Translations under genes and position numbers: made by a program | Shown here: positions 1-64,000 of the stretch, piece after piece | How the letters are laid out: each line of letters begins with the position of its first letter | Numbering within the stretch: position 1 is the first letter of the stretch | From: Oxalicibacterium solurbis | GTDB lineage: Bacteria; Pseudomonadota; Gammaproteobacteria; Burkholderiales; Burkholderiaceae_D | Reading direction: 5' to 3' | Length of the DNA: 64,000 nt | Assembly (NCBI RefSeq): GCF_014635845.1 | Contig: NZ_BMDP01000003.1 | Coordinates: forward strand, 1-64,000 | Notes under the pieces: model-generated | What the model saw: only the letters and a program-made list of their open reading frames with translations | Databases searched by the model: none | What the model was told of the DNA's origin: nothing

Positions 1-103
1 ATGAACTACAAGACAAAAATTATTTAAATCAAAAAGTTAGGTGGGATTTTGGCAAATTTTGCAAGAATCCCGGCCGTCCCTCTATTTTACTCAAGTTTTA
101 TTA

Positions 104-114
104 GGGGACAGAGT
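104..114 (+). repeat. Left inverted repeat flanking the transposase gene
   Basis: GGGGACAGAGT lies just past the 3' end of the transposase gene. Its reverse-complement partner ACTCCGTCCCC is at 897-907 (one mismatch). The similarity extends outward, with ATTA or AATT before the G run. REP-associated transposases are commonly flanked by short palindromic or REP-like sequences, so these may mark the unit's edges. Confidence 0.55.
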
Positions 115-152
115 GATGTCATTATGTTCGAAATCCGGGAAATTCCGCACCA

Positions 153-857
153 TTACAGGGCTTCACCGGGCATGCTGCGGATCGGCCGGCCGCGCCGGGA
201 TGGACGTACGCGCCGTTGCGTCTGCCGCTCCAGCGCCTGCTTGAACTGGTCCGATCCCAATGGCCAGCCCTTCAGCGTGGCCTCGCTCAACTGGCGTACT
301 TCCCGCTCATCCAGCCCCTGTTCGATCTGACCACGATAGGTTGCTTCCCGCTCGAACGGTGTGTTGCCCAAAGACCAATACAAGGAGTGGTCGGTAATGA
401 CCGGATCGCTCTTGATGCCAACATGATGCTGGTAGCTCGACCAGGGATAATCGCCAGCCGATGGTGCCAGTCCGGCACGCACCGGATTCAGCTCGATATA
501 ACGCGAACACAGCATCAGATAACGTTCGGCATCGATCACGGTCGCCCGGTAGCGCCCCTGCCACAAGGTGCCGGTGCGATGGTATTTGTGGTTGAAGTAA
601 GGCACGTACAGCCGGCCTATCCATTGCATCATGCGCGACAGACCCTGCTCGTCGGACGGCGTCACCAACAGGTGCAGGTGATTGGGCATCAGGACATAGG
701 CGTGGATCGCCACCTTGAACTGGCGGCCGCCTTCGCGCAGACGGTCGAGGAAGAACAGATAGTCGGCAGTCTCACGGAAGATCAGCTGGCGGTCATTGCC
801 GCGCTGGATCACGTGATGCGGCTGATTGGGAACGACGAGTCGGGGAAGCCTGGCCAT
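153..857 (-). CDS. REP-associated tyrosine transposase (Y1_Tnp family)
   Basis: A 234-residue protein of the IS200/IS605-like Y1 transposase superfamily, in the REP-associated subgroup (RAYT). The N-terminus has the typical MARLPRLVVPNQPHHVIQRG opening. The metal-binding HUH-type motif is seen in MPNHLHLLV near residue 60. The likely catalytic tyrosine is in SRYIELNPVRAGL near residue 120, followed by the family motif YPWSSYQHH. The C-terminal 40 residues are rich in Arg, Gln and Pro, as usual. RAYTs act on single-stranded REP hairpins and are normally single-copy, domesticated genes rather than active insertion sequences. The frame is intact and the length is normal. Inverted GGGGAC repeats lie on both sides. 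I am confident of the family, not of mobility. Confidence 0.9.
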   Translation of the reverse strand: MARLPRLVVPNQPHHVIQRGNDRQLIFRETADYLFFLDRLREGGRQFKVAIHAYVLMPNHLHLLVTPSDEQGLSRMMQWIGRLYVPYFNHKYHRTGTLWQGRYRATVIDAERYLMLCSRYIELNPVRAGLAPSAGDYPWSSYQHHVGIKSDPVITDHSLYWSLGNTPFEREATYRGQIEQGLDEREVRQLSEATLKGWPLGSDQFKQALERQTQRRVRPSRRGRPIRSMPGEAL

Positions 858-896
858 GCGATGAAGATGGAAACGGGAGTCGCACCATCATATACG

Positions 897-907
897 ACTC
901 CGTCCCC
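897..907 (-). repeat. Right inverted repeat flanking the transposase gene
   Basis: ACTCCGTCCCC, the inverted partner of 104-114, lies 39 bases upstream of the transposase start and 14 bases from the end of the HDOD gene. Together with the left copy it would delimit a unit of about 0.8 kb containing only the transposase gene. Confidence 0.5.
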
Positions 908-921
908 AATTATCGACAGGC

Positions 922-2415
922 TCAGCGCATTGTCGCGGCCCAGGCCGGTTCCTTGTGGCAACGCTGTTCGATCGCCTTGACGACCAGCGCCCGCAATTCG
1001 TCCAGCAATACGACCTCGCCCGGCGCGATCTTCGAGACTGGCAGCGACGGATGCCAATCGCCGTAGATGAAACCGACCGGGTGGAAATTCAGCATCAGCG
1101 GCAGAATCACGAAACTGTGCGACGTGCCCAGTTCGTTCTGCCACCAGCGCGGCAACTTGCTGGCAAAACCGCGCGCACGCGCGTCCTCGACATAGATCAT
1201 CTTGTCGTTGGCAAGCGAGGCATGGAAGACATCGGGCTGGTAGGCATCGCTGAATTTCAGGCGCGGCAGCAATTCCTCCGTGCATTCGCCAAGACACATG
1301 CGCGCCACATAGCGGCCTTCTTCGTGATGGCGCAAAAAGGCGATCGCGCGACTCAGTCCCAGACCCTGATAAACGGTTTCCAGCGCCACCGTCATCATCT
1401 GCCCGGTGCTGGACGTCATCACTTCGCCGCACATGTCGGCGACGCCGCGCTGCAGGATATCGATGGAATCGGCCGGCTTCCCCAGCGGCAGCAGTAACTG
1501 CTTTTCCGGCTCGTCGGCGCCATTCTCGTCCGCCGTCTCTTGCTCGACATTCTTCTGCGCGGCATCGACGGCAACCAGCACCGCATCCGCCTCCAGCCCC
1601 AGCATGCCGGCATAGCCGTCGGCGATGTCCGCCAGATCCGCGGTCGCCACATCGTCTTCGCACAACACGGTGGCGCAGTGTGTCGACATCGTCGATACCG
1701 CTGCCAGCCATTCGGTATGTTCAAGCGGTTCGGCGATATCGATGCGCGGCGGCATGTCCGTCAGGCTGGCAACCAGCCCGTTCGGCAATCCCCAGCGCTT
1801 GCCGACCAGACGACCGATTTCGTCCAGCTTTAAACCAAGCACGCCTTGCGCCGCGTCGTTATTGGAAAGCCGCTTTTCCTCGGCCTCCTGCTGGATTTGC
1901 GCCCAATGTTCCGGCAGGTAGAAGGAAACCATCAGCCGGCCGAGCGAATGCAGGATGGAACTGACAACCACTTCCTCGGCATCGCGGCGCGCGGAAATCA
2001 GCGCCACCTGGCGCGCGATCTTCCCTGCCAGTACCGCCTTTTCCATCTCGTTGCGCGTTTCCGATGTGCCCAGCGAGGCGGCCGACAGGCCGTCGATCAG
2101 TTTCAATCCCAGCGCCAGATGGCCGATCGTTTCCGTGCCGAGCACGATGACGGCCTTGGAGACGGTGCTGATGCCCTGGCCGAATGCCGAATACATCGCG
2201 CTGTTGGCCAGCCGCAGCACACGCTGCGTCAGCGTCGGATCGGACAGGACGGTGCGCGTCATGCTGAATTCGCGGTCGTCTTCGCCGTGCATGGCGCCGA
2301 CGATCGCACTGACGACTTTCGAGAATCCGGGAAGATCGCCGCGTTGCCGCACGCGGGTCAACAGCAGATCGAGCGTTTTTTCCGGGCTCAGCGCAATGCT
2401 GTCATGTGTGTTCAT
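922..2415 (-). CDS. HDOD-domain signalling protein
   Basis: A 497-residue cytoplasmic protein. Residues about 25-230 form an HDOD domain (a degenerate HD relative): FSKVVSAIVGAMHGEDD, then LSDPTLTQRVLRLANSA, SKAVIVLGTETIGHLALG and SSILHSLGRLMVSFYLPEHW. The catalytic HD metal site is not preserved, as is usual in HDOD proteins. The C-terminal half (about 310-490) looks like a GAF-type sensory fold, but I cannot assign it firmly. It starts with ATG 18 bases after the stop of the GGDEF-EAL gene and is probably co-transcribed with it. HDOD proteins often act as scaffolds in cyclic-di-GMP, chemotaxis or stress signalling, so a shared pathway is likely. No target can be inferred. Confidence 0.85.
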   Translation of the reverse strand: MNTHDSIALSPEKTLDLLLTRVRQRGDLPGFSKVVSAIVGAMHGEDDREFSMTRTVLSDPTLTQRVLRLANSAMYSAFGQGISTVSKAVIVLGTETIGHLALGLKLIDGLSAASLGTSETRNEMEKAVLAGKIARQVALISARRDAEEVVVSSILHSLGRLMVSFYLPEHWAQIQQEAEEKRLSNNDAAQGVLGLKLDEIGRLVGKRWGLPNGLVASLTDMPPRIDIAEPLEHTEWLAAVSTMSTHCATVLCEDDVATADLADIADGYAGMLGLEADAVLVAVDAAQKNVEQETADENGADEPEKQLLLPLGKPADSIDILQRGVADMCGEVMTSSTGQMMTVALETVYQGLGLSRAIAFLRHHEEGRYVARMCLGECTEELLPRLKFSDAYQPDVFHASLANDKMIYVEDARARGFASKLPRWWQNELGTSHSFVILPLMLNFHPVGFIYGDWHPSLPVSKIAPGEVVLLDELRALVVKAIEQRCHKEPAWAATMR

Positions 2416-2433
2416 GAATCAAATTCTTGTTGC

Positions 2434-4137
2434 CTAGTTTTGCAGCGCTTCCGCGTCTGCCTTCAGTATTTCGATTACAGCATCCGGCAACATTGGACTA
2501 CCCGTATGAAACCCTTGTATCAGCGAACATCCCTGCGCGGACAGGAAGCGCAGCTGATGTTCGTTTTCCACACCTTCCGCCACCGTCAGCAGACTCAGAT
2601 GGCTGGCAAGGCTCAGCACCACATTGCAGATCGCCGCATCCTTGACGGAATCCGGCAGATCGCGGATGAAGGTGCGATCGATCTTCAGTGCAGCGATCGG
2701 GAATCTCTTCAGATAGACCAGCGACGAATAGCCGGTCCCGAAATCGTCGATCGCGATGCGCACGCCGCGGCTGGCAATTCTAGTCAAAAGCTGCTCGGCA
2801 TGCTCGGGATCCGCCATCAGGATGCCTTCGGTGATTTCCAGCAGCAATTGATGGCCATCGAGACCGGACAGGCGGATCGCATCGTCGACCGTCGTGATGA
2901 ACTGGTCGTTGCGGAACTGTCGCGGGCTGACGTTGACCGATACATACAACGGGCGGCCGGCCGCTTCCTCGAAACGCTTCAGCTGCACGCAGGCGGCCTT
3001 CAAGGCCCAGGCGCCGAGCAGATGAATGAGGCCGTTTTCCTCGGCCATCGGGATGAACTGCGCCGGCGACACCAGGCCGATGTCCGGCCGCATCCAGCGC
3101 ATCAGCGCCTCGAAACCCATGATCTGGCCGCTGTGTGCATCGACGATAGGCTGATAGTGCAGCAGGAATTCGCCGTTGCGCACCGCCTCGAACATCGCCG
3201 CTTCCATCGACACGTCATGCTCGACCTGATCGAACGCCATCTGGTTGTAGACGATGCAACGCGCCTTGCCGAGTTCCTTGGCGCGGTACATCGCGGTATC
3301 GGCGTGCGCCAGCAGCTTGACGTCGCTATCGCCGTGGATCGGATAGATCGCCGCACCGATCGACGTGCTGACATACAGCGTATTGCCGTTGATCTCGAAC
3401 GGCAGCTGCATGCCGGAAATCATGCGGCGCGCAATGTTGTGAATCTCGTGTTCGTCGATCACGCCCGGCAGCACCGCGACGAATTCATCACCGCCGACGC
3501 GTGCCAGCGTATCGCCGTCGCGCAAGGTCATGCGCAGGCGATCCGCCGCCACACGCAGCAACACATCGCCGACCGGATGGCCGAGCGCATCGTTGACCTT
3601 CTTGAAACCATCCAGATCGAGTGCGATCACCGTGAAGCCCGCACTGCTGCGGCGCGACTGCGCAACCGTCATGCGCAAGCGGTCGGCCAGCAGCGAACGA
3701 TTCGGCAGGCCGGTCAATTCGTCATGCGTGGCGATATGGCGCAAGCGCTCTTCCGTTGCATGCAAACCCGAGACGTCGCGGCCGACGACCAGAATCTCGA
3801 GTGTCCGTGTTTCGTCCGTCTCGCACGCGATCATTTCCAGTTCGAACCAGACTGCGCCGGCCTGCGTCATCAGACGCACGTTGACACGTGTGACCTCACG
3901 CGATTCCACCGCCTGCCGCAGCGCCGCCTCGATTGCATGACGATCCGACGGACGCACCAGATCGAACAGGTTCAGCCCCGTCAACGGCGTAGCGCCATCC
4001 AGCCCGATGGCGCCGACGGCGCGCTGGCTGGCATACCGGATATCCCCTCGCGCATCGAGTCGCAACACCACCTCGCCAGCCACTTCCATCAGACTGGAAA
4101 GCCGGACATCGGACAAGTCGTTACGCTGTGGTGACAT
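2434..4137 (-). CDS. PAS-GGDEF-EAL bifunctional cyclic-di-GMP protein
   Basis: A 567-residue protein with a PAS domain (about 10-130), a GGDEF domain with intact motif (215-219) and an RxxD inhibitory site five residues before it, then an EAL domain. In the EAL domain EAL is at 343-345, with VNVSPRQF, the glutamate in LLLEITEG, the metal-binding DDFGTGYSSL and the lysine in ALKIDRTF. Both domains therefore look catalytically competent, so it could make or degrade cyclic-di-GMP. No membrane segment is seen, so it is cytosolic. I chose ATG at 4137; the frame stays open to a TTG at 4275, but those extra 46 residues look non-coding. No strong ribosome-binding site precedes either start. It is followed closely by the HDOD gene. 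Confidence 0.9.
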   Translation of the reverse strand: MSPQRNDLSDVRLSSLMEVAGEVVLRLDARGDIRYASQRAVGAIGLDGATPLTGLNLFDLVRPSDRHAIEAALRQAVESREVTRVNVRLMTQAGAVWFELEMIACETDETRTLEILVVGRDVSGLHATEERLRHIATHDELTGLPNRSLLADRLRMTVAQSRRSSAGFTVIALDLDGFKKVNDALGHPVGDVLLRVAADRLRMTLRDGDTLARVGGDEFVAVLPGVIDEHEIHNIARRMISGMQLPFEINGNTLYVSTSIGAAIYPIHGDSDVKLLAHADTAMYRAKELGKARCIVYNQMAFDQVEHDVSMEAAMFEAVRNGEFLLHYQPIVDAHSGQIMGFEALMRWMRPDIGLVSPAQFIPMAEENGLIHLLGAWALKAACVQLKRFEEAAGRPLYVSVNVSPRQFRNDQFITTVDDAIRLSGLDGHQLLLEITEGILMADPEHAEQLLTRIASRGVRIAIDDFGTGYSSLVYLKRFPIAALKIDRTFIRDLPDSVKDAAICNVVLSLASHLSLLTVAEGVENEHQLRFLSAQGCSLIQGFHTGSPMLPDAVIEILKADAEALQN

Positions 4138-4479
4138 GCTTGAAGAATTGGAGGTTGGGGGGAATGGCCTTGCCGCCGCGGAGAAAGATCGCTTTATGAC
4201 AAACCTGAAAAATTCTCGCAGGAGTGGCAATTTCACAATCCTGAAATGTAAAAACCTGCAAACAGAACGCTTCAAATCTTAATGCAGCGCGAAGGAAAAG
4301 AATAGGAAAGTTTGCATGAAAAAAACGAAACTGCACCGCCGACATGCCATATGCATCGGCCATTGTGTCCAGATAGTCATCTGGCGGCGTCGTGCATCGA
4401 AATGCAAAATTGAAGCCGCAACAATGTAAAACGCACATGCCGCCTGTTTTCGGATCGACTGCCATTGTCAGCGCGGCAC
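4138..4479. other. Intergenic stretch between two GGDEF genes
   Basis: 342 bases without a convincing gene. It holds the leader of the GGDEF-EAL gene and the tail after the PAS-GGDEF gene. A perfect inverted repeat CCAGAT-agtc-ATCTGG at 4369-4384 has no following T-run, so it is not a clear terminator. AT-rich stretches near 4250-4330 could hold a minus-strand promoter, but I see no convincing -10/-35 pair. Confidence 0.4.
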
Positions 4480-5805
4480 TCAACGCCCATCGGACGCCAT
4501 CGGCGGGCAATCCGCGGATTGCCCGCCAAGGCTTCTGGCGGCATGCTTGACGGCATACATCGCCGCATCGGCATGATGCAACAGCGCCTGCGCCTCTTCG
4601 CCATGTTCGGGATAGAAGGCAATACCGATGCTGGGCGATATCGTCAGCACATCGTCATTCACGCTGACCGGGCGCTGCAGCGCCGCACGGATCTTGTCCG
4701 CCACCCGCGCAGCCTCTTCGCGTGCGTGCAATCCTTCCAGCAATACGATGAATTCGTCGCCACCGATACGCGCCACCGTATCGGCATCGCGCACACAATG
4801 TTTCAGGCGATCCGCAGCTTCCCGCAACAGCACATCTCCGGCCGCATGACCATAGCTGTCGTTGATTTCCTTGAAGCGATCCAGATCCAGATACAGCAAC
4901 GCCATGCAGTCGCGATTGCGCCGCGCGCGAATCAGTGCCGTTTCCAGACGATCGTGCAACAACCGGCGGTTCGGCAGATCGGTCAATTCGTCGTATTGCG
5001 CCGTGTGCTGCAGGCGTTCCTGCTGACGCTTGCATTCGATCGCCTCGGCAATGCGGCCTGCAAGCGGGGACAGCAGCTCGCCGTCCCTTTCCACATAGTT
5101 TCCCGCCCCATCCGTCGCCAGCAGCATGGCGCCAACCGGGCCGCGCTCCGAATGCAGCGGCATCATCAGGATGTTGCCGTCGACAGCGAGTTCCGCTGCC
5201 GACGATGGCCGGCCATGTCTTTCCGCACAGAAGGCCCCGGCAGCAAGCACCTGCAGATCGAAACACGCACTATCCCTTTGGCAGGGAAATGCCGGTCGGC
5301 CGTTCTTTTCGTCACATACGGCGACGGCAAACGATACAAACGGCAAGAGCATGCCGACGATGTCGCGCAACCGGGCGATCAGTTCCGGCAGATCGCCTGC
5401 TGCATGTGCCGCCTCGGAAATCATGTGGAGCGCTGTCTGCACGGATTCGGTGCGTTTGTATTCGGTGATGTCGCGCGCCACAGCAATGCGCAGCCGGTCC
5501 TTTTCCGACCAGCGCGCCGTCCACATGATGTGGACAATGCCGCCGCCCTTGCGGACATAGCGATTCTCGAAATGCAGATTGGGATGGCCGGACATGATTT
5601 CTGCGGCGGCATTCAGCGTACGCTCGCGATCCTCTGGAAAAACCAGCGCAATCATCGGCGTGCCGATCAGCTCGTCCGAACGGTAGCCGAAAATGCGCTC
5701 GCACGCTGCGCTCAGGTAGACAAAATAGCCGGCCTCATCCACCACGCAGACGGCATCGAGTATCAGATCGGCAAAGCCGGAAAAATCGGTCTTGTTGAAT
5801 GTCAT
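4480..5805 (-). CDS. PAS-GGDEF diguanylate cyclase
   Basis: A 441-residue cytoplasmic protein. The N-terminal PAS domain (about 5-125) reads LILDAVCVVDEAGYFVYLSA and ends with a PAC-like MWTARWSEKDR. The middle (about 135-265) resembles a GAF fold. The C-terminal GGDEF domain has IGGDEF at 347-352 and an RxxD product-inhibition site (RDAD) five residues before the motif, so it is predicted to be an active, feedback-inhibited cyclase making cyclic-di-GMP from two GTP. I chose ATG at 5805; the frame runs open upstream, but that segment overlaps tauE in another frame and looks spurious. It lies upstream of, and in the same direction as, the GGDEF-EAL gene, separated by 342 bases, so it probably has separate control. 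Confidence 0.9.
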   Translation of the reverse strand: MTFNKTDFSGFADLILDAVCVVDEAGYFVYLSAACERIFGYRSDELIGTPMIALVFPEDRERTLNAAAEIMSGHPNLHFENRYVRKGGGIVHIMWTARWSEKDRLRIAVARDITEYKRTESVQTALHMISEAAHAAGDLPELIARLRDIVGMLLPFVSFAVAVCDEKNGRPAFPCQRDSACFDLQVLAAGAFCAERHGRPSSAAELAVDGNILMMPLHSERGPVGAMLLATDGAGNYVERDGELLSPLAGRIAEAIECKRQQERLQHTAQYDELTDLPNRRLLHDRLETALIRARRNRDCMALLYLDLDRFKEINDSYGHAAGDVLLREAADRLKHCVRDADTVARIGGDEFIVLLEGLHAREEAARVADKIRAALQRPVSVNDDVLTISPSIGIAFYPEHGEEAQALLHHADAAMYAVKHAARSLGGQSADCPPMASDGR

Positions 5806-5933
5806 GAAACGGACCACGTAAACCAATGCGCGTTTTATCCCGGGCCGCAATGCGACAGGCGTTCGTATTATATAGAGACGCCATCGAGAAGCGCCATTTA
5901 TTGCGTAGCCCGCATCATGAAGAAAGTCACAAA

Positions 5934-5946
5934 CCTGCAAAGCAGG
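5934..5946 (-). terminator. Weak hairpin after tauE-like gene
   Basis: CCTGC-aaa-GCAGG just beyond the tauE-like stop, followed on the minus strand by TTT then mixed sequence. The stem is only five base pairs and the T-run is short, so termination here is uncertain. Confidence 0.25.
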
Positions 5947-5954
5947 CACGATGC

Positions 5955-6704
5955 CTACAATGCGCGTCCTATGAAGACGCTGCCGGCCAGCAGACAGAGC
6001 ACACCGACGAATCGCCGTACCGCAATTTCGTCGACACGATGGGTAACATAGGCGCCCAGCAAGACGCCCAGGATCTCGAAAGCCGTGATGAAGAAAGCCA
6101 GGCTGTAATCGATATGGCCAAGATGCAGATTCGCGATCGAGCCGGACAAGGCGCCGACGATCTGCAGCACCTGCCCGATACCGATCGACATCAGGATCGA
6201 AAAACCGAACAGTGCCATCAACGGAACCGATAGCGCCGGCCCGCCGATGCCGGTCAGACCGGACAAGAAGCCGGTCAATGCACCGATACCGAACAGCGCC
6301 AGCCAGCGGCCGCGTGCGCCATACGGCAGCCGCAACACATACTGACCGCCTCTCGCCGCCAATGCATAAATGCCCGCAGCCAGAATGACGATACCGAGCA
6401 CCAGCGACAGCATCGCGGCGCTCAGCAGCGAACCGGTCCATGCGCCACCAAATCCCGTCATGGCCGCGCCGAGACACACCGGCACCGCCGTATTCCAGTC
6501 TATGGTTCCCTGCCGGTGAAAATAGAAGGCGCCGACCAGTCCGGTAAAGATGAAGGTGAACAGCGCCGTCGCCATTCCCTGATGCAGTGTCAGGCCGGTC
6601 AACAGCACCAGTGCCGGCGCCATGAAAAACCCGCCGATCCCGGCAGCGCCGACCAATGCGCCGATTCCGATGGAAATCAGGATCAAGCTGACATAGGTCG
6701 TCAT
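5955..6704 (-). CDS. TauE/SafE-family sulfite/sulfonate exporter
   Basis: A 249-residue integral inner-membrane protein with about eight hydrophobic segments in the two-fold repeat typical of TauE/SafE (DUF81). The signature glycine-rich loops are present: GALVGAAGIGGFFMAPALVL in the first half and LTGFLSGLTGIGGPALSVPL in the second. Members export sulfite, sulfoacetate or other organosulfur anions, though many are uncharacterised. It has its own leader after etfA, containing a TATAAT box and a 22-bp element shared with the promoter of the AprA-like operon, so it is probably co-regulated with that cluster. In taurine and sulfonate catabolism such proteins remove toxic sulfite. The sulfur role here is inferred from family and context. 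Confidence 0.9.
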   Translation of the reverse strand: MTTYVSLILISIGIGALVGAAGIGGFFMAPALVLLTGLTLHQGMATALFTFIFTGLVGAFYFHRQGTIDWNTAVPVCLGAAMTGFGGAWTGSLLSAAMLSLVLGIVILAAGIYALAARGGQYVLRLPYGARGRWLALFGIGALTGFLSGLTGIGGPALSVPLMALFGFSILMSIGIGQVLQIVGALSGSIANLHLGHIDYSLAFFITAFEILGVLLGAYVTHRVDEIAVRRFVGVLCLLAGSVFIGRAL

Positions 6705-6736
6705 GGCGCTCCGGGTTATGGCACGTGGAATTTCAT

Positions 6737-6742
6737 ATTATA
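6737..6742 (-). promoter_or_regulatory. -10 box of the tauE-like gene
   Basis: TATAAT on the minus strand, 32 bases before the ATG. No good -35 is seen: TTTACT at 19-bp spacing or TACTGC at 17-bp spacing. It overlaps the shared 22-bp element at 6738-6759, so a bound protein would block RNA polymerase. Confidence 0.5.
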
Positions 6743-6759
6743 ACTTGTTATAACCAGTT
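6738..6759 (-). promoter_or_regulatory. Putative GntR operator before tauE-like gene
   Basis: Read on the minus strand this is AACTGGTTAT followed directly by AACAAGTTAT and AA: two half-sites repeating every 10 bp. The same 22 positions occur at 16452-16473 before the AprA-like gene with only three differences, all G/A transitions. It lies over the -10 region, a repressor-like position. The most likely ligand is the HutC-type regulator encoded at 16763-17491, which is inference. Confidence 0.65.
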
Positions 6760-6773
6760 GCAGTAAACAAAAA

Positions 6774-7733
6774 TCAGGCCGCCTTCTCCAGATCGCCTCC
6801 CGCTGCTACCAGCGCCTGCACCAGTTCCGGCACGATCTGGAACAGGTCACCGACCAGTCCGTAATCGGCCACGCCAAAGATGGGCGCATCCGGGTCCTGG
6901 TTGATCGCGACGATCACGCGGGAATCCGTCATGCCGGCCAGATGCTGGATGGCGCCGGAAATGCCGATGGCGATGTAGAGTTCGGGCGCGACCACCTTGC
7001 CGGTCTGCCCCACCTGCAGATCGTTCGGCACGAAGCCGGCGTCGACAGCGGCACGCGACGCGCCGACGGCAGCGCCAAGACGATCGGCCAGCGGATCGAG
7101 AATCCGGAAATTTTCCTGCGATCCAAGACCGCGCCCGCCGGCGACCACCACGCGCGCTGCCGTCAGTTCCGGCCGGGCCGAAACCGCCAGTTCGCGCGAC
7201 AACAGACGTGTCTTGCCAGCGTCCGCCGCGACCGCGACTGCCTCGATGACGGCATTGCCACCATGGGCCGCCTGTACAAAACCGGTCGTACGCACGGTCA
7301 GCACACACGGGCTGTCCTGTGACTGCACGGTCGCGATTGCATTACCGGCATGAATCGGTCGCTCGAAGATATCGTGAGCCTGCACACAGGTAACGTCCGA
7401 CAGTTGGCCGACACCCAGCAACGCCGCCACACGCGGCAGCACGCTCTTGCCCTGCGCGGTGGCCGCCGCCACCACATGCGTATAGTGCGCAGCCAGCGCA
7501 AACGCTTGTGCCGCAAGATTTTCAGGCAGGCCATCTGCGAGATGCGGCGCATCGGCCAGCAACACTTTCTCCACGCCGGCAACGCCGGCGGCCGCCTGCG
7601 CCACGGCCTGGCAGCCGGCGCCCGCCACCAGCACATGCACAGCGCCACCGCATTGCGCCGCTGCGGTAATGGCATGCAGCGTGGCCGGATGCAGCGCTGC
7701 ATTGTCGTGTTCGGCGAGAACCAATGTCGTCAT
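6774..7733 (-). CDS. etfA: Electron transfer flavoprotein alpha subunit
   Basis: A 319-residue EtfA/FixB protein. The C-terminal FAD domain is canonical: [62 protein letters not shown] and [20 protein letters not shown]. With EtfB it forms a soluble FAD/AMP heterodimer that passes electrons between flavoprotein dehydrogenases or ferredoxins and the quinone pool. It follows etfB by 40 bases, is in normal EtfB-EtfA order, and is the last gene before tauE. Placed with a ferredoxin reductase and an AprA-like oxidoreductase, this copy is probably dedicated to that system rather than to fatty-acid oxidation. Whether the genome has another etf pair cannot be seen here. Confidence 0.95.
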
Positions 7734-7773
7734 GAGGATTCCTTTCCTTTCGTCGTTCCGTTCGGGGCATGCG

Positions 7774-8532
7774 TTACAACACGCCGGCTTCGTCGCGCAG
7801 CCGCGCCATCAGCGTCGCCACATCGTCGACACGCACGCCGGGCTGGCGCTGCGGTGGCTCGGCCACCTTCAGCGTCGTCCAGCGCGGTGCGATGTCGGCG
7901 CCGAGCTCGGCTGCCGGTAGCGTTTCCAGCGGCTTCTTTTTCGATTTCATCAGGTTCGGCAGGCTGACAAAGCGCGGCTCGTTCAGGCGCAGATCCGCCG
8001 TCAATACCGCCGGCAGCCTCAGTTCCAGCCGCTCGATGCCGCCGTCGATCTCGCGCACGACCTCGATTGCGCCGCCATCCGGTGCCGCCATCGACACTTG
8101 CGACACCGCCGTCGCCTGCGGCCAGTCCAGCAGCGCTGCCAGCATCTGGCCGGTCTGGTTGCAATCGTCGTCGATCGCCTGCTTGCCGAGGATCGCCAGT
8201 TGCGGCTGTTCGCGCGCGACGATCGCCGCCAGCAGGCGCGCCACCGCCAGCGGCTGCAATTCGACATCGGTTTCGACCAGGATCGCGCGGTCCGCGCCGA
8301 TCGCCAACGCAGTGCGCAAGGTGTCCTGCGAGGCCGCCGTACCGCAGGAAACCGCAATCACTTCGCTTGCCCTGCCCGCTTCCTTCAGTCGCACCGCCTC
8401 CTCGACGGCGATCTCGTCGAACGGATTGATCGCCATCTTCACGTTGGCCAGCTCGACACCGCTGCCATCCTGCCGCACGCGGACCTTGACATTGGCATCC
8501 ACCACCCGCTTCACCGGGACCAGTACTTTCAT
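7774..8532 (-). CDS. etfB: Electron transfer flavoprotein beta subunit
   Basis: A 252-residue EtfB/FixA protein starting [19 protein letters not shown], with the AMP-binding features [38 protein letters not shown] and the family signature [22 protein letters not shown]. It is near usual length. It partners the EtfA encoded 40 bases downstream. A 119-base gap separates it from the upstream ferredoxin-NADP reductase gene. That gap contains a small hairpin (CCGCAT-cgtcg-ATGCGG, 8604-8620) without a T-run, so transcription probably continues through. Confidence 0.95.
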
Positions 8533-8651
8533 CGTCGCTCCTTCCAGTTCGGATTCGGTTCCATTGCGACACCTTGCGCAACAGCAGGCAAGACGCCGCC
8601 CTGCCGCATCGTCGATGCGGTTCGTTCATTGCAGCAAAGGGAAAGGGCGGC

Positions 8652-9425
8652 CTACTTGTCGACGAAGGCGCGTTCGATCACGTAGTGGCCGGGATGGCTC
8701 ATGTTGCCCTCGGCCAGGCCGTGCGCTTCCAGCACATCGACCGTATCCTTCAGCATCGCCGGACTGCCGCACAGCATGAAGCGGTCATCGGCCGCATCGA
8801 AGGCCGGCACGCCAAGCTGTTCGAAGAAGGCTTCGCTTTCCAGCAGCACGGGAATGCGCCCCTGGTTGCGGAACGGTTCACGCGTGACAGTCGGGTAATA
8901 GATCAGCTTGTCCGCCACCATCTCGCCCAGCAATTCATGCTGCGGCAATTCATCGACGATGCGCTGCTGGTAGGCCAGTTCGTGCACATGGCGGCAGCCG
9001 TGCACCAGGATGATCTTTTCGAACTTCTCGTAGACATCCGGATCCTGGATGATGCTCATGAACGGCGCAAGACCGGTGCCGGTACCGAGCAGGTACAGCC
9101 GCTTGCCGGACAGCAGATTCTGCGACAGCAGCGTGCCCGAGGCCTTGCGGCCGACGAGAATGCTGTCGCCGACCTGGATGTTCTGCAGGCGCGAGGTCAA
9201 CGGACCGTCCGGCACCTTGATGCTGAGGAATTCGAGCTGATCGTCGTAGTGCGGGCTGACCATGCTGTAGGCACGCATCAGCGGCTTGCCTTCGACATCG
9301 AGGCCGATCATCGCGAACTGTCCGCTCTGGTAGCGAAAGCTGGATTCGCGTGTCGTCGTGAAGGAAAACAGCCGGTCCGTCCAGTGATGGACCGACAAAA
9401 CTTCCGCAGAATAGAAATTGCTCAT
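8652..9425 (-). CDS. fpr: Ferredoxin-NADP+ reductase (bacterial FPR type)
   Basis: A 257-residue FAD-dependent reductase. The FAD-binding motif is MRAYSMVSPHYDD (RxYS type). The NADP-binding part includes LYLLGTGTGLAPFMSIIQD and RFMLCGSPAML, and the C-terminal segment is MSHPGHYVIERAFVDK as in subclass II FPRs. It moves electrons between NADPH and ferredoxin or flavodoxin. Two ferredoxin genes (13090-13419 and 14376-14609) lie in the same operon, so they are likely partners. The gene starts 12 bases after the DUF971 stop. The symbol is by family; a second housekeeping fpr may exist elsewhere. Confidence 0.92.
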   Translation of the reverse strand: MSNFYSAEVLSVHHWTDRLFSFTTTRESSFRYQSGQFAMIGLDVEGKPLMRAYSMVSPHYDDQLEFLSIKVPDGPLTSRLQNIQVGDSILVGRKASGTLLSQNLLSGKRLYLLGTGTGLAPFMSIIQDPDVYEKFEKIILVHGCRHVHELAYQQRIVDELPQHELLGEMVADKLIYYPTVTREPFRNQGRIPVLLESEAFFEQLGVPAFDAADDRFMLCGSPAMLKDTVDVLEAHGLAEGNMSHPGHYVIERAFVDK

Positions 9426-9437
9426 CGTTGCATCCTT

Positions 9438-9773
9438 TCAGGAAAAGCGAACCGCATGCACCGCACCGTCGCCATCACTGCCGAAAGCCAGTTCGTGCAG
9501 ATAAGCCCACGGATAAATGCCGCGATCGTGATCGTCGGAAAAAAACAGTTGCACGCCGACCGAGCCGACCGGCGCGATATCCACCAGCGCGACATCCTGC
9601 TCCACCGCCGGATCGGCATGTGTCTTGCGCCGCAGGCTTTCGCAGACGCTGCAACGGCAGGCCGCGCGCAATCTTGCATAAGGCACGCTCGCCCTGCGTC
9701 CGTCCCATTGCAATTGCAATGCCCGGTTGGCTGCATGCAGCATCATCTCGCTCGGCAAGGTGTCACAGGACAT
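9438..9773 (-). CDS. DUF971 (GBBH-like N-terminal domain) protein
   Basis: A 111-residue protein of the DUF971 family, the fold found at the N-terminus of gamma-butyrobetaine hydroxylase. Diagnostic segments are LQLQWDGRRASVPYARLRAACRC and IAPVGSVGVQLFFSDDHDRGIYPWAYLHEL. The cysteines in ACRCSVCESLRRK resemble the metal-binding CxxC-type site of this family. DUF971 proteins are linked to iron-sulfur proteins and are sometimes fused to Mrp/ApbC, so a role in Fe-S protein function fits this cluster. ATG at 9773 overlaps the ABC ATPase stop by 11 bases, indicating translational coupling. A longer in-frame start upstream would overlap the ATPase gene further and is not favoured. Confidence 0.85.
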   Translation of the reverse strand: MSCDTLPSEMMLHAANRALQLQWDGRRASVPYARLRAACRCSVCESLRRKTHADPAVEQDVALVDIAPVGSVGVQLFFSDDHDRGIYPWAYLHELAFGSDGDGAVHAVRFS

Positions 9774-10644
9774 GGCGCACACCCTCCGGTCCGATTTCGG
9801 TGCTGAGGCCAGCACAGCCACCTTCGTCCAGCTCGCCGCCCATCGCCGCCAGGCTTTCCTCGCGGATCAGCCGGCGTATCGTGCGCAGCAGGCCGGTGAA
9901 TTCCGGCGACTCCATCATCTCCGGCTTGCGCGGGCGCGGCAGCGGCACCACGATCTCGGCCTTCACGCGGCCCGGCCGCGCTGTCATCACGTAGATGCGG
10001 TCGGAGAGGAAGATGCCCTCTTCGATATCGTGCGTGATGAACAGTACTGACAGCCGCAGCCGCTGCCACATGTTGGTCAGGATTTCCTGCATCACGGTGC
10101 GCGTCTGCGCATCGAGCGCACCGAACGGCTCGTCCATCAGCAGCACCTGCGGGCTGGTCGCCAGCGCACGCACGATGCCAACGCGCTGCCGCATGCCGCC
10201 CGACAATTGCGACGGATAGTGATTCTCGAACGCCAGCAGACCGGCCAGTCCCAGCAGCGTGCGCGCCTGCGATTCGCGCTGCGCCGCCGACATGCCCTGC
10301 ATCTTCAGGCCGAACTCGACGTTCTTGCGTACCGTCATCCACGGGAACAGCGAATACTGCTGGAACACCACGCCGCGATCCGCACCGGGACCGTCGATCG
10401 TCTTGCCGTCCAGCGTCAGCACGCCGCTGTTGATCGGCGTAAAGCCCGCCACCGCATTCATCAGCGTCGACTTGCCGCAACCGGACGGCCCGATGATGGA
10501 CACGAACTCGCCCGGCTGCACATTGATCGACACCGACTTGACCGCCTGCACGGTGGTGCCGCGCGACGTGAACGCGATACTGACGTCGCGCGCGTTCACA
10601 TGTCCGGCAGATGCATTCATCTGCGCATTCATCTGTGCACTCAT
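9763..10644 (-). CDS. ABC importer ATPase, nitrate/sulfonate/taurine type
   Basis: A 293-residue ATPase of the NrtD/SsuB/TauB family. Walker A GPSGCGKST is at 52-60, the Q-loop in VVFQQYSLFPWMTV, the signature LSGGMRQRVGIVRALA, Walker B VLLMDEPFGALD and the H-loop in LFITHDIEEGIFLSDR. The C-terminal 40 residues exceed the usual 250-260 length. It energises import through the permease encoded immediately upstream. Its ATG overlaps the permease TGA (ATGA), with GGAGG six bases before it. The substrate cannot be read from the ATPase. The short Met/Asn/Ala-rich leader (1-15) may be non-native if translation starts later. Confidence 0.93.
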   Translation of the reverse strand: MSAQMNAQMNASAGHVNARDVSIAFTSRGTTVQAVKSVSINVQPGEFVSIIGPSGCGKSTLMNAVAGFTPINSGVLTLDGKTIDGPGADRGVVFQQYSLFPWMTVRKNVEFGLKMQGMSAAQRESQARTLLGLAGLLAFENHYPSQLSGGMRQRVGIVRALATSPQVLLMDEPFGALDAQTRTVMQEILTNMWQRLRLSVLFITHDIEEGIFLSDRIYVMTARPGRVKAEIVVPLPRPRKPEMMESPEFTGLLRTIRRLIREESLAAMGGELDEGGCAGLSTEIGPEGVRHVL

Positions 10645-11582
10645 TTACGTCCTCCCGCAGCAGCACCGATCCATGGCGTCGACCATTTGGCGCACAACTG
10701 GATCACCTTGCTGCACAACAGACCGAGAATGCCGATCGTCAGCATGCCCAGCGCGATCTTCGGATACTCGATCAGCGAATAGGATTCCCAGGTGAAGTAA
10801 CCGATGCCGAACTGGCCCGAGATCATCTCGGCAGCGATCAGCGACACCCACGCCACGCCCATGCCGACCGCGAGGCCGGTGAAGATGTGCTGCAGCGCGC
10901 CGGGCAGAATCACGTACAGCATGATGTCCTTCTCCTTCGCCCCCAGGCTGGCCGCGGCGCGGAACAGTACGTCGTCGATCTCTTCCACGCCGTGGATCGT
11001 GTTGAGCAGGATCGGGAAGAAGGCGCCGATGAAGGTGATGAACACGATGCTGCCCTCGTTGCTGGGCCAGATCATGATCGCCATCGGCACCCAGGCGATC
11101 GCCGGGATCGGACGGAAGATTTCCATTGCCGGCATCGTCAGCGAACGGAACAGCCGGTAGCGGCCGACCAGGATGCCGAGCGCCACGCCCGTGACCGCCG
11201 CGATGAAGAAACCTTCCAGGATGCGGCGCAGGCTCATCCAAACATTGGTCAGGAACTTGGTCGACTGGTTGACCTCCAGCATCGTCTGCCAGACGTCGCC
11301 CGGCGTCGGGATATTGCTGAAGCGGACATAGAAATCCCAGCGATACTTCGTGGCCAGATACCACAACAGCAACACGCTGCCGATCGAGACCGCACCCAGC
11401 AGATATTGCATCCAGGTCGATGCCAGCATCGTTCTCCATTGCAATCCCTGCTGCGGCGACAAGGCATCGCTCATGCCACCCTGGATCGCCTGCAATGCCG
11501 GCCGGGATGCCGGAGCACTTTTCTTGTGGGCCGCTGGCGCCGCCACTGGCGGCGACTCCACGGCTCGATCGGTCAGAGCCAT
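10641..11582 (-). CDS. ABC importer permease, nitrate/sulfonate/taurine type
   Basis: A 313-residue inner-membrane permease of the BPD_transp_1 family (SsuC/TauC/NrtB-like). About 50 N-terminal polar residues precede the first membrane segment (LLGAVSIGSVLLLWYLATKY). The EAA loop that docks with the ATPase is RAAASLGAKEKDIMLYVILPGALQHIFTGLAVGMG, read as separate segments. IPAIAWVPMAIMIW is typical of the nitrate/sulfonate group. It lies two bases after the binding-protein stop and overlaps the ATPase gene by four bases. Confidence 0.93.
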   Translation of the reverse strand: MALTDRAVESPPVAAPAAHKKSAPASRPALQAIQGGMSDALSPQQGLQWRTMLASTWMQYLLGAVSIGSVLLLWYLATKYRWDFYVRFSNIPTPGDVWQTMLEVNQSTKFLTNVWMSLRRILEGFFIAAVTGVALGILVGRYRLFRSLTMPAMEIFRPIPAIAWVPMAIMIWPSNEGSIVFITFIGAFFPILLNTIHGVEEIDDVLFRAAASLGAKEKDIMLYVILPGALQHIFTGLAVGMGVAWVSLIAAEMISGQFGIGYFTWESYSLIEYPKIALGMLTIGILGLLCSKVIQLCAKWSTPWIGAAAGGRK

Positions 11583-11584
11583 GA

Positions 11585-13036
11585 TTATTTCTCCATCGTT
11601 GCAAGCACTTGCTCATACGAAACGACGCTGCCGCCGTTCTTCTTTGCATACGCTTCCGCATCCTTCTTCAGCAGAAAGGGCACAACGTCGAGCTTGGCCG
11701 GCGTACTGCCGGACATGGCATAGAACGCCTTGCCGCCGAAGACCTTGATGCCCAGTGCATGGTCGTACACATACGACACAGCAATTTTCTTGCCTGCCTT
11801 CTGGTATTGCGCAATGCCCTTGAAGGCACACACGGGAGAGCTGACCGGCACGATATCGCCGCCATCGATCCAGATTTCCGCTGCGTTCGCCGGATCGCTG
11901 ATCTCCTTGTTGCAGATCGGATCATGTCCGCTGATGTTGTAATAGTTTTTCAACGATTTCTTCTGGGCATCGTAGTCGAGGCCGTCTTCCTTGAAGGCTT
12001 CGCGCACGTATTTCTCGTCGACCCAGGCATTCACGTCCAGCGGCTTCACGCGATTGAGTTTTTCCAGCACCGCATGATCGGTCTTGATCGCATCGACCAG
12101 GATCGGCTTGATGCTCGGATCGAGCGTATGGATGCCGCCCGGGCCGAGGAACAGATAGGCCACTTCCTTCTCGATGCCGGTCCACTTCTCGATATCTGTT
12201 GCTGCCTGCTTCGGATTCTTGCGCAGCCAGTCGTTCGCTGCCATCAGCGCCTTGATGTAGGCCACCACCACTTCCGGATATTTTTCGGCGAAATCCTTGC
12301 GCACCACCACACCATGAAAGGTCGGCAGCTTGGTTTCAACGCCGTCGAAAATCTTGCGCGCAAAGCCGCGATACGGCAGCAGGTCAGGGAAAGGCACGAA
12401 GTCGGCATGCGCATCGATCTTCTTTTCCTGCAGATTGGTCGTGCCGACTTCCGGCGACTGGCTCACCAGATTCCAGTAGTCGCCAGTCCAGCCGCGCGAC
12501 TGCATCGCCTGCAGCAGCATGCCGTGCGCCGCAGAACCGAACGGCACCGACACCGTCTTGCCCTTCAGATCGGATAACTGATAGTACGGACTGTCCTTGT
12601 GCACCACCACGCCATTGCCGGCGCCGAACTGGTTATACGCAATGATGGCGATCAGCTCGGTGGCATTGCCGCTGCTGTTCTGCCCGATCGCACCGTTCAC
12701 CAGCAACGGATAGTCGCCCATCATGCCGATCTGGATCTTGTTGGCCATCATGCCGTTGGTGATCGGCGGACCGGAGGTCGAGTTCTGCCATTCCAGCTTG
12801 AAATCGATGTTGGCGTACTTGCCGGTCTTCGGCAGATACTTTTCCAGCAGGCCGAGTTCCTTGATGACGACACCGCCCGTCACCGTGTTGGTCGTCGTGT
12901 TCTGCGTACCGATGCCGATGGTGACCACTTCCTTCGCGTGGGCACCGGCGGCAAACAGCAGCGCCGCGGATGAAACCAGAAAACGCGCGACCAGTTTGGT
13001 GCTGCCGCTACGTGCCGTCATATGCAAGATCGTCAT
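11585..13036 (-). CDS. ABC substrate-binding protein with C-terminal NosL-like domain
   Basis: A 483-residue periplasmic protein, far longer than the usual 320-340. A signal peptide (about 1-35, ending AAGAHAK) is followed by an SsuA/NrtA-type binding domain (about 36-365) with IQIGMMGDYPLLVNG and LKGKTVSVPFGSAAHGML. From about residue 370 (bases 11588-11929) the sequence changes character: HDPICNKEISDPANAAEIW, SSPVCAFKGIAQYQ, YVYDHALGI, GKAFYAMSGS and DVVPFLLKKDAEAYAKKNGG. This order matches the NosL/NosL-like copper-site accessory fold. Cys375 and Cys403 could bind a metal or thiol. The fusion is unusual and might add metal-dependent capture. It is followed by the permease gene after two bases. 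Confidence 0.88.
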   Translation of the reverse strand: MTILHMTARSGSTKLVARFLVSSAALLFAAGAHAKEVVTIGIGTQNTTTNTVTGGVVIKELGLLEKYLPKTGKYANIDFKLEWQNSTSGPPITNGMMANKIQIGMMGDYPLLVNGAIGQNSSGNATELIAIIAYNQFGAGNGVVVHKDSPYYQLSDLKGKTVSVPFGSAAHGMLLQAMQSRGWTGDYWNLVSQSPEVGTTNLQEKKIDAHADFVPFPDLLPYRGFARKIFDGVETKLPTFHGVVVRKDFAEKYPEVVVAYIKALMAANDWLRKNPKQAATDIEKWTGIEKEVAYLFLGPGGIHTLDPSIKPILVDAIKTDHAVLEKLNRVKPLDVNAWVDEKYVREAFKEDGLDYDAQKKSLKNYYNISGHDPICNKEISDPANAAEIWIDGGDIVPVSSPVCAFKGIAQYQKAGKKIAVSYVYDHALGIKVFGGKAFYAMSGSTPAKLDVVPFLLKKDAEAYAKKNGGSVVSYEQVLATMEK

Positions 13037-13089
13037 GGGGACCCCCTTCAGTGTTCGCCTAGAGAAAATTCATACCGTTACAACTTCGC

Positions 13090-13419
13090 CTAACTCATCT
13101 CCATCAAGTGCTCCCGCTTGTCCTGTTTCTCCGCCCAGGTATCCGCTTCCGGCAACGGTTCCGTCGATTGCACGATCAGCGGCCACTGCTTCGCCAGCCG
13201 TGCATTCAGTTCCACGTATTCGCCCTGTTCCGCCGGCAGCATCTTTTCGTCATACACGGCCTCGACCGGACATTCGGCGACGCACACGCCACAGTCGATG
13301 CAGACTTCCGGATCGATCACCAGGAAGTTCGGCCCTTCATGGAAACATTCAACCGGGCAGACCGCGACGCAGTCCGTGTACTTGCAGCCGATGCACGACT
13401 CTCCGACCACGTGTGTCAT
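13090..13419 (-). CDS. fdxA: Seven-iron ferredoxin (FdxA type)
   Basis: A 109-residue ferredoxin. Cysteines 9, 12, 17, 21 and 25 lie in CIGCKYTDCVAVCPVECFHEG (read as CIGCKY then TDCVAVCPVECF), and 40, 43, 46 and 50 lie in CIDCGVCVAECPVEAV. This is the classic arrangement for one [3Fe-4S] and one [4Fe-4S] cluster. The C-terminal tail (LPEADTWAEKQDKREHL) is also typical. It carries low-potential electrons and is a plausible partner of the reductase at 8652-9425. Its ATG overlaps the HEAT gene stop (ATGA) with GGAGG six bases upstream, so the two are translated together. Confidence 0.95.
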   Translation of the reverse strand: MTHVVGESCIGCKYTDCVAVCPVECFHEGPNFLVIDPEVCIDCGVCVAECPVEAVYDEKMLPAEQGEYVELNARLAKQWPLIVQSTEPLPEADTWAEKQDKREHLMEMS

Positions 13420-14366
13420 GACGCGCCTCCCTGCATGTGAATGCTGGTGATGGCGAGCTTCGACAGCTTGCGCACGTCTGAATCGGCATCGTGTTGCGCC
13501 GCTTCGAGGAACGGGATCGCGCGCACGTCACCGATCTCGCCCAGTGCAATCACGGACTCCTTGCGCAGATTGCTGATCGGATGCTGCAGCGCCTCGCACA
13601 AGGCCGGCACCGCCGCCTTCGCCTTCAGCTTGCCGAGACTGCGCGCGGCCTTCACGCGTACCTGCCAGAATTCGTCTTCCATCGCCTGGATCAGATCCGG
13701 CGCGCCAAGTGCCAGGCCGAGCTTGCCCATCGTCGCCGCGGCTTCCTCGCGCACCTGCCATGCCGCATCGGCCAGCACGCGACTCAGCGTCGGCTGGATG
13801 CTGATCGCCGACGAATAGCCGAGCGCACCGATGGCGACGCGCCGCACTTCCTGATCCGGATCGTTGGCAGCAGCATTGGTCAAGGCGCCAATCGCTTCCG
13901 GCTTCTTCAGGTAGCCGAGCACGCCGACCGCTTCGCGCCGCACCTGCGGATTGCGGTCTTCCAGCGCCACCATCGCCGGCGAGAAGGCTTCATCCACCCG
14001 CAATGCGCGTACCGCGCGCAGTGCATCGGCCTTGACCTGCGGACTGCCGTCCGACAGATACGGCAGCAAGTGCACAGCCGAGGCCGGCTCCTTCAGCTCG
14101 GCCAGCGTGATCGCCGCCGCCTGCCGCACTTCGGCATCCGAGTCCTTCAGCAACGGCACCAGCGCCGCCAGCGCTTCCGGCTCTTCATAGCCTTCGATCG
14201 CCTTCGCCGCCTCCAGCCGGACGCCGGCGTCCGGGTCGGCCATCGCCGTCACCAGCAGCGGCACGATGTCGTCTTCCTCCTCGGAATACGGCAGGTCGAG
14301 CACCGCGATGCGACGCACACCGGGATCGTCGCTCTGCAATCTGTCGTGAATAGTGTTCGCAAGCAT
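13416..14366 (-). CDS. HEAT-repeat (PBS-lyase-like) scaffold protein
   Basis: A 316-residue all-helical protein built of about ten HEAT-like repeats of roughly 31 residues. Each carries a D-x-x-VR-x-x-A core, for example DPDAGVRLEAAKAI, DSDAEVRQAAAITL, NPQVRREAVGVLG, DPDQEVRRVAIGALG and DSDVRKLSKLAIT. No signal peptide or membrane segment is seen. Such proteins are protein-binding scaffolds or, in cyanobacteria, bilin lyase relatives. It lies between two ferredoxin genes, nine bases after one and overlapping the other by four, so it probably binds or assembles the AprA-like/ferredoxin complex. No enzymatic activity is suggested. Confidence 0.9.
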   Translation of the reverse strand: MLANTIHDRLQSDDPGVRRIAVLDLPYSEEEDDIVPLLVTAMADPDAGVRLEAAKAIEGYEEPEALAALVPLLKDSDAEVRQAAAITLAELKEPASAVHLLPYLSDGSPQVKADALRAVRALRVDEAFSPAMVALEDRNPQVRREAVGVLGYLKKPEAIGALTNAAANDPDQEVRRVAIGALGYSSAISIQPTLSRVLADAAWQVREEAAATMGKLGLALGAPDLIQAMEDEFWQVRVKAARSLGKLKAKAAVPALCEALQHPISNLRKESVIALGEIGDVRAIPFLEAAQHDADSDVRKLSKLAITSIHMQGGAS

Positions 14367-14375
14367 GCTGCCTCC

Positions 14376-14609
14376 TCAACGCACCAGATACGGGATGTTC
14401 ACGTGCACGGCGCCGGTCGGGCAGTCCTGCTCGCAGGGCATGCAATACCAACATTCGTCGAACTTCATGAATGCCTTGTTGGACACCATGTCGATGGCCA
14501 GCACGTCGAGCGGACAAACATCGACACAGACGGTGCAGCCCTTCTCGGCGATGCATTTCGATTGATCGACGACGACCGGGGCCTGGGTACGGGTGGTTGC
14601 AATGGTCAT
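14376..14609 (-). CDS. AprB-like small dicluster 4Fe-4S ferredoxin
   Basis: A 77-residue protein with eight cysteines in two groups: 19, 25, 28 and 32 (spacing C-x5-C-x2-C-x3-CP) and 53, 56, 59 and 63 (C-x2-C-x2-C-x3-CP). It should hold two [4Fe-4S] clusters. The second motif, ECWYCMPCEQDCPTGAV, resembles adenylylsulfate reductase beta (AprB), where CW precedes the cluster. True AprB is about twice as long, with a C-terminal arm that wraps AprA; that arm is absent here. It lies 15 bases after the AprA-like gene, the same order as aprA homologue plus iron-sulfur partner, and is the obvious electron acceptor or donor for it. Confidence 0.9.
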   Translation of the reverse strand: MTIATTRTQAPVVVDQSKCIAEKGCTVCVDVCPLDVLAIDMVSNKAFMKFDECWYCMPCEQDCPTGAVHVNIPYLVR

Positions 14610-14624
14610 GATGGTTTCCCTCGT

Positions 14625-16352
14625 TTAGTGTTGGCTGCCGCCGGCGACACGCAGGCGTTGATAGGCCGCTTTTTCCTCGTCGTTCAGCTCGACGATGTAC
14701 GGTTCGATCTCGCGTTTGCGGAAACGCATCCTGCCGTCCGTGCCCTTGCCGACGTTGGTGTGGCAGAACCAGTCGGCATCGTTCTTTTCCGGATGATCGA
14801 CGCGCAGGTGATAGAGACCCCAGCGGCTTTCCTCGCGGAACATCGAGGCACGCGCCGCCAGTTCGGCGCAGTCGCGGATCGTGCTGGCTTCCATCGCGCG
14901 CATCAGTTCGTGCGGATTCTCCGCACTGATGTCATGCAGGTCGTCGCTGATTTCACCGAAGCGTTCCAGCGCGATTTCCATCTTGCGGGTGATCTTCGGC
15001 GGCTGCAGGTAATCGTTGACGATGCGGCGCGTCTTGTATTCGACCTGGAACGGCGTCAGCCCTTCGCTGCGCGACAGCGGTGCGGCGATGCGCTTACGTT
15101 CGGCTTCGATCATGTCGGTGTTGATCACCGGATCGCCCTTGCCGGACACATAGTCGGCTGCGTTCTCGCCGCAGAACTTGCCGTAGACGAACGCACCCAG
15201 CATGTAGTTGTGCGGAATGCTGGCGCAGTCGCCGGCTGCATACAGACCGGGAATCGAGCACTCGCCCTTTTCATTGGTCCAGATGCCGGACGCACTGTGA
15301 CCGCTGCAGAAGCCGATTTCCGAAATGTGCATCTCGACCGCCTTGTAGCGATAGTCGTTGCCGCGCTTTTCGTGAAAACGTCCGCGACTCGGCCGCTCGT
15401 TCGTGTGCAGGATGTGCTCGATCTCGGCGATCGTTTCTTCCGCCAGATGGTCAAGCTTCAGGAAGACAGGACCGCGACCGCCTTCGAGTTCGTTGTAGAA
15501 CTCCAGCATCATCTGGCCGCTCCAGTAATCGCACTCGATAAAACGCGATCCCTGCGAATTGGCCGTGAAGCCTCCGAACGGTCCCGTCACATAGGCACAG
15601 GCAGGGCCGTTGTAATCCTTGATCAGCGGATTGATCTGGAAACATTCGAGGTTGGTCAGCTCCGCACCGGCGTGATATGCCATCGCATGGCCGTCGCCGG
15701 AATTGGTCGGATTCTCGTAGGTGCCGAACAGGTAACCGGAAGCCGGCAGGCCGAGACGGCCGGCGGCGCCCGTGCACAACACGACCGACTTCGCCTTGAT
15801 CACGTAGAAATCCGCAGTACGGCAGTCGAAGCCCATGACGCCGGCGATCTCGCCGTTGGTGCCGGTAATCAGGCGCGTGGCGACCACGCGGTTCGTGATA
15901 TCGACACGCTGGCGTTTCAGTTGCCGATACAGCACCTTCTTCATGTGGTGCCCTTCCGGCATCGGTAACACGTAGCTGCCGAGGTGATGCACCTTGCGCA
16001 CCGCATAATCACCGGTCTCGTCCTTCTCGAACTTCACGCCCCAGCGATCCAGTTCCTGGATCATGTCGAAGCTGTTCGCCGCATAGGCATAGACCGCCTT
16101 CTGATCGACGATGCCATCGTTGGCGACGGTGATTTCCTTCGTGTATTGTTCCGGCGTCGCGTGGCCGGGAATGACGGCATTGTTCAGGCCGTCCATTCCC
16201 ATCGAGATCGCGCCGCTACGCTTGACGTTGGCTTTTTCCAGCACCAGCACGCGTAATTTCGGATTCTTTTCCTTCGCCTTGACAGCTGCCATCGGCCCGC
16301 CTGTTCCGCCGCCGACGATCACAATGTCGTATTCCAGTTCGATGGTCTTCAT
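14625..16352 (-). CDS. AprA-like / fumarate-reductase-type flavoprotein
   Basis: A 575-residue FAD oxidoreductase of the FRD/SDH flavoprotein superfamily, in the branch containing adenylylsulfate reductase alpha (AprA). The N-terminal dinucleotide motif IVGGGTGGPMAAVKAKEKNP is at about 12-31. Further markers are KRSGAISMGMDGLNNAV, SVVLCTGAAGRLGLPASGY, GDGHAMAYHAGAEL and the second FAD contact IPGLYAAGDCASIPHNYMLGA. True AprA is longer (about 620-660), so substrate specificity may differ. Known activities of the branch are two-electron reactions such as APS/sulfite interconversion. It heads the operon, with an AprB-like ferredoxin directly downstream. No signal peptide is present, so it acts in the cytoplasm. 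The sulfur substrate is inference. Confidence 0.85.
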   Translation of the reverse strand: MKTIELEYDIVIVGGGTGGPMAAVKAKEKNPKLRVLVLEKANVKRSGAISMGMDGLNNAVIPGHATPEQYTKEITVANDGIVDQKAVYAYAANSFDMIQELDRWGVKFEKDETGDYAVRKVHHLGSYVLPMPEGHHMKKVLYRQLKRQRVDITNRVVATRLITGTNGEIAGVMGFDCRTADFYVIKAKSVVLCTGAAGRLGLPASGYLFGTYENPTNSGDGHAMAYHAGAELTNLECFQINPLIKDYNGPACAYVTGPFGGFTANSQGSRFIECDYWSGQMMLEFYNELEGGRGPVFLKLDHLAEETIAEIEHILHTNERPSRGRFHEKRGNDYRYKAVEMHISEIGFCSGHSASGIWTNEKGECSIPGLYAAGDCASIPHNYMLGAFVYGKFCGENAADYVSGKGDPVINTDMIEAERKRIAAPLSRSEGLTPFQVEYKTRRIVNDYLQPPKITRKMEIALERFGEISDDLHDISAENPHELMRAMEASTIRDCAELAARASMFREESRWGLYHLRVDHPEKNDADWFCHTNVGKGTDGRMRFRKREIEPYIVELNDEEKAAYQRLRVAGGSQH

Positions 16353-16451
16353 GTCTGCCTTTCCAGAGTGTTACGGCCTTTCTTGCCGAAGTGAAACAGC
16401 ATTGGTTCGACGAAACGGGCATGTCGCAACAAATCAGCTAAACACATCTCG

Positions 16452-16473
16452 TCATAACTCGTCATAACCAGTT
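16452..16473 (-). promoter_or_regulatory. Putative GntR operator before AprA-like operon
   Basis: On the minus strand AACTGGTTAT is followed by GACGAGTTAT and then GACGAG: 10-bp spaced half-sites. It matches the tauE element at 19 of 22 positions. The upstream half also forms the perfect palindrome ATAAC-ca-GTTAT at 16464-16475. It lies at or just downstream of the predicted transcription start, a typical repressor site. Confidence 0.65.
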
Positions 16474-16474
16474 A

Positions 16475-16491
16475 TGCAAAACGTGTGCCAA
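16475..16491 (-). promoter_or_regulatory. Possible sigma-54 (-24/-12) promoter
   Basis: Minus strand TTGGCAC-ACGTT-TTGCA, with GG and GC separated by exactly 10 bases, matches the RpoN consensus TGGCAC-N5-TTGC. The same TTGGCA could instead be a sigma-70 -35 box, with TTATGA or TATGAC as -10 at 18-19 bp. No activator gene of the NtrC type is nearby. rpoN is in this window, but as a general gene. Confidence 0.4.
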
Positions 16492-16570
16492 TCGATTTCA
16501 CTGCCTGAATCGGCTTCAGCAACAAAAGATTGTTCGCGAACGGTGCGAAAAGAGGCGACGGCTGACCGTC

Positions 16571-16631
16571 ATTGGTGAGTGTCGGTTCAATTTGGTGAAT
16601 GCGATTGCCGATTCAACGACAGCATCACCAA
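16571..16631. repeat. Cluster of TTGGTGA motifs, two of them inverted
   Basis: ATTGGTGAGTG at 16571 and TTTGGTGAATG at 16591 are direct copies. TTGGTGAATGC (16592-16602) pairs with GCATCACCAA (16622-16631) across a 19-base loop, with one bulge. It could be an operator array, or the stem after gntR on the minus strand. No T-run follows. Confidence 0.4.
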
Positions 16632-16762
16632 CCCGACTGGTGCGCCCGATACTTTCCATGCGTGAAAGCGTAACGGCGCGGAAGGAAAAACAGAACGAAG
16701 CATTTTGCACTTGCATATGCAGCCCACGCATATCGCGATCGCTGTCATGCAAACATGCATCG

Positions 16763-17491
16763 TCAACGCATGATTTTCATCTTGTACCTGAATCGTTCTG
16801 CCGGGTAATACAGATACTCGAATACCAGCGGATTGTTTTCCGATGCATAGGTCAGGCGTTCGATGCACAGGATCGGAGAGCCGTTCGCCACCCGCAAACG
16901 TTCCGCCACATCGGCACTGGCCGACGTCGCCTCGATTTCGAGATCGGCCGAATGCAGCGGCTGACGCAGCGCGTTTTCGAGCAGGGAAAACAAGTCTTTC
17001 TCGCGCAGGTTTTTCTCGTTCAGTTTCGTGCCGACTTCATGTCGCACCCACGAATAATCGATGGAAACCGGATCGCGATTCAGATAACGCACGCGCCGGA
17101 TTTCCGTCACATCCGATCCGTCCGCAATACCCAGCTTGCTGCAAATCAGGCTGCCGGCCTTCACTGTCGACAGGCCGAACACGTCGGAGTGCGTTTCGTG
17201 CCCCTGCTGGCGCATCGCCTCGCCGAATCCCTGCAGGTGCATCAGCTCCTGCGACACGCTGGGCGCTGCCACAAAAGTACCTTTGCCATGCACCTTGAAC
17301 AGCAGCCCCTCCTTCTGAAGATCGTTCATCGCCTGGCGTACCGTGATGCGGCTGACACCGAACGCATCGATCATTTCCCGTTCGGATGGCAGGCGCTCGT
17401 GTGCGGCATAGGTGCCGTCAAGGATCTTCGCGCGCAGCGCTTCCCGAATCTGGATGTAGAGAGGAAGCGAGGAAGAAGGTGCAAGTGGCAT
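16763..17491 (-). CDS. GntR-family regulator, HutC subfamily (UTRA domain)
   Basis: A 242-residue repressor-type regulator. The N-terminal winged helix (about 10-75) has YIQIREALRAKILDGTYAAH, RLPSEREMIDAFGVSRITVRQAM and GLLFKVHGKGTFVA. The C-terminal UTRA ligand domain (about 95-240) has VTEIRRVRYLNRDPVSIDYSW, SADLEIEATSAS and ILCIERLTYASENNPLVFEYLY. HutC-type proteins sense small pathway metabolites. The gene lies upstream of the AprA-like operon in the same direction, separated by a 410-base control region, and is the obvious local regulator. Its own leader contains a palindrome (17526-17538), suggesting autoregulation. Confidence 0.92.
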   Translation of the reverse strand: MPLAPSSSLPLYIQIREALRAKILDGTYAAHERLPSEREMIDAFGVSRITVRQAMNDLQKEGLLFKVHGKGTFVAAPSVSQELMHLQGFGEAMRQQGHETHSDVFGLSTVKAGSLICSKLGIADGSDVTEIRRVRYLNRDPVSIDYSWVRHEVGTKLNEKNLREKDLFSLLENALRQPLHSADLEIEATSASADVAERLRVANGSPILCIERLTYASENNPLVFEYLYYPAERFRYKMKIMR

Positions 17492-17525
17492 GAAATCGAT
17501 CGTATCTGAAGGCGAACGGATGAAT

Positions 17526-17576
17526 GCTCATCATGAGCGGCACTCATTATAGGATGCCGGTTTCCCGTTGCGGCAA
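17526..17576 (-). promoter_or_regulatory. gntR promoter with palindrome at the start site
   Basis: Minus strand: TATAAT at 17546-17551, a fair -35 TTGCCG at 17571-17576 (19-bp spacer), and the perfect palindrome GCTCAT-c-ATGAGC at 17526-17538, just where transcription would begin. The palindrome differs from the GTTAT-type element before the target genes, so either the regulator reads two kinds of site or another protein binds here. Confidence 0.45.
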
Positions 17577-17701
17577 GCCGGCACTACGCCGTCTTTACTT
17601 GCATCGTTCCGGCACACGCCTGATCGCCCTTCGATTATCCCGGAGCATCGTTGCGGGGACAATGCCGCAATCGCATGCACATCAGCAGCGCCCCGCTCGA
17701 C

Positions 17702-18130
17702 TCACTCCGTCAACAAACCAAGTGTCTCGCCGTCGGGGCCGTCCGGATAAAACCTGTCCAGGGCCTCCTTGAACCGCGACTCATCGGGAGCGACTGCGTC
17801 AAACAGCGTAAGACAGGAGCGCAACTTCAGATCGTCCGGCGAACCGAAGATGCCATGCGGGTTGGACATGTTCAACGTCAGCAGCAGGTCGACGCACTGG
17901 CGCAGCCTTGCGCCAAGAAGCGGATGGCGAAGATAGGTGACGGCCTCTTCCGCAGAAGCGATGCCGTAGTAATGCGCGGTGACGCTTCGCCCGAGCGCAC
18001 GCAGCTGAGGAAAAACGAACCACATCCAGTGCGTCGTTTTCCTGCCATGCGCCAGTTCAACCAATACCTCCTCATACACATCGTTCTGTGCATCCACAAA
18101 TCGTTGCAGATTGAAACGATCCGCATTCAT
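17702..18130 (-). CDS. DUF1810 family protein
   Basis: A 142-residue cytosolic protein of the DUF1810 family (YbiA-distant, calpastatin-like in some databases). The N-terminus has the hallmark FNLQRFVDAQNDVYEEVLVEL, then GRKTTHWMWFVFPQLRALG, HYYGIASAEEAVTYLRHPLLG, and a conserved GIFGSPDDLKLRSCLTLF. It is full length. The function of the family is unknown. I chose ATG at 18130, where homology begins; upstream in-frame codons overlap the flavin oxidoreductase gene. It lies 46 bases after that gene's stop and is probably co-transcribed, without an obvious functional link. Confidence 0.85.
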   Translation of the reverse strand: MNADRFNLQRFVDAQNDVYEEVLVELAHGRKTTHWMWFVFPQLRALGRSVTAHYYGIASAEEAVTYLRHPLLGARLRQCVDLLLTLNMSNPHGIFGSPDDLKLRSCLTLFDAVAPDESRFKEALDRFYPDGPDGETLGLLTE

Positions 18131-18176
18131 GACGCCAACAGAGACAGGTCGCCGATCGGATTGACGATCACGAACA

Positions 18177-19289
18177 TCATTCGCTGTCACTTTCAAAAAG
18201 ATTCTTGAACTGATGCGGCTGCGAACGCAGGTACTGACTGGGCACGCGTATGGTTGCACCAAGCGCCGCCGCGGCATGCCAGGGCCAGCGCGGGTCATAG
18301 AGAATCGTGCGCGCCAGGGCCACCATGTCGGCATCGCCGTTCGCGACGATGGATTCGGCCTGCTCGAAACCGGTAATCAATCCGACGGCGACCACCGGCA
18401 TCTTCACCGCGGCTTTCACGGCCCGCGCCAGCGGCACCTGATAGCCGGGCGCCACCGGAATCTTCTGGGCAGGATGCAAGCCGCCGCTGGAGACGTGGAT
18501 CGCATCGCAGCCCTTCGCCTCCAGTGCTTGCGCAAACGCGATCGTCTGCGCGATATCCCAACCGCCTTCCATCCAGTCCGTTCCGGAAACACGCACGGTC
18601 ACAGGGCGATCGGCCGGAAACGCCTGCCGAACAGCATCGAACACCTCCAGTGGGAAACGCATGCGATTTTCCAGCGAACCGCCATATTCGTCCTGCCGCC
18701 GGTTGGAAAGCGGTGAAAGGAATTCGTGCAGCAGATAACCGTGAGCCGCATGAATCTGGACCGCATCGATACCCAGTCGCGCCGCGCGTTTCGCGGAAGC
18801 GGCAAAAGCGTCGCGCACATTTTGCAAGCCCTGTCTGTCCAGTGCCGTCGGCGCGGCCTGCCCTTCCGCGAAAGGCACTGCGGATGGCGCAACGGTCTGC
18901 CATCCTTGCGCTTCATCCGGCGCGAACTGTTTCGCCTTTTTCCACGGGACTTCCGTCGATGCCTTGCGTCCTGCATGGCTCAACTGGATGGCGATCGGCA
19001 TCGCGGAATGCGCGCGAACCCCATCCAGCACGCGCTGCATCGCCGCTTCCGTCCGATCGTCATACAGCCCGACGTCCGCCCATGTGATGCGCCCCTCCGG
19101 CAACACCGCGCTTGCCTCGATCGTCAGCAATGCGGCGCCCGACAAGGCCAGATGGCCGAGATGAATCAGATGCCAGTCGTTCATGCATCCATCGGTCGCC
19201 GAGTACTGGCACATCGGCGCGATGACGATGCGATTCGACAGATCGAGCTTTCCGACTTGAAGCGGGGTAAACAAAACAGGCTGACTCAT
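18177..19289 (-). CDS. Old yellow enzyme-like NADH:flavin oxidoreductase (YqjM type)
   Basis: A 370-residue FMN-dependent TIM-barrel ene-reductase. Markers are LFTPLQVGKLDLSNRIVIAP, MCQYSATDG, IAIQLSHAGRKAS, the substrate-binding VQIHAAHGYLLHEFLSPLSN, RRQDEYGGSLENRMRFPLEV and the phosphate-binding VVAVGLITGF...MVALARTILYDPRWPWHAAAAL. The length and the cysteine in PMCQYSA place it with the YqjM/XenA group. It reduces activated alkenes or xenobiotics with NAD(P)H in the cytoplasm. It is separated from ssb by 146 bases containing a terminator. Confidence 0.93.
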   Translation of the reverse strand: MSQPVLFTPLQVGKLDLSNRIVIAPMCQYSATDGCMNDWHLIHLGHLALSGAALLTIEASAVLPEGRITWADVGLYDDRTEAAMQRVLDGVRAHSAMPIAIQLSHAGRKASTEVPWKKAKQFAPDEAQGWQTVAPSAVPFAEGQAAPTALDRQGLQNVRDAFAASAKRAARLGIDAVQIHAAHGYLLHEFLSPLSNRRQDEYGGSLENRMRFPLEVFDAVRQAFPADRPVTVRVSGTDWMEGGWDIAQTIAFAQALEAKGCDAIHVSSGGLHPAQKIPVAPGYQVPLARAVKAAVKMPVVAVGLITGFEQAESIVANGDADMVALARTILYDPRWPWHAAAALGATIRVPSQYLRSQPHQFKNLFESDSE

Positions 19290-19379
19290 TTCTACTCTCC
19301 CATCGGATCCGACAACGTTGTCACGACCTTAAACCATTCCGGCACATGCCGCTTAAGCAATCGGATGCGCCCTTGAATG

Positions 19380-19414
19380 CAAAAATGGCCTGAACACAAT
19401 GTATCCAGGCCATT
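19380..19414 (-). terminator. Rho-independent terminator of ssb
   Basis: On the minus strand AATGGCCTG-(13-base loop)-CAGGCCATT is followed by TTTTGC. The 9-bp perfect stem plus T-run lies 22 bases after the ssb stop codon. Confidence 0.8.
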
Positions 19415-19435
19415 CGTTTCAAACGCTTTGAACGA

Positions 19436-19915
19436 TCAGAACGGAATGTCGTCGTCCATGTCGCTAAAGTTCGATGCCGCCGGCTTGGCTGCCGGACGCG
19501 CCGCCGGCGCGCTCTGGCGCGGAGCCGGCGCACCGCTGCCGTAGTCGTCGTCCATCGAAGCGCTGCCACCGCCGGCGCCCGGACGACCGCCCAGCATCTG
19601 CATCGTGTCGGCGATGATCTCGGTCGTGTAACGCTCGACGCCATCCTTGTCGGTCCACTTGCGCGTCTGCAGGCGGCCTTCGACATAGACCGACGAACCT
19701 TTCTTCAGATACTGGCCGGCCACTTCCGCCAGACGGCGGTAGAAAGTGATGCGGTGCCACTCGGTCACTTCCTTCTTGTCGCCGGAATTCTTGTCCTTCC
19801 AGCTTTCGGTCGTTGCAACGGCAATGTTGGTGACGGCTTCGCCGTTCGGCATGTAGCGCGTTTCGGGATCGCGGCCGAGGTTGCCGACGATGATGACTTT
19901 GTTGACTGATGCCAT
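19436..19915 (-). CDS. ssb: Single-stranded DNA-binding protein
   Basis: A 159-residue Ssb. The OB fold (1-110) has [61 protein letters not shown] and [13 protein letters not shown] Gly/Pro/Ala-rich linker follows, ending in the acidic tip SDMDDDIPF that recruits replication and repair proteins. It is a housekeeping gene. GGAGA lies five bases before the ATG, and it is encoded 37 bases after the MFS gene in the same direction. Divergence from uvrA is a common proteobacterial arrangement. No LexA-like site was seen. Confidence 0.98.
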
Positions 19916-19952
19916 TGTTTTCTCCGAGTTTCCCGATGGTTTGTTTGTGCAA

Positions 19953-21182
19953 TTACACGGCGGCAGCTTCGATCCGGCTGCGGCGCGGCAGGTTTTTCAT
20001 ATTGGCGGCAATTATAAGCCACGCGGTCGTCAGCACGCCGCCCAGCACGAAGACCGCATTCGGTCCCGCATGCTGAGCCAGCAGGCCGCCAAGCGCACCG
20101 CCGCAGAACAGGCCGAGCGCCTGCAGCGTGTTGTAGACGCCAAGCGCCGCCCCCTTGGCCGATGGCGGCGCGATGCGCGATACCAGCGACGGCTGGCTGG
20201 CTTCAAGAATATTGAATGCAAGGAAGAATGCGAGCAGCAGCGCCAGCAGCCACGGCCAGCTTGCATGCACGCCCGACAGCAGCACACCCATGCCGATCTG
20301 TACCAGCAGCAGCAAGGCGATCGCGCCGACGAAGACCTGCTTGGACTTGCCGTGTTTTTCGCTGACGAAAATCGGCGGCAGCATCAGCAGGAAGGACAGC
20401 GCGACCACCGGCAGATAGACCTTCCAGTGCTCCGTCAGCGGCAGATGGCCGAGACGGATCAGCGCTGCCGGCATCACGACAAACATCGCCATCTGCGTTG
20501 CATGCAGGGCGAACACGCCATAGTTCAGCCGCATCAGTTCGCGATTTGCCAGAACGGCACGGATCGGCGTGCGCTCGGCCGGCAACGGCGGTGCCGCCGG
20601 CACGACATAGATGACGACGACGATCGCCAGCAGCGACAACACGCCGGTCAGCGCGAAGATGCCGCCCATGCCGATCGCGCGGTACAACAGCGGCGACAGC
20701 ACCAGCGACGCAGCAAATGTCAGCCCGATGGAGCCGCCGATCATCGCCATGGCTTTCGTTCGGTGTTCGTCGCGCGTGGAATCGGCCACCAGCGCCGTGA
20801 TCGCGGCGGAAATCGCGCCGGCGCCCTGCAATGCTCGCCCGGCGATGATCCAGTAGATGTCGGTCGCCGCCGCCGCGACGAAGGAGCCGAGCGCGAACAG
20901 GATCAGTCCGATGACGATCACGCGCTTGCGGCCGTAACGATCGGAAGCGATACCCAGCGGAATCTGCCCGAACGATTGCGTCAGCCCGTAGATGCCCATC
21001 GCCAGCCCGACCAGCGTGGCGCTGCCACCGCCCGGCATGGAATGTGCGTGCACCGCAAAGACGGGAAGGATCAGGAACAGTCCCAGCATGCGCAGCGCGA
21101 AGATGCCGGCCAGCGACGTGCTGGCGCGGATTTCGGTGCGTGTCATGCCGTGGTCGGCATCGAGGGAATGGTTCGATGACAT
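19953..21182 (-). CDS. MFS transporter
   Basis: A 409-residue major facilitator protein with about 12 membrane segments. The loop 2-3 signature is [21 protein letters not shown], and the loop after TM4 is [42 protein letters not shown] is typical of drug-efflux-like MFS proteins commonly found between ssb and uvrA in beta- and gammaproteobacteria. The substrate is unknown. It is transcribed towards ssb and diverges from uvrA. Confidence 0.92.
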
Positions 21183-21333
21183 GTAGGACTGGCAAGGGTT
21201 GAAGGGATGATACCGCCGCGCAAAAGCGCTTTTACGGCCTGCTTCAAAACCCGTTATAGTAGCAGGTTGACTCTCGCCTCACGTCTCCAAAAAGGACGCC
21301 CGGCGACCGAACCATCCTTGACTGAAAGAGTGA

Positions 21334-24183
21334 ATGGAAGAAATTCGCATCCGGGGTGCGCGCACGCACAACCTGAAGAACATCAATCTCGACCTCCCGC
21401 GCAACAAGCTGATCGTCATCACCGGACTGTCCGGCTCCGGCAAGTCGTCGCTGGCATTCGACACGCTGTACGCCGAAGGCCAGCGCCGTTACGTCGAATC
21501 GCTGTCGGCCTATGCGCGCCAGTTTTTGCAACTGATGGAGAAACCCGACGTCGACCTGATCGAAGGCCTGTCGCCGGCAATCTCGATCGAGCAGAAGGCA
21601 ACCTCGCACAACCCACGCTCGACCGTCGGCACTGTCACCGAAATCCACGATTACCTGCGCCTGCTGTACGCACGCGTCGGCACGCCTTACTGCCCCGACC
21701 ATCCGCAGAATCCGCTGGCGGCGCAATCGGTGTCGCAAATGGTCGATGCCGTGCTGGCGATGCCGGAAGACACCAAGCTGATGATCCTCGCGCCCGTGGT
21801 AGCGAATCGCAAGGGCGAACATCTGGATCTGTTCGAACAGATGCAGGCGCAGGGCTTCGTGCGTTTCCGCGTGCAGAGCGGCACCGGCAATCCGCACGTC
21901 TACGACGTCGATGCGCTGCCGAAACTGAAGAAGGCGGAGAAGCACACGATCGACGTCGTCATCGACCGCATCAAGGTCAAGGCCGACATGAAGCAGCGCC
22001 TCGCCGAAAGTTTCGAGACCGCATTGCGTTTGGCAGAAGGCCGCGCGCTCGCGGTCGAGATGGACACCGGCGTCGAGCATCTGTATTCGAACAAGTTCGC
22101 CTGTCCGGTTTGCGGCTATTCGCTGCAGGAGCTGGAGCCGCGCCTGTTCTCGTTCAACAACCCGATGGGTGCCTGCCCGGAATGCGACGGCCTCGGCCAT
22201 ATCGAATTCTTCGATCCGAAGCGCATCGTCGCGTTTCCGAATCTTTCTCTAGCCAGCGGCGCGGTCAAGGGCTGGGACAGGCGCAACCAGTTCTATTTCC
22301 AGATGCTGTCGAACCTCGCCGACTTCTACGAGTTCGACCTCGACGTACCGTTCGAGAAGCTGCCGGAAAAAGCGCAACAGGTCATCCTGTTCGGCTCCGG
22401 CAAGCAGAAGATTCCGTTCCAGTACGTGAATGAAAAAGGCCGTACCGTCATCCGCGAGCACGAGTTCGAAGGCATCGTGCCGAACCTGCAGCGTCGCTAC
22501 CGCGAAACCGATTCGATCGCCGTCAAGGAAGAGCTGGCGAAGTTCATCAACGAAAAGGAATGCCCGAGCTGCAACGGTGCGCGCCTGCGCGTGGAAGCAC
22601 GCCATGTGAAGGTCGGCAGCGGCCGCCAGCAGCGCGCGATCTACGAGATCGCCGCCACGCCGTTGCGCGAGACGCTGGATTTCTTCCAGAAGCTGAAGCT
22701 GACCGGTGCGAAAAAAGAGATTGCCGATCGCATCATCAAGGAAATCGTCTCGCGCCTGACCTTCCTGAACAACGTCGGTCTCGACTATCTTTCCCTCGAA
22801 CGCAGCGCCGACACCTTGTCCGGCGGCGAAGCGCAGCGTATCCGTCTTGCCTCGCAGATCGGCTCCGGCCTGACCGGCGTGATGTACGTGCTGGACGAAC
22901 CGTCGATCGGTTTGCATCAGCGCGACAACGACCGCCTGATTGCCACGCTGCAACACTTGCGTGACATCGGCAACAGCGTGCTGGTGGTCGAACACGATGA
23001 AGACGCGATCCGCTGCGCCGACTACGTGGTCGACATGGGCATCGGCGCCGGCGTGCACGGCGGCGAAGTGATCGCCGAAGGACCGCTGAAGGACATCCTG
23101 AAGAACAAGAAGTCGCTGACCGCGCAATACCTGAACGGCACGCTGGCGATCCACGTGCCGAAGAAACGCACCGCGCCGAATCCGAAGAAGCAGTTCGTCA
23201 TCACCGGCGCTTCCGGCAACAACCTGAAGAACGTGACGCTGGAACTGCCGGTCGGTTTGCTGACCTGCGTGACCGGCGTCTCCGGCTCCGGCAAATCGAC
23301 GCTGGTCAACGACACACTGTACCTGGCTGCATCGCGCCACCTGTATGGTTCGCAAGCGGAACCGGCAGCGCACGAATCGATTTCCGGCCTCGAGCATTTC
23401 GACAAGGTGATCTCGGTCGATCAGGCGCCGATCGGCCGCACGCCGCGCTCGAACCCTGCAACCTATACCGGCCTGTTCACACCGATCCGCGAACTGTTCG
23501 CCACCGTGCCACAGGCGAAGGAGCGCGGCTATTCGGCCGGACGCTTCTCGTTCAACGTCAAGGGCGGACGCTGCGAAGCCTGTCAGGGCGACGGCGTGAT
23601 CAAGGTCGAGATGCACTTCCTGCCGGACGTCTACGTGCCGTGCGACGTTTGCCACGGCAACCGCTACAACCGCGAAACGCTGGAAATCCATTACAAGGGC
23701 AAGAGCATCACCGAAGTGCTGGGCATGACGGTGGAAGAAGCGCACGAGTTCTTCAAACCGGTGCCGGCCATCGCACGCAAGCTGCAGACGCTGCTCGACG
23801 TCGGCCTCGGCTACATCCGTCTCGGCCAGAGCGCGACCACGCTGTCCGGCGGCGAAGCGCAGCGCGTCAAGCTGTCGCTGGAACTGTCGAAGCGCGACAC
23901 CGGCCGCACGCTGTACATCCTGGACGAACCGACCACCGGCCTGCACTTCCATGACATCGATCTGCTGCTGAAGGTGATCCACCGCCTGCGCGACCAGGGC
24001 AACACGGTGGTCATCATCGAGCACAATCTCGACGTCATCAAGACGGCCGACTGGATCGTCGATCTCGGCCCTGAAGGCGGCGCCGGCGGCGGCCAGATCA
24101 TCGCGGCAGGCACGCCGGAAGACGTGGCGCAGAATCCGGCCAGCTTCACCGGCAAGTATCTGGCGCCGCTACTGAAGAAGTAA
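21334..24183 (+). CDS. uvrA: Excinuclease ABC subunit A
   Basis: A full-length 949-residue UvrA, the damage-recognition ATPase of nucleotide excision repair. Walker A of NBD1 is GLSGSGKS at 31-38. The first zinc site is [17 protein letters not shown]...ACPECDGLG. The first ABC signature is [16 protein letters not shown] with [13 protein letters not shown]. Walker A of NBD2 is [13 protein letters not shown], the second zinc site [10 protein letters not shown]...PCDVCHGN, and the second signature [18 protein letters not shown] with [11 protein letters not shown]. It acts with UvrB and UvrC in the cytoplasm. No LexA box was seen in the 151 bases shared with the divergent MFS gene. Confidence 0.99.
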
Positions 24184-24185
24184 TC

Positions 24186-24464
24186 ATGGCGAAGCACCTG
24201 CGCATCCATGGCATCGTGCAAGGCGTCGGCTATCGCGCCGGCTTCGATGCGCAGGCACGCGCACTCGGCGTATCGGGCTGGGTGCGCAATCGGCGCGACG
24301 GTTCGGTCGAAGCGATGGTGCGCGGCGACGATGCCTTGCTGCAGCAGTTGATCACGTGGGCGCATCGCGGACCGGCGATGGCGCGCGTCGATCATATCGA
24401 CATCGTCGAGACGAAGGATGCACAGATCGCCATGGAATCTTTCTACATCCGCCCTACTGAATAA
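24186..24464 (+). CDS. acyP: Acylphosphatase
   Basis: A 92-residue acylphosphatase with the N-terminal motif HGIVQGVGYRAGFDAQARAL (the arginine binds phosphate) and the second motif GWVRNRRDGSVEAMVRGDD (the catalytic asparagine). It hydrolyses acyl phosphates such as carbamoyl phosphate and 1,3-bisphosphoglycerate. It starts two bases after the uvrA stop, so it is translationally coupled, and ends before a strong terminator. Confidence 0.96.
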   Translation: MAKHLRIHGIVQGVGYRAGFDAQARALGVSGWVRNRRDGSVEAMVRGDDALLQQLITWAHRGPAMARVDHIDIVETKDAQIAMESFYIRPTE

Positions 24465-24498
24465 ATTCACCTGCATCACAGCGGCAGACACGACACAC

Positions 24499-24526
24499 AA
24501 AAGCGAGTCATTCGGCTCGCTTTTTT
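24499..24526 (+). terminator. Terminator after uvrA-acyP
   Basis: AAAAGCGAG-tcattcgg-CTCGCTTTT with six T residues, 35 bases after the acylphosphatase stop. Confidence 0.85.
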
Positions 24527-24725
24527 ATTGGCCATCGAAAACGCACCACGTCGCACGCCACGGCAAACATGCATCCCTGGCTTGTCAATCAGACTACAGA
24601 AGTACGACACAACCCTCATGCCGGCCGGCACAAACACCTGTGCTTGTCATCTGTTTAGAGGACAGACAAGCCCTCTCCTGCATCGATATAGTTCGGCAAT
24701 TCAATAGCAGGACCACCGGCGGATC

Positions 24726-27700
24726 ATGGACAACAGCGACAGTTTCAAACCTTCCCGGGATGCATTCCCTTCATCGACGTCATCGATCTCCCGCATCGCA
24801 TTCGCCGATTCAATGCCGCTACGCAGTCTGACGGCCGTGGCCTGCCTGCTGATGGCGGCCGGCATGCCATCGCATGCGCAAACACTCGGCATTGCGTACG
24901 GCGGTGGCGGTGCTTCCGGATCGCCCGGCAACGGCGTGGACGCCGGCGGCATCGGCGGCAATGCCGGCGTTTCCGGTCCGACTGCAGGCAGCAACGCTGA
25001 CAGCGGCAATGGCGGCGGCAATGGCGGTACCGCCTTGAGTGGATCGCCGATCAGCGGTGTCAATGGCGGCACAGCCATCGTTGGCGACGGCTGGGGTGCC
25101 GGCGGCGGTGCCGGCGGTTTCGGCGTCGTATTGTCGAATGCCAGCGGCAATCTGGACAGCAACGCCACCATTACCGGCGGCACGGGCGGCGGCGGCGGCT
25201 TTGGCAGTTATGGCGGCGGCGGCGGTGGCGGCGGCGGTTCAGCGCTGTACGTGGAAACAAGCACCACCGGCACATCGTTGACAATCGATGCTGCCCTGAC
25301 AGGCAGTGCCGGCGGTGCCGGTGGCGACAGCGGCGGCGGCGGCTACAACACGACTGCCGGCGCCGGCGGCAACAGCAGTGGCTCGGGCGGCGTCGGTACC
25401 TCTGGATACAACGGCAGCGGCGGCGGCAGCGGCGGCGGCGGCGGTAGCGGCCTGCAATTCGTTTCCACGGCGCCCGGCACAACCTCCATCACGAACAATA
25501 CCTATGTCGACGGCGGCGATGGTGGCAATGGCGGCCGCAATGGCGGCGGCAATGGACGGGGCGGCAATGCCGGCAATGGCGGCAACGGCATGGAGTTGTC
25601 CGGCAGCCGGATTCAACTGACCAATACCATTACCGGCGACATCAAAGGCGGCGACGGCGGCAGCGGCGGCGCATGTACCAACTTCTGCAGCGCTGGGGCA
25701 GGAAACGGCGGCGCCGGCGGTGTCGGCCTGGTCGTCAGCGGCGGCAACAATATCGTCGTCAACAGCGGCAGCATCCGCGGCGGCTTGTCTGCCACTGGTG
25801 TCCGCGCCAATGCCATGACGCTCTCCGGCGGTGGTAACACGCTGGAATTGCGCAGCGGCTACTCGTTTCAGGGCAACGTCGTCAGCAGCAGCGGCAGCAC
25901 CAACGGTGGCGATACGCTGACGCTGGGCGGCAGCACAAATGACGACTTCGATCTTTCACAGATCGGCTCCCAATACCAGGGCTTCAACAATTTCTCGAAA
26001 ACGGGAAGCAGCACCTGGGTGGTAACCGGCAGCACGACCACTTCTTGGAGCATCACCGGCGGCACACTCCAGATCGGCAACGGCGGCACGTCCGGCGCGA
26101 TCAACGGCGACATCGCCAACGATGCGACGCTGGTCTTCAATCGCAGCGACGCGGTGACTTACAGCGGCGTCATCAGCGGCAGCGGCGACTTAACCAAACA
26201 AGGCGCAGGCACGTTGACGCTTTCCGGTGCCAACAGCTATACGGGTGATACCGACATCGGCAGCGGCACCGTACGGGCTGGCGCAGTCAATGTACTGGGC
26301 AATGGCAGCGCAACAAACGTCGCCAGCGGCGCGACGCTCGACCTGAACGGCTTCAACCAGACGCTCGGCTCACTGGCCGGCAGCGGCAATGTCACCCTCG
26401 GTTCGGCCACGCTGGCCGTCGGCAGCAACAACGCCAGCACCACCTTCGCCGGCACCATCGACGGCAGCGGCGGCCTGGCCAAGCAAGGCAACGGCACGTT
26501 GACGCTTTCCGGCACCAACACCTATACGGGCAATACCGACATCGGCAGCGGCACCGTACGGGCTGGCGCAGTCAATGTACTGGGCAATGGCAGCGCGACA
26601 AACGTCGCCGGCGGCGCGACGCTCGACCTGAACGGCTTCGACCAGACGCTCGGCTCGCTGGCCGGCAGCGGCGATGTCGCGCTCGGCGCGGCCATGCTGG
26701 CCGTCGGCAGCAACAACGCCAGCACGACCTTCTCCGGCGCCATCAACGGCAGCGGCGGCCTGACCAAGCAAGGCAGCGGCACGCTGAGCATTGCCGGCGG
26801 CAATACCTACACGGGCAACACCACCATATCTGCCGGCACGCTGCAGTTCGATAGCTATACCCAAGGTGCCAGCCAGGCGCTGGGCATCGGCGCCCGCAGC
26901 AGTACCGATTACGGCAAGCTGGCCGTGAGCGGCACCGCAACCTTTGCCGCCAATGCGGCGATTACCGTCGATGTCGCCGGCGTCAATACGCTGGGGCTGG
27001 GGCAGCGGCTCGCCGACGTCATTTCCGCCGGCACGCTGAATGCCTCCACATTCGACGTGACCGACAATTCCAGCCTGTTCAATTTCCTTGCGACGCGCAA
27101 CGGCAATGCCGTCGATCTGCTCATCCTGTCGGCGACCGGCGGCGTCTATGACGCGGTCGCCGCCAACCGTGTTAATTCCGCCTTCGGCGCGGCACGCGTG
27201 CTCGATCGCGTGCTGCTGAGCGGCGCGACGGGCATGGCCGACGTCGTGACCGCGCTGGGCCAGTTGCCAACGCAACAGGACGTCAGCCGCGCCGCGGCGC
27301 AAACGCTGCCGCTGCTGGCGGGCGGCGTGCAGCAAGGCACGCTAGGCATGCTGTCGTCGTTCAATGGCGTGGTGCAGAACCACCAACCGTCTTCCGGCGG
27401 CACCGCATCCGGCCTCGCCGGCGGCGACGGCTTCGCCAACCGGCAGGCATGGGCGAAAGCATTCGGCTCGCGCGCCGACCAGGACGACCGCGACGGCACC
27501 TCCGGCTTTTCCGCCGACTCTTGGGGCATGGCTTTCGGCGTCGACGGCGAACTGGATCGCGACACCCGCATCGGCGTGGCCTATGCGTATGCGAACAGCG
27601 ATGTCGACGGCAACACCACGCTCTCCGGCATGCGGCAACGCGCGCAGGTGGATTCGCACATGCTGGCGGTGTACGGCAGCCGTGCGCTGGCCGGCGATCT

Positions 27701-28277
27701 GCAACTGGCGTGGCAGGCGGACATCGGACGCCACGGCACCGACGGTACGCGCCCCATCGATTTCGGCGGCTTCACGCGCACCGCCACTTCCAGCTATGTC
27801 AGCTACAGCGCGCATATCGGCGCGGAACTGTCGAAGGACATCGCAAGCGGCGAACGCACGATCTTCACGCCGGCAATCCGTGCCGATTACACCTGGCTGC
27901 GCGACAGCAGCTATCGCGAATCCGGCGCCGATGCGCTGAACCTGGATGTGGATGCGAATACGACCGAGGCCTTCGTGCTGAGCACCGAAGGCAGAATCCG
28001 CCACGCAGTCGGCGAACGCGCGTGGCTGTCCGCCAATCTCGGTGCCGGCTACGATCTCATCAACGACCGCGCCGGCATCGTCTCCGCCTACGCCGGCGCG
28101 CCGGGACAGACCTTCACCACCACAGGTATCGATCATTCGCCGTGGACGATCTTCGGCGGTTTCGGCTACACGATGCAGACCCGTCGCGACATGCAGATCA
28201 CGCTGCGCTACGACGCCGAAGGCCGCAGCGATTACGTCAACCAGACCGCTTCCGTCAAAGCCAGCTGGGCGTTCTGA
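24726..28277 (+). CDS. Glycine-rich autotransporter adhesin (type Va)
   Basis: An 1183-residue secreted protein. The signal peptide is SLTAVACLLMAAGMPSHAQ (residues about 34-52), possibly after an extended N-terminus. Residues about 55-310 are extremely Gly/Asn/Ser-rich (GGNGGNG and GGGGG runs). Residues about 420-700 contain passenger-associated transport repeats (TKQGAGTLTLSGANSYTG type), including a 95-residue unit present twice almost identically. The C-terminal 280 residues form the autotransporter beta-barrel, ending in aromatic F (VKASWAF). The passenger should reach the surface through its own barrel. The function is probably adhesion or autoaggregation. The base composition is skewed by GGC repeats. 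An alternative start is ATG at 24813. Confidence 0.9.
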   Translation: MDNSDSFKPSRDAFPSSTSSISRIAFADSMPLRSLTAVACLLMAAGMPSHAQTLGIAYGGGGASGSPGNGVDAGGIGGNAGVSGPTAGSNADSGNGGGNGGTALSGSPISGVNGGTAIVGDGWGAGGGAGGFGVVLSNASGNLDSNATITGGTGGGGGFGSYGGGGGGGGGSALYVETSTTGTSLTIDAALTGSAGGAGGDSGGGGYNTTAGAGGNSSGSGGVGTSGYNGSGGGSGGGGGSGLQFVSTAPGTTSITNNTYVDGGDGGNGGRNGGGNGRGGNAGNGGNGMELSGSRIQLTNTITGDIKGGDGGSGGACTNFCSAGAGNGGAGGVGLVVSGGNNIVVNSGSIRGGLSATGVRANAMTLSGGGNTLELRSGYSFQGNVVSSSGSTNGGDTLTLGGSTNDDFDLSQIGSQYQGFNNFSKTGSSTWVVTGSTTTSWSITGGTLQIGNGGTSGAINGDIANDATLVFNRSDAVTYSGVISGSGDLTKQGAGTLTLSGANSYTGDTDIGSGTVRAGAVNVLGNGSATNVASGATLDLNGFNQTLGSLAGSGNVTLGSATLAVGSNNASTTFAGTIDGSGGLAKQGNGTLTLSGTNTYTGNTDIGSGTVRAGAVNVLGNGSATNVAGGATLDLNGFDQTLGSLAGSGDVALGAAMLAVGSNNASTTFSGAINGSGGLTKQGSGTLSIAGGNTYTGNTTISAGTLQFDSYTQGASQALGIGARSSTDYGKLAVSGTATFAANAAITVDVAGVNTLGLGQRLADVISAGTLNASTFDVTDNSSLFNFLATRNGNAVDLLILSATGGVYDAVAANRVNSAFGAARVLDRVLLSGATGMADVVTALGQLPTQQDVSRAAAQTLPLLAGGVQQGTLGMLSSFNGVVQNHQPSSGGTASGLAGGDGFANRQAWAKAFGSRADQDDRDGTSGFSADSWGMAFGVDGELDRDTRIGVAYAYANSDVDGNTTLSGMRQRAQVDSHMLAVYGSRALAGDLQLAWQADIGRHGTDGTRPIDFGGFTRTATSSYVSYSAHIGAELSKDIASGERTIFTPAIRADYTWLRDSSYRESGADALNLDVDANTTEAFVLSTEGRIRHAVGERAWLSANLGAGYDLINDRAGIVSAYAGAPGQTFTTTGIDHSPWTIFGGFGYTMQTRRDMQITLRYDAEGRSDYVNQTASVKASWAF
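26211..26780 (+). repeat. Two 285-bp tandem repeats in the autotransporter gene
   Basis: Units begin with acgttgacgctttccgg at 26211 and 26496, and a diverged third begins at 26781. The period is 285 bases (95 codons). The first two share long identical stretches, such as the GACATCGGCAGCGGCACC block and the surrounding bases, indicating recent duplication and possible length variation by recombination. Confidence 0.85.
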
Positions 28278-28748
28278 AGATAACGCGCCCAAGTCTTCAC
28301 TCCCGGACCGGTTTCGCAAAAAATCCGTCCGAACATCCGTCCGGTTATCACTTCGATAACGCACAGCCCGGCATGCACGGCACTGCTCTGAAGCGGCTGT
28401 GCATTTGACCGGACACCTTCCGCAACATGCAATCGTTCTGCCCCGCATGTTGCTCATGGACAAAACCTTCCCGTTTCGGCAAACTCGCGCGGTTGATCAC
28501 AGCACTGCGATGCCCGCATCGCATACCGGGCCGAAGAAATGCCAGACGCATCGCCAGACGAATCGCACTTGCAGAAGGAACTCTCGTCGCCGCCGTTTCC
28601 CTTCCAGCCCACGAACCGCATCCGCCGGCGATGGCATGCACGGACAAGCTGCCGCACGAATCGGAACGGGCTGAAGAAACATCCGGCTGCACACGCTGAT
28701 GCCTACTTTCCCTTAACGGTGGACTCTGCAACGCCCCCATCTTCCGGC
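28278..28748. other. Intergenic stretch after the autotransporter
   Basis: 471 bases with no supported gene. A short inverted repeat GTTATC-acttc-GATAAC at 28344-28360 lies 67 bases after the autotransporter stop but lacks a T-run. An open frame from 28539 runs in phase into the next gene, but its residues look non-coding. Confidence 0.4.
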
Positions 28749-29654
28749 ATGCAGGCCCGACGCCTGCGCACCATCGTTGCTCATTGCGCGCGCATGTTCT
28801 GCATGCTCGCGCCGCTGTATGCCGCATCGCCCGCGCACGCCGCCGGCAGCGAGGTCTATCCGGGCGAACTCGTCGCCCTGCCGTCCGGCACGCAAGTGCT
28901 GAGTTTCTATCAATACGAACGCGACTTCGAAGGCTACTATTTCAATGGCGAACGTGTCGGCGGTGCGAGAGCGAAGGCACGCGCCAGCGTTGCCGCCTAT
29001 ACGCGCTATGGACAGATCGGCGGCCTGACGTCGGCGTGGTCGATCACGCTGCCTTATATCGATTTCCACAAGACGGCAGGCACGCTGCCGGTCTGGTTCG
29101 GTGATGAAAGCAGCGGCCTGTCGGATCTGCGGCTCAAGTATTCGGTGTGGCCGGTCAACGATCCCGAACGCGGACGCTACGTCGCACTGACCGGCGTCTG
29201 GCAGCCGAATACGGGCAGGTACGAACGCGACCAGGTGCTGAGCCCCGGCGACAACCGCAATCGCCTGACCTTCCAGCTCACATGGATAGAACCGCTGTCG
29301 CGGACCGTCAGCATGGAACTGACACCCGAGTTCAGCTGGCATGGCGACAACGACGATTATGTCGGCACCTACATGAAACAGGAAAACGCTTATGCGCTGA
29401 CCGGCTATCTGCGCTGGCGGTTTTATGGAGCATGGTCGGCCAGCGTCGGCTTCCAGAGCAATCGCGGCGGCGATCAGATCATCGATGGCGTGCGCCAGAA
29501 CAACGAGCCCGACCAGCAGCGCGTGCTGTTCAGCCTCAACACCATGCTTGCTCCCGATGTCGCGGCCAGCTTGCGCTACTCGCGCGATACGTCGGTGCAG
29601 AATTCAGTGCGCATCACCTCCGACTGGGTGCTGGCGGTGCACTGGCTCTTTTAG
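28749..29654 (+). CDS. Outer-membrane barrel protein, phenol-MetA-pathway family
   Basis: A 301-residue secreted protein. The signal peptide is MQARRLRTIVAHCARMFCML followed by APLYAASPAHAAG. The rest alternates beta strands with aromatic ends: LSFYQYERDFEGYYFNG, YTRYGQIGGLTSAWSITLPY, GRYVALTGVWQPN, FQLTWIEPLSRTVSMEL, TPEFSWHGD and the terminal strand VRITSDWVLAVHWLF ending in F, as required for barrel assembly. It resembles the 'MetA-pathway of phenol degradation' transporter-like family, of uncertain function. ATG at 28749 places the signal peptide correctly. Its relation to the preceding autotransporter is unclear. Confidence 0.75.
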   Translation: MQARRLRTIVAHCARMFCMLAPLYAASPAHAAGSEVYPGELVALPSGTQVLSFYQYERDFEGYYFNGERVGGARAKARASVAAYTRYGQIGGLTSAWSITLPYIDFHKTAGTLPVWFGDESSGLSDLRLKYSVWPVNDPERGRYVALTGVWQPNTGRYERDQVLSPGDNRNRLTFQLTWIEPLSRTVSMELTPEFSWHGDNDDYVGTYMKQENAYALTGYLRWRFYGAWSASVGFQSNRGGDQIIDGVRQNNEPDQQRVLFSLNTMLAPDVAASLRYSRDTSVQNSVRITSDWVLAVHWLF

Positions 29655-29719
29655 ACTTCTTCCCGTTCCCGCTCAGACCGATGTTCTTGCTTGCCGTCCG
29701 TCCGGCCGGCAGCAGGCTT

Positions 29720-31615
29720 TTACAACCCGGCGCGCGCCAACGGCAATTCCAGTGTGAATCGCGTGCCCTGCACGCGTCCGCCATCGACGATTTCCTGCCA
29801 GCGCAATACGGCGCCCAGCTGTTCCGCACGGTAATGCATGTTGCGTAATCCCCGGCCGCCATTGTCGTTATCGCCGCCCGCGAAGCCGTTGCCGTCATCG
29901 CTGATGCAAATGCGCGCATGCGTCGCATCCGCATGCGTCGCGAAAACGATCTCGCTGGCGCCGGCGTGCTTGACGATATTGGTCACCGCTTCCTGCACGA
30001 TGCGAACCAGATGCATCGCATATCCCGGTGTCAGCCACGGCACCGGCGGCAAGGCTTCCGGCTGCCAGCGCAGTTGCACGCCTGCGGCTTCCAGGCGCGG
30101 CTGCAGACGGAAACGCAGACCGGCAAGCAGCACGCTGATGTCGGAACCGACCGGCTCCAGCGAATCGATCGTCAGCCGCAGTTCGTCGATGGAATCCTGC
30201 AGCGCCGTCTTCAACCGTTCCGATTGCAGGTCGCCGCGATCGACCATGCGCATCATGCCGACCAGCGCGCCGCCGAGGCCGTCATGCATGTCCTGCATCA
30301 ACCGCTGGCGTTCACGACTCAACAGATCGCGCTGTTCGATTTCGCGCAGCTTGGCATAGCTGTCGGCGAGCTCGGCCTCGCGCTGCTGCAGGCGTTGCGT
30401 GAGCAGTTCGCGGCTGTGTTCCAGATGTTCGATGCCGTTCAGATAACGCTGCAGGATGATGAAGGCAAACACGATGAAGAACCCGATCTGCGCAAGCGGC
30501 AGCAGATAGACGTGCTCCACGCCGATCCGGTAACCGTGCAGCATCATGTCGTGTATGCCGAGCGGAATGCCGGTCAGCGAAATCAGCGCGAGCAGCATGC
30601 CTGACTTTTCACGTTCCTGCCATGCCGCATACAACGCAAACCCGCAGGCCGGAATCGCCATCAGCAGCACCAGCAGATACACATAGGACGACAAGGCGGC
30701 GATCGCTTCGCTGCTTTCCAGCAGCGGCAGCGTCACCGCACTCTGCAATACGACGCTGGCGATCATGCCGCGCTCGAGCCAGCGATAGTGGCGGCGGCAA
30801 AGGCGGAAATTGAAGATCAGGATGACGACCGCCAGCCAGTTCACCGCATTGACGCTGACCCATCCATACCAGGCGGGAGAAATGAAATTCGCATTCAGCG
30901 GCGTGACGTAATGCAGGTAGCGCCCGGCAAAGCACAGCGATGCCAGGAAGCACAGCAGATACAGGATTTCATGCCGGCGCTTGCGCCACACGCCGAGACA
31001 GAACAAGCCGAGTCCGAGAAAGGCAATGCCGGTCGCCAGCAGCACGTACACCTGCAGCGCCATGCGCGTGTAGTAGCGCCATGCCAGTGCCGAACGCGGT
31101 CCGACCCATGCCGTCGAAATGCCGGCGCCCGCGCCCGGCACGCTGTCCATGCGCAGCAGGACGACCTGCGGTCGCCTCGTCATTTCAGGTGCGTCCAGCG
31201 TCACCCATACCGGCTGGTTGAATCCGTTCCAGACAGGATCGCCGGAGGAACGCCACAGCAGCCATCTGTCGCCGTACAGCGCCACCTGCCCGACCGTCTG
31301 CCAGCGCGGCAGATAGAAGTACAGCTCCTGCGCCGTCTGTGCGCGTTGCGCATCCAGCGTGAAGCGATACCACGTGGTCTGCGTTTTTCCCTCGGCGATC
31401 CGGCCCGGCGTGCGTTGCATTGCCACGTCGGGCAGCGCGACTTCTTCCCATCCTTGCTCGGGCAGCGCGGGCAATATCTTTCCGGGATGCGGCAAGCTCG
31501 CGTCGGCGCTCTGGATCAGGCGTTCGATCCGCACGATGTGCATGGCCTCTTCCGCCGCCGCATGTCCGGCCAGACAACAGAGCCATAACGACAGAAGCAG
31601 ACGCACGATCTTCAT
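29720..31615 (-). CDS. 7TMR-DISM histidine kinase, NarL type
   Basis: A 631-residue membrane kinase. A signal peptide (1-21) is followed by a periplasmic 7TMR-DISM extracellular domain (about 25-180, WYRFTLDAQRAQTAQELYFY), then seven membrane segments (about 185-385), a coiled coil (LTQRLQQREAELADSYAKLR), a HisKA_3 dimerisation domain with phospho-accepting His in RQRLMQDMHDGLGGALVGMM, and an HATPase (VRIVQEAVTNIVKHA, ISDDGNGF, GGRGLRNMHYRAEQLG). DISM domains often bind carbohydrate-like or small ligands. It starts three bases after the response regulator and forms a two-component pair with it. Confidence 0.93.
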   Translation of the reverse strand: MKIVRLLLSLWLCCLAGHAAAEEAMHIVRIERLIQSADASLPHPGKILPALPEQGWEEVALPDVAMQRTPGRIAEGKTQTTWYRFTLDAQRAQTAQELYFYLPRWQTVGQVALYGDRWLLWRSSGDPVWNGFNQPVWVTLDAPEMTRRPQVVLLRMDSVPGAGAGISTAWVGPRSALAWRYYTRMALQVYVLLATGIAFLGLGLFCLGVWRKRRHEILYLLCFLASLCFAGRYLHYVTPLNANFISPAWYGWVSVNAVNWLAVVILIFNFRLCRRHYRWLERGMIASVVLQSAVTLPLLESSEAIAALSSYVYLLVLLMAIPACGFALYAAWQEREKSGMLLALISLTGIPLGIHDMMLHGYRIGVEHVYLLPLAQIGFFIVFAFIILQRYLNGIEHLEHSRELLTQRLQQREAELADSYAKLREIEQRDLLSRERQRLMQDMHDGLGGALVGMMRMVDRGDLQSERLKTALQDSIDELRLTIDSLEPVGSDISVLLAGLRFRLQPRLEAAGVQLRWQPEALPPVPWLTPGYAMHLVRIVQEAVTNIVKHAGASEIVFATHADATHARICISDDGNGFAGGDNDNGGRGLRNMHYRAEQLGAVLRWQEIVDGGRVQGTRFTLELPLARAGL

Positions 31616-31618
31616 CGC

Positions 31619-32278
31619 TCAATTCCGATGCAGCAATCCGCGCCGATAACCGGCGTCGATCGCTTCCACTTTCGAGCAGACCCCCAGCTTGGTATAGATG
31701 CGGCGGACGAAGGTATTGACCGTGGTCACGGCGATGCCGAGATGTTCCGCTGTCTCGGCCATCGTGTAACCGAGCGCCATGCGTTCCAGCACCTGGATTT
31801 CGCGCACCGACAATGGCTCCCTGTCGGCATCGCCGGCATTGCTGACGACCGGGATGGATCGCAAACGCCGCAGCAGCTGGCGCGCGATCATCGGGCTGAC
31901 CGGGCTGCCGCCGGCGCATACATTGCGAATTTCGTCGACCAGCGACAGCGGCAGCGCATCCTTCAGCAGATAACCCGACGCACCGGCCTCGATCGCCGAC
32001 AGCACCTTGTCCTCGTCGCCGAACAGCGTCGCCACGATCACTTCGCATTGCGGCCACTGCTGCCGCGCCTCGCGGATCAATTGAATGCCGGAGCCGTCCG
32101 GCAATCCGAGATCGACGACCAGCACATCTGCCGGATCGCCGTTCAGCAGGGTCATGCCTTCCGCGACGCTGGCAGCGACGGCATCGATGGCCATGTCCGG
32201 CGCGGCGACCATTGCGGCACACACCGATTCACGGAACGACGCATCGTCTTCCACCATCGCTACCGAAATTCTGTTCAC
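31619..32278 (-). CDS. NarL/FixJ-family response regulator
   Basis: A 219-residue regulator. The receiver domain (1-120) has the acidic pair in VAMVEDDASF, the phospho-acceptor Asp in LVVDLGLPDGSG, the Thr in VATLFGD and the Lys in YLLKDALP. The C-terminal LuxR-type helix-turn-helix has LSVREIQVLERMALGYTMAE and VNTFVRRIYTKLGVCSKVEA. The start is GTG with GGGGAG five bases upstream. It pairs with the downstream kinase. Target genes are unknown; the adjacent outer-membrane genes are candidates by proximity only. Confidence 0.95.
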   Translation of the reverse strand: MNRISVAMVEDDASFRESVCAAMVAAPDMAIDAVAASVAEGMTLLNGDPADVLVVDLGLPDGSGIQLIREARQQWPQCEVIVATLFGDEDKVLSAIEAGASGYLLKDALPLSLVDEIRNVCAGGSPVSPMIARQLLRRLRSIPVVSNAGDADREPLSVREIQVLERMALGYTMAETAEHLGIAVTTVNTFVRRIYTKLGVCSKVEAIDAGYRRGLLHRN

Positions 32279-32399
32279 CGCGCTCCCCTTGCCGATGCCG
32301 CAGTGTAACGGAAGCCTGCCTGCCGGAACACATCCGCCAGGGGTTGATGCCGGTTTTGATGCGTCGGCGCATCAACCGCGCGACATGGTGCGTTTCTTG

Positions 32400-33314
32400 T
32401 TATTTCGGCAAACCGAGCCACAGGCCGACGGGCACGAACACCAGCGCCGCGAGATTCCCGAGCAGCACGATGGAAGCCACCTTGTCCGGCTCCTGCTTGT
32501 ACTGTTCGGCCATCATGAAGCAGAACACGGCCGGCGGCAGCGAAGCAAACAGGTACATCTGTCCGCGCTGCTCCGTCGTCAGACCCAGCACCTGATCCAG
32601 CAGCAACGCGACGGCCATGCCGGCGACGGGGCACACGATCGCGCCGACCACGCCGATGTGCCAGCTGCGGAAATTCACATCCAGCATCCGCACGCCGAGC
32701 GAAAACAGCATCAGCGGAATGCAGGCATCGCCCAGCATCTTCATCGCCTGGAACAGCGGCCCCGGCAGCGGCACGTGCACCGCGGCGAAGGCGGTGCCGA
32801 TGATCATCGCGATCATCATCGGATTGGCGAGAAACTTCCACGGCGACACACGCACGCCTTCGCTGCGGCCGCTTTCGAGAATCTTGATGCCCAGCGAGAA
32901 ATAGACGAGGTTGCAGGCCATGAACAGCGCCACCGCCGAACCGAGTCCGGCCCCACCGAAAGCCAGCACCGCCAGCGGCAATCCCATGTTGCCGCAATTG
33001 TTGTACATCATCGGCGGGACGAAACTGCGCACGTCGTAACCAAACAGCCGCGCGACCGGCCATGCCAGCGCACCCGAACCGATCGAGATCAGCGCACCGG
33101 CGAGGATCAGCGTGCCGTTGTGCGCCAGATCGAAATCCTTGGCTGCCAATGCAGTGAAGATCAGCAGCGGGCACAGCACATCCATGCTGATGCGATTGAC
33201 CGCCAGCATGTCGCCTCGCACGGTCTCGCCGCGCAGTCGCGCATAGCCGTAGCCCAGCGCAATGATGATGAAGACCGGCAGGATGATGCCGAGGATGCGT
33301 TCGAAGATTTCCAT
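32400..33314 (-). CDS. AEC-family transporter
   Basis: A 304-residue inner-membrane protein with about ten hydrophobic segments in two repeats, typical of the auxin efflux carrier (AEC) family: GIILPVFIIIALGYGYAR, FVPPMMYNNCGNMGLPLAVL (the NCGNMGLP core) and PLMLFSLGVRML. Members move malonate, malate or other small acids; the substrate here is unknown. It is flanked by a terminator upstream and the regulator gene downstream. A TTGATGCG-ccga-CGCATCAA hairpin lies between it and the regulator, but lacks a T-run. Confidence 0.9.
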   Translation of the reverse strand: MEIFERILGIILPVFIIIALGYGYARLRGETVRGDMLAVNRISMDVLCPLLIFTALAAKDFDLAHNGTLILAGALISIGSGALAWPVARLFGYDVRSFVPPMMYNNCGNMGLPLAVLAFGGAGLGSAVALFMACNLVYFSLGIKILESGRSEGVRVSPWKFLANPMMIAMIIGTAFAAVHVPLPGPLFQAMKMLGDACIPLMLFSLGVRMLDVNFRSWHIGVVGAIVCPVAGMAVALLLDQVLGLTTEQRGQMYLFASLPPAVFCFMMAEQYKQEPDKVASIVLLGNLAALVFVPVGLWLGLPK

Positions 33315-33357
33315 TGCTGCTTGCCGGGGATGCTGGAGAAATTACAGAGGCCGGATT

Positions 33358-33391
33358 GAAAAATGCCGGAGGGGCAAAACCCGTCCGGCAT
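33358..33391 (-). terminator. Terminator after the GT39 gene
   Basis: Minus strand ATGCCGGA, an inner GGG/CCC pair, TCCGGCAT, then TTTTTC. The perfect outer stem of eight base pairs closes the kefB-to-GT39 transcription unit before the AEC gene. Confidence 0.8.
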
Positions 33392-33452
33392 CCGGATGCG
33401 ACACTTTACAACGGCTGCCGGATTTTTACCGACGACGCCGTCATTCGCGTTA

Positions 33453-34991
33453 TTAGTGCGCCGGCGGGCGCGGCAGATCGTAGCGTTCCAGGAACGGGCA
33501 GCCGTTCATCGGCAGGAAAGACGGAATGCGATAGTACTTGTCGGCCACCGTCTTCAAAATGCGCTCGCGATAGACCGGATAGTTGAAATCGTGGCCGTCC
33601 GCATACCAGTAGCGCACACCGCCGGCCATGATGGTGCCCACCGTCACCGACGAGAAATACGGCGCGAAGTCCTTCGGATCGATCTGCTTGCGATCGAAGA
33701 TGCGAATGCTCTTGCCGGCATAGCTGCGAAAATCGACCAGCAGATCGTCCTGTCGTGCATGGAACTTTCCCTCACCGAAGGTCGGCCAGTATTCGCCGGC
33801 GTGATACGACAGCAGCGCCGCCGGCGTGTAGGCACGCGCCATGATCGGCGTGCCCGGCGGCAGGTTGGTACGCAAGGCAGCGACGATGTTCTTCGCTTCC
33901 TTGTGGAACACGATGTCGTCGTGCAAGCCGCCGACATCCTTCCACATCGTCGTCGGCAGCAGGATGATCGCCGCCAGAAACAGGAAATGCGGCACCGAGA
34001 AAAGACCGGTCCAGATCGCATAGCGGCGCAGATCGCCGGCGCTGGCTACCGTGCCGATGAACAGAAAAACGAAAGGCATGAAGCCCAGTACCCAGTGCAG
34101 GCCGATGGTCTTCTCGACCGACAGCAGCAGGAACAGCAGGAAAGGCACGACGAACAGCACGGCCACCGCACCGCACCGCGCCATCGACGGCACCGAACGC
34201 AGCACGCGCAGCGTCGCCCACGGCGTGATCAGGTAGACCATCATCGCGAGATAGGTGCCGACCGTTTTCCATGACCAGTGCGCATCTTCGTTGCGGTTGA
34301 TCAGATTGAACATCACATTGGTCCAGCAATGATCGGCATTGAAGGCGACGGTGATCGCGAACAACGGTGCCGAACACAGCGCAATGATGATCAGGTCGAT
34401 CCATCCGCGGCGCGAACGGAACAGGTAGAAAAAGTAGGCGATCGCCAGCAGGCCGGCGAAATACTTGGACAGCAGCGCCAGTCCCAGAAAAATGCCGCAA
34501 GCCACCGACCACCAGTGATTGCGCGCCTGCATGCTGCGAATGAAGCAGTAGCCGGACAGGAACATGAAGAAGATCAGCGGCGTATCCGTCGTCACGAAAT
34601 TCAGCAGCAGCGTGAACGGCAGCACCAGGAACAGCGTGCCCATCCACCATGCCGATCCTTCCTGATACGGCTGCAGGCGCTTCATCAGGTCGACCATGCC
34701 CAGCGCGATCAAGCTCCACATCACGGCCGTGAAGAAACGGATCGACAGCGGCGACGAGGAAATACTGTTCAGTACATACAGCAACCAGCCCACCATCGGC
34801 GGATGATCGGAATAGCCCCATGCCGGATAGACGCCCCACTGATAGAAGAAGGCTTCGTCGCCGGTGACCGGAAAGGTGGCCGCCAGCCACAGCCTGATCG
34901 CCAGCGTGACAATGAAAGTCCACCAGAACACCCGGCGGGCGTGTATCGGATCTGCGTCGGCATACAGCGCGCGCGTCGTGTTCAATTTCAT
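33453..34991 (-). CDS. GT39-type membrane glycosyltransferase (ArnT/PMT-like)
   Basis: A 512-residue GT-C fold enzyme with about 11 membrane segments. The catalytic first loop carries TGDEAFFYQWGVYPAWGYSDHPPM, quoted here as GDEAFF, where the acidic residue acts, then YSDHPPM. ALLSKYFAGLLAIAYFFYLF and a long periplasmic C-terminus follow. Family members transfer sugars from polyprenyl-phosphate donors to lipid A, proteins or glycans. It is the last gene after kefB, HAD-UbiA and a small DMT protein, which suggests use of a polyprenyl-phosphate sugar made and flipped by them. The acceptor is unknown. Confidence 0.88.
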   Translation of the reverse strand: MKLNTTRALYADADPIHARRVFWWTFIVTLAIRLWLAATFPVTGDEAFFYQWGVYPAWGYSDHPPMVGWLLYVLNSISSSPLSIRFFTAVMWSLIALGMVDLMKRLQPYQEGSAWWMGTLFLVLPFTLLLNFVTTDTPLIFFMFLSGYCFIRSMQARNHWWSVACGIFLGLALLSKYFAGLLAIAYFFYLFRSRRGWIDLIIIALCSAPLFAITVAFNADHCWTNVMFNLINRNEDAHWSWKTVGTYLAMMVYLITPWATLRVLRSVPSMARCGAVAVLFVVPFLLFLLLSVEKTIGLHWVLGFMPFVFLFIGTVASAGDLRRYAIWTGLFSVPHFLFLAAIILLPTTMWKDVGGLHDDIVFHKEAKNIVAALRTNLPPGTPIMARAYTPAALLSYHAGEYWPTFGEGKFHARQDDLLVDFRSYAGKSIRIFDRKQIDPKDFAPYFSSVTVGTIMAGGVRYWYADGHDFNYPVYRERILKTVADKYYRIPSFLPMNGCPFLERYDLPRPPAH

Positions 34992-35088
34992 TACCGCTTC
35001 CTTGATTCCGCTTCTTGATTTGCTTCTTGGTTTGCCGCTGGTTTCGTTATCCAGTGCACTGCTTCGTTTTGCTGCGCAGGTTTGCCGT

Positions 35089-35466
35089 CTAGCTCTTTAC
35101 CGCCAGCACCAGCACGCCGGCCACGATCAGCCCTACGCCCAGCACCTTGGCGACGCTAAGCGTCTCGCCCAGCAGGAAAATGCCGGCCAGCGTCGTCAGC
35201 ACCACGCCGAGCGACACCAGCGGATACGCCATGCTGACTTCCAGCCTGCCCAGCACCAGCAGCCACAACCCGGCGCTCGCGCCGAAGCACAGCATGCCGC
35301 CCCAGATCAGCGGATTCGTCAGCACCAGCCCGACCATCGTACGCAGATCGCCACCCATCGCCTGCTGGATCGCCGGCGTCGACATGCCCATCTTCATCAA
35401 TACCTGCGCCAGCGCCGTCAGGCACACGCAAAAGAACGCCAGCCCCAATGCCGCCATCTGACTCAT
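35089..35466 (-). CDS. Small DMT/EamA protein, ArnE/ArnF-like
   Basis: A 125-residue protein with four membrane segments: ALGLAFFCVCLTALAQVLMK, LIWGGMLCFGASAGLWLLVL, MAYPLVSLGVVLTTLAGIFL and VLGVGLIVAGVLVLAVKS. Size and motifs (AQVLMKMGM, LGRLEVSMAYPLVSLG, FLGE-like LLGETLS) match ArnE/ArnF and EmrE relatives. ArnEF flips polyprenyl-phosphate aminoarabinose, which fits the neighbouring GT39 enzyme; a drug-efflux role is less likely here. ATG at 35466 overlaps the UbiA stop (ATGA) and has GGAGG six bases upstream; a further ATG at 35472 sits too close to that site. Confidence 0.85.
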   Translation of the reverse strand: MSQMAALGLAFFCVCLTALAQVLMKMGMSTPAIQQAMGGDLRTMVGLVLTNPLIWGGMLCFGASAGLWLLVLGRLEVSMAYPLVSLGVVLTTLAGIFLLGETLSVAKVLGVGLIVAGVLVLAVKS

Positions 35467-36968
35467 GCCCATCCTCCGAACGATGCAGCCAGTGCAATGA
35501 CGCCGACCAGCAGCGCAACGATCCAGCTGGCGCGGTCGGTGATCGCGAACAGCAGCGGATCGTCATGGATTTCCATGCGTGCGATCTTCAGCCACAGGCG
35601 CATGATCCAGAACAGCATCAACGGCAGGATCATCCACAGCAGATCGGCATACGGATACAGCGCATCGGCCTTCCGTGTATCGATGTACAGCGCCAGCAGC
35701 AGCACGGCGACGAAACCGCTGGCGATGCCCATCGAGATCAGGTACGGCAGATCGCTGGTGCGATAGCCGCGCCCGGCAGCGGAAGTACGGCCGCCCTCGC
35801 TCATCACTTCCAGTTCCGCGCAGCGCTTGACCAGCGCCAGACTGAGGAAGATGAACAGCGACACCGCCAGCAGCCAGTTCGAAATCACGATGCCGCCAAC
35901 GATGCCGCCGGCCAGGATGCGATGCGTATAGAGCGAAGCCAGCACCAGCACATCGACGATGGCCAGCTGTTTCAGGCGTGCCGAATACAGCAGCGTGGCA
36001 ACGACATAGACAATCATCAGGCCGAGGAAAGGCAGCGAAATCCACGCCGCCAGCAGCAGCGACAAAGGCAGTAGCGCACCGGCAAGAATCAACCCCAGTG
36101 GAATCGCCAGCGTCGCCGCGGCAAACGGCCGCAGGCGCTTGCGCGGATGCGCGCGATCGGATGCGAGGTCGAACAGATCGTTGACGATGTAGGTAGCCGA
36201 TGCGCACATGCCGAAGGCGACGAAAGCCAGCAGCGTCGGCCACCAGAATTCCCACTGAAGATTGTGCGCGGCCAGCAGCGGCACGAACAGCAACACGTTC
36301 TTGGTCCATTGATGCAGACGCAATGCCTTGAATAGTGCGCGCCAGCTGAACGGGCGCGGTGCGATGACCAGCGCCGGCTTGCGCATGCCTTCGGCACGGC
36401 GTGCGACGGATTGCGAAGCGTTGACGACGACGATTTCCGCCGCCTGCTCCCAGACGGCCAGATCGGCCGTGCTGTTGCCCGCATAGGCGAAACCCTGTGC
36501 ACCGGCATGCTGTGCGATGGCCCGCAGTTTATTGTGCGATTTCAGATTGTGCGCGGCATCGCTGCCGAGCACATCGTCGAACAGGCCGAGATGATCTGCC
36601 ACCTGTCGCACCAACCCCGCATCCGATGCGCTCGCCAGTACCAGCCGGCGGCCGCCGGCATGCTGTCCACGCAGCCACGCCAGCAAGGTTTCGTTGTACG
36701 GCAGCAGCGACGCATCGAGTTCCACGCGTTGCGCGATCTGCACCTTCAGAAAGGCGCGGCCGCGCAACAGCCACCACATGCAGAGAAATAGATAGAAGGG
36801 ATTGCGCTTGATCAGCAGCAAAAAGGATTCGAACAGCAGGTCGCTATAGATCAGCGTGCCGTCCAGATCGACGTACAGCGGCAGCGATGCGCCGGCCTGT
36901 GCCGTTCCATTGTCGGAAGCGGACGGCTCACGGTTCGCGCGGGAAAAGCTGCCTGGGGAAACGCTCAA
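35463..36968 (-). CDS. HAD phosphatase-UbiA prenyltransferase fusion
   Basis: About 501 residues in two parts. The N-terminal HAD-like phosphatase (about 30-230) has LYVDLDGTLIYSDLLFES, LVLASASDAGLV and FAYAGNSTADLAVW. The C-terminal UbiA domain (about 240-500, nine membrane segments) has LRLHQWTKNVLLFVP, the first Asp-rich motif in ATYIVNDLFDLASDRAHPRK, and SLYTHRILAGGIVGGI. This architecture resembles decaprenyl-phosphate phosphoribosyltransferase-type enzymes, which make polyprenyl-phosphate pentoses. I favour TTG at 36968 because AGGTGG lies four bases upstream; ATG at 37085 is the alternative. It overlaps the next gene by four bases. Confidence 0.88.
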   Translation of the reverse strand: MSVSPGSFSRANREPSASDNGTAQAGASLPLYVDLDGTLIYSDLLFESFLLLIKRNPFYLFLCMWWLLRGRAFLKVQIAQRVELDASLLPYNETLLAWLRGQHAGGRRLVLASASDAGLVRQVADHLGLFDDVLGSDAAHNLKSHNKLRAIAQHAGAQGFAYAGNSTADLAVWEQAAEIVVVNASQSVARRAEGMRKPALVIAPRPFSWRALFKALRLHQWTKNVLLFVPLLAAHNLQWEFWWPTLLAFVAFGMCASATYIVNDLFDLASDRAHPRKRLRPFAAATLAIPLGLILAGALLPLSLLLAAWISLPFLGLMIVYVVATLLYSARLKQLAIVDVLVLASLYTHRILAGGIVGGIVISNWLLAVSLFIFLSLALVKRCAELEVMSEGGRTSAAGRGYRTSDLPYLISMGIASGFVAVLLLALYIDTRKADALYPYADLLWMILPLMLFWIMRLWLKIARMEIHDDPLLFAITDRASWIVALLVGVIALAASFGGWA

Positions 36969-37157
36969 ATCGCCACCTGGAACAAACGAGATATGGGTGT
37001 CATGGAAAAGCGCGCCCGGCCATTGCCTTCGACGCACCGCCTGTCTCTGTCGATGCCATGGCGAAGCGGCACACCGCTGCTCCATGTGGACATTCGCTGC
37101 ATCGGCCCGCCGCTTGCGGACCAAGGCCGGCAATTGTCCTTCTTCATATGGATACCG

Positions 37158-39185
37158 TCAACCGGCGCCGGCACTGGCGCTGCGCTGGTTGCGACGCGTC
37201 TTCAGCAAATGTTCTTCAGCCCGCGCCAGCTCCTCCACCGCGCCGCGCAGCACAACAATGTCGCCGGCCAGCAAGGTCGTCTCCGGCGTCCACTCCAGCC
37301 GGTTGCGATTGCGGCGCAGGTCGATCACTTCGGCGCCCAGTTCGTCCAGTTCCAGTTCGCCCAAGGACTTGCCGATCGAACGCGCGCCTTCCGGCAGCAC
37401 GATCGAGCGCAGGCGCACCTGCAGGTTTTCGGCGATATCGGACGTATCGCTGACGCCATGAAAGAAGCCGCGCAACGACGCATAGCGTTCGCCGCGCGCC
37501 ATCTGTATGCGGGAAATGACTCGGCGCAGCGGCACGCCCAGCGTCAACAGCGCATGCGAGGCCAGCATCAGGCTGCCTTCGATCACCTCCGGCACCACTT
37601 CCGTCGCACCGGCCGCGCGCAGGCGGTCGAGATCGCTGTCATCCATGCTGCGCACGATGACCGGCAGCGCCGGCGCCATCTCGTGCACATGATGCAAGAC
37701 CTTCAATGCCGACGGCGTGCTGGCATAGGTGATGACCAGTGCGGCGGCACGATTGATGCCGGCCGCGACCAGGCTTTCGCGTCGGCCGGCATCGCCGTAC
37801 GACACATGCACGCCGGCCGCCTGCGCATCGCGCACGCGATCGGGATCGAGATCGAGCGCGTGATACGGCACGCCCTCTTCCTCCAGCAGGCGCGCCAGGC
37901 TCTGTCCCGTCCGGCCGAAGCCGGCGATGATCACATGCTGCTGCGTTTTCATCGTGCGCGTGGCGATCTGCGTCAGCGCCAGCGACTGCATCATCCAGTC
38001 GTTGCGCGACAGCTTCATCACGATGGCGTCGGATTTGGCGAGAATCAACGGCGCCACCAGCATCGACAGCACCATCGACGCCAGAATCAGTTGCACGAAC
38101 ATCGGCTCCAGCAGATTCAGCCCGCCGATCTGGTTCAGCAGCACGAAACCGAATTCGCCGGCCTGCGCCAGCGCCAGGCCGGTGCGCATCGCCACGCCCA
38201 GTGGCGCACCGAACACGCGCGCCAGCAATACGATCAGGATGCATTTCAGCAGGACCGGAATCGTCAGCAGCAGCAAGACCAGGAACCAGTGCTCGGCGAC
38301 CAGCCGCACGTTGAGCAGCATGCCGATAGTGATGAAAAACAAGCCCAGCAGCACGTCGCGGAAGGATTTGATGTCTTCTTCCACCTGGTGCTTGTATTCG
38401 GTCTCGGCAATCAGCATGCCGGCGACGAACGCGCCCAATGCCAGCGACAGGCCGGCCATCTCGGTGATCCATGCCGCACCCAGCGTGATCAGCAGCAGGT
38501 TCAGCATGAACAGTTCCTGTGAGCGCCGCTTGACGACGATGCGGAACCAGCTGCGCAATATCTTGTGCCCGACGAACAGCAGCAACAGCAGCACGACAAC
38601 CGCCTTGCCCGCGGCCAGCAGCAGCGTCGTCGCCAAGCCATCGCTATGATCGGCCAGCGCCGGCACCAGAATCAGCAGCGGCACCAGCGCCAGATCCTGG
38701 AACAGCAGGATGCCGATGATGCGGCGCCCGTGTTCGCTTTCCAGCTCCAGCCGCTCGGTCAGGATCTTGGACACGATCGCGGTCGACGACATTGCCAGCG
38801 CGCCGCCCAACGCGAACGCGGCCTGCCAGCTGATGCCGGTCAACCGCTGCGACAGATGCGCGACGATCCAGCCGAAAGCCATCGTCCCCGCTATCGTCAG
38901 CAACACCTGCGCCAGTCCGAGGCCGAACACGATGCGCCGCATCGCCGACAGTTTGCTCAGCGAAAATTCCAGCCCGATCGAAAACATCAGGAACACCACG
39001 CCGAATTCGGCCAGCGCATGCGTGGTCGCGCTGTCTTCGGCCCAGCCCAGCGTATACGGGCCGATGATGATGCCAGCCACCAGATAGCCGAGCATCGGCG
39101 GCAGGTTCAGGGTACGAAAGGCGACCACGCCAAGAACGGCGGCGGACAGCAGCAACAGGGTGAGTTCAAGTGGGGACAGCAGCAT
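37158..39185 (-). CDS. KefB-like monovalent cation:proton antiporter
   Basis: A 675-residue CPA2-family protein. The membrane part (1-385, about 12 segments) starts LLSPLELTLLLLSAAVLGVV and contains LPPMLGYLVAGIIIGPYTLG and LEFSLSKLSAMRR. The RCK/TrkA-N domain (about 415-530) has the nucleotide motif VIIAGFGRTGQSLARLLEEE and LDLDPDRVRDAQAAG. A TrkA-C domain (about 580-650) has RLRSIVLPEGARSIGKSLGE. It likely exchanges K+ or Na+ for H+ under redox or nucleotide control. I chose ATG at 39185; the frame stays open far upstream, but that part runs over the divergent kdsD gene and is not credible. Confidence 0.93.
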   Translation of the reverse strand: MLLSPLELTLLLLSAAVLGVVAFRTLNLPPMLGYLVAGIIIGPYTLGWAEDSATTHALAEFGVVFLMFSIGLEFSLSKLSAMRRIVFGLGLAQVLLTIAGTMAFGWIVAHLSQRLTGISWQAAFALGGALAMSSTAIVSKILTERLELESEHGRRIIGILLFQDLALVPLLILVPALADHSDGLATTLLLAAGKAVVVLLLLLFVGHKILRSWFRIVVKRRSQELFMLNLLLITLGAAWITEMAGLSLALGAFVAGMLIAETEYKHQVEEDIKSFRDVLLGLFFITIGMLLNVRLVAEHWFLVLLLLTIPVLLKCILIVLLARVFGAPLGVAMRTGLALAQAGEFGFVLLNQIGGLNLLEPMFVQLILASMVLSMLVAPLILAKSDAIVMKLSRNDWMMQSLALTQIATRTMKTQQHVIIAGFGRTGQSLARLLEEEGVPYHALDLDPDRVRDAQAAGVHVSYGDAGRRESLVAAGINRAAALVITYASTPSALKVLHHVHEMAPALPVIVRSMDDSDLDRLRAAGATEVVPEVIEGSLMLASHALLTLGVPLRRVISRIQMARGERYASLRGFFHGVSDTSDIAENLQVRLRSIVLPEGARSIGKSLGELELDELGAEVIDLRRNRNRLEWTPETTLLAGDIVVLRGAVEELARAEEHLLKTRRNQRSASAGAG

Positions 39186-39350
39186 GATGGCGGTGATCTG
39201 CGGATGAATACAGGGCTGGCAGGATGAGCTGGACCAAATGGCATGGATGGCGCAATGCGTTGCCAATGCCAATTGCCCGATGCCAATCAAACCACACTTT
39301 TGTATTATCTGGCAGGTTTTTTGCTTTACGAATCGTTTATACTTTCCCGC

Positions 39351-40379
39351 ATGAGTGTAAACCATGCCCCCCCTGCCGCGCCGGCAACCGTTGCCGTCGA
39401 TGCCGAACGCGCGCTGAAATTCGGCCGCGAAACGTTGCAGATCGAAGCCGACGCCCTGCTTGCGCTGAAGCAACGCATGAGCGGCGATGGCGCTGCCCCC
39501 TTCGTCAAGGCAACCCAGTTGCTGCTGAACTGCCATGGTCGCGTCGTCATTTCCGGCATCGGCAAATCCGGCCACATCGCCCGCAAGATCGCCGCCACGC
39601 TCGCTTCGACCGGCACACCTGCACTGTTCGTGCACGCCGCCGAAGCTTCGCACGGCGATCTCGGCATGATCACGGCCGACGACGCACTGATCGCGATTTC
39701 CTATTCCGGCGAGGCCGGCGAACTGGTTTCCATCGTGCCCATCGTCAAGCGCATGGGCGCCAAGCTGATTTCCATCACCGGCAGCGATACGTCCACGCTG
39801 GCGACGCTGTCGGACGTACATTTGAACGTTCACGTCGACAAGGAAGCCTGCCCGCTGAACCTGGCACCGACCGCCAGCACCACGGCGACGCTGGCGCTGG
39901 GCGATGCGCTGGCAATGGCGCTGCTCGATGCGCGCGGCTTCGGCGAAGACGATTTCGCTCGCTCGCATCCAGGCGGTGCGCTGGGACGCCGCCTGCTGAC
40001 GCATGTGCGCGACGTGATGCGCACCGGCGATGCAATCCCTAAAGTAGGCGAAGATGCGACGCTGTATGCCGCGCTGCTCGAAGTCAGCCGCAAAGGCATG
40101 GCGATGACGGCCATCGTCGACGACCAGAACCGCGCCATCGGCGTCTTCACCGACGGCGACCTGCGCCGCCTGATCGAGAATGTGCAGGATTTCTCCACAG
40201 TGTCGATCGCCGAAGTCATGCACCGCAATCCACGCAGCGTGCAACCGGAGCAACTGGCAGTCGAAGCGGTCGAGCTGATGGAAGAATTCCGCATCAACCA
40301 GTTGCTGGTCACCGATGCAAACGGCACGCTGGTCGGCGCGCTGCACATCCACGATCTGACCCGTGCGAAGGTGATCTGA
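39351..40379 (+). CDS. kdsD: D-arabinose-5-phosphate isomerase
   Basis: A 342-residue KpsF/GutQ-family isomerase converting ribulose-5-phosphate to arabinose-5-phosphate, the first step of Kdo synthesis. The SIS domain (about 45-180) has VVISGIGKSGHIARKIAATL, FVHAAEASHGDLGMI and AISYSGEAGEL. Two CBS domains follow (about 210-340). A TATACT box lies at 39338-39343, only seven bases before the ATG, and no Shine-Dalgarno precedes it, so a leaderless transcript is possible. It overlaps kdsC by ATGA and diverges from the kefB-like gene. Confidence 0.97.
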   Translation: MSVNHAPPAAPATVAVDAERALKFGRETLQIEADALLALKQRMSGDGAAPFVKATQLLLNCHGRVVISGIGKSGHIARKIAATLASTGTPALFVHAAEASHGDLGMITADDALIAISYSGEAGELVSIVPIVKRMGAKLISITGSDTSTLATLSDVHLNVHVDKEACPLNLAPTASTTATLALGDALAMALLDARGFGEDDFARSHPGGALGRRLLTHVRDVMRTGDAIPKVGEDATLYAALLEVSRKGMAMTAIVDDQNRAIGVFTDGDLRRLIENVQDFSTVSIAEVMHRNPRSVQPEQLAVEAVELMEEFRINQLLVTDANGTLVGALHIHDLTRAKVI

Positions 40380-40927
40380 TGACGTCGCCGATTCCGACCG
40401 CCACGGCAGATGCCACCGCCCGCGCAGCGAATGTGCGGATGATGATCTTCGACGTCGATGGCGTACTGACCGACGGCAGCCTGCACTTCAGTCCCGACGG
40501 CGAAGTGATGAAGACCTTCAACGTGCTCGACGGCCACGGCATCAAGCTACTGCAGAATGCCGGCATCGTCACCGCCATCATCAGCGCGCGCAAATCGGCC
40601 ATCGTGCTGCGCCGTGCCACCGATCTGGGCGTCACGCATGTGCATCAGGGCGCGCACGACAAGCGCGCGATCTTCGAACAATTACTGGCGGAAACCGGCA
40701 TCGCACCCGAGGCCTGCGGCTTCGTCGGCGACGACGTGATCGACCTGCCCATCCTGTCGCGCGTCGGCTTTGCCGCCAGTGTGCCGGGCGGCCATCCCGA
40801 AGTACGCTCGCGCGTGCATTACGTCACGCAGGCCGGCGGCGGCCGCGGTGCCGTGCGCGAACTGTGCGACCTGATCCTGCATGCGCAGGACAAGTACGAA
40901 GCGGCCATCGCGCCGTACCTGCTATGA
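40379..40927 (+). CDS. kdsC: Kdo-8-phosphate phosphatase
   Basis: A 182-residue HAD phosphatase with the nucleophile motif MIFDVDGVLTDGSLHFSPDG, HGIKLLQNAGIVTAIISARK (motif II) and CGFVGDDVIDLPIL (motif IV). It releases Kdo from Kdo-8-phosphate in LPS inner-core synthesis. It overlaps kdsD and lptC by four bases each, giving a tightly coupled Kdo/LPS-export operon. Confidence 0.97.
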   Translation: MTSPIPTATADATARAANVRMMIFDVDGVLTDGSLHFSPDGEVMKTFNVLDGHGIKLLQNAGIVTAIISARKSAIVLRRATDLGVTHVHQGAHDKRAIFEQLLAETGIAPEACGFVGDDVIDLPILSRVGFAASVPGGHPEVRSRVHYVTQAGGGRGAVRELCDLILHAQDKYEAAIAPYLL

Positions 40928-41526
40928 AAATCACTGCCCGCCCTGGCGACGCCATACGCGTAATCGCGCTGCTGGTGATTACCGGCGCACTCGCGCTCGG
41001 CAGCTTGTGGCTGGTGGAAGTCATGCAACGCAAGACCGAGGATTCGCTGCCGCGTGCAGTGCGCACCGATCCCGATTTTTATGTCCAGCATTTCAATTTC
41101 GTGCGCATGGCAAAGACCGGCGAACCGCGTTACAACCTGACCGGCAGCGAACTGAAGCACTACCCGGGCGACGATTCCTATCTGGTGCAGACTCCCGTCA
41201 TGCACAGCTACGGCAAGGACAGGCCGCCGATGGTCAGCACATCGCGCTACGCCACCGTGAAGAACAACAACAGCGAAATCCGCATGTACGACGACGTGCA
41301 TATCGATCGCCCTGCATCGGCCACCAAGCCGCGCTTCCAGTTGAAGACTTCCTACCTGCTGCTGCTGCCGGACGAAGACGCGATGACGACGCCCAAACCC
41401 GTCGAACTGCAACAGGGCGCATCCGTACTGACCGGCACCGGCATGTACGCCAACAATGCCACCGGCGAATTCAAACTGGACGGCAACGTCAAGGGGCAAT
41501 ATCAGGCCCCGCCCGCGAAGAACTGA
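40924..41526 (+). CDS. lptC: LPS export protein LptC
   Basis: A 200-residue bitopic inner-membrane protein. A single N-terminal membrane anchor (VIALLVITGALALGSLWLVE) is followed by a periplasmic beta-jellyroll: FYVQHFNFVRMAKTGEPRYN, LTGSELKHYPGDDSYLVQTP and DVHIDRPA. It receives LPS from the LptBFG transporter and hands it to LptA. Its ATG overlaps the kdsC stop (ATGA), and it is followed by lptA after 31 bases. Confidence 0.93.
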   Translation: MKITARPGDAIRVIALLVITGALALGSLWLVEVMQRKTEDSLPRAVRTDPDFYVQHFNFVRMAKTGEPRYNLTGSELKHYPGDDSYLVQTPVMHSYGKDRPPMVSTSRYATVKNNNSEIRMYDDVHIDRPASATKPRFQLKTSYLLLLPDEDAMTTPKPVELQQGASVLTGTGMYANNATGEFKLDGNVKGQYQAPPAKN

Positions 41527-41557
41527 TTCCGGCACGCACATTACAGAGAACGTTTTC

Positions 41558-42109
41558 ATGACACGACTGCTTTCCGTACTCCTCGTCCTCGCCGGCCTGA
41601 TCGCCGCAACCGGCGCGCACGCCGAAAAGGCCGACCGCACCAAGCCGACCAACGTCGAGGCCAACCAGATGGAGTACGACGACGTCAAGCAGGTCAACAC
41701 TTTCGTCGGCAACGTGGTGCTGACGCGCGGTACGATCCTGATGAAATCGGCACGCATGGTCGTCACGCAGGATCCGGAAGGCTTTCAGTTCATGACGATG
41801 TATGCGCCGCCGAACGGGCTGGCCAGCTTCCGCCAGAAGCGCGACGGCGGCCCGGATCAATGGATCGAGGGCGAGGCCGAACGCATCGAATACGACGACA
41901 AGAACGAAGTCATGAAGCTCTTCACCCGCGCCAAGATGCGACGGCTGGAGAACGGCAAGATCACCGACGAAGTCGCTGGCGAATACATCTCCTATGACAC
42001 GCGCGCCGAATTCTTCACCGTACACAACACATCGTCCGGCGACAGCAAACCCGGCGCCGGACGCATCAAGGCCGTAATCCAGCCGCGCGCCGAGAAGAAG
42101 GAAAACTGA
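41558..42109 (+). CDS. lptA: LPS periplasmic bridge protein LptA
   Basis: A 183-residue periplasmic protein with a cleavable signal peptide ([19 protein letters not shown]) and an OstA-type jellyroll domain: [55 protein letters not shown] and [14 protein letters not shown]. It forms the bridge carrying LPS between LptC and LptD. It ends one base before lptB. Confidence 0.95.
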
Positions 42110-42110
42110 G

Positions 42111-42851
42111 ATGTCGAGCAAACTGATCGTCAGCGGACTGCAGAAAAGCTATGGCGCGCGCCAGGTCGTGCGTGATGTCGCCCTGCAGGTCGAGAGCGGC
42201 GAAGTGGTCGGTTTACTGGGCCCGAACGGCGCCGGCAAGACCACCTCGTTCTACATGATCGTTGGCCTCGTGCCGTCAGATGCCGGCCAGATCGAACTGG
42301 ACGGCACCGACATCTCGCGCCGCCCGATCCACGAACGCGCACAACTCGGCCTTTCGTATCTGCCGCAGGAAGCATCGGTATTCCGTAAGCTCAGCGTCGA
42401 AGACAATATCCGTGCCGTGCTGGAGCTGCAGCGCGTCAACGGCAAGGCACTATCCAAGGAACAACTCGAACAACGGCTCGATACGCTGCTGGCCGATCTG
42501 CAGATCGAGAAACTGCGCGAGAACCAGGCCATGTCGCTATCCGGCGGCGAACGTCGTCGTGTCGAGATCGCACGCGCGCTCGCCACCAATCCGCGCTTCG
42601 TGCTGCTGGACGAACCGTTCGCCGGCGTCGATCCGATCGCCGTCATCGAGATTCAGCGCATCGTGCGCTTCCTGAAGGAGCGCGGCATCGGCGTGCTGAT
42701 CACCGATCACAACGTGCGCGAAACGCTCGGCATCTGCGACCGCGCCTACATCATCAACCAGGGCGCGGTCCTGGCCAGCGGCCGGCCCGACGACATCATC
42801 TCCAACGAATCTGTCCGCCGCGTCTATCTCGGCGAACACTTCCGCATGTAA
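42111..42851 (+). CDS. lptB: LPS export ABC ATPase LptB
   Basis: A 246-residue ABC ATPase. Walker A is [21 protein letters not shown]-loop [14 protein letters not shown], signature [18 protein letters not shown], Walker [17 protein letters not shown] and H-loop [19 protein letters not shown]. It powers LPS extraction from the inner membrane with LptFG, encoded elsewhere. It lies between lptA and rpoN, a conserved proteobacterial order. Confidence 0.98.
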
Positions 42852-42868
42852 GCGCGAAGAGAATCACC

Positions 42869-44371
42869 ATGAAGCAATCACTGCAACTACGCGTCTCCCA
42901 GCATCTGGCACTGACGCCGCAATTGCAGCAATCCATCCGCCTGCTGCAACTGTCGACCCTGGAACTGCACCAGGAGATCGAACAGATCCTGGCCGACAAT
43001 CCGATGCTGGAACGCACCGACGATCCGCTCGACAATGCCGTGCGCCTGCTGGCCGACGGTGCCGTCAATGTCGGCAACGGCACGTCGCCGGATGGCGACA
43101 TTCCGGCAGAATCTCCAGCCCAGTCCGCCGATGTGGAATCGTCCTTCGAATCCGGCGACTCACCAAATACCGAAGGCAGCAATACGGATGGCAACGCCGA
43201 CAACAGCGACTGGAGCTTCGACGACGTTGCCCGCACATCGAAATCGTCGTCCTCCGACGACGACGATGCGCGCCCGCAACTGGAAGCGCACGAAGTCACC
43301 TTGCGCGAGCATCTGCTCGAACAGGTTTCCGTTACCGTGCGCGAACTGCGCGACCGCGCCCTGCTCGAACTGATCATCGATGCGCTGGACGACAACGGCT
43401 ATCTGGAAGAAAGCCTGGAAGAAATCCATGCGCGCCTGCCGGAAGAGCTGGAAATCGAGCCTGAAGAATTGTCCGTCGCGCTGCACATGCTGCAGAGCTT
43501 CGATCCTGCCGGCATTGGCGCACGCGACGCCGCAGAATGTCTGGCGCTGCAGATACGCCGCATGGAAGGCATTGCGTTCGTCACGCGGCGCATGGCGCTG
43601 AACATCGTCGAAAACCACCTCACGCTGTTCGCGCAACGCGATTTCAATAAATTGCGCAAGGCGCTCGACTGCGACGACGAAGATCTGCGCGAGGCGCAAG
43701 CCGTCATTCGCCAATGCAATCCGCATCCCGGCGCAGCCTTTGCCAGCGATGCTTCCGACTACGTCGTACCGGATGTGATCGTCAAGCGCACACGCAACGG
43801 CTGGCAGGTCATGCTCAATCACGAAGTGATGCCGCGCCTGCGCGTCAATGCGATGTACGCCAGCATCCTCAAGCAGAACAAGGGAGAAGGTTCGCTCGGC
43901 ACGCAACTGCAGGAAGCCAAATGGCTGATCAAGAACATGCGCCAGCGTTTTGATACGATCCTGCGCGTGGCACAGGCCATTGTCGAACGTCAGCGCAATT
44001 TTTTCTCGCATGGCGCCGTCGCGATGCGCCCTCTTGTTTTGCGTGAAATTGCTGATACACTGGGTTTACACGAGAGCACAATTTCTCGTGTTACCACCCA
44101 GAAGTACATGCTCACTCCTCATGGAATGTTCGAATTGAAATACTTTTTCGGCAGCCATGTTGCGACGGAAGCAGGCGGAGAAGCATCCTCTACCGCGATA
44201 CGGGCCCTGATCAAACAATTGATAGGAGCTGAAGACCCGAAAACACCTTTCTCTGACAGCAAGATTGCAGACATGCTGGCGGAACAAGGGATCGTGGTAG
44301 CCCGACGCACCGTCGCCAAATACCGCGAAGCCCTCAAGATTCCCCCGGTCAATCTGCGCAAGTCTTTGTAA
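42869..44371 (+). CDS. rpoN: RNA polymerase sigma-54 factor
   Basis: A 500-residue sigma-54. The N-terminal activator-interacting region is Gln/Leu-rich ([20 protein letters not shown]). A long acidic linker follows (about 70-140, with [11 protein letters not shown]), then the core-binding and HTH region ([40 protein letters not shown]), and the RpoN box [10 protein letters not shown] at 478-487 that reads -24 elements. It directs nitrogen, pilus and alternative metabolism genes with AAA+ activators. It is 17 bases after lptB and upstream of hpf, as in many proteobacteria. Confidence 0.98.
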
Positions 44372-44469
44372 TCCTTCCGGATTTTGTTTTGTAGTTGCAT
44401 CATGTTGCTGTGTTCGGCGCAGCCGGCAACGGCGCCTGAACCGCCAGCGAATTTCCTTAGGAGCGCTGT

Positions 44470-44823
44470 ATGAATCTCACCATCAGTGGACATCACCTCG
44501 AACTGACCCCCGCCATCAGAGAATACGTACAAGGCAAACTGGAACGCATCAAGCGACACTTCGATCATGTGATCGACATCGCAGTCATCCTGACTGTGGA
44601 CAATCTTCCCGAGAAAGAAAAACGCCAGAAAGCGGAAATCAACCTGCGCGTCCGAGGCAAAGACCTGCACGCGGAAAGCATTGCGGACAACCTGTATGCC
44701 GCCATCGATCTGCTGATCGACAAACTGGATCGCCAGGTGATCAAGTACAAAACGAAACTGCAGGATCACCAGCACGAGGGCATCAAGCGGTTGCCGGACA
44801 ATGCAGAGGCCGCTGCCTCGTAA
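44470..44823 (+). CDS. hpf: Ribosome hibernation promoting factor
   Basis: A 117-residue short HPF/YfiA protein: [60 protein letters not shown] and [20 protein letters not shown]. It binds the 30S subunit and drives or stabilises 70S/100S hibernating ribosomes. AGGAG seven bases before the ATG is a good ribosome site. It closes the rpoN operon before a strong terminator. Confidence 0.96.
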
Positions 44824-44856
44824 GCGATACATTTCGGCCGAGCATGGCCGTCAATG

Positions 44857-44885
44857 AAAAAGGGCGCGGATTGCGCCCTTTATTC
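44857..44885. terminator. Bidirectional terminator between hpf and the pilus operon
   Basis: AAAGGGCGC-ggatt-GCGCCCTTT flanked by A-rich and T-rich sequence on either side. It serves hpf on the plus strand and the TonB-like gene, whose stop codon it overlaps, on the minus strand. Confidence 0.85.
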
Positions 44886-45507
44886 ATTCTGTCCCACGTT
44901 TCTCGCTTTGCATCGGCTGATCTGGCCGATCTAGCCGAACCGCAATCCGCATATGTGTTCTGACCGGAACGCCATCGATTTCACCGGGATGGAATCTCGC
45001 CATGCTGAAAACCTGTTGCAGCTTCTCTTTTCCTTCCTCGGATAACACGGCGCTCCTTTCGATATCGACACGATCGACATCGCCATATTCGCCAATCCAG
45101 AGATGCGCGACAACAATCTGCGGTTCCATGCCATCGAGCTTCAACATCAACGCTGTCGGCACATCCACCTTGACCAGCGGTTTCTGCGTCAATTCGCGCG
45201 TTTCGTAATATCGCGTCTCGCGCAACATTGCGTGCTCATCCATCAATACGGATGCTGGAGCGTCGCCCTGCTTCACGACATGTTTAGCCTGCGCCTCTTT
45301 CGCCGGATGATCTTCTGTCGGTATATCGACCGCTTTTCGTTGCGCTTGTTCTTCGTGAGGAAGAAGTGCGACATGAACGAGATCAGGCATTTCCCGCAAG
45401 GAAGGGAACGGTCCGAGAAACAGGATGGAAATGAGGGCGGCATGCGCAATCGCCACCGCTCCCATGCAAAGAATCGGCACCGTTGATAAAGTGCCACGCC
45501 GCATCAT
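44884..45507 (-). CDS. TonB-like C-terminal domain protein
   Basis: A 207-residue protein with one N-terminal membrane segment (VPILCMGAVAIAHAALISIL), a charged periplasmic stretch, and a C-terminal domain resembling TonB_C: VVAHLWIGEYGDVDRVDIER, VLSEEGKEKLQQVFSMARFH and PVRTHMRIAVRLD. No proline-rich TonB spacer is seen. It is the last gene of the pilE-to-pilY1 operon and overlaps none of the neighbouring frames except a few bases of pilY1. It may anchor or energise an envelope process linked to the pilus. ATG at 45507 is preferred over an upstream TTG inside pilY1. Confidence 0.7.
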   Translation of the reverse strand: MMRRGTLSTVPILCMGAVAIAHAALISILFLGPFPSLREMPDLVHVALLPHEEQAQRKAVDIPTEDHPAKEAQAKHVVKQGDAPASVLMDEHAMLRETRYYETRELTQKPLVKVDVPTALMLKLDGMEPQIVVAHLWIGEYGDVDRVDIERSAVLSEEGKEKLQQVFSMARFHPGEIDGVPVRTHMRIAVRLDRPDQPMQSEKRGTE

Positions 45508-45514
45508 TGGCCCG

Positions 45515-48500
45515 TCAGTCGACAATCAGCTCCTGCCAGGAAATCCTGCGTGCGACCGTGCCGCCAGCACCTGTTTCCGGATTGCTTTGTGGCGTGGATT
45601 TACCGCTGGTATCGGTCACCAGCGTAATCGTCTTGCCGTTATCCAGCTTCAGAATACGCAGACCGGCCACCAATGAATTGCCCATCAATCGCTGCCCCAC
45701 CGTTCCATCCGATTCGAGGAAGCTACCCGTGCGAAAATCGAAGAAATACAGCCACGCATAACCACCAACCGTACAGGCGTTCTGTTCCGGCACATTGCCT
45801 GCCGCGGCAAGAATACCCAGCTGCTGCTGCATATCGACGTTGATCCGCTCGCCTGGCGATTCGTTGTTCGGGTTCAGATCGACATACCATCCGGAATTAG
45901 TATTCCAGTCCACCGGATTGTCCGAACCTTCGCGCTCCGTTCCTGCCTTGTTCGTCGTCAACGTCTGCTGAACAAAGCTTGTGTCCTGACGCAGCCTGCC
46001 ATAGCCGGCATCCGTCAACTTATCCTTGATGGCATAGATGGACTGCTGCGACTTGTCATTACGATCGGAATCTCCCAGATATTTGCCGGTCCCGACCGTC
46101 ACAACGGCATAGCGTGTGCCACCCGTCTCGATCTCACTCAACAACGGGCGTGTGGTAATCGGCTGGATGCCAACCGAACCGACATTCCCCAATTCCGCCA
46201 GTTTGGTTGCCTCCGCACCATCCGGCAATACAAGGTTGTCCGTATCGAAACGCCAGACGTTGCCCAGCAAATCGCCACCGTAAAAACGCTTGACCGTATT
46301 GTCGTTCAGCGTATCGACCCAGCCATTGATCTTTGCCAGCCCGCTCGGCGTGCCAGAACTGCCCGCCGTCGTATCCAGCTTGAGCAACAGTTGGCCGGTA
46401 TTGGCATTCAACAGATAAAGATGGCCCTTGCCGTCACCACTCGTATTGTTATAACCCGAAGTCAGCGCCACAACCCAGGTTCCATCCGCACGTTTGGTGA
46501 TGATGGGATTACCGTAGCTCAGCCCCATGTCTTCATCGTCAACATCGGTGAAATTCCACAATGCCTTGGGACTGGCTGGATTGGTAATGTCAAGAGCGTA
46601 ATACCCTTTGCCGCCCTTGTTCAATCCGCCAACCAGAATCGTCTTCCATTCGCTGGCCTGGCAGGTTGTCGTCGGTGCATTAGGGCAGATGTCGCCTACA
46701 GACGGCGAGCCATCCACATAATATTGATGCTTGGACGCATAGTTCTTGTCCACCAGCTTGTACAAATTCGGCAACACCATCGGCGGGATGTACGCCCAGC
46801 GCTCGGCGCCAGTCGTCGCATCGAATGCATGCAGCATGCCATCATTGGCGGCTGCATAAACCGTTGCTGCACGATTGACTTGCGTCACATCCCTGAAAGC
46901 GGCGTAATTGGTATCCAGGTAGGGGAACGTCGGCTTTTTCACGTAGACAGGTTGCGCACCGACCATATCCCCCAGCACATGCTCGCGGTCTCGATAAAGC
47001 AGATCCGTATTACCCGACTGATCTTCATTGCCGTTCTGCCCGCGGAGGAAATTCACCAGAGTTTCCCCTTCGTCTACTTTTGTTCGCGCATCATCGTCCG
47101 CAAGGTCCGGGCACTGAGATAGCAGATTGTCTGTGCACTTGTTCATGAACAAGGCTTTTTCATCATCATCCAAGGCTGCCCATGAAAACGCCTTCAGCTT
47201 GTTTGAGGCATCGGCATCGTAGGTATAGATTGTCCGGGTATCAGAAGTCGTAGCGATCTTCTGATCCAGTTGCGCCTGCGCACTCCAGACAACCGTATTC
47301 GACACTTCACCTGTTGTCGGATTGATGGTTTTCGCCTGCAAATCACCATCCCATTTGACGGTGCGATACAACGCGATGAACAATTGATTGTCACCGGCCA
47401 CCGGTTCCAGCGTACTGGTAGCGGCCGAGGCAGCGGCACCGGTACGGGCGCTGACGCCGGCCAGTGCATTGCTGAGCCCCGATACCAAATCATCCGCTTT
47501 TTGAGCACTGTAGTAAGTGCCACGTCCGTTGACAGCGGCATGCCAGAGATCGTCGATTGCCGTTGGGCTGTCTGCCTGCGCAACTGGCCACGACTGAGCA
47601 CCTTGCGTCAGATTTTGGAGTGCATCCGGATATTTTAGTGAACCGCTAACCCCCAATCCCAGTGTGAATGTAGTCATGTGCTGATGAAGCGCATTGTCGG
47701 AGCCCGAACCAGGAACATTATCCTTTCCGACATCAATGTCTGCACCCAATGCACCGATAGCACCATCGGCACGCAAGTCAGTCTGGTAGTAATACATAGC
47801 TATATCAGATAGCGTTCCCTCACTGCCCTTGTCATCACGCAATGGCCGCGGCACATCCTTTCCGCCATCTTGATTCCCAATGGATGACCCGTCAATCTTA
47901 TAGCCACTCCCGCCATTCCAATAACCGTCTGTCGCCAGAATCGCAAAGTTCTGCTGGCAGGAATATTGAACAGGATCGTCCTTTCCTGTGAGAGAACCAC
48001 CAGTATCAGATTTTCCTGCGTAAATACGTCCGACTTTGGACAACGCAGCCCTTAAAGGAGTCCCGTCTTTTGGTATAGCTTTATACAACTTGTCATACCA
48101 TTTGTTTTTTTGTCCGCTGCCATCATCAGCGTAAGTAAAATCGTCGATTCTTTCAAATTCTGCATTATTGGTATTAACACCGGTATAGCTATGCGTCGTA
48201 TAACCAATACGATAATTATCGCCAATTGATTTAAATGCCAAACCCGCTGCTGTCTTCATGGCCAGAATACGTGTACGGTAATAGCTGTACCAATTGGCGA
48301 AGTTTACCGCTTCACTAGAAGTACTTGCCACCGTATGCTTAACGAAAACGCTATAGCCTGGATTACTCCCTTCGCCACTATTGCACTCCCGATAAAAATT
48401 CTTGCTTGTATCTACATCTCCACTAGACTTATAAACAAACCCTAAAGCTTTTTCGCTTCCTGAATAAGTGTAGTAATAGCTGCCTTTTAAATTGGTGGTG

Positions 48501-48895
48501 CCATCTGATGTGTCAAATCCATCATCCCAAGCCTTACTGAAAGTCGCATCAGGATAACTCGTCCCATCCGCATACACTGGAGGCTTATATACAACATTGG
48601 GGTTGTAATAAACACCGTTACATTGGCTCGCCTTTTCTCCATAAGGAGAAGGAGAGTACCGAGTACGACGATCGCCATTGTTATCTCTAGCCGAGCTGAA
48701 ATTAGCCACATCAGGCAAGTAGTCCCACGCCATACTTCCCGAATCATCGAGGATGAACATCACGTTTGGCTTGACGACACTATCTGACGAAGATGCCAAC
48801 GGCGTATCGGCGATATCTGTCACATCGGCATACGCATGCGTCACGCACAGTAGCAGGCCTGCGAAGGCAATCTTTTTCAGACGATCGTTCTTCAT
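45515..48895 (-). CDS. pilY1: Type IV pilus tip adhesin PilY1
   Basis: An 1126-residue secreted protein. The signal peptide (1-23) ends THAYA. A von Willebrand A-like domain (about 44-520) carries the MIDAS sequence DDSGSM at 50-55. The C-terminal PilY1 beta-propeller (about 620-1050) has VYAAANDGMLHAFDATTGAE, WAYIPPMVLPNLYKL and ILVGGLNKGGKGYYALDI. It sits at the pilus tip with minor pilins and acts in adhesion, mechanosensing and pilus retraction control. The 47600-48750 part (mostly vWA) is clearly AT-richer than the neighbours, suggesting exchange. The ATG at 48895 has GGGAGAAG upstream; an open frame runs further back but overlaps pilX. Confidence 0.95.
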   Translation of the reverse strand: MKNDRLKKIAFAGLLLCVTHAYADVTDIADTPLASSSDSVVKPNVMFILDDSGSMAWDYLPDVANFSSARDNNGDRRTRYSPSPYGEKASQCNGVYYNPNVVYKPPVYADGTSYPDATFSKAWDDGFDTSDGTTNLKGSYYYTYSGSEKALGFVYKSSGDVDTSKNFYRECNSGEGSNPGYSVFVKHTVASTSSEAVNFANWYSYYRTRILAMKTAAGLAFKSIGDNYRIGYTTHSYTGVNTNNAEFERIDDFTYADDGSGQKNKWYDKLYKAIPKDGTPLRAALSKVGRIYAGKSDTGGSLTGKDDPVQYSCQQNFAILATDGYWNGGSGYKIDGSSIGNQDGGKDVPRPLRDDKGSEGTLSDIAMYYYQTDLRADGAIGALGADIDVGKDNVPGSGSDNALHQHMTTFTLGLGVSGSLKYPDALQNLTQGAQSWPVAQADSPTAIDDLWHAAVNGRGTYYSAQKADDLVSGLSNALAGVSARTGAAASAATSTLEPVAGDNQLFIALYRTVKWDGDLQAKTINPTTGEVSNTVVWSAQAQLDQKIATTSDTRTIYTYDADASNKLKAFSWAALDDDEKALFMNKCTDNLLSQCPDLADDDARTKVDEGETLVNFLRGQNGNEDQSGNTDLLYRDREHVLGDMVGAQPVYVKKPTFPYLDTNYAAFRDVTQVNRAATVYAAANDGMLHAFDATTGAERWAYIPPMVLPNLYKLVDKNYASKHQYYVDGSPSVGDICPNAPTTTCQASEWKTILVGGLNKGGKGYYALDITNPASPKALWNFTDVDDEDMGLSYGNPIITKRADGTWVVALTSGYNNTSGDGKGHLYLLNANTGQLLLKLDTTAGSSGTPSGLAKINGWVDTLNDNTVKRFYGGDLLGNVWRFDTDNLVLPDGAEATKLAELGNVGSVGIQPITTRPLLSEIETGGTRYAVVTVGTGKYLGDSDRNDKSQQSIYAIKDKLTDAGYGRLRQDTSFVQQTLTTNKAGTEREGSDNPVDWNTNSGWYVDLNPNNESPGERINVDMQQQLGILAAAGNVPEQNACTVGGYAWLYFFDFRTGSFLESDGTVGQRLMGNSLVAGLRILKLDNGKTITLVTDTSGKSTPQSNPETGAGGTVARRISWQELIVD

Positions 48896-48965
48896 CACTT
48901 CTCCCGAAGCTGCACGGCTGCGCGTGCAACAGTGAATAGACTTTGCAAATAAGCAGTAAAGTTGT

Positions 48966-49607
48966 TCAGTAGTGCACGACGGCTTGCACGAAGCTCGTCG
49001 TGTTGCGCGGACCAAGCACGCGCGTGGTAATTCGGTAATAGGGAACCGGCTCGCCGGCAAAACGCGTATCGCCGGCCTGTGGCGCATCCCGGCTCGGACT
49101 CTTGTCGTCCGAACCCTGGTAGGTGACGCAGGAATTGTCCTTGTCGTTATAGCCGAGCGGCTTGCTGCACAGACGATGGATGATGTAGGAGTAGGTGTAC
49201 AACACCACGCCATCGTCCTTTACCTCCACGGAGGCCGACGGCTGTATGCAGTTCGTTACATCAAGGTCTTTGCAGCTGTTGTGATCCCAATCAACCGCTG
49301 CCGATGTGATGGTCTTGTTGGTGACATCCAGCGCATCCTGGCTGGTGGCGTAATAGCCGTTGCCTGCCTGATCGTCTTTCAGGCTGTTGCCGCCACCTTG
49401 CTGCCCGCTCAACCATGTAATACCCGCCTCGATTCCATCATCCGCTGCGAGCGATGCCCCCTGGCGGAAAGCCAGATTGCCTGCAGCCAGATTGCCCGTA
49501 TCGACCGAACGCACCAAGGCAATGCCCGCCAACGTCATGGCAACCAGCACGATCAACGCAATCAGCAGGACCACGCCCTGCTGCCGCTTGAAAAAATCAT
49601 GACGCAT
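48966..49607 (-). CDS. pilX: Minor pilin assembly protein PilX
   Basis: A 213-residue prepilin-like protein. The leader MRHDFFKRQQG is followed by the hydrophobic helix VVLLIALIVLVAMTLAGIAL, with AAGNLAFRQGASLAADDGIE typical of PilX N-domains. Four C-terminal cysteines may form disulfides. With PilV, PilW and FimT it forms the priming tip complex that carries PilY1. It overlaps the pilW stop by 11 bases. Confidence 0.9.
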   Translation of the reverse strand: MRHDFFKRQQGVVLLIALIVLVAMTLAGIALVRSVDTGNLAAGNLAFRQGASLAADDGIEAGITWLSGQQGGGNSLKDDQAGNGYYATSQDALDVTNKTITSAAVDWDHNSCKDLDVTNCIQPSASVEVKDDGVVLYTYSYIIHRLCSKPLGYNDKDNSCVTYQGSDDKSPSRDAPQAGDTRFAGEPVPYYRITTRVLGPRNTTSFVQAVVHY

Positions 49608-50673
49608 CGCTTTCCTTCCACATCATGTTACGCAACGGGATGACGTTCTCAAATGTCTTGTAGCGGTAGCATTGCCAGTCGTCTCCACTGACAAGACTTT
49701 CATCCTCTTTTTGACCTGCCCATTTCGGCGCATTTGCTGCTGCTGTCGCGTTGCAATTTCCTTCGGCATCCGCTTTTTCCTTCAATGGGCTGCGCGCCAC
49801 GATCGCCAGCCGGACTGCCACCAGACGCCCGATATCGGCCAAGGCCAGGGTATCTCCCCATACCAATGTCTTGGCAGCGTTGACCGTTCCATATTGCGCC
49901 TTAAGATTCATGACATCCGCTGCGATAACACGCTGCGTCACTCCGCCGTCATCACTGACCTGCAGGTTGGTGCCATCCAAAGAATAGGTGCGGTCGATCA
50001 TTCCGCCCAGATTGAATACCTGCGCATCCACGCCATATCCTCCTGGCGGGAATATTTCTGTGGGGTCCTCCGGATTCCACAGTCCCTCACTCTGCGCCGT
50101 GCCTGCCTCGTGCTCCACCTTCACCGGATCGGAAATAGCTTTGCCCGTACTGCCGACCGGGCCGGTGGCCTGAAACATCGTGCAATTCTTGCCCGGCTCG
50201 TAGGCAATCAGCAAATCGCCAGCCCGAATGCCCAGCGTCGAATTGACAGACATTTCAGTAGCACTCTGTGCATGCGCCTTGATCATGCGAACCGGAACGC
50301 TCCAGTTGCTCTTGGCACTGGACAGGACACGAATCGCATCCGGCGCATTACCTGTTCCCTTGGTAATTTCAACCGGTTGCAGTATCAGATCCGGCAGCAC
50401 CTTGCCGTCGCTATAGCGCTTGACAGTACACCCCATGATTCCCGGCACGCTGAAACCAAAGCCGGCACGTCGCACATCGCGTTCAACAGAATAAAACGCA
50501 AGACTTCCCGATGTCTGCGCATCGGAACCGGTGGTCGTGGTGCGCTTTTGCCCTTCGAATACGGTCGAGACCTGCATGATGATCAGTACACCGAGCAGGC
50601 CGATGGCGACGCCCACCATGAGCTCGACCAGACTGAAGCCGCATTGCCGAAACCGTGAAACAGGTGATCGCAT
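49597..50673 (-). CDS. pilW: Minor pilin PilW
   Basis: A 358-residue prepilin. The cleavage motif is QCGFSLVELMVGVAIGLLGV (G/F with Glu5). The long body includes SLAFYSVERDVRRAGFGFSV and a C-terminal region of variable sequence. It belongs to the pilus tip complex. It begins 15 bases after pilV and overlaps pilX. Confidence 0.92.
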   Translation of the reverse strand: MRSPVSRFRQCGFSLVELMVGVAIGLLGVLIIMQVSTVFEGQKRTTTTGSDAQTSGSLAFYSVERDVRRAGFGFSVPGIMGCTVKRYSDGKVLPDLILQPVEITKGTGNAPDAIRVLSSAKSNWSVPVRMIKAHAQSATEMSVNSTLGIRAGDLLIAYEPGKNCTMFQATGPVGSTGKAISDPVKVEHEAGTAQSEGLWNPEDPTEIFPPGGYGVDAQVFNLGGMIDRTYSLDGTNLQVSDDGGVTQRVIAADVMNLKAQYGTVNAAKTLVWGDTLALADIGRLVAVRLAIVARSPLKEKADAEGNCNATAAANAPKWAGQKEDESLVSGDDWQCYRYKTFENVIPLRNMMWKESDAS

Positions 50674-50688
50674 TCCTTGTCCTTCCTG

Positions 50689-51162
50689 TCAGCTATTGGT
50701 GTTGCCGACGATGCGTGTCGCAATCACATACTGGTGCGCCGAAGTATCGCCTGGCGCCTTCCAATAGATCGTCACCGTGACGGTGTCGCCATCCACATCA
50801 ATGACCGGCAGATTGCTGCCTGTATCGTCTTCGCCCGCTCCTTCAACCACACCAGGTAACGCTGCGGCGACTTTCTCGCGCCACGCTTCCGGTCCGGAGC
50901 CCTTGTAACCGGCAAGAAGTGTCGGGACGTTCGTCGTCGTCTGGCTTTTCGCCCACATTTCACCGATGACCTCGCTTGCCAGCAAACTGGCCTGCGTGCG
51001 ATACATTGAGCTCGCAGTATCTTTGACCGACGCGCCCAGCAAACCCACCAGAGAGAGGATGCCAAGCGAGAAAATTAGAATGGCAATCAGGCTTTCCAAC
51101 AAGACCGATCCGCGCTGGATCGAGTTCGATACCCGTTTAGGCATACGCTTCATCATTTGCAT
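50689..51162 (-). CDS. pilV: Minor pilin PilV
   Basis: A 157-residue prepilin. The class III leader is QRGSVLLESLIAILIFSLGI; residue +1 is Ser rather than Phe but Glu5 is kept. TASSMYRTQASLLASEVIGE is typical of PilV. It is required with PilW and PilX to start pilus assembly. It overlaps the fimT stop by 10 bases. ATG codons at 51153-51156 are alternative starts. Confidence 0.9.
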   Translation of the reverse strand: MQMMKRMPKRVSNSIQRGSVLLESLIAILIFSLGILSLVGLLGASVKDTASSMYRTQASLLASEVIGEMWAKSQTTTNVPTLLAGYKGSGPEAWREKVAAALPGVVEGAGEDDTGSNLPVIDVDGDTVTVTIYWKAPGDTSAHQYVIATRIVGNTNS

Positions 51163-51791
51163 CCTTGCGCGTTATCTGCCAGCGAAAATTTCGGATCGCA
51201 CATTTTTACCAAACCTCCAGCACCGACAATCAACACAAGACGTCGGGCTTCCGCCGATGCCGCATTCATTACATCGACGCGTGTAATGTCGGTGCCGATA
51301 TTTGCATCCGGAATTGTCCCCACACCATTGAACGTGACACCTGCGCCGCCAGGCGTTGCCTCTTCGCTACCATCTTCCGACGCTTCGCCAGCAGCCATGC
51401 CGGCACCGATTTCGAGCGCCGAATCATAGTTCTGATCAGCCGGCAATAATGTATTGATACCGACACGCGCGTTACCGCCACCCTCGCTTGCATCCTGTTC
51501 CTGAATCAGCGCCGGACATGTATCGCCCCGGACGTCAACGCAACCAACTTGCCATGCAACCAAGCCTGTCGCGCTGGTCAGCGTAAAACGTACATTGGCA
51601 TTCCGGCGCACAGCTTCGTTGCGCGCCAGTTGCAAACCGTTCAGGATGGATTCCGCTGCCGTGCGCGTCTGAGAGTTCTGAATCCACAGGCCGAACGAAG
51701 GCATGCCGACTGCCAACAACAAGGAGAGCACGGCGATGCCGATGATCAGTTCGATCAGACTCACGCCATGTTGATGTCGCCGGATTAGCAT
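51153..51791 (-). CDS. fimT: FimT/GspH-type minor pilin
   Basis: A 212-residue prepilin with leader and helix RRHQHGVSLIELIIGIAVLS and then LLLAVGMPSFGLWI, followed by the GspH core TRTAAESILNGLQLARNEAV. FimT-like minor pilins act at the tip and in some species bind DNA for uptake. It overlaps the pilE stop by seven bases. The symbol is by family; FimU is the alternative name. Confidence 0.88.
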   Translation of the reverse strand: MLIRRHQHGVSLIELIIGIAVLSLLLAVGMPSFGLWIQNSQTRTAAESILNGLQLARNEAVRRNANVRFTLTSATGLVAWQVGCVDVRGDTCPALIQEQDASEGGGNARVGINTLLPADQNYDSALEIGAGMAAGEASEDGSEEATPGGAGVTFNGVGTIPDANIGTDITRVDVMNAASAEARRLVLIVGAGGLVKMCDPKFSLADNAQGCK

Positions 51792-52252
51792 CCACCACCC
51801 TTTTTGGTTACCCAGCAATTCACAGGACTGGAAGTGGAGGCAGTTCCCCATTTTTCCGGGAGTCCTGTCGTTTGACGGTCTCCGTTCTCATTTATCGTAT
51901 AGACGAAATCACTCATCCCGCTTGCTGCAGCACCGGTAGCGGTAATCGTGTAGGTCTGACCGCTATTGGCAGGGACACAGGCAAAGGTGAAGTCTTTTTC
52001 GGCCGGGTCTTTTATGCCGCCGCATTTGCCATCGTCTTCGTAGGTTCTGTTGTCCTGGTAATACTGTTCCAGCTGAATGCGCATGCTGGCCAATCCATTG
52101 GTCGCCTCGGGGATTTTTCCTCGCGTGACATAATCGGTATAGGCTGGCAAAGCAACCGCCGCCAGAATCGAAATGATCACGACGGTAATCATGACTTCGA
52201 TCAGCGTGAATCCGCGGACGTGTCGAATGGCAGAATATGACTTTGCTTGCAT
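51785..52252 (-). CDS. pilE: PilE-type pilin
   Basis: A 155-residue prepilin. Leader HVRG is followed by FTLIEVMITVVIISILAAVA, then LPAYTDYVTRGKIPEATNGL and SMRIQLEQYYQDNRTYEDDG. Two cysteine pairs give a likely C-terminal D-loop. The type is PilE/ComP-like minor pilin rather than necessarily the major PilA. Here it is the first gene of the minor pilin operon, whereas it is commonly the last after pilY1. GGGGGA lies before the ATG. It diverges from the acyl-CoA hydrolase gene. Confidence 0.9.
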   Translation of the reverse strand: MQAKSYSAIRHVRGFTLIEVMITVVIISILAAVALPAYTDYVTRGKIPEATNGLASMRIQLEQYYQDNRTYEDDGKCGGIKDPAEKDFTFACVPANSGQTYTITATGAAASGMSDFVYTINENGDRQTTGLPEKWGTASTSSPVNCWVTKKGGGC

Positions 52253-52375
52253 GGAATCCCCCTTGTTTCGGAAATGTAAAATCAACCCGGCAGTCATGCC
52301 ATCGTTATCCGACAAACGGCGTCTTTTCTTTTCCGAACGGCACATGGCCTGTCTTCGATCCATTCGGCACACATC

Positions 52376-53464
52376 ATGAGCGAGCATTTACTTACCGACC
52401 AGGCAGGGCCGGTTGGCGTCGTGTCATTGAATCGTGCACAGGCCTTGAACGCGCTTTCATTGGAAATGATCCGCGGCTTGAACGCCGCCCTTTCCTCTTG
52501 GCTCCAGGATTCACACATCCAGGCCGCCCTGATCGAGAGTGTCAGTCCGAAAGCTTTCTGTGCCGGTGGCGACCTACGCTTCTTTTACGAGATTTTCTGT
52601 AACGCCGGGATGGCGAACAGTCCTTTGCTTGAGGCCTTCTTCACCGAGGAATACACACTCAATCACCTGATTCACCACTACCACAAACCCTACATCGCCT
52701 TGCTGAACGGGCTGGTCATGGGTGGCGGCATGGGAATATCGCAGAGCAGCTCTCCGCTACGTCTGCGCATCGTGACAGAACAGACGCGTATGGCAATGCC
52801 GGAGGTAAATATCGGCCTGTTTCCGGATGTCGGCGGCAGCTACTTTCTATCGCGCATGCCGGGAGAAACCGGTACTTGGCTAGCCCTAACGGGGGAAACG
52901 ATTGGCGCAGCAGACGCATTGCATACAGGGCTGGCGGATATCTTCGTTCCATCCGATACGCTGCCAGCACTTCGCGACATGCTGCAAGCCCGCGACACCG
53001 ATCATATTCATGCGGCAAGGCATTTCTGCGCGCCCTTCGAGGAAAAAGTGGACACAAACTCCGGCACACTTGCCCGGCATCGCCAGCTGATCGACAAACA
53101 CTTTTCTCTGGATAGTGTGCAGGACATCATGCATTCACTAGCCGACGGTGCCGATCCGTTCGCACGACACACCGCAGAAACCATGCGCCGGCGCTCGCCG
53201 CTGTTGTTGTGCGTGACGCTTGAACAGCTGCGTCGCGGCCGCACGATGACGATTGCCGAGTGCCTGCGTATGGAACGCACGATGATGCATCACTGTTTCG
53301 AACATCCGGATGCAATGGAAGGAATACGTGCAGCCATCATCGACAAGGACAATCGGCCGCAATGGCAACCTGCCACTATCGAGGAAGTATCGGAAGATAT
53401 GGTGCAGCGCTTCTTTGCGCCGGTATGGCGGGACGAGACCCATCCGCTACGCGGACTGGCCTGA
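52376..53464 (+). CDS. 3-hydroxyisobutyryl-CoA hydrolase-like crotonase
   Basis: A 362-residue crotonase-fold enzyme of the HIBCH type. Oxyanion-hole motifs are KAFCAGGDLRFFYE and LLNGLVMGGGMGISQ. The catalytic segment is MAMPEVNIGLFPDVGGSYFL, whose Glu-Asp pattern distinguishes hydrolases from hydratases. The C-terminal ECLRMERTMMHHC and a KDNRPQWQP-type motif also match. It releases 3-hydroxyisobutyrate in valine breakdown. It is a single gene, divergent from pilE and convergent with dgt. Confidence 0.9.
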   Translation: MSEHLLTDQAGPVGVVSLNRAQALNALSLEMIRGLNAALSSWLQDSHIQAALIESVSPKAFCAGGDLRFFYEIFCNAGMANSPLLEAFFTEEYTLNHLIHHYHKPYIALLNGLVMGGGMGISQSSSPLRLRIVTEQTRMAMPEVNIGLFPDVGGSYFLSRMPGETGTWLALTGETIGAADALHTGLADIFVPSDTLPALRDMLQARDTDHIHAARHFCAPFEEKVDTNSGTLARHRQLIDKHFSLDSVQDIMHSLADGADPFARHTAETMRRRSPLLLCVTLEQLRRGRTMTIAECLRMERTMMHHCFEHPDAMEGIRAAIIDKDNRPQWQPATIEEVSEDMVQRFFAPVWRDETHPLRGLA

Positions 53465-53470
53465 TCGCAT

Positions 53471-54619
53471 TTACATTTCGTCGATCAGGAACAAGCGCTT
53501 GTGCTCGCGGATCGCGTAGCGGTCCGTCATGCCGGCAATGTAGTCGGCAATCTCGCGTGCCTGTGCCGATACACCGGCCGGGGATTCCGTCAAAGGAAGC
53601 TGGTAATCCGGTGGCAGCAGATTCGGCTCGCGCATGAAAGCATCGAACAGTTCGGTGACGATACGACGCGCCTTGCTGGTCATGCGGTTCACCTGGTAAT
53701 GCCGGTAGAGGTTCTCGCGCAGGAAGCGTTTCAACAACGTGGCGTCCGATTGCATCGCCTCGGAAAACGCGATCAGCGGTGGTGCATTGCGAACGTCATC
53801 GACGCTTTGCACGTTTGCATCCCGAATACGCTGTTGCGACGTACGAATCAGGTCGACGATCAACGCATTGATCATCCGGCGTATCGTTTCGTTGATGGCG
53901 CGGCGACCGGCAATACCGGGATAGGCCTGCTCAACCTCCTGACGATGCCGCGCATAGAAATCGATTTCGTCGAGCTGCTGAGTCGTCAATAAACCCGAAC
54001 GCAAACCGTCGTCGATGTCGTGGTTGTTGTAGGCGATTTCATCGGCGAAGTTGGCCAGTTGCGCCTCCAGCGACGGCTGCTTCTTTTCGATGAAGCGGCG
54101 GCCGATCTCGCCGAGCTTCTTCGCATTGTTCAGCGAGCAATGCTTGAGGATGCCTTCACGCGTCTCGAACGTGAGGTTCAATCCGTCGAACGCGCCGTAG
54201 CGTTGTTCCAGCTGATCGACCACCCGCAGACTCTGCAGGTTATGTTCGAAGCCGCCGTATTCATCCATGCAGGCATTCAGCGCATCCTGGCCGGCGTGGC
54301 CGAACGGTGTATGGCCGAGATCGTGCGCCAGCGAAATTGCTTCGACCAGGTCTTCGTTCAACTTCAGATTGCGGGCGATCGAACGGGCGATCTGCGCGAC
54401 TTCAATGCTGTGCGTCAGCCGCGTGCGAAACAGGTCGCCTTCATGGTTGACGAAGACCTGCGTCTTGTATTCGAGGCGGCGAAAAGCCGTGGAATGGATG
54501 ATGCGGTCGCGGTCGCGCTGGAATTCAGTGCGCGACGACGGCGCTTCTTCCGGGAATCGACGGCCCGCCGATAGCTCGGAACGGGCCGCATAGGGGGCGA
54601 GATGGATTTCGATATCCAT
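53471..54619 (-). CDS. dgt: dGTPase-like HD phosphohydrolase
   Basis: A 382-residue deoxyguanosinetriphosphate triphosphohydrolase-like protein (class 2 length). The HD metal site is in [20 protein letters not shown] and [20 protein letters not shown], followed by [19 protein letters not shown] and [14 protein letters not shown]. It hydrolyses dNTPs to nucleoside and triphosphate. It is the distal gene of the pilMNOPQ-aroKB-dgt series, nine bases after aroKB. ATG at 54619 is preferred over TTG at 54622. Confidence 0.94.
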
Positions 54620-54628
54620 CAAGTCGCG

Positions 54629-56290
54629 TCAGGCCTTGGTGCAGGCTGCGAGCGTCTGCTGCAGCACGTCCAGCGGCACCGGCATGATGACGGTCTTGCC
54701 GAGCGGCTTGAGCAGGATGAACTTGATCTGGCCGCCTTCGTTCTTCTTGTCGACTTCCATCAATTCGATCCAGCGCTCGCCCAAGTCAGGCGCGACCGTC
54801 GGCAGCCCGGCTGCCTTGACGACGGCAGTGATGCGCGCCTTGGCATGCTCGTCGATGAAGCCCAGTCGATGCGACAGATCCGCCGCCATCACCATGCCGC
54901 AGCCGACTGCTTCGCCGTGCAGCCAGACGCCGTAGCCCATGCCGGCCTCGATCGCGTGGCCGAAGGTGTGGCCGAAATTGAGGATGGCACGCAGGCCGCC
55001 TTCGCGTTCGTCCTGGCGCACGACATCGGATTTGATCTCGCACGAACGCTTGATCGCGTAGCCCAGTGCCGCAGCATCCTTCTTCACCAGTTTGTCGATA
55101 TTCGCTTCGATCCAGTCGAAGAAAGGCGGATCGATGATCGCGCCATGCTTGATGACTTCCGACAATCCAGCGCTGAGTTCGCGCGCAGGCAGCGTATTCA
55201 GCGTGGACGTATCCGCCACCACCGCCTGCGGCTGGTAGAAGGCACCGATCATGTTCTTGCCGAGCGGATGGTTGATGCCGGTCTTGCCACCGACCGACGA
55301 ATCGACCTGCGACAGCAGCGTGGTCGGCACCTGCACGAAAGGCACGCCGCGCATGTAGGCAGCTGCCGCAAAGCCGGTCAGGTCGCCGATGACGCCGCCG
55401 CCGAGCGCGACCAGCGTCGTCTTGCGGTCGCATTTTTCGGTGAGCAGCACGTCGAACACTTTCATCAGGCTGGCCCAGTTCTTTTCTTCTTCGCCATCCG
55501 GCAGCACGATCGGCACGACCTGTTTGCCGGCGGCAGTCAGCGCTGCAGTGATCTGTTGCAGGTACAGAGGAGCGACCACCGTATTGGTCACGATGGCGAC
55601 ACGTTTTCCGGGAATCTTGCCTGCGACTACCGTCTTGTCGCCGAGCAATCCCTGCCCGATCGTGATCGGGTAGCTGCGGTCGCCCAGATCGACGTTCAGC
55701 GTCTGGGAAGTGGAAAGCGGTGGCGTCATGGCGTGCCTTGATGATGAGTGGTGTCCGCAATCCTGTTCGCCCTGGCCGAATTCCGGCCCCAGTTGCGACA
55801 GAATCGATTGCATCAGGAATTGTACGTTAGGACGGCCGGTATCGATGACGAAGTCGGCAACTTCGTTATAAAGCGGTTCGCGGATGCGCGTGAGATCTTC
55901 CAGCGTCTTGCGCGGATCGGCATTCTGCAGCAGGGGGCGATTGCGGTCGTGGCTGGTACGTTGCAGCAGGCTGTGGACGCTGGCACGCAGGTAGATGACG
56001 GTGCCGCGTTCCTTCAGGTAGGCACGGCTTTGCGGATTCAGCACTGCGCCACCGCCGGTCGCCAGCACGATATCCTGCTGGCTCGTAAGATCGCGGATGA
56101 CTTCCGCCTCGCGCTGGCGAAAACTGGCCTCGCCCTCGATCTCGAAGATCAACGGAATCGAGGCACCGGTGCGTGCCTCGATTTCGTGATCGGAGTCGAC
56201 GAAACGCTTGTTGAGTCTTTTGGCCAGCGCCTTGCCGACCGTCGTTTTGCCGGCCCCCATGAGGCCGACCAGAAAAATATTACCGCTCAC
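54629..56290 (-). CDS. aroKB: Fused shikimate kinase-3-dehydroquinate synthase
   Basis: A single 553-residue frame joins two shikimate-pathway enzymes usually encoded separately. Residues 1-175 are AroK: Walker [15 protein letters not shown], shikimate-binding [27 protein letters not shown] and the LID RNRPLL. After a hydrophilic linker (about 170-190, [16 protein letters not shown]), residues 190-553 are AroB: NAD motif [32 protein letters not shown], and metal ligands in [17 protein letters not shown]. No stop codon separates them. An internal ATG at 55729 with AAGG seven bases upstream could also give free AroB. The start is GTG at 56290. It lies between pilQ and dgt. Confidence 0.93.
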
Positions 56291-56346
56291 TGCCCGTACT
56301 TTCTTCAGGTGCGGCAGCCGATATGGCGCCGCCTACACCCGGCATC

Positions 56347-58473
56347 CTACCTGATTGCAACCTCGTCGTTCAGAACGCGCGGGGTCAGGAAGATCAGCAG
56401 CTCCGTTTTTTCGTTGACCTTGCCGGTCGTCTTGAACAGGTTGCCGAACAGCGGAATGTCGCCGAAAAACGGCACCTTGCTGATGTTCGAGCGATCGGTC
56501 TGCGTATAAATGCCGCCGATGACGACCGTACCGCCGTTGTCGATCAGCACCTGCGTCTTGATGTGCTTGGTATCGATCGCGAAACCGGCACGCGTTTCGG
56601 CGCCGACGCTATCCTTGTTGACGTCCACATCCAGGATGACGTTGCCGTCCGGTGTGATCTGCGGCGTCACTTCCAGTTTCAGGTTCGCCTTGCGGAACGA
56701 AATGCTGGTCGCGCCGCTGCTGGTCGCTTCCTGGTACGGCAATTCCGTACCCTGTTCGATCAATGCCTTCAACTGGTCTGCCGTGATGACGCGCGGACTG
56801 GAAATCACCTTGCCCTTGCCGTCTGCTTCCAGCGCGGACAATTCGAGGCCGATGAAACGCGTCATCGCCGAATTGAACAGCGTGAGCGCAACACTACCGG
56901 GAGTGTTCGAATTGATCGATGCCGCCGGCAGGTTCACCGAATTGCCGCCCAGCACGGGAAGCGCCAGTCCGGTCGTATTGCCACCTGAAGGCGTGGCTTG
57001 ATTGCCTCCCAACTGGTAATTGCCCTGGCCCGTCACGCCGAACGACAGTTTCGCACCGAGATTGCGGCTGAAAGTATCGCTCGCCTCGACGATGCGTGCC
57101 TCGATCATCACCTGACGCGTCGCGATATCCGTTTTCTTGACCAGCGAACGGATCTCTTCCAGCTTGGAAGGAATATCGGTAATGAACAACTGGTTGGTAC
57201 GCGGATCGACCACGGCACTGCCGCGCTTGGTCAGGATGCTGCGCGAACCGCCGCCGGTATCGTCAATGCCAAAGATCTTCTTGAACGATTCGGCCTTCTG
57301 GTAATTGAGCTGGAAGGTTTCCGTCCTCAACGGCTCAAGATCGGCAATCTGCGAGCGCTGCTCCAGTTCCAGTTTCTCTTTCGTCAGCAGTTCGTCGCGC
57401 GGCGCAATCCAGATCACGGTGCCGTTCTTGCGCATGTCCAGCCCCTTGGCCTGCATGACGATATCCAGCGCCTGATCCCATGGCACGTCCTTCAGACGCA
57501 GCGTCAGGTTGCCGCTGACGGTATCGCTGGTAATGATGTTCAGGCCGGTGAAGTCTGCAATCACCTGCAGCACTGCGCGCACATCGACGTTCTGGAAATT
57601 GAGCGACAGTTTTTCACCGCGATAATCGCGCGTGCCCATGCCCAGCTTGTTGGGCTCTTCCTTGATCTGCTTGACTTCGACCACCAGCTGCGAATCGCTT
57701 TGATAGACGCTGTGCTCCCAAATGCCTTTCGGCTCGATCGTCATGTGGACGTTGTCGCCGCGCTGCTGCGTCGTGATGATATTGACCGGCGTACCGAAAT
57801 CGGCAACGTCCAGACGGCGGCGCAGCACGTCCGGCAAAGTCGTCTTCATGAAATCGACTTCGATCTTTTTGCCTTCCTGGCGAACATCCACCACCGTCTG
57901 ATCGCTGGGCAGACCGATAACCACGCGGCCTTCACCATTGCTGCCACGACGGAAATCGATATCGCGCAATGCCTGCGACGCCCCCGCCGCCGGTGCGGCA
58001 GAAGCAACCGGCACACCAACCGCATTCAGCGCCTTGGCCGGACCACCCGAGCCGTCGATCGTCACGATGACGTCATTGCCTTCCACGACAGTCGCATAAT
58101 TCAGCGAGCGCTGCAGGTTGAAAACCAGCCGCGACCGATCTCCCGCCTGTACTACATTGACGCTACGCACGTCGCCCAGGCCGATATCCTGCAGCCCTTT
58201 GCCCGTGCCGTTACCCGTATCGGAAAAATCCAGCGCAATCCGCGCAGGATTTGTGATCGCAAACCCCAACGGCGCCTTGGCAACCGGACTCTTCATCGCC
58301 ACTTTTACGATGACATTGCTTCCCTGTTGGGCGGCCGTGATCGACTGGATTTCGTTCTGCTGCGCCATGGCGGTGCCGCCGATCAGCGCAAAGGCGATAA
58401 ACGCAAATAATTGCCGCATTTTCTGCAAGCCTCCCCGCGAATTGTTCGATTGTTGTTTTTGTAGCGACATCAT
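56347..58473 (-). CDS. pilQ: Type IV pilus secretin PilQ
   Basis: A 708-residue outer-membrane secretin. The signal peptide FAFIAFALIGGTAMAQ is at about 22-37. AMIN domains for peptidoglycan binding (about 40-260) include VVEGNDVIVTIDGSG. N0/N1 domains follow with NFQNVDVRAVLQVIADFTGL and VDPRTNQLFITDIPSKLEEI. The C-terminal secretin barrel has QVMIEARIVEASDTFSRNLG and ELLIFLTPRVLNDEVAIR. It forms the pore for the pilus. ATG at 58473 has AGGAG seven to eight bases upstream and overlaps the pilP stop; ATG at 58419, also with GGAGG upstream, is an alternative. Confidence 0.97.
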   Translation of the reverse strand: MMSLQKQQSNNSRGGLQKMRQLFAFIAFALIGGTAMAQQNEIQSITAAQQGSNVIVKVAMKSPVAKAPLGFAITNPARIALDFSDTGNGTGKGLQDIGLGDVRSVNVVQAGDRSRLVFNLQRSLNYATVVEGNDVIVTIDGSGGPAKALNAVGVPVASAAPAAGASQALRDIDFRRGSNGEGRVVIGLPSDQTVVDVRQEGKKIEVDFMKTTLPDVLRRRLDVADFGTPVNIITTQQRGDNVHMTIEPKGIWEHSVYQSDSQLVVEVKQIKEEPNKLGMGTRDYRGEKLSLNFQNVDVRAVLQVIADFTGLNIITSDTVSGNLTLRLKDVPWDQALDIVMQAKGLDMRKNGTVIWIAPRDELLTKEKLELEQRSQIADLEPLRTETFQLNYQKAESFKKIFGIDDTGGGSRSILTKRGSAVVDPRTNQLFITDIPSKLEEIRSLVKKTDIATRQVMIEARIVEASDTFSRNLGAKLSFGVTGQGNYQLGGNQATPSGGNTTGLALPVLGGNSVNLPAASINSNTPGSVALTLFNSAMTRFIGLELSALEADGKGKVISSPRVITADQLKALIEQGTELPYQEATSSGATSISFRKANLKLEVTPQITPDGNVILDVDVNKDSVGAETRAGFAIDTKHIKTQVLIDNGGTVVIGGIYTQTDRSNISKVPFFGDIPLFGNLFKTTGKVNEKTELLIFLTPRVLNDEVAIR

Positions 58474-59006
58474 TTTTGCGTCTCCTGCAACTCTAGCTTG
58501 GCTTCGCGTTCGACCCATTCGCCGGACGCATCCTGAACCGTCTCGACAATCTCCACGGCGGAATCGGTGATACGCATCACGCGCCCCAGATTCTGGCCGA
58601 TGTAGTTGCCCACCTTCACATGGAAGATCGACTTGTCCACCTGCAGCACACCATAGGTCAGCCCCGGCTTGATCAGCGTGCCGACCATATGCATCGTATC
58701 CAGCGGATAGCTTTCCAGCGGTTCGCGCCGACGATCGAGATCCGGCTGGATGCCGCCGCTCTTGCGCGCCTTGGCCAGTGCACTGGCCAGCTTGTTCGGG
58801 CTGTACGGGTCTTCACGCCCTTTGGCGTCGTAGGTAAACGGTTCGAATTTCTTGGGTTCCGACAACGGCTTGATCGATGCCCGCGTGTGTTGACGGACAT
58901 CTTTCATCCATTGACTGAGTTCCTGTACGCCGCCATCGCCGCAACCGGACAACACGACCGGCAGCAACAGCGAAAAAATCAGACGGTTCATCGCGATGCG
59001 CCTCAT
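58470..59006 (-). CDS. pilP: Pilus alignment lipoprotein PilP
   Basis: A 178-residue lipoprotein. The signal ends in the lipobox LLPVVLSGCGDGG. The disordered linker is followed by the PilP beta-sandwich: LESYPLDTMHMVGTLIKPGL, YGVLQVDKSIFHVKVGNYIG and NLGRVMRITDSAVEIVETV. It links the PilMNO inner complex to PilQ. ATG overlaps the pilO stop (ATGA). Confidence 0.95.
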   Translation of the reverse strand: MRRIAMNRLIFSLLLPVVLSGCGDGGVQELSQWMKDVRQHTRASIKPLSEPKKFEPFTYDAKGREDPYSPNKLASALAKARKSGGIQPDLDRRREPLESYPLDTMHMVGTLIKPGLTYGVLQVDKSIFHVKVGNYIGQNLGRVMRITDSAVEIVETVQDASGEWVEREAKLELQETQK

Positions 59007-59671
59007 TTCTTCTTACCGCCTTTCTTTTTCTTGTCGGCAGCAGCCTTGCGTTGCGCGGCGATCTCTTCCTCGTCCAGATAACGGAAGGTCTTGGCTACCG
59101 CATCCAGCGTCAGCACGCTGCTGTCCTTGCCGGCCACGAGGTTCATCTTGTTCAGCGTGACGATGCGCGGCATGTTGGCAATATCGCTGGTGAAAGCGCC
59201 GATGTCGTGATAATTGCCGGTAATGCGGATATCGATCGGCAGTTCGGCGTAGTAGTCGCGGACGATGACTTGCCCCGGCTTGAACAACTGGAACTGCAGG
59301 CCGCGCCCCAGACCGGCCTGGTTGATATCGGACAGCAGCGCATCCATTTCCGCCTTGCTCGGCAACTGCTTTTCAAGCGCGGCGACGTATTCGTTGACCT
59401 GTTCCTTCTGCTTGCGCAAGCCTTCGAGATTGACCGCCTGCTGCACCTTGGACTTGTAGGCATCCTTCAATGAGACTTCTGCCGCAACGGCACGGTCGAT
59501 ATCGGCCAGTTGATCGCTCCAGTAGAAGTACCAGCCGACGACCACGACGGCTGCCACGACACCTGCTGCGCACAGCATGCGCGGTACGATCGGCCACTGG
59601 CCCGGATGCAAACCGTTGAGCCCCTGGAATTGCGCACGCACCGACCTGCTGATATGTTTTATGTCTGCCAT
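59003..59671 (-). CDS. pilO: Pilus alignment protein PilO
   Basis: A 222-residue bitopic inner-membrane protein. One membrane segment (MLCAAGVVAAVVVVGWYFYW) is followed by a coiled coil (EVSLKDAYKSKVQQAVNLEG) and a ferredoxin-like periplasmic fold (VRDYYAELPIDIRITGNYHD). It heterodimerises with PilN. It lies between pilN (11 bases upstream) and pilP. The C-terminus ends in a Lys/Gly-rich tail. Confidence 0.95.
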   Translation of the reverse strand: MADIKHISRSVRAQFQGLNGLHPGQWPIVPRMLCAAGVVAAVVVVGWYFYWSDQLADIDRAVAAEVSLKDAYKSKVQQAVNLEGLRKQKEQVNEYVAALEKQLPSKAEMDALLSDINQAGLGRGLQFQLFKPGQVIVRDYYAELPIDIRITGNYHDIGAFTSDIANMPRIVTLNKMNLVAGKDSSVLTLDAVAKTFRYLDEEEIAAQRKAAADKKKKGGKKK

Positions 59672-59682
59672 GTCGCCCTCCC

Positions 59683-60306
59683 TCAGGATTTCTTCGAGGC
59701 CTTCACAGGCGCATTGTGTTTTTCACCGGCAGCATCCTTGTCCTTGTCGCGCGGACGTTTGATGACGACATTGATCGAGAAGTCGAATATCTTCTTCGCG
59801 TCCTTATCCTTGCCCAAGTTGACGGAGCGAATCTCGATCAGATCAGGCTTCTCCAGCCACTGCGACTGATTGCCGAGATTGCGCAGCAGTTCGGAAACGC
59901 GTTCGTTGGATTGCGCATAGCCGTTCAGCGTGACGCGTTGCCCGTTCTGCTTGAATGATTTCAGGTAGACGCCTTCCGGCACCTGCTGCGCCAGCTCGTC
60001 CATCAGGTAGACCGGCTGATTGCGATCGCTCTGCAGGTCTTCCACTGCCTGCTGGCGTGCCTTCAGCGCCTCGATTTCCTGCTTGAGGGTGGACACTTCC
60101 TTGATCTGTACGTCGAGCTTGGCATTTTCGGTCTTGATGAAATTGTTCCGCTGCTCCTGGCCGGACAACTTGCTGGCGAAATAGCCACCGCCCAGCAGAA
60201 CGATCAATGCGCCGATGATGGCGCTCAACACCATCAATGCCGCGAATTCCTTCTTGCGCTGCTTGCGTTTTTCTTCCCTGTGCGGAAGCAGGTTGATCTT
60301 GATCAT
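59683..60306 (-). CDS. pilN: Pilus alignment protein PilN
   Basis: A 207-residue bitopic protein. The cytoplasmic N-terminus MIKINLLPHREEKRKQRKKE binds PilM. A membrane segment (LMVLSAIIGALIVLLGGGYF), a coiled coil (IKEVSTLKQEIEALKARQQA) and a periplasmic fold follow. ATG at 60306 overlaps the pilM stop (ATGA), so an upstream start inside pilM is rejected. The tail is basic. Confidence 0.95.
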   Translation of the reverse strand: MIKINLLPHREEKRKQRKKEFAALMVLSAIIGALIVLLGGGYFASKLSGQEQRNNFIKTENAKLDVQIKEVSTLKQEIEALKARQQAVEDLQSDRNQPVYLMDELAQQVPEGVYLKSFKQNGQRVTLNGYAQSNERVSELLRNLGNQSQWLEKPDLIEIRSVNLGKDKDAKKIFDFSINVVIKRPRDKDKDAAGEKHNAPVKASKKS

Positions 60307-61382
60307 CGGTCGAACCTCCGCATAGCCAGCCCGCACGCGACCAGATAGGCCGGTGCCTCATTGCGCAACTGTTTCTCGCGCACATTGGGACCGAGCTGCA
60401 TGCCCTTGAAGGGGCTGATGACCGATGCCGATACCTTGGTGTTGTCGGCGACTCTCTCGACCAGGCCGGGAATGATTGCGCAGCCGCCGGCAAGGAACAG
60501 CTGGTCGATACGGGTATACGGCGTGGAGGTAAAAAAGAATTGCATGGCGCGCGCAATTTCTGCGGCGGCGCTATCGAGGAAAGGTTCCAGAATTTCAGTT
60601 TGATAACCGTCCGGCAGATCGCCGATCTTCTTTCTGGCTTCCGCCTCTTCATAAGACAAGCCGTACGTCCGGACGATTTCCTGCGTCAGTTGATGGCCGC
60701 CGAACGGCTGCTCGCGCTCGTAGACCAGTTGTCCGTCCACCAGAACCGACATATGCATGACCTGCATGCCGATCTGGAACAAGCCGAGAATCTGTCCCTG
60801 GCCGCCCTTCGGCAACTGCGCCGCCAGACGCTCGACTGCCGCACGTGCGGCGTACGATTCGATGTCCATGACGGTCGGCGTCAGGCCGGCGGCTTCGGCG
60901 ACTGCCACGCGATCCTCGACCTTTTCCTTGCGCGTCGCAGCCAGCATGACTTCGACGTCGTCTTCCGAATTCTCGACCGGGCCGATCACATCGAAATCCA
61001 GACGCACTTCATCCAGTGCAAACGGGATGTACTGGCTGGCTTCAGTTTCGACCTGCAGTTCCAGCCCCTCTTCGGAAAGATCGGCCGGCAGGATGATTTT
61101 CTTGGTGATGACGGAAGCAGGCGGCATGCCCATCGCGACCAGCTTGGCCTTGGTGCCGCTTTTTTTCCATACGCGCGAAACGGCGTCCGTCACCTGTTCG
61201 ATGTTCTCGATATTGCCGTCGACCACCGCGCCACGAGGCAGCGGCTCCGATGCAAAGCATTCGAGGCGCAATTCTTTGCCGGTATCGGAAAGCTCGACGA
61301 GTTTCACGCCGGAACTACTGATATCCAAACCAATCAACGGCGAATTCTTCTTGCCGAATAAGGAGCCAAAATCTAAGGCCAA
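60303..61382 (-). CDS. pilM: Pilus assembly ATPase-like PilM
   Basis: A 359-residue actin-like (FtsA-fold) cytoplasmic protein: LIGLDISSSGVKLVELSDTG, VDGNIENIEQVTDAVSRVWK, MGMPPASVITKKIILPADLS, VEREQPF-like YEREQPFGGHQLTQEIVRTY and LFLAGGCAIIPGLVERVADN. It binds the PilN tail and anchors the alignment complex. TTG at 61382 is chosen because GGGGAG lies eight bases upstream and the N-terminus then matches the family (ALDFGSLFGKKNSPLIGLD). The operon runs on to pilN, pilO, pilP, pilQ, aroKB and dgt. Confidence 0.95.
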   Translation of the reverse strand: MALDFGSLFGKKNSPLIGLDISSSGVKLVELSDTGKELRLECFASEPLPRGAVVDGNIENIEQVTDAVSRVWKKSGTKAKLVAMGMPPASVITKKIILPADLSEEGLELQVETEASQYIPFALDEVRLDFDVIGPVENSEDDVEVMLAATRKEKVEDRVAVAEAAGLTPTVMDIESYAARAAVERLAAQLPKGGQGQILGLFQIGMQVMHMSVLVDGQLVYEREQPFGGHQLTQEIVRTYGLSYEEAEARKKIGDLPDGYQTEILEPFLDSAAAEIARAMQFFFTSTPYTRIDQLFLAGGCAIIPGLVERVADNTKVSASVISPFKGMQLGPNVREKQLRNEAPAYLVACGLAMRRFDR

Positions 61383-61733
61383 GGGCAACTCTCCCCAACG
61401 TTTATTTGTTATAGATATGAACGCGATGCCGTTTAGCTTGTCCAAGCCCGATTTAACCCGGTCCGGATGACGATGTAATGACTTTGTTAAGAAAAAACCT
61501 TTTAAAAACGCGTATTTAGCGAACTTTGATAAATCGTCGCGTTAAATCCTAGCAACAAGGGTTGAAAAGTGTAAAGCAATTTCCATCGAGTAATTTGCAA
61601 ATCCGTTGCCAATTGTCCACGCGGCTCGGCAGATTTTGCAATTGCCGCCATTCCCGGACACACTCATCCCTCCGGCAACGTCGTCGCTATAATGGCGCGA
61701 TACTTTTTCTCCTGCTTCTTCTCCTTTTCTTGC
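61383..61733. other. Divergent control region of pilM and mrcA
   Basis: 351 bases without a gene. On the plus strand a perfect TATAAT (61688-61693) precedes mrcA. On the minus strand the stretch 61395-61450 is AT-rich with a TATAAC-like box near pilM, but no convincing -35 was found. AT-rich 61480-61560 may help open both promoters. I see no other structure. Confidence 0.5.
61688..61693 (+). promoter_or_regulatory. -10 box of mrcA
   Basis: TATAAT, perfect consensus, 40 bases before the chosen ATG. The -35 region is weak (CATCCC at 17-bp spacing). Because the box includes the in-frame ATG at 61692, that earlier start cannot be on this transcript. Confidence 0.45.
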
Positions 61734-64000
61734 ATGGCTTCCAAAAAATCCGCCTCCGGCGGCGCAGGTAAAAAACCCCAGAAAAGCGCTCTCAACACCG
61801 TTTTGCGCATCGGCCTGGGATTCATCGGATTGATCACCGGACTGGGCGTCATTGGCGCCCTGATCGTGTTTTTCACGCTGGTCATGGCCTATCCGAATCT
61901 ACCGACACTGGACGCGTTGATCGACTATCGCCCCAAGATTCCTTTGCGCATTTTCTCTGCAGATGGCGTGTTAATCGGCGAATTTGGCGAAGAAAGGCGC
62001 AATCTTGTCCGCAGCAAGGATATTCCGGACATCATGAAAAAAGCCGTGCTGGCGATCGAGGACGATCGCTTCTTCGAGCATGGCGGCGTGGACTATATCG
62101 GCATCGCGCGTGCAGCAATCCACAACTTGGGCGGCGGTGCGCGCCAAGGCGCCTCGACGATCACGCAGCAGGTCGCACGCAATTTCTTCCTGTCCAGCGA
62201 ACAGACATTGAAACGTAAAGTCTATGAAGCCCTGCTCGCATGGAAAATCGAGAACAACCTGACCAAGGACCAGATTCTCGAGATCTACATGAACCAGATT
62301 TATCTGGGGCAACGCGCCTACGGTTTCTCGTCTGCCGCGCAAATCTATTTCGGCAAGCAATTACGGGATATCAGCGTTGCAGAAGCTGCGATGCTGGCCG
62401 GCCTGCCGAAAGCGCCTTCCGCCTACAATCCGGTCGTCAATCCGAAACGCGCGAAAGCACGCCAGCAATACATCCTGTTGCGGATGTACCAGCTCGGCTA
62501 CATCAGCCAGCCGCAATATGAACAGGCCAAGACCGAGGAAATCAAGGTCAAGACCAACAGCAGCGAATTCGGCATCCATGCCGAATATGTCGCCGAAATG
62601 GCGCGCCAGCTTGCCTACGATCAATTCAAGGACGACAGCTACACGCGCGGCCTGAACGTCTTCACCACGATCACCAAGGCCGATCAGGATGCCGCCTATC
62701 TCGCCGTGCGCCGCGGCGTGATGGATTACGAAAAGCGCCACGGCTACCGCGGACCGGAGAGCTACATCAATATTCCGGACAACAAGGAAGAGGCCGAGGA
62801 CGCGATCGAGGTCGAGCTTGCCAATCATCCGGACAGCGACGATCTGGTCGCCGCCGTCGTGCTGGAAGCCACGCCGAAACTGATACGCGCTGTACTGATT
62901 TCCGGCGAGGAAATCCGCATCGAAGGCACGGGCTTACGTTTTGCTGCCGCCATGCTGAGCGACAAGGCACCGCCGAACAAACGCATCAAGCGCGGCGCCG
63001 TCATCCGTGTCACGCAAGAAGGCAAAGACTGGAACGTGACGCAAATGCCTGAAGTGCAAGCCGCATTCGTCGCCGCCAACACGGCAGACGGCGCTATCCG
63101 CGCGCTGGTCGGCGGCTTCGACTTCAACCGCAGCAAATTCAACCACGTCACGCAGGCGTGGCGGCAGCCGGGCTCGTCGTTCAAGCCGTTCATCTATTCG
63201 GCATCGCTGGAAAAAGGCCTGTCGCCCGCAACGATCATCAATGACGCACCGATCAGTTTCGACAGCGGCCAGACCGGCGGCCCGCCGTGGGAGCCGAAAA
63301 ACTACGACGGCAAGTACGATGGTCCGATGACGATGCGCCGCGGCCTGATGAAATCGAAGAACATGATTTCGATCCGCATCCTGCACAAGATCGGTGCCAA
63401 ATACGGCCAGGAATATGCGACCCGCTTCGGCTTCGATGCCGACAAGAATCCACCGTACCTGACATTGGCGCTGGGCGCCGGCGCCGTTACACCAATGCAG
63501 ATGGCCGGCGCTTATGGCGTATTTGCCAACGGCGGCTACAAGGTCAATCCCTACCTGATCTCGAAGATCACCGATGCCGACGGCAACATCTTGTCCGAAG
63601 TGAAACCGGCACGTGCCGGCGACGAAGCCAATCGCGTCATTGATGCGCGCAATGCCTTCATCATGAACAGCATGCTGCGGGACGTCGTCAACGGCGGCAC
63701 GGCCGTCAAGGCCAAGGCATTGAAACGCACGGATCTTGCCGGCAAGACCGGTACCACCAACGATTCGTTCGATGCCTGGTTTGCCGGCTATCAGCCCGGC
63801 ATCGTCGCCGTCGCATGGATGGGCTTCGACCAGCCGCGCAATCTGGGCAACCGCGAAACCGGCGGCGGCCTCGCCTTGCCGATCTGGATCAATTACATGC
63901 AGAACGCGCTGAAGGGCGTGCCCATGGCCGACTTGACGGTGCCGGACGGCATCATCACCGTCAATGGCGAATACTATTATGCAGAGAGCCCGCCGGAGCT
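61734..64000 (+). CDS. mrcA: Penicillin-binding protein 1A, cut by window end
   Basis: The first 755 residues of a class A penicillin-binding protein; the frame is open to the last base. A short basic cytoplasmic N-terminus precedes one membrane anchor (VIGALIVFFTLVMAYP). The GT51 glycosyltransferase has EDDRFFEHGGVDYIGI and QGASTITQQVARNFFL. An OB-like insert follows. The transpeptidase has the serine in PGSSFKPFIYSASLEKG (SxxK), SKN in MKSKNMISI, and KTGT in LAGKTGTTNDSFDAWF. It builds and cross-links peptidoglycan in the periplasm. It diverges from pilM, the usual arrangement. No Shine-Dalgarno is visible before the ATG. Confidence 0.96.
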   Translation, partial: MASKKSASGGAGKKPQKSALNTVLRIGLGFIGLITGLGVIGALIVFFTLVMAYPNLPTLDALIDYRPKIPLRIFSADGVLIGEFGEERRNLVRSKDIPDIMKKAVLAIEDDRFFEHGGVDYIGIARAAIHNLGGGARQGASTITQQVARNFFLSSEQTLKRKVYEALLAWKIENNLTKDQILEIYMNQIYLGQRAYGFSSAAQIYFGKQLRDISVAEAAMLAGLPKAPSAYNPVVNPKRAKARQQYILLRMYQLGYISQPQYEQAKTEEIKVKTNSSEFGIHAEYVAEMARQLAYDQFKDDSYTRGLNVFTTITKADQDAAYLAVRRGVMDYEKRHGYRGPESYINIPDNKEEAEDAIEVELANHPDSDDLVAAVVLEATPKLIRAVLISGEEIRIEGTGLRFAAAMLSDKAPPNKRIKRGAVIRVTQEGKDWNVTQMPEVQAAFVAANTADGAIRALVGGFDFNRSKFNHVTQAWRQPGSSFKPFIYSASLEKGLSPATIINDAPISFDSGQTGGPPWEPKNYDGKYDGPMTMRRGLMKSKNMISIRILHKIGAKYGQEYATRFGFDADKNPPYLTLALGAGAVTPMQMAGAYGVFANGGYKVNPYLISKITDADGNILSEVKPARAGDEANRVIDARNAFIMNSMLRDVVNGGTAVKAKALKRTDLAGKTGTTNDSFDAWFAGYQPGIVAVAWMGFDQPRNLGNRETGGGLALPIWINYMQNALKGVPMADLTVPDGIITVNGEYYYAESPPE

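Follow-up and report, generated by a model that had tools for sequence, protein, structure and literature searches.

Sulfate esters and sulfonates are described as the major organic sulfur forms of soils (PMC4267179), and several known systems resemble portions of the locus reported here. NosL proteins (Pfam PF05573) are built from two beta-beta-alpha-beta repeats, according to PMC7558416 and PMC6530538, the second of which gives a Cys-X-Met motif, the proposed copper site, and one further methionine as strictly conserved. The Sec-assisted organometallic (SAO) system includes a MerB-like lyase (PMC13188914). Among flavoprotein-ferredoxin enzymes, that of Methanothermococcus reduces PAPS to sulfite, and its authors propose that FAD N5 attacks the sulfur (PMC10322725).

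We analysed a window of 64,000 nucleotides from Oxalicibacterium solurbis in which a substrate-binding protein with an additional C-terminal domain is encoded within a set of genes on the reverse strand. The features are:

5955..6704 (-), TauE/SafE-family (sulfite exporter) membrane protein
6774..7733 (-), electron-transfer flavoprotein alpha subunit
7774..8532 (-), electron-transfer flavoprotein beta subunit
8652..9425 (-), ferredoxin-NADP reductase-like protein; best NCBIfam model PRK10926, 162 bits against a cut-off of 390
9438..9821 (-), protein with a DUF971 / GBBH-like N-terminal domain; start uncertain
9763..10644 (-), ABC ATPase; best NCBIfam model SaoA, 266 bits against a cut-off of 360
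10641..11582 (-), ABC permease (BPD_transp_1); best NCBIfam model SaoP, 150 bits against a cut-off of 295
11585..13036 (-), substrate-binding protein, 483 aa: secretion signal judged by eye, SsuA/TauA-type domain at about residues 35-350, linker, NosL-fold domain
11588..11929 (-), NosL-fold domain, residues 370-483, by hhalign, Pfam, AlphaFold2, Foldseek and VIA-align
13090..13419 (-), FdxA ferredoxin; NF045490 over cut-off
13416..14366 (-), HEAT-repeat protein
14376..14609 (-), dicluster 4Fe-4S ferredoxin, 77 aa, AprB-like (3gyx_B, E 7e-10); under 80 aa and so outside the first ORF list
14625..16352 (-), AprA/PAPS-reductase-alpha-like FAD flavoprotein; NCBIfam PRK08275 over cut-off
16763..17491 (-), GntR/UTRA-family regulator, upstream of the set

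Within the open-licence literature, we found no published account of the fusion or of the gene set.

A binding protein with a C-terminal NosL fold

The initial annotation had read the 483-aa ORF at 11585-13036 (-) as an ABC binding protein fused to a NosL-like domain, and the motifs it quoted are found at 11588-11929, corresponding to residues 370-483. In the N-terminal part, residues 35-278 match binding-protein families of the NMT1 type, and the SsuA model TIGR01728 scores 120.7 bits (E 7e-35), below its cut-off of 163.5. The AlphaFold2 model of the full-length protein (pLDDT 87.8, pTM 0.87) finds its best structural matches in TauA and SsuA (TauA 6ssy, E 1e-20). The locus shares with TauA/SsuA systems the N-terminal two-thirds of the binding protein and the adjacent permease and ATPase, but differs from them in scoring below the family cut-offs, in the extra domain and in having AprAB-like or sulfatase partners.

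For the C-terminal domain, the Pfam NosL model PF05573 gives 20.5 bits (E 6.4e-4) against the whole protein, below the 24-bit cut-off, and 25.4 bits, above it, when the domain is scanned alone. A search of the host genome with the same model returned 24.5 bits for the frame of this protein and no other match. Scanned singly, 63 of 68 domains from the fusion family match Pfam NosL at E <= 0.01, and a profile-profile comparison of these 68 domains with 16 NosL sequences using hhalign gave a probability of 97.8 % (E 7.9e-13, 104 columns); the 16 references are the strongest PF05573 matches (109-167 bits) among 143 genomes of the class and were taken as NosL by score. When PDB sequences were searched with the domain by sequence alone, four weak matches came up, none of them to NosL.

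The structural comparisons are in line with the profile results. Modelled alone (AlphaFold2, pLDDT 90.5), the domain's elements form two beta-beta-alpha-beta repeats. Foldseek returned just five PDB matches at E <= 0.001, all of them NosL (7og7, TM 0.72, and four NosDFYL entries), and VIA-align superposed the prediction on NosL 7og7 with Z 13.4 (rmsd 2.5, 113 residues). The organomercurial lyase MerB (3f0o) was also matched, with Z 8.6 (rmsd 3.5, 105 residues); the MerB family is absent from the Pfam matches of the 68 fusion members. The agreement of profile, profile-profile and fold results rules out a chance resemblance: the C-terminal domain of the 483-aa protein has the NosL fold, and on the fold matches of both the domain and the full-length model, the original identification was right.

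The ATPase and permease have their nearest NCBIfam relatives in the SAO system, whose MerB-like lyase has a fold related to that of the domain. The locus nonetheless departs from that system, as the SaoX, SaoP and SaoA models score 16, 150 and 266 bits against the window's proteins, with none reaching its cut-off (300, 295 and 360, respectively). A search of the host genome for SaoL gave no match, and its controls were silent too.

Distribution of the fusion protein

With the 483-aa protein as query, tblastn matched 430 plasmid records, 41 of which cover at least 80 % of it; Variovorax, Paraburkholderia, Methylobacterium, Pseudanabaena, Leptolyngbya and rhizobia are among the best plasmid matches. 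Genome contigs encode at least 547 related stretches. Our locus comparison comprises 85 loci, namely five plasmid loci taken from the full-length matches and the best 80 of the at least 547 genome stretches. All 86 rows compared carry the NosL-domain fusion, a count that is not a frequency, because the rows were chosen by whole-protein similarity and the sample leans to close kin and domain-bearing proteins. The initial annotation had called such fusions a non-standard architecture; this view did not hold up, since every row compared is fused and the kin of the protein range from Cyanobacteria to Proteobacteria. At E <= 1e-60, the binding protein is present in 10 of 116 sampled genomes of the window's family and in two of six listed genomes of its genus, the host itself included, marking it as an accessory trait.

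Two individual records deserve mention. A copy from a record titled Frankia sp. RB7 (L081) is nested among Bradyrhizobium on the tree, so that the record is perhaps mislabelled or contaminated. One relative of the domain (G362:C6:112967-113272) contains a single in-frame TAG, and is perhaps a pseudogene or the product of a sequencing error.

Two alternative gene sets beside one importer

The importer genes accompany the binding protein almost throughout, with a permease in 84 and an ATPase in 82 of the 85 loci. By their other neighbours, 65 loci, the window's included, are of a flavoprotein type and 16 of a sulfatase type, with three holding an incomplete flavoprotein set and one holding neither. 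The two types differ in gene content, in counts that ignore kinship between loci. The small ferredoxin and the HEAT-repeat protein have kin in 65/65 flavoprotein-type versus 0/16 sulfatase-type loci. FdxA (46/65), the Fpr-like reductase (38/65), DUF971 (56/65) and Etf (10/65) are each found in 0/16 sulfatase-type loci, and at least one of FdxA, Fpr and Etf occurs in 60/65 versus 0/16. The anion transporters also differ: SulP is present in 15/16 sulfatase-type loci versus 0/65 of the flavoprotein type, in which YeiH (33/65) and TauE (13/65) occur instead, each being found in 0/16 sulfatase-type loci. YeiH or TauE is seen in 37/65 flavoprotein-type loci versus 0/16, and the remaining 28/65 show neither.

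In the sulfatase type, the motif CTPTR is present in 16/16 loci, and a gene for the sulfatase-activating enzyme FGE in 15/16, versus 1/65 flavoprotein-type loci (L062, a weak match). The sulfatase mostly lies close behind the ATPase on the same strand, with a gap of 9-135 bases in 13 of the 14 loci (out of 16) for which it was computed, and of 1743 bases in one. As mechanically called, 10/16 sulfatases begin at the sulfatase core with no signal peptide apparent by eye, suggesting that the enzyme is probably cytosolic. Under a 45 % coverage filter, both modules occur together in 0/85 loci; one of the 16 sulfatase-type loci (L050) does contain a flavoprotein gene, cut by the edge of the locus.

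Several further genes near the importer were observed. The EtfBA pair of the window (6774-8532, -) lies at the end of the set. In Pseudanabaena (L003:12251-14266 (-)), the importer is adjoined by a 671-aa LysR regulator with weak C-terminal matches to binding-protein families, which perhaps senses the importer's substrate; this LysR-SsuA-like protein has no NosL match. In addition, clustering showed a protein, about 1186 aa long and in parts similar to the NAD(P) glutamate synthase beta subunit, to recur near the importer in 17 loci (e.g. L034:13305-16862 (+), which scores 590 bits against PRK06567, with a cut-off of 1072); it is possibly an electron supplier.

At least three changes of the sulfatase label on the tree

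On a tree of the 86 binding proteins, at least three changes are required to explain the sulfatase label (a single change in 0/200 bootstrap trees), and a single clade of the 16 sulfatase-type proteins is rejected with p-AU 2e-58. Each of the three could represent either a gain or a loss. When independent pairs only are considered, SulP tracks the sulfatase in two to three of three pairs and YeiH/TauE differ in 0/3, a test that cannot reach significance with three pairs.

The separation of the modules extends to the genome level. The binding protein is single-copy in 15/15 sulfatase-type genomes at E <= 1e-60, and in 13 of these 15, no flavoprotein is matched at E <= 1e-150; the other two hold one. 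In G389, the genome of locus L050, there is one binding-protein gene with the sulfatase, and the flavoprotein lies about 9 kb further; in the sulfatase-type genome G399, the flavoprotein is about 150 kb distant on the same contig. Conversely, a sulfatase match at E <= 1e-60 is lacking in 21 of the 22 flavoprotein-type genomes examined, including that of the window, and one holds a sulfatase of 43 % identity. The flavoprotein and sulfatase modules therefore alternate near-exclusively beside one importer.

Loss of the copper methionines and the fate of a cysteine pair

The fusion domains have in common with NosL the fold with its two repeats, the cysteine of the Cys-X-Met motif and the core residues Y422, D425, A437, F454, A460 and G468, with D425 kept in 68/68 fusions. 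They differ in being attached to a binding protein, in residues that are newly fixed (D372, W389 and S400 in 68/68, K431 in 66/68) and in the methionines. The methionine of Cys-X-Met is present in 16/16 NosL and absent from 86/86 fusions, and the second invariant one, also present in 16/16 NosL, falls in a gap in 68/68 fusions. The label 'NosL' is thus misleading as a statement of function, because a fold kept without its copper methionines is common to the importer family. The host genome likewise has no match to the nitrous oxide reductase NosZ with the models TIGR04244 or TIGR04246 (controls matched, though none over cut-off); as it also encodes no other NosL, we rejected, for this host, a role of the domain in maturing nitrous oxide reductase.

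Cys375 (11912-11914) aligns with the cysteine of the Cys-X-Met motif, which is Cys in 13/16 NosL, and Cys403 (11828-11830) with an acidic position (Asp or Glu in 16/16). Equivalents of both are present in 83/86 rows and both are absent in L003, L004 and L006; in a broader set of 13 rows, both are present in five and both absent in eight. A single cysteine occurs in 0/86 and 0/13 rows, so that the two are kept or lost as a pair, a pattern compatible with either a disulfide or a site made of two thiols; a disulfide in the periplasm would be as likely as a metal site. The pair is missing from whole branches, and we therefore dropped it as a defining mark of the domain. With both cysteines absent in 8/13 rows of the broader set, they cannot bear a role common to the family, and a two-cysteine metal role is possible in the Cys-bearing branch only.

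These observations bear on the suggestion, made in the initial annotation, that metal or thiol chemistry accompanies substrate capture. In its full form, the domain would be a working site for copper or another soft metal, and metal held by Cys375 and Cys403 would help to capture a thiol- or metal-bearing substrate. The alignment of both cysteines with NosL positions and their joint retention are consistent with such a site, as are the SaoA- and SaoP-like transporter subunits and the fold match to MerB, but both invariant methionines are missing and most rows of the broader set lack the cysteines altogether. A Cad-type metal transporter gene (PF03596) adjoins the set in 4/16 sulfatase-type loci, lying upstream of the binding protein (L002:7133-7741 (+), L061, L068 and L086; over the PF03596 cut-off in L002 and under it in L086); however, these four loci are one branch of the tree, and the gene occurs in 0/65 flavoprotein-type loci. 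Furthermore, the host has no NosZ match, and the recurrent neighbours that could be named handle sulfur oxyanions or electrons. The metal or thiol hint thus retains the Cad-type neighbours and is weakened by the residue losses, and we consider a working metal site very unlikely.

A flavoprotein-ferredoxin pair related to AprAB and PAPS reductase

Among solved structures, the flavoprotein is closest to the alpha subunit of the Methanothermococcus PAPS reductase (8a8o_A, E 1e-59), with AprA next; the bit scores are 205 for PAPS reductase, 145 for AprA, 83 for succinate dehydrogenases and 76 for fumarate reductases. The 77-aa ferredoxin matches AprB (3gyx_B) at E 7e-10, in third place after two polyferredoxins with the best E-values, and 8a8o_C at E 8e-5. 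Both proteins score below the NCBIfam aprA/aprB cut-offs.

Active-site positions were compared using AprA residue numbers read off the alignment with the flavoprotein. Asn74 of AprA is kept as N57 in 65/66 flavoproteins, with one gap, and the histidine of a GH motif, H352, is present in 66/66; it is aligned with the GH of 8a8o and faces a gap in the AprA alignment, and may correspond to the active-site histidine H398 of AprA. Arg265 of AprA, presumably the active-site arginine, is Leu243 in 66/66 flavoproteins, and Trp234 is Tyr212 in 66/66. These two replacements point to a substrate other than APS or PAPS, and perhaps to another reaction as well. The pair thus resembles PAPS reductase (8a8o) and dissimilatory AprAB in combining a flavoprotein with a dicluster ferredoxin and in retaining the Asn at the N74 position and, in the alignment with 8a8o, the GH motif, but differs from them at R265 and W234 and in being tied to an importer, a HEAT-repeat protein and, mostly, genes for NADPH/ferredoxin supply. 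Judged by sequence, it is a two-subunit relative of AprAB/PAPS reductase with a predicted different substrate.

The direction of electron flow can be argued from the neighbours. Because an Fpr-like reductase and FdxA lie beside the flavoprotein in most loci, we infer that electrons flow in. An alternative is that the flavoprotein acts on the organic part of the substrate in the manner of a fumarate reductase or dehydrogenase, with the ferredoxin and Etf carrying electrons away and sulfur being released elsewhere. The NCBIfam assignment of the flavoprotein, PRK08275, is indeed that of a fumarate reductase/succinate dehydrogenase flavoprotein subunit, the AprA arginine is replaced, and the window's set includes EtfBA. 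Yet Etf is found in only 10/65 loci, the paired ferredoxin resembles AprB, the flavoprotein itself scores closer to PAPS reductase and AprA than to succinate dehydrogenases or fumarate reductases, and the module alternates with a sulfatase. Action of the flavoprotein on the organic part is, in our judgement, distinctly unlikely.

Returning to electron inflow, Fpr and FdxA are absent from the sulfatase-type loci, and a sulfatase needs no electrons; the simplest reading would be that both types handle one sulfate ester, cut reductively in the first and hydrolytically in the second.

A proposed route for organic sulfate esters

We propose that the importer takes up an organic sulfur oxyanion, most likely a sulfate ester, that one of two interchangeable modules releases the sulfur, and that the NosL-fold domain aids capture or docking; we give this reading a probability of roughly 45 %. 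The SsuA/TauA half would grip the ester (R-O-SO3-) in the periplasm. The NosL-fold domain would be a recruited scaffold devoid of the copper methionines, most likely serving substrate recognition or docking on the transporter, and Cys375-Cys403 would probably be a stabilising disulfide in this branch. As the same domain-bearing protein serves both modules, we infer that the domain's job lies in capture or transport, not in later chemistry. In loci of the window's type, NADPH would supply electrons, by way of the Fpr-like reductase and FdxA, to the AprAB/PAPS-reductase-like pair, whose reductive cleavage of the S-O bond would yield ROH and sulfite; in other genomes, the formylglycine sulfatase would hydrolyse the ester to give sulfate. 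The TauE/YeiH-type or SulP-type transporters would then handle the released anion.

Relatives of SsuA and TauA bind sulfonates, not sulfate esters, which counts against the ester as substrate. Correspondingly, the substrate might be a sulfonate whose C-S bond is opened in a reductive desulfonation by the flavoprotein module, the sulfatase-type loci having switched substrate. Among solved structures, the binding half is closest to those of taurine and alkanesulfonate binding proteins, and L004 and L005 have, within 10 kb, genes annotated for sulfonate uptake or as SsuD. On the other hand, formylglycine sulfatases are not known to act on C-S bonds, yet one accompanies this importer, with its label having changed at least three times on the tree, and AprA and PAPS reductase cleave S-O, not C-S. 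On balance, we regard a sulfonate as a rather unlikely substrate.

Taking the sulfate ester as the preferred substrate, the locus may represent an undescribed route, in which an importer with a re-purposed NosL-fold domain would feed an AprAB-like 'ester-sulfate reductase' that cuts the S-O bond with NADPH-derived electrons and delivers sulfite directly, so that no ATP need be spent on activating sulfate; the importer's link to its module, reductase or sulfatase, would have changed several times. This fuller scheme is possible, if on the unlikely side. With an APS-reductase-like module alternating with a sulfatase behind one importer, whether bacteria can reduce organic sulfate esters to sulfite can be tested directly by genetics and biochemistry.
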